10,316 nt of DNA, taken from assembly GCA_007116095.1 (NCBI GenBank), contig SKJD01000159.1:1-10316 (forward strand). The letters run 5' to 3'. How positions within the stretch are numbered: the first letter of the stretch is position 1; each line of letters opens with the position of its first letter. A program made the translations under genes and the position numbers. Positions 1 through 10,316 of the stretch are shown here, piece by piece. The notes beneath the pieces are model-generated. The model worked only from the letters and a program-made list of their open reading frames with translations. It had not been told where the DNA came from and made no database searches. This DNA comes from Candidatus Hydrogenedentota bacterium (lineage in GTDB: Bacteria; Hydrogenedentota; Hydrogenedentia; Hydrogenedentales; SCBR16-9).

Positions 1-993
1 AACCCCCGCATCCGGGATGGCCTTTCCATCCTGGAGCTTAGCGATCGCTACGTAGAGTACTGTCGCACCTACTACCCCCCTGTAAATGGAAAACCCCCTA
101 CCGAATACGAGCATATTTTGCTGGCGCTTCGGGCGTTGCTGGCGCTGTATGCGGATTTACCGGCGGCGGAATTCGATTCCCTGAAGTTGGAGACCGTCCA
201 GGAATCCCTGATTGCCAAGCGGCTTTCCCGTCATACGGTGAACAGGCGCATCCGCTTGATCAAGACGATGTACAAATGGGCGGCGAAAAAGTTGCTGGTT
301 CCTATCACAGTGTATCAGTTGCTTTGTACCGTGGAAGGCCTCCGGAAGGGACGCAGCACGGCGAAGGAATCGGAACCGGTGTTGCCGGTGGCGGAGGCGC
401 ACATTGAAGCGGTGCTCCCTTTGGTGGCGGGTGCGGTGGCGGACATGATCCGGATTCAATTGTTGTGCGCTTGTCGGCCCGGAGAGATTGTAGGGCTTCG
501 CAGTACGGACCTGGATCGCGGTGGGAAAATCTGGACAGCGGAGCTCCGATCGCACAAGACCGCCCACCATGGGAAGCGTCGGGTGCTGTACTTCGGCCCA
601 AAGGCGCAGGAGATATTGCAACGGCGTCTCCTGGCGGTCCCTGTGGGCGGTTATCTGTTCCCTCCGACGGAATACCTTACCGAGCGGGCGGAGCGCGCCC
701 AGGCGCAACGCAGGCACGGACAAAAGCCCACTCCCCGCATTTCCGATCGCACCCTGGGCGACTGCTACACGGTGGCGAGTTATCGCCGGGCGATTCATCG
801 CGCTTGTGACCGGGCGGGCATTCCCCCGTGGAGTCCGAATCAGCTACGCCATACCGCGGCGACGCGGATCCGCAAGGAATTCAGCCTGGACGCGGCCCAG
901 GTGCTCCTGGGGCACAGTTCGGCGGCGATTACGCAGGTATACGCCGAGGTGGACAGCAGCAAGGCCCTGGACGTCATTGAAAGGCTGGGCTGA
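1..993 (+). CDS. Tyrosine recombinase / phage integrase, 5' end outside the window
   Basis: This is a site-specific tyrosine recombinase that would insert and excise the element. The reading frame is open from base 1, so the gene begins upstream of the window; 330 residues are visible, and the TTG at 118 is not the likely start. Residues 15-100 form the SAM-like core-binding domain (helical, with a basic NRRIRLIKTMYKWA segment). The catalytic domain follows: box I Arg159 in CRPGE, the beta-hairpin Lys186 in SHKTAHHGK, box II as N280-Q-L-R283-H284 (Asn where the classic HxxR has His), the LGHS box with His305, and the nucleophile Tyr314 in TQVYAE. All key residues except the first box II His are present, so it is probably active; the Asn variant is usual in planctomycete integrases as I know them. 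The C-terminus is complete. The next gene follows after a 111-base leader on the same strand. Confidence 0.93.
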   Translation, partial: NPRIRDGLSILELSDRYVEYCRTYYPPVNGKPPTEYEHILLALRALLALYADLPAAEFDSLKLETVQESLIAKRLSRHTVNRRIRLIKTMYKWAAKKLLVPITVYQLLCTVEGLRKGRSTAKESEPVLPVAEAHIEAVLPLVAGAVADMIRIQLLCACRPGEIVGLRSTDLDRGGKIWTAELRSHKTAHHGKRRVLYFGPKAQEILQRRLLAVPVGGYLFPPTEYLTERAERAQAQRRHGQKPTPRISDRTLGDCYTVASYRRAIHRACDRAGIPPWSPNQLRHTAATRIRKEFSLDAAQVLLGHSSAAITQVYAEVDSSKALDVIERLG

Positions 994-1104
994 ACCATGC
1001 GCTACGCTATCCGAAGCCCCCCTACCCCCACGATTCCCCCCGGCGCGTTGTCGGCGTTCGGCAAGGCGCATGCAGCAAACGCATCAACGAACAAGGAACA
1101 GATT

Positions 1105-1347
1105 ATGAATTCATTGAAGGTTATAGAGCAACACGGCTTGCTGGTCAGCGATGAGAATCACATTAACCTGAATCACTATCCCCTGATGGCGCGCTATGTG
1201 GAAACGCTGATGGCGAAGGGCGAGGCGGATTATAAGCTGCAAAAGGGCTGGCGCTTTGATCGCAAGGCGGGCAAGTTGTATCGCCATGGGCTGCATTGGA
1301 GCACGCTACCGGAATGCCAGGAGCGCCCCGCGGCGCTGGCGCAGTAG
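1105..1347 (+). CDS. Hypothetical protein, 80 aa
   Basis: I do not recognise this family. The frame is open from an ATG at 997, directly after the integrase stop, but the first 36 codons of that longer version read as a Pro/Ala-rich low-quality peptide. The ATG at 1105 is preceded by AAGGAA (1093-1098) at a good distance and begins a more ordinary protein, so I chose it. The product is soluble, with no signal peptide or membrane segment. Its middle is charged and aromatic (YPLMARYVETLMAKGEADY), and its C-terminal third is basic (KGWRFDRKAGKLYRHGLHW). The position just after the integrase and the small size would fit an accessory or excisionase-like role, but nothing in the sequence proves this. 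The gene ends 13 bases before the next start. Confidence 0.6.
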   Translation: MNSLKVIEQHGLLVSDENHINLNHYPLMARYVETLMAKGEADYKLQKGWRFDRKAGKLYRHGLHWSTLPECQERPAALAQ

Positions 1348-1360
1348 GGGAGGCGCGATT

Positions 1361-1924
1361 ATGAACACAGAAGAATTCCTTGCAAAGGAGAGATTGATAA
1401 CAATAAAGCATGAGTGTGGGCATGCAGTTATATGCCATCACTTTAAGCTGCGGTTTTTTGCGAAACATAGATTGACTGATGAAAACCGTTGGACTGGGAT
1501 CTGTTACCACCCACAGACGACGCCTTTTCGAACGGCTGTTATTGCCTGGGGCGGAATTATAGGGGAATACTATAACGAAACCTATATAGAAGGTATTGAA
1601 AGCTTAGCTGTTGCTATTGAAAGCTTAGCTGTTGGTGTTGATGATTGGTTGTACGTCCTCGATGAGAATCATGAATCTGATGATGCACAGTGCATCTTGA
1701 ACCACCCCCAGCGATGGCGTTCATGTACGTTGGCAGTAAGTATTTTTCTGAAGCATTTTGACTTGTGGCAGCGGATGGTTCAATTCATGGACAAATTTGG
1801 CCACGTGGAACGCGCCAATGTCAGTAACGATTTTCTCCACAGGACGGAGATGACCAGGGCGCAACGTGAAGCGTCGGCAATACGTGAAACCAAAGAGCTT
1901 GTAAAAGAGTTTTCAAATAAGTAA
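1361..1924 (+). CDS. Small stand-alone metalloprotease-like protein (FtsH/M41-like HExxH domain), 187 aa
   Basis: Residues 17-21 are H-E-C-G-H, followed by AVICHHF. This resembles the zinc-binding HEAGHAVVAH motif of the M41 (FtsH) peptidase domain. About 40 residues later comes AWGGIIGEYY (about 66-75), in the place where FtsH has its GGRAAE helix. A cluster of acids at D107-D108 (ESDDAQC) could supply the third zinc ligand. Unlike FtsH there is no AAA ATPase domain and no membrane helix, so this is a soluble mini-protease or a degenerate relative; the substrate is unknown. The ATG at 1361 follows GGGGAGGCG (1347-1355); a longer frame from 1256 only overlaps the previous gene. Two copies of a seven-residue unit (IESLAVA/IESLAVG, 79-92) are in tandem. 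The gene is visibly richer in A/T-ending codons (ATA, TTA, AGA) than its neighbours, which suggests recent acquisition as cargo. Confidence 0.72.
   Translation: MNTEEFLAKERLITIKHECGHAVICHHFKLRFFAKHRLTDENRWTGICYHPQTTPFRTAVIAWGGIIGEYYNETYIEGIESLAVAIESLAVGVDDWLYVLDENHESDDAQCILNHPQRWRSCTLAVSIFLKHFDLWQRMVQFMDKFGHVERANVSNDFLHRTEMTRAQREASAIRETKELVKEFSNK
1595..1634 (+). repeat. In-frame 21-base tandem duplication inside the M41-like gene
   Basis: ATTGAAAGCTTAGCTGTTG occurs at 1595-1613 and again at 1616-1634, giving a period of 21 bases. The match extends one base to the left (T at 1594 and 1615). It encodes IESLAVA followed by IESLAVG, so the frame is kept. The near-identity at nucleotide level points to a recent duplication. 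Confidence 0.9.
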
Positions 1925-1939
1925 ACACCCCTGGCGGGG

Positions 1940-1991
1940 CAGGGTTGGAGTTACTCCCCCCTGGGCGGCTTTCTTGGGTTGCTCAGGGGGG
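1940..1991 (+). promoter_or_regulatory. Two mutually exclusive RNA hairpins between genes
   Basis: Hairpin A pairs CAGGG (1940-1944) with CCCTG (1959-1963), and inside it GGAG (1947-1950) with CTCC (1954-1957) around a TTA loop. Hairpin B uses the same C-rich strand: 1956-1970 pairs with 1977-1991 (core CCCCCCTG with CAGGGGGG, extended by G-C and G-U pairs) around a six-base loop. A and B share 1956-1963 and cannot form together. B is the stronger. There is no long T-run after either, so neither is a classical terminator, though TTTCTT lies at 1970-1975 after A. The layout resembles an attenuator or translation switch ahead of the gene at 2025; that function is inference. Confidence 0.5.
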
Positions 1992-2024
1992 CGGGCATGG
2001 TCGAAACGATGGAGGCTTGAAGCA

Positions 2025-2285
2025 ATGAATACCATGAACCACACAACGCAGGGCGCGGCGCTTACGGAAGATCAGCGGCGGGAGCAGCGCTACTATGCGG
2101 CGCTTGAGAAGTTGCAACAGGAACGCAAGCGTTATGGCCTGGAGCCCGCCACGGTGGCGCCGTTAAAACCTGGGAAGTGCATTCCCCTATGGCGCATCGT
2201 GGAGCTTGAGAATATGGCGGACGATGCCCACTGGGAAGCGGCCACGCGGTATGCCGATCGCCTGGCGGAAGAAGGCAAGGTGTAA
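2025..2285 (+). CDS. Hypothetical protein, 86 aa
   Basis: I do not recognise this family. The ATG at 2025 has GGAGG (2011-2015) about nine bases upstream; the frame continues upstream to 1974, but that part lies in a structured G/C-rich intergenic region and is unlikely to be translated. The product is hydrophilic and mostly helical. Residues 15-40 (EDQRREQRYYAALEKLQQER) form a charged, Gln-rich helix with coiled-coil character, followed by a Pro-containing stretch (ATVAPLKPGK) and a second helix (WEAATRYADRLAEEGKV). There is no signal peptide, membrane segment or cysteine cluster. The stop is two bases before the start of the next gene, so the two are probably translationally coupled and may act together. 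Confidence 0.68.
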   Translation: MNTMNHTTQGAALTEDQRREQRYYAALEKLQQERKRYGLEPATVAPLKPGKCIPLWRIVELENMADDAHWEAATRYADRLAEEGKV

Positions 2286-2287
2286 GG

Positions 2288-2614
2288 ATGACGGCGCGGG
2301 TGTGGCAAGGCATTGGTGGTCGTGGCAATAAAAAGGTTTTGTCAATTCCTGACAACACCTTTGCAGAGCAACCAGAAAACGAGCCTACTCTTCAACCGTC
2401 ACAGCCAGAGGTTGAACCAAAGCATAATACTCGTGCTGAGATTGCCAAGGCGGCGAAGGTCTCCACTGGCCAGGTCGCCCGCGCCGAAGTTATACGCAAG
2501 CGCAACCCGAAACTGTGGGAGAAGGCCAAGCAGGGCGAGGTGACGATCAACCAGAGAAGGCAGTGTGACAGCCTATATACGGCAGCGGTCGCCGGTTACG
2601 GCGGGGGAGGGTAA
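2288..2614 (+). CDS. Small helix-turn-helix protein with ParB-like HTH segment, 108 aa
   Basis: Residues 50-88 hold a likely DNA-binding segment: RAEIAKAAKVSTGQVARAE, then a helix rich in basic residues (IRKRNPKLWEKAKQGEVTIN). This order (a short HTH in which an Ala-Lys helix is followed by VSTGQV, then 'the element is in the loop of a KxGEVTIN strand') resembles the HTH region of ParB/Spo0J-like and some phage regulatory proteins. The first 45 residues are a flexible, acidic and Pro/Gln-rich tail (NEPTLQPSQPEVEP). No ParB nuclease-like domain is present. It probably binds DNA as an element-specific regulator or partition-type factor; the partner site is unknown. The ATG at 2288 lies two bases after the preceding stop, with AAGG directly in front. 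A four-cysteine microprotein gene overlaps or abuts its end. Confidence 0.65.
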   Translation: MTARVWQGIGGRGNKKVLSIPDNTFAEQPENEPTLQPSQPEVEPKHNTRAEIAKAAKVSTGQVARAEVIRKRNPKLWEKAKQGEVTINQRRQCDSLYTAAVAGYGGGG

Positions 2615-2618
2615 GCCT

Positions 2619-2738
2619 TTGAAATGCAATGCCTTGCAGCCCATGAGCATGGGGCGCCGGGCATGCGGAAAACCCGTAGTACTACCGGAAAACGCCAATT
2701 TTAAGGGCCGTTGCGGGATATGCGCGGTGGTAATGTGA
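2619..2738 (+). CDS. Four-cysteine microprotein, probably zinc-binding, 39 aa
   Basis: A very short gene with a TTG start at 2619. GGGGAGG (2604-2610) lies eight bases upstream, an excellent ribosome binding site, placed at the end of the preceding HTH gene. The 39 residues contain C3, C16, C32 and C35 (spacing C-x12-C-x15-C-x2-C) together with CGKPV and FKGRCGIC, which looks like a compact zinc ribbon or treble-clef fragment. Such mini zinc proteins are common in phage genomes and may bind DNA or another protein, but no specific function can be given. The frame is open upstream and a GTG at 2565 is an alternative start, which would overlap the HTH gene; an internal ATG at 2643 would lose C3. 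The call rests on the Cys pattern and the binding site. Confidence 0.5.
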   Translation: MKCNALQPMSMGRRACGKPVVLPENANFKGRCGICAVVM

Positions 2739-2775
2739 GAATAACCCTAAGGAAAACAGAGGAAGGAAGCACCCC

Positions 2776-3321
2776 ATGACACGAGAATTTTTGGAAAATC
2801 CGAGCATCCCCATGCAGCCCCGGTATCTGGATGTAGACGGGCAGCCCCGGAAGGCGATGTGGGGCAAAATGCCGGGCGTGGACTATGCCGTCTTGAAGCA
2901 TGCCATCCGAATGCACCTTGACGACAAACACTTCCAGGAACTCTGGGATTATGACCATGGGCTACGGCGGGATACGATGTGGCAGGCCTTTCATGAATAT
3001 GTTGCCGGGGATGACCTGGAGCAGTACTCCGCGAAATGGGCGGCGCATTTCCTGAAGTGTTGTCTCGAAAATCTGATGATGTCTTTGGTGGATGAGGCGC
3101 ATTCAACGATCTTGGATTGCCTGGAAGTGCGCTGTGAAGTTTTTGGGCCGGTGACGGTGCGGCGCAGTGATCTGGATCAGGCCTGGGAATTCGGCCAGGA
3201 TGAGCTGTATGAACTGTTGCTGGATCGGCTTAGCATTGCCGACGGGACCTACCCTGTGGATTATACCCCGGCGTTCCTGTGGCCGGTGGAAACGGCTGAT
3301 GCTGTGGCGGATGAGGCATAG
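2776..3321 (+). CDS. Hypothetical protein, 181 aa
   Basis: I do not recognise this family. The ATG at 2776 follows GAGGAAGGAAG (2759-2769), a strong ribosome binding site, and codon use matches the neighbouring element genes. The product is soluble and acidic, with no signal peptide or membrane segment. The N-terminal 40 residues contain YLDVDGQPRKAMWGK. The middle is aromatic and His-rich (HFQELWDYDHGLRR), and the end is acidic (AWEFGQDELYELLLDRLSIADG). Two adjacent cysteines (KCCLEN) and further Cys at 114 and 119 (DCLEVRCEV) are scattered and do not form an obvious metal site. It sits between small regulatory-type genes and the structured leader at 3322-3472, so an early-region role is plausible but unproven. 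Confidence 0.72.
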   Translation: MTREFLENPSIPMQPRYLDVDGQPRKAMWGKMPGVDYAVLKHAIRMHLDDKHFQELWDYDHGLRRDTMWQAFHEYVAGDDLEQYSAKWAAHFLKCCLENLMMSLVDEAHSTILDCLEVRCEVFGPVTVRRSDLDQAWEFGQDELYELLLDRLSIADGTYPVDYTPAFLWPVETADAVADEA

Positions 3322-3370
3322 GCTTTATGGGCGGCGCAAGTATCTGGTATGATGGCGTTACCCAATTAAT

Positions 3371-3407
3371 CGGGGTAAGCGGGTAGCTCCTGCTGTACGC
3401 TCCCCCG
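3371..3407 (+). promoter_or_regulatory. Intergenic hairpin, first of two in the 3473 leader
   Basis: CGGGG-TA-AGCG (3371-3381) pairs with CGCT-C-CCCCG (3398-3407), and the loop contains a further AGC/GCT pairing (3385-3387 with 3392-3394). There is no T-run, so it is not an intrinsic terminator. With the following hairpin it makes the 151-base gap before the gene at 3473 highly structured. Confidence 0.45.
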
Positions 3408-3417
3408 GGCGTGTCGT

Positions 3418-3468
3418 TGTCCCTTTTCGATGCGTCCGGTGGGGCGGCCCCCAGGGCAAAAAGGGACA
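3418..3468 (+). promoter_or_regulatory. Nested hairpin that hides the ribosome binding site of the gene at 3473
   Basis: The arms TGTCCCTTTT (3418-3427) and AAAAGGGACA (3459-3468) form a perfect 10-bp stem. Inside the loop TGGGG (3440-3444) pairs with CCCCA (3449-3453) around four bases. The right outer arm contains the only purine-rich site suited to the ATG at 3473 (AAGGGA, 3461-3466, six bases upstream), so the closed stem should block translation. Whether a protein, small RNA or ligand opens it cannot be told from the sequence. Confidence 0.55.
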
Positions 3469-3472
3469 TACC

Positions 3473-4288
3473 ATGACGAATCCTACCCAATCGACCTTCC
3501 CCCCCATTACTGGGGCGATGTTGCGCGAGACGAGAGACAAAGCAATCCACGTGATTGAGCTATTGAGCCGTCTAATGCATTCGTTCCCCTTCAAGGTATC
3601 AGCGTTAGAAACTTTCATGGCAGCTTGCAAGGAAGTGGAAAGCGAAGCGGCAAGGCTTGAGCAGCTTCTATCATCTGGCGGCATTAGGCGGCTGATACTG
3701 AAGGCGCGTCCGGAAACCAATGTCATCAAATGCGCGGAGAAGTATGCTACCTGCTGGCATGAATACCCGGTAACCGCCTGGCGTGTACTTGATTGGGAAT
3801 TCCTTAATCCATTCCGTTCCCTATACGATGATTTTTCGGAAGGCGAGTTGTGCAAGCGGGATTTCTTGCGCGGCGTGAATCATATTGAACGGGCAGTGGT
3901 ATGCAATGGATTGGGCGTTTCCGAAGCCTTTTTCGATACCGAATACCACAGGCACCCCGAAGCGCGGGAACGCATTGAAGCGGAAATTTTGTTGGAGCAT
4001 GAAGCTGCGTTGCGGCATATGCCCGATGCGGAAGCGCAGAGCGCGACGGCGGTGGATGAATGGTGGACGGTGACGAGGGCAAGCGAACATATGATCACGA
4101 AGTATGCCCAAGAAGATATGTTTCCTACTGAGATATGCGGTGTAGCATCGAGCCGTATCAGTAAGGCATGTAATAAGCATTACATAAACTGTATTGGCAA
4201 AGGGAAGGATCGGCGCATTGAACCCCGGTCATTTAAGCAATGGGTTGATTCCGAATTGAAGAAAGACCGGCGAAAAGAACTGATTTAG
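3473..4288 (+). CDS. Hypothetical protein with C-terminal DNA-binding-like domain, 271 aa
   Basis: The first 110 residues are helical (for instance ALETFMAACKEVESEAARLE), with a Cys at 51 and Cys at 87/93. The middle (110-190) contains NPFRSLYDDFSEGELCKRDF and the acidic stretch EARERIEAEILLEHEAAL. From W197 onward (WWTVTRASEHMITKY ... SSRISKACNKHYI ... DRRIEPRSFKQWVDSELKK) the pattern resembles small winged-helix or excisionase-like modules: an aromatic start, a helix pair and a basic strand ending in a Trp helix. I infer a DNA-binding C-terminus; the N-terminal part is not recognised. No signal peptide or membrane segment is present. Translation starts inside a strong leader hairpin that covers its binding site. 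It is the last gene before the terminator at 4332, so it closes the left transcription unit. Confidence 0.7.
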   Translation: MTNPTQSTFPPITGAMLRETRDKAIHVIELLSRLMHSFPFKVSALETFMAACKEVESEAARLEQLLSSGGIRRLILKARPETNVIKCAEKYATCWHEYPVTAWRVLDWEFLNPFRSLYDDFSEGELCKRDFLRGVNHIERAVVCNGLGVSEAFFDTEYHRHPEARERIEAEILLEHEAALRHMPDAEAQSATAVDEWWTVTRASEHMITKYAQEDMFPTEICGVASSRISKACNKHYINCIGKGKDRRIEPRSFKQWVDSELKKDRRKELI

Positions 4289-4331
4289 TTTCCAACTTAG
4301 TTTCCAGCGAAAATTTTTTTAATCAATGTTT

Positions 4332-4365
4332 ACGCACCTTTTTAGCTTGAAGGGTGCGTTTTTTT
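4332..4365 (+). terminator. Rho-independent terminator after the left gene block
   Basis: ACGCACC (4332-4338) pairs with GGTGCGT (4353-4359) as a 7-bp GC-rich stem, with further weaker T-A pairs toward the loop. Seven T bases follow directly (4359-4365). There is no matching A-run on the left side, so it acts on + strand transcription. It separates the 3473 gene from the replication block. Confidence 0.85.
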
Positions 4366-4378
4366 GTTGCCATTTTGG

Positions 4379-4406
4379 TTGCAATGCACGGCGCTTGATG
4401 TATCTT
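4379..4406 (+). promoter_or_regulatory. Possible sigma-70-type promoter for the replication genes
   Basis: TTGCAA (4379-4384) and TATCTT (4401-4406) are 16 bases apart; each matches 4 of 6 consensus bases. The position just after a terminator and upstream of the gene at 4463 is what one would expect, but the match is only fair and planctomycete promoters are poorly defined. Confidence 0.3.
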
Positions 4407-4462
4407 GTTTGCATGCGAAAGAACTCAAACACGGAGCAAAGGCATTTCAGAAAGGATCAGGC

Positions 4463-4810
4463 ATGCAACAGGTTATGAGGGAAACACCCCTGACGATCAA
4501 AGAAGCGTTGAAGGTGATCCCCAAGATCACTGGGCGGCGAATGCATTACAGCGGTGTGTACCGTTGGGTTACCCAGGGGTTGTGTGGGGTGCGGCTGGAA
4601 ACTTGGCGGGCAGGAACGGTGATCGTGACGTCTGAAGAAGCCCTGTGGCGTTTTTTCGATCGCGTGACGACGGCGCAAGACCGGCAGCGAGATAAGGCGC
4701 AACGTACACGAAAGGCGGACAAAGGCCCTGGGGAGGCGGAGCGGCGGAAGTCGCGGGAAGCGGCCCGGCGGAACCTGGAGGCATGCGGGGTGCTTCGGCG
4801 GTCGGCGTAA
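4463..4810 (+). CDS. DUF1580-type small DNA-binding protein, 115 aa
   Basis: Residues 9-70 fit the DUF1580 pattern as I remember it: LTIKEALKVIP, then GRRMHYSGVYRWVTQGLCGVRL, then a short strand and TSEEALWRFFDRVT. This is a MerR/excisionase-like winged helix in which the YRW helix reads DNA, a family known mainly from planctomycetes and their mobile elements. The C-terminal 45 residues are a highly charged, Arg/Lys-rich tail (RQRDKAQRTRKADKGPGEAE) that may add non-specific DNA contact. The ATG at 4463 follows AAAGGA (4451-4456); the open frame upstream to 4364 runs into the terminator and is not translated. It is followed 18 bases later by the primase-helicase, so a role in controlling replication or excision is a reasonable inference. 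Confidence 0.78.
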   Translation: MQQVMRETPLTIKEALKVIPKITGRRMHYSGVYRWVTQGLCGVRLETWRAGTVIVTSEEALWRFFDRVTTAQDRQRDKAQRTRKADKGPGEAERRKSREAARRNLEACGVLRRSA

Positions 4811-4828
4811 ATTCGGAGGTGGTGCGGG

Positions 4829-7369
4829 ATGGCAGTAGAAAACAAAGCGACCCCCAGCATAATGGGCCGGGGGCCTGAAGGTTTTGATGCACCTGGGTAC
4901 GTGGAGAATTATACACCTGATTGTGTAGCTGAGGCAAAAGCGCACCTTGATGGGCGTTCTGATGTGCTTCATGTCTGGACGTGGCGGGATCAGGCGAGGG
5001 AAGTCCTGGGCTACACGGCGCGATTTGACTGGGCGAAAAGTCTACCTTTTTTCACCTTTGAGCGCGATGACGAGGGCGTGAAGCGCTGGAAACGTCCGGC
5101 GGAAAAGCCCTGGCCGCTGTTTGGCCTGGATAGCCTGGGGCGTGATGGGGATGTATTCGTCACGGAAGGCGAAAAGGATTGCTGTGCTGTTCAGTCCCTG
5201 GGCTTGATGGCGGTATCGCCTGGGGGAAGTACCTACCCCAATTCCACGGACTGGAAACCCCTGGACGGCGTCGGGCGCGTCTACATTCTTCGGGACAATG
5301 ATCCTGCTGGAGAACAGTTTGCCCAAAAGGTAGTTGACAACCTGGCCCGCCTGGACAGCTCCCCGAGCGCCTTTGTGGCGACGTTGCCAGACTTGCCCGA
5401 AAGCGGTGATGTCTGCGATTGGATAGCGGCCCAGCTTCCGGATTCCGTGGCGTGGAATCAGTTGCAGCCGGTACCCGAAAGCCATGCGGCTGCAACCCGG
5501 GAGGGGCTGTTGAAGCTGTTGCCGTTGGTCAGCACCCCCGGAAAACCTTCTCCCAAGCCAAAGACTCCCCCCAGGCCCGTTGCGCCTTCATTACAGGATG
5601 GGCCGTATTCTGAAACGTACCTGGACCGGATATGGCATGAGGAACTTGCGGCCCTGGCCAGTATGACCCCTGGGGCCGGGGTGAACAACAAAGCGCACAA
5701 TGTGGCGGTACGGCTTGGTGAATTGATTCATTGTGGGCGATGGGGGTACGAGGCTGCATACAACGCGATTTTTGATGCGGTGGTGCGAACGGGATGTGAG
5801 CAAAAACGCTACCCCGCCCATCGGCGAACGATTCAAAATAGCCTTCAGAAGGGGATGAGTGATCCGGATTACAGCGTACCGAGAACGGAGTTGAAGCCGG
5901 ACAGGAAGCGACCGGGAAAGCCGGACAACGGCAGGAAGCCAGGCGCGCCGGGGAATGGGCGTAATGGCAGTGCGGGCATGCCCACGGAGACGACACAGCC
6001 CCCTGGACGGCAGGAAGCGTTGTCAGAGCTGGGGGCGGCGCGGCGTCTGACGGCCCTTCATGCGTCGGATATCAAACACAGCAGCGTGCATGGCTGGTTC
6101 CATTGGGATGGTCGGCGCTGGAAGCCGGAAGCCTTCAAGCCTGTGCGGCGCCTGGCGCAAAAGTTGGGGCATGCCTACCGAGAGGAGGCCGTCGCGCTTC
6201 GGCGTGAAAACCCGGATTTTGACGAACTCAAGTGGATCAAATTTGCGCGCAACCTGGAGCGCAATGCCACCATGGATGCCGTCCTGAAAATCACGGCGGA
6301 TCAAAGCGGTGTGGATGCGGATGCTATCACATGGGATGCGTCCGCCCATCTGCTGAACTGCGCCAACGGGACACTCAATCTGGAGACAGGCACCCTTCAG
6401 GAGCATGACAGAGAAGACTACATTTCCCGTCTTTGTGAGACACCCTACAACGCTACTGATGAATGTTCCCGGTGGCTGAAATTCCTGGATGAGATATTCG
6501 AGGGTGATTCCGAGCTGATCAGTTACCTGCAATGGGTTGCGGGATATGCTCTGACCGGCAACACGGACGCCCAATGTTTTTGGATTTTGTACGGCGGCGG
6601 CCTGAATGGCAAGTCCGTTTTCCTGAATGCGCTACGGCATGCGGTGGGGCTGGAGTATTCTGCGGAGATTGCTCCTGAGTCACTCATGCAGAGCGGAAGG
6701 CCCGGCGACAAGAACTATGCCCTGGCGGCGCTTCGGGCGGCGCGGTTGGTGCTGTCGGCGGAATCCGACCAGGGCAACCTGCTGAATGCTTCGCTCTTGA
6801 AGGCGGCCACGGGCGGCGAACCCATCCAGGCGGAAGTCAAATATCAGCAGCCATTCACCTTCCTGCCGGCGTTCAAGTTGCTATTCGCCACGAACCACAA
6901 GCCACGGATCAAGGACACAAGCCTGGGCATGTGGCGGCGGATACGGCTGATCCCCTTCGAGGTGCAAATTCCACGGGAGCGGATTGATCGGCATTTGCTG
7001 GAAAAACTGAAGGCGGAGCGCGAAGGCATATTGGCTTGGGCGGCGCGGGGCATTCTGCACATGGGCCGGATCGGCAACGAACCCCCGGTACCGGAACGGG
7101 TGAAGGCGGCGACGTCTGAATATCGGGCAGCAGAAGATGTGATCGCTCAATTTCTGGCGGAATGCTGCATGCAGGACTCCAGCTATGTGGCGCGTAGCAA
7201 GGACCTGGCCGAAGCCTACACGGCTTTCAGCGGCTCGAAAATCACGACCAACGCCATGACAAGGACGCTTCAGGAGCGCGGGTTCAAGCGGCACAAAACG
7301 GCGCGAGGTCATGGCGTCAAAGGCTTGGCGTTGAAGGCTGAATTTATCAACGGAAGTAATACGGAATGA
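4829..7369 (+). CDS. TOPRIM primase fused to D5/P4-type superfamily 3 helicase, 846 aa
   Basis: This is the replication protein of the element, expected to prime and unwind DNA at its origin. The N-terminal part (about 50-215) is a TOPRIM domain: catalytic TEGEKD (112-117) and the DxD pair D156/D158 in DNDPAG. No N-terminal zinc-finger is present. A Pro/Lys-rich linker (220-255) leads to a helical PriCT-like region (about 257-346) and a second basic Pro/Gly linker (355-395). A D5_N-like domain starts near 400 (LGAARRLTAL, HGWFHWDGRRW). The SF3 helicase has Walker A GGGLNGKS with K595/S596, Walker B LVLSAE with E645, sensor-1 ATNHKP with N689, and MWRRIRLIPF (701-710) with likely arginine-finger residues. 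The C-terminus (about 770-840) looks like a winged helix. CGGAGGTGG (4814-4822) gives a strong start. The stop codon lies in the TGTCA array. Confidence 0.93.
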   Translation: MAVENKATPSIMGRGPEGFDAPGYVENYTPDCVAEAKAHLDGRSDVLHVWTWRDQAREVLGYTARFDWAKSLPFFTFERDDEGVKRWKRPAEKPWPLFGLDSLGRDGDVFVTEGEKDCCAVQSLGLMAVSPGGSTYPNSTDWKPLDGVGRVYILRDNDPAGEQFAQKVVDNLARLDSSPSAFVATLPDLPESGDVCDWIAAQLPDSVAWNQLQPVPESHAAATREGLLKLLPLVSTPGKPSPKPKTPPRPVAPSLQDGPYSETYLDRIWHEELAALASMTPGAGVNNKAHNVAVRLGELIHCGRWGYEAAYNAIFDAVVRTGCEQKRYPAHRRTIQNSLQKGMSDPDYSVPRTELKPDRKRPGKPDNGRKPGAPGNGRNGSAGMPTETTQPPGRQEALSELGAARRLTALHASDIKHSSVHGWFHWDGRRWKPEAFKPVRRLAQKLGHAYREEAVALRRENPDFDELKWIKFARNLERNATMDAVLKITADQSGVDADAITWDASAHLLNCANGTLNLETGTLQEHDREDYISRLCETPYNATDECSRWLKFLDEIFEGDSELISYLQWVAGYALTGNTDAQCFWILYGGGLNGKSVFLNALRHAVGLEYSAEIAPESLMQSGRPGDKNYALAALRAARLVLSAESDQGNLLNASLLKAATGGEPIQAEVKYQQPFTFLPAFKLLFATNHKPRIKDTSLGMWRRIRLIPFEVQIPRERIDRHLLEKLKAEREGILAWAARGILHMGRIGNEPPVPERVKAATSEYRAAEDVIAQFLAECCMQDSSYVARSKDLAEAYTAFSGSKITTNAMTRTLQERGFKRHKTARGHGVKGLALKAEFINGSNTE

Positions 7370-7466
7370 CACTTTATGACAGTTTGACATTTTTTGCGGG
7401 AACTCTCCTTATATTTGATTGCTAATCCAACAGAGGGAAAAAGTGTCATAGTGTCACAAAGTGTCA
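7367..7466. repeat. Mirror-symmetric array of six TGTCA boxes; possible replication origin or operator
   Basis: TGACA occurs at 7367, 7377 and 7385, and its complement TGTCA at 7444, 7452 and 7462. The spacings are 10 and 8, then 8 and 10, a mirror image. The full arms (7367-7395 and 7438-7466) are complementary at 25 of 29 positions and enclose 42 bases (7396-7437). P4-type helicases are known to bind iterons at their origin, so the location at the end of the primase-helicase gene fits an origin. An operator, or a long RNA hairpin in the leader of the 7487 gene, is also possible. A TTGACA (7384-7389) with TATATT (7410-7415) is present, but the 20-base spacer is long. Confidence 0.6.
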
Positions 7467-7486
7467 CAAAAACGGAGGTGGAGACG

Positions 7487-7948
7487 ATGCGGCGACCAAA
7501 CAACATGAGGGCTTTTGCGATGAACCTACGTCAGGAACTACCCCTATGGCCCAAAGCGGCATATTGTCAGCTGGCACTGGAGATCGGCTTGGATATATTG
7601 GATCATGCTGCGAACCCTGAAGAGGCAACCCATGAGGAAATGGGACGCCTCCGGGATGCCTACGAGCTTCACCGGCGGACGGTGGAACAAGAGCATGCTC
7701 ATTTCGCGGACCTGGTTCACGCGGGCCGATTGCTGGCCCTGGCGGACGCGGCTTCCAATGTGTACGACAAAGCCCGGAACCGGGAACTGTTGTGCTGGCC
7801 CTACCCCGAGGCGGAAGATCCGCACAGCTACCGGAAGGCCTATGAGCTTGGGTTGCGCATGTTGCACCCGTCGGATCAGGCGAAAACCGGTAGTAAACCC
7901 CGTAGTGCGGTTCATGGCGGGCATGAGGAAACGCGGGCAAGCGCCTGA
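7487..7948 (+). CDS. Hypothetical protein, 153 aa
   Basis: I do not recognise this family. The ATG at 7487 is preceded by CGGAGGTGG (7473-7481) with five bases between, the same strong site as at the primase-helicase and tape measure genes. The frame extends upstream to a TTG at 7394, but that part lies in the TGTCA array and reads as a poor peptide. The product is soluble and mostly helical, rich in His and Glu (DAYELHRRTVEQEHAHFADLV) with a LLALADAASNVYDKARNREL helix. The C-terminal 20 residues are low-complexity (KTGSKPRSAVHGGHEETRAS). There is no signal peptide or membrane segment. It lies between replication and head genes, where one might expect terminase, but it shows no terminase, portal or nuclease motif. 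Confidence 0.7.
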   Translation: MRRPNNMRAFAMNLRQELPLWPKAAYCQLALEIGLDILDHAANPEEATHEEMGRLRDAYELHRRTVEQEHAHFADLVHAGRLLALADAASNVYDKARNRELLCWPYPEAEDPHSYRKAYELGLRMLHPSDQAKTGSKPRSAVHGGHEETRASA

Positions 7949-8027
7949 ACGGCAAGGCTTTGCATGGGGTGCCCTGAACCGGTGACCCTAGCCGTAGAGA
8001 GGCAAAAACGCACAGAAAGGGCCGGAT

Positions 8028-8780
8028 ATGGACATTTCGGAGTTGACGGCGGATGAACAATTCACCCTGCTATTCGCGGATTTTATCGATGAGCTACGGC
8101 CCCGACTGACGGCGGAGCTTCGGGACAGGCTTGCGCTGACGCTTCAGGCGGGCGCGTCGGAGGTCACCCAGGCGAAGGTTCGGGACTTGGCGGGCCGACA
8201 AGCGGACACGTTGATCACGAGGCTGGCGGAAACCGAACTTCGCAAATCGGCGGCTGTCATCGCAGAGGGCATTGCCGATGGGCAAAACCCCAGGGCGATT
8301 GCCCGGCGGCTTGAGGAAGTCCGAGGGCTGGATCGGAACCGGGCGGCGACCTACTCGAAATACCGGGAGTACCTAGACCTGCAAGACCTTCCACGGGAAA
8401 CCTACGAACGGCGCCTGGAACGACAATACCAACGGCTTCTCCGGGACCGACGGGAAACGATTGCCAGGACCGAGGCCCGGTATGGCACGAGTGAGGCCCG
8501 GCGCTTCGAGGCGGAGCAACGCGGGGCGCGGTGGAAGTCCTGGGTAACCAATGGGGATGACCGTGTAAGCGACGTATGCGCAAGCAACGAGGCAGCCGGC
8601 GTCATCGCGATTGATGAGGATTTCCCCAGTGGCGTGGCGCAGCCCCCGGCGCACCCCAATTGCCGTTGCACGGTGGCCTATGTGGCTTCGGAGCGGGTTC
8701 GGGACCTGGAAGAGGAGCGGGCAGCGGGACGTATCGAGGCAACCCAATTGGCCCGGGAAAGCGTCCTGGCGGAGGGATAG
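8028..8780 (+). CDS. Phage minor head protein, Mu gpF-like head morphogenesis family, 250 aa
   Basis: This is a virion protein expected in the head or at the portal, where the Mu gpF/SPP1 gp7 family helps head assembly. The N-terminal half is a long helical, Arg/Glu-rich region. The family core is visible from residue 145: IARTEARYGTSEARRFE (145-161), KSWVTNGDDRVSDVC (170-184) and the hallmark PPAHPNCRC (206-214) with His209 and Cys212/214; C184 is the other conserved Cys. Length is near that of single-domain family members. The ATG at 8028 follows AGAAAGGG (8014-8021). No portal gene precedes it here, although this family usually directly follows the portal. The stop is three bases before the ATG at 8784, so translational coupling downstream is likely. 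Confidence 0.9.
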   Translation: MDISELTADEQFTLLFADFIDELRPRLTAELRDRLALTLQAGASEVTQAKVRDLAGRQADTLITRLAETELRKSAAVIAEGIADGQNPRAIARRLEEVRGLDRNRAATYSKYREYLDLQDLPRETYERRLERQYQRLLRDRRETIARTEARYGTSEARRFEAEQRGARWKSWVTNGDDRVSDVCASNEAAGVIAIDEDFPSGVAQPPAHPNCRCTVAYVASERVRDLEEERAAGRIEATQLARESVLAEG

Positions 8781-8783
8781 TGA

Positions 8784-8954
8784 ATGGCAGAGGATAGCGC
8801 ATGGGAAGCCCGAAGTCATGCACGGGCGGTGATTCAACAGTTGCGGAAGCGACAAGCGGAGATGGAAATATGCTTGAAAACGAACAGCACACAGACGATG
8901 GCGGTGATGAACTCGAAGCGGAAGCCCAAGAGATCGCGCAGCACAGGCTGCTGA
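8784..8954 (+). CDS. Possible small protein overlapping the next gene, 56 aa
   Basis: GGAGGG (8771-8776) lies seven bases before the ATG at 8784, just after the gpF-like stop, so ribosomes would readily start here. The first 29 residues (MAEDSAWEARSHARAVIQQL, then RKRQAEMEI) look like a genuine helical protein. The remainder (NSKRKPKRSRSTGC) has the look of an out-of-frame read of the next gene. Either this is a true short overlapping gene, or it is the original N-terminus of the following gene, shifted out of frame by a small indel. No function is suggested by the sequence. Confidence 0.4.
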   Translation: MAEDSAWEARSHARAVIQQLRKRQAEMEICLKTNSTQTMAVMNSKRKPKRSRSTGC

Positions 8955-9142
8955 ACGAACAGCTTGAGACCTACGGCGTTGAACTGCCCGAGGGCAGCAC
9001 GGTTGCGCAGAAGGTGAAAACGTTGAAGCGGCTGGAGGGGCGCGTGATGCGCATCAAAGCGCCGGAATCGAATCAGCCCGAAAAGTTGAGCGATTCGGAA
9101 GAGGCAGAGCGCCAGCATATGGCGGAAACCTGGCGTGGATAG
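8801..9142 (+). CDS. Small acidic hypothetical virion-region protein, 113 aa
   Basis: I do not recognise this family. The ATG at 8801 has AGAGGA (8789-8794) six bases upstream; an ATG at 8870 with GGAG upstream would give a 90-residue version, and the first 23 residues of the longer form (Ser/Thr/Gly-rich) are the less convincing part. From MLENEQ onward the protein is strongly acidic and helical: GDELEAEAQEIAQHRLLNEQ, then LETYGVELPEGSTVAQKVKT and KRLEGRVMRIKAPES. It could be a scaffold-like or small regulatory protein, but no motif supports either. It lies between the gpF-like head gene and the HTH gene, whose GTG start overlaps its last eight bases, so the two are translationally coupled. 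Confidence 0.65.
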   Translation: MGSPKSCTGGDSTVAEATSGDGNMLENEQHTDDGGDELEAEAQEIAQHRLLNEQLETYGVELPEGSTVAQKVKTLKRLEGRVMRIKAPESNQPEKLSDSEEAERQHMAETWRG

Positions 9143-9623
9143 GAGGCGGAACAGCCCGCGCAGCACAAAGCGTTTGGTGTCGTTGCAGCGGGAACAGGAG
9201 GCGGTACGGCTTCGCATGGCGGGCAAAAGCTATCGCGCCATAGCTGCTGAGCTGGGCATTTCGACTACGCACGTGTTTCGGTTGGTGGATCAGGCGCTTT
9301 CCAGGATACAGCAAGAATCTGAAGCGGAAGTGCGGGTTTTGCAACGGCTGGAGCTGGAGCGCCTGGATGAATTGCACAAAGCGCTGTGGCCCCTGGCAAC
9401 GGGCGATCACCCTTCCTGCCGGGCGGCGGGCCTGCTGCTGAGAATTTCGGAGCAGCGTTTCAAGCTCCTGGGCCTGGAGAATTATCGACTGTTTGAGCTG
9501 ACGGGTGCGAATGGCGGCCCGGTTCAAGTGCAGCACGAGCGCAAATTCGATCCTGAGTCGAACGGGTTGCGGGATCTGCTGAGAGGGTTGATCGAGAGCG
9601 ATCCGAGGGTACGGAACACATAA
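9135..9623 (+). CDS. HTH protein resembling phage terminase small subunits, 162 aa
   Basis: Residues 31-52 form a helix-turn-helix (GKSYRAIAAELGISTTHVFR) of the kind found in terminase small subunits and sigma-like proteins. It is followed by a long helix (RIQQESEAEVRVLQRLELER) and by the pattern ALWPLATGDHPSCRAAGLLL plus EQRFKLLGLEN. That second part resembles prophage small-terminase-like proteins in which a helix is followed by 'RRAKLLGLD'. A small terminase recognises the packaging site on phage DNA and partners a large ATPase/nuclease subunit, which is not found in this window. GTG at 9135 is the only plausible start: it overlaps the previous gene by eight bases, GCGGAAA is just upstream, and later in-frame starts cut into the HTH region. 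A regulatory HTH protein is the alternative. Confidence 0.68.
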   Translation: MDRRRNSPRSTKRLVSLQREQEAVRLRMAGKSYRAIAAELGISTTHVFRLVDQALSRIQQESEAEVRVLQRLELERLDELHKALWPLATGDHPSCRAAGLLLRISEQRFKLLGLENYRLFELTGANGGPVQVQHERKFDPESNGLRDLLRGLIESDPRVRNT

Positions 9624-9663
9624 GGCCCGGAACACGGGCACAAAAAACGGAGGTGGTGGAACG

Positions 9664-10316
9664 ATGAGTCAGGTACTTGGTGAAGCAGCATGGGCGATTT
9701 CGGGCGATCTGAGTGGGCTACAGGCGGCGCTTCAGCAAGCGCATAGCGACGTTGTTGGCGCAACCAAGAGGATAAAGCCAGAGCTGGATAATGTCATGAA
9801 GGGCGTGGGGGCAATGGGGGCGGCCATTACGGGCGCCATGGGGGTAAGCGGCTATGCCGCCATGGGCTTCGGTGCCAAGCTGGCCGAGATTGCGACCCTG
9901 GGCGTTCAGGATTTGGCGGCGATAGAGGCAGCGGTTAAGTCTGTCTCCAGGGAATTCGGTCAGGATTTGGTTGTAGCGGCAGACGCGGCCTATGCGGCGC
10001 TTTCTGCAGGTACCGAAGAAGCACATATCCCTTACATTCTTGAACAGGCGGCGATGGCAGCCACGGCAGGCGTCAGCGATTTAGCCACGGCGGTAGCCCT
10101 GGGCAGCTCGGTTGTCAATGCGTTTGGGCTGGAGGTGGAAGAGATCGAAGGCGCTTTCGATGGGGCCTTTGTAGCGGTGAAAGGCGGCGTAACAACCTTC
10201 GATGAACTTAGCGCCTCTCTAGGCGGGGTAGCGGGCAACATGGCCTCAGCAGGGTTTTCTACTGATGAGATGTATGGGGCCGTTGCAGCGTTGACCAAAG
10301 GGGGGATTTCTACGTC
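9664..10316 (+). CDS. Phage tail tape measure protein, N-terminal part (runs off the window)
   Basis: The frame stays open from the ATG at 9664 to the window end, giving 217 residues. The protein sets tail length and is threaded through the tail tube. The visible part matches the conserved N-terminal region of the tape measure family (TIGR01760/PhageMin_Tail type): a helical start with a Gly/Ala/Met-rich hydrophobic stretch (about 50-80), then DLAAIEAAVKSVSREFGQD, AADAAYAALSAG, and a segment with GVSDLATAVALGSSVVNAFG and GVTTFDELSASLGG. The YAALSAG and NAFG motifs and the repeated Ala/Gly helices are typical. CGGAGGTGG (9648-9656) is seven bases upstream. It shows that the element belongs to a tailed phage, of siphovirus or myovirus type. 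The gene is cut by the window edge, not visibly broken. Confidence 0.92.
   Translation, partial: MSQVLGEAAWAISGDLSGLQAALQQAHSDVVGATKRIKPELDNVMKGVGAMGAAITGAMGVSGYAAMGFGAKLAEIATLGVQDLAAIEAAVKSVSREFGQDLVVAADAAYAALSAGTEEAHIPYILEQAAMAATAGVSDLATAVALGSSVVNAFGLEVEEIEGAFDGAFVAVKGGVTTFDELSASLGGVAGNMASAGFSTDEMYGAVAALTKGGIST

Follow-up and report, generated by a model that had tools for sequence, protein, structure and literature searches.

What is the function of six short repeats that form two mirrored triplets and begin at the stop codon of a primase-helicase gene? They were found in a sequence assigned to a Candidatus Hydrogenedentota bacterium, and the stretch of DNA analyzed here (the window) is one whole contig of 10,316 bp from a MAG that is 63.7% complete. 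The contig bears genes for a tyrosine integrase, a DUF1580 protein, a D5-type primase-helicase, a Mu F-like head protein and an HTH protein as well as the start of a tape measure gene. Judged from this gene content, it is part of a temperate tailed phage. Since the window encodes phage structural proteins, namely the Mu F-like head protein (head morphogenesis gene at 8028-8780) and the tape measure protein (gene from 9664, with the contig end inside it), it is a phage fragment and not a PICI, which is a satellite without a structural gene set of its own. In a search for D5_N genes in the genome, the window helicase was the only one found. For the gene behind the repeats (7487-7948), searches of Pfam and PHROGs with an E-value cutoff of 0.01 gave no match. 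A preliminary description of the locus had suggested an origin of the element, or alternatively an operator or RNA switch. According to our analysis, it is highly likely that the phage starts its replication at this array, which follows its helicase gene.

A mirrored six-box array at the helicase stop codon

The array consists of three TGACA boxes followed by three TGTCA boxes (Table 1). The spacings of 10/8 and 8/10 were confirmed, and the helicase stop codon TGA (7367-7369) lies inside the first box, in agreement with the claim that the left arm contains it. The two arms were confirmed as well (7367-7395 and 7438-7466), which are complementary at 25 of 29 positions with 42 nt between them. 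Random sequence had been said not to give such mirrored spacing. None of 300 order-1 Markov copies of the region reached 25 of 29 (the best 29-nt inverted repeat had 19 matches), and 12 order-2 Markov copies of the whole window gave best values of 19-21. The next best 29-nt inverted repeat in the window itself also has 19 matches. In 2000 order-1 Markov copies of 7367-7486 the mean box count was 0.73 and the maximum 5, i.e., six boxes occurred in none of them. The words TGACA and TGTCA are found 20 times in the window, six of them in the array. The spacer between the inner boxes is a candidate melting region, but it is not the most AT-rich stretch, since 194 of 10,256 60-nt windows have the same or a lower GC content. 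Cumulative GC skew, which had been proposed as a check, was uninformative and showed no inflection near 7.4 kb.

Table 1. Features of the helicase gene and the adjacent array in the window
Feature	Positions	Strand	Basis or remark
D5/P4-family primase-helicase gene, 846 aa; C-terminal winged-helix domain	4829..7369	+	predicted recognition helix, residues 807-816
Proposed replication origin, two inverted sets of three putative helicase-binding iterons	7367..7466		layout and recurrence; reader of the boxes inferred from a relative family
Left arm, outer box TGACA, contains stop codon	7367..7371	+	sequence
Left arm, middle box TGACA	7377..7381	+	sequence
Left arm, inner box TGACA	7385..7389	+	sequence
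Spacer between inner boxes, candidate melting region	7390..7443		37% GC vs 57% in the window
Right arm, inner box TGTCA	7444..7448	-	sequence
Right arm, middle box TGTCA	7452..7456	-	sequence
Right arm, outer box TGTCA	7462..7466	-	sequence

Recurrence of the layout behind related helicases

Close relatives of the window helicase were not confirmed in viral_contigs, and the best hit in a protein search, in which the 7999 candidates sharing most words were scored, showed about 39% identity over 53% of the query. Because no near kin was found, the proposed comparison of the region behind the helicase gene was done with distant kin and with one dense other family. The distant kin comprised 20 loci (from the top 23 of 47 places listed across 100 genomes), and 160 further loci were the best 80 from each of two scans with an alignment in which the window helicase was combined with 25 homologues. 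The set of 181 loci included 175 with a helicase ORF (3 without stop), of which 166 had 400 nt downstream; dereplication at 70% left 82, which include the window and draw partly on the best-80 lists. Inverted repeats were counted blindly, with 20-nt arms at a distance of 20-120 nt, from -100 to +300 of the helicase stop. A separate array detector required no fewer than 2+2 boxes, two or more of them exact.

The layout occurs widely across the helicase family. Of the 82 helicase 3' ends, 37 carried an inverted repeat of at least 17/20, compared with 0/72 helicase 5' ends, 1/162 3' ends of other genes, 1/328 random windows of the same loci and 1/82 Markov shuffles. The array detector alone was positive at 42/82 helicase 3' ends, at 3/72 helicase 5' ends and 10/162 other gene 3' ends, and in 7/328 control windows and 1/82 shuffles. 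When an inverted repeat of at least 16 was combined with a box array, 34/82 helicase 3' ends remained, against no 5' end (0/72) and one other 3' end (1/162). Neither an inverted repeat of at least 17 nor an array was detected in 33 of the 82 loci. Among the 25 loci of the genome search (the 20 and five more), 19 had a profile match, and 17 of these belong to the window's order. A locus was counted as positive if it had an inverted repeat of at least 16 or an array in which two boxes were exact. The 17 D5-type loci of this order that were examined besides the window gave 13 positives (the misses are L026, L030, L036 and L039), and the two loci of other lineages, L010 and L038, were positive as well. 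Six loci (L041, L042, L044, L045, L046 and L049) lacked a profile match and match only the N-terminal primase-like part; L045 has a GCTACC array by eye.

According to the record titles, the loci with inverted repeats of at least 17 include Anaerolineae, Pirellulales, Riflebacteria, Armatimonadetes, Acetothermia, Nitrospirae, Elusimicrobia, Acidobacteriaceae, Cohnella, Hydrogenophaga and the archaeon Ca. Methanofastidiosum; many of these records are MAGs, and the host names may reflect binning errors. Eleven named phage or plasmid records were scanned, which revealed four clear arrays (AcaML1, phiadh, CL2 and pSINAC02), three weak ones, and none in Vash, Samy, Franklin22 and pGEOTH02. The comparison proposed in the preliminary description thus gave a result that had not been expected: layout and spacing are kept among the relatives, whereas the box sequence is not kept and differs between families. 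The words in the 3' flanks include TTGACGC, ATGAACC, AGTGAAG, TGACAGC, CCGCAAA, TAGACGG and more, and the word mostly changes in concert within one element.

In the 42 array loci, the first box starts at a median of 11 nt past the helicase stop, 98 of 123 box steps measure 8-10 nt, and the gap between the inner boxes has a median of 62.5 nt (IQR 57-66), with which the 50 nt between the 7-mer words of the window agree. The spacer has a GC content of 0.385 compared with 0.551 in the flanks and is lower in 39 of the 42 loci. For box words, polarity and the cross-family correlation described below another set was used, in which an array was present in 92 of 168 loci, or 71 after dereplication. The trinucleotide found most often in the array words is GAC (34/71), which is also part of the box in the window. 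At least two TGAC-core boxes oriented as in the window were found in 26 of the 71 loci and oppositely oriented ones in 1; a looser count gave 40 for, 8 against and 23 neither. In GC-rich elements (e.g., L092, L097 and L212, the latter being AcaML1) the spacer frequently consists of a long stretch in which purines and pyrimidines alternate, for instance (CG)n. For the 19 spacers whose GC is 0.5 or higher, the longest such run averages 21, versus 6 in random stretches from their own loci, and it is longer in 49 of all 66 spacers of at least 35 nt. Such runs may replace AT-richness as the easily opened part. Farther away, at about +2577 (L086) and +1222 (L207) from the helicase stop, long tandem arrays with units of about 9 and 12 nt, respectively, were seen; they have 15 copies on one side in each case, unlike the short origin arrays.

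Covariation of box bases and the predicted helicase recognition helix

Box and predicted recognition helix change together in one phage family. It has 103 distinct members, 95 with the motif S/AQ[RK]RF and 88 with a readable outer left box; the unreadable ones (L272, L126 and L305-L309) all have R. The outer left box carries C in 54 of 54 members with R at a position of this helix and G in 32 of 34 with K, i.e., the pairing holds in 86 of 88, the exceptions being L262 and L268, which combine K with C. Among 342 varying helicase columns this residue is the most informative one on the box base, accounting for 0.87 of its entropy. Third codon positions served as control for a joint exchange of the adjacent box and domain by recombination, and the 97 varying ones in the last 114 codons reached a median of 0.06 and a maximum of 0.49. 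On a tree of the 88 readable members, 14 of the 16 changes between R and K coincide with a box change on the same branch, which accounts for each of the 14 box changes; this tree is one FastTree run without the C-terminal 115 residues in which 18 of 84 supports are below 0.7. An earlier tree of 95 members, in which unreadable boxes were coded as a state, gave 13 of 15, with one of the 13 resting on such a state. The other boxes follow the R/K rule in 82/85 (outer right), 79/88 (inner left) and 75/85 (inner right) cases. Because the box base tracks a residue of the predicted recognition helix and the changes share tree branches, the C-terminal winged helix of the helicase is very probably the reader of the boxes in this family.

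Some members deviate in another way. In L305-L309 and in L105, the boxes of both arms are jointly changed to a GGCGC type while the flank still resembles that of the relatives. Judged by eye, the helicase keeps R, the wing is changed in L305-L309, and L105 shows wing changes of its own behind the predicted recognition helix.

A test across families was less specific. With AAA+ and D5_N held, box similarity was still correlated with similarity of the C-terminal domain (partial r 0.11, reached by 1/1000 permutations), and the same partial r of 0.11 was obtained for D5_N (5/1000). When pairs below 60% AAA+ identity were considered, the corresponding values were 21/1000 for the C-terminal domain and 93/1000 for D5_N. 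The AAA+ core showed no correlation once the other domains were held, and 0.08 alone, which was reached by 36 of 500 permutations. Since box similarity tracks D5_N as much as the C-terminal domain, the cross-family test does not single out the winged helix, whereas the within-family test does so. No close relative of the window helicase was found in the searches, so the probable recognition described here belongs to another family and not to the window's own helicase-box pair. In fold, the model that includes the winged helix matches the SaPI5 primase-helicase. The profile of the helicase C-terminal domain also has a weak match to the eukaryotic RFX winged helix (1dp7, E 0.043).

Known origins, rival explanations and implications

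In the passages of PMC6092414 that describe PICI origins, these lie directly 3' of the initiator gene and consist of two iteron sets around an AT-rich region. The window resembles this arrangement, since its array is located immediately 3' of the initiator helicase gene, with the stop codon in the first box, and has 3+3 boxes around a spacer of low GC content. Moreover, the initiator is a D5-type helicase with a C-terminal winged helix as in SaPI5 Rep (PDB 7ola/7om0). For SaPI5-like helicases, the relevant text of PMC7581432 states that an iteron origin directly downstream is bound by the C-terminal domain, and it reports likewise for SCCmec that Cch2, a helicase resembling SaPI5 Rep, uses this domain to bind short repeats situated directly behind the cch2 gene; SCCmec, unlike the window element, is not a phage. 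The window differs from SaPI/PICI in being a phage fragment, in the word TGACA and in its host, which is probably a member of the Hydrogenedentota, and the comparison refers to the layout and not to box words. Two phages provide a further parallel. In Lactobacillus phage phiadh and Streptococcus phage Sfi21, the deposited origin annotation is situated directly 3' of a profile-matching primase and coincides with mirrored arrays, although their words and detector-derived gaps (ATAGTTT with 90 nt and AGTAACC with 28 nt, respectively) are unlike those of the window.

Phage P4 shares some of these features. Its alpha protein is a homologous helicase (profile match E 1.4e-21), and short repeats in both orientations occur there too; however, P4 has two distinct sites, rep_origin and crr, and the type 1 repeats present in both differ in sequence from the window's boxes. 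Repeats of the P4 ori type (GGTGAACA) are absent from the array, and the sole two in the window, at 237 and 5680, lie inside the integrase and helicase genes. The crr, which contains ori type 1 repeats and has two 120-bp direct repeats, scores weakly with the array detector (6 boxes, 1 exact). In the P4 record (L211, 4291-4590) it lies directly 3' of alpha, with type 1 repeats in both orientations. Therefore, crr and not the annotated rep_origin holds the place of the origins described here. DnaA-dependent iteron plasmid origins have a DnaA box beside the iterons. The consensus of this box is TTATNCACA, and no exact match to it exists in the window.

Taken together, the array is most likely an iteron origin of the SaPI/PICI type in a fragment of a tailed phage. 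The reading as an origin with helicase iterons, already put forward in the preliminary description, is now well supported by the layout at the 3' ends of related helicase genes, by the two annotated phage origins and by the covariation in one family. By extension of the SaPI model, the winged helices of several helicase subunits would bind each box set, so that one helicase ring could assemble on each arm in opposite orientations. The spacer between the arms would then melt, each ring would load on one strand, and two forks would leave the origin in opposite directions.

Other functions have to be weighed against this. The array could be an operator to which DUF1580 or another HTH protein binds in order to control the 7487 gene, with the TTGACA as its promoter. 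Indeed, the array ends 20 nt before this gene, which has a good ribosome-binding site, and the TTGACA noted earlier is present at 7384-7389. However, no promoter-like site was called there, the sole call of a promoter scan of 7200-7700 starting at 7571. The next proteins behind the 71 array loci (69 found) fall into 48 clusters, the largest with 14 proteins, and since the downstream neighbours differ in this way, no one downstream gene is served. Moreover, the best covarying residue of the 342 columns sits in the helicase itself. Overall, an operator is improbable. A hairpin formed by pairing of the arms, which might end or attenuate transcription after the helicase gene or mask the start of the 7487 gene, appears slightly less probable still. 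As RNA, the strand gives a good fold (-35.7 kcal/mol, z -5.1), but the z of the DNA fold is similar (-4.6), as would result from any inverted repeat. Likewise, the two outer boxes match each other in 84 of 85 readable family members, as a hairpin would also give, yet on the left side the outer box matches the inner one in 78 of 85, though pairing needs no such agreement, and the two inner boxes differ from each other in 15 of 85. In addition, the arms consist of tandem boxes in unequal numbers in 28 of 71 loci (e.g., 2+5 or 4+2), no Rfam family matched at the gathering score, and a terminator scan restricted to loops of 3-8 found no intrinsic terminator. Thus, the operator and the RNA switch of the preliminary description are both disfavoured.

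Iteron arrays can also serve copy control, as is established for iteron plasmids. The array might accordingly be a site for partition, incompatibility or copy control that binds the helicase or another protein while replication starts elsewhere. P4 lends some weight to this possibility, because it has crr besides its rep_origin and crr is the one 3' of alpha. On the other side, the records of phiadh and Sfi21 annotate the same place as origin, and the legend of Fig. 2 in PMC6092414 indicates that PICI test plasmids without ori differed significantly from the pri-ori plasmid. We regard such a site as unlikely, again by a shade more than the hairpin. Chance is practically negligible as an explanation, since the Markov copies fell short of the observed complementarity (0/300 local and 0/12 whole-window copies) and the array layout recurs behind related helicases.

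The origin layout of SaPI and PICI has already been known from staphylococcal islands, hence the interesting parts are its breadth and the link between residue and base. Neither the family-wide layout nor this link was found described in a literature search based mostly on titles and the openings of abstracts, with few subscription papers among them. As initiator domain and origin are adjacent and change together, each element may keep a private origin. We lean towards the view that this applies to the D5/P4 family of primase-helicases in general, whether they belong to phages, plasmids or islands and perhaps also to archaeal elements: a private origin behind the helicase's own gene would combine a fixed geometry (steps of 8-10 nt, a gap of about 62 nt and a preferred polarity) with a free box word, recognition helix and boxes would have been repeatedly re-coded together, following a code that can in part be read from single residues (R to C, K to G), and the window would represent one such lock-and-key pair. 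The origin of a phage from an uncultured lineage can be named from sequence alone, and the same rule could name origins for many elements with a helicase of the D5-type family. Moreover, the covariation offers a way to study how self-loading helicases locate the origin and by what route compatible replicons diverge.
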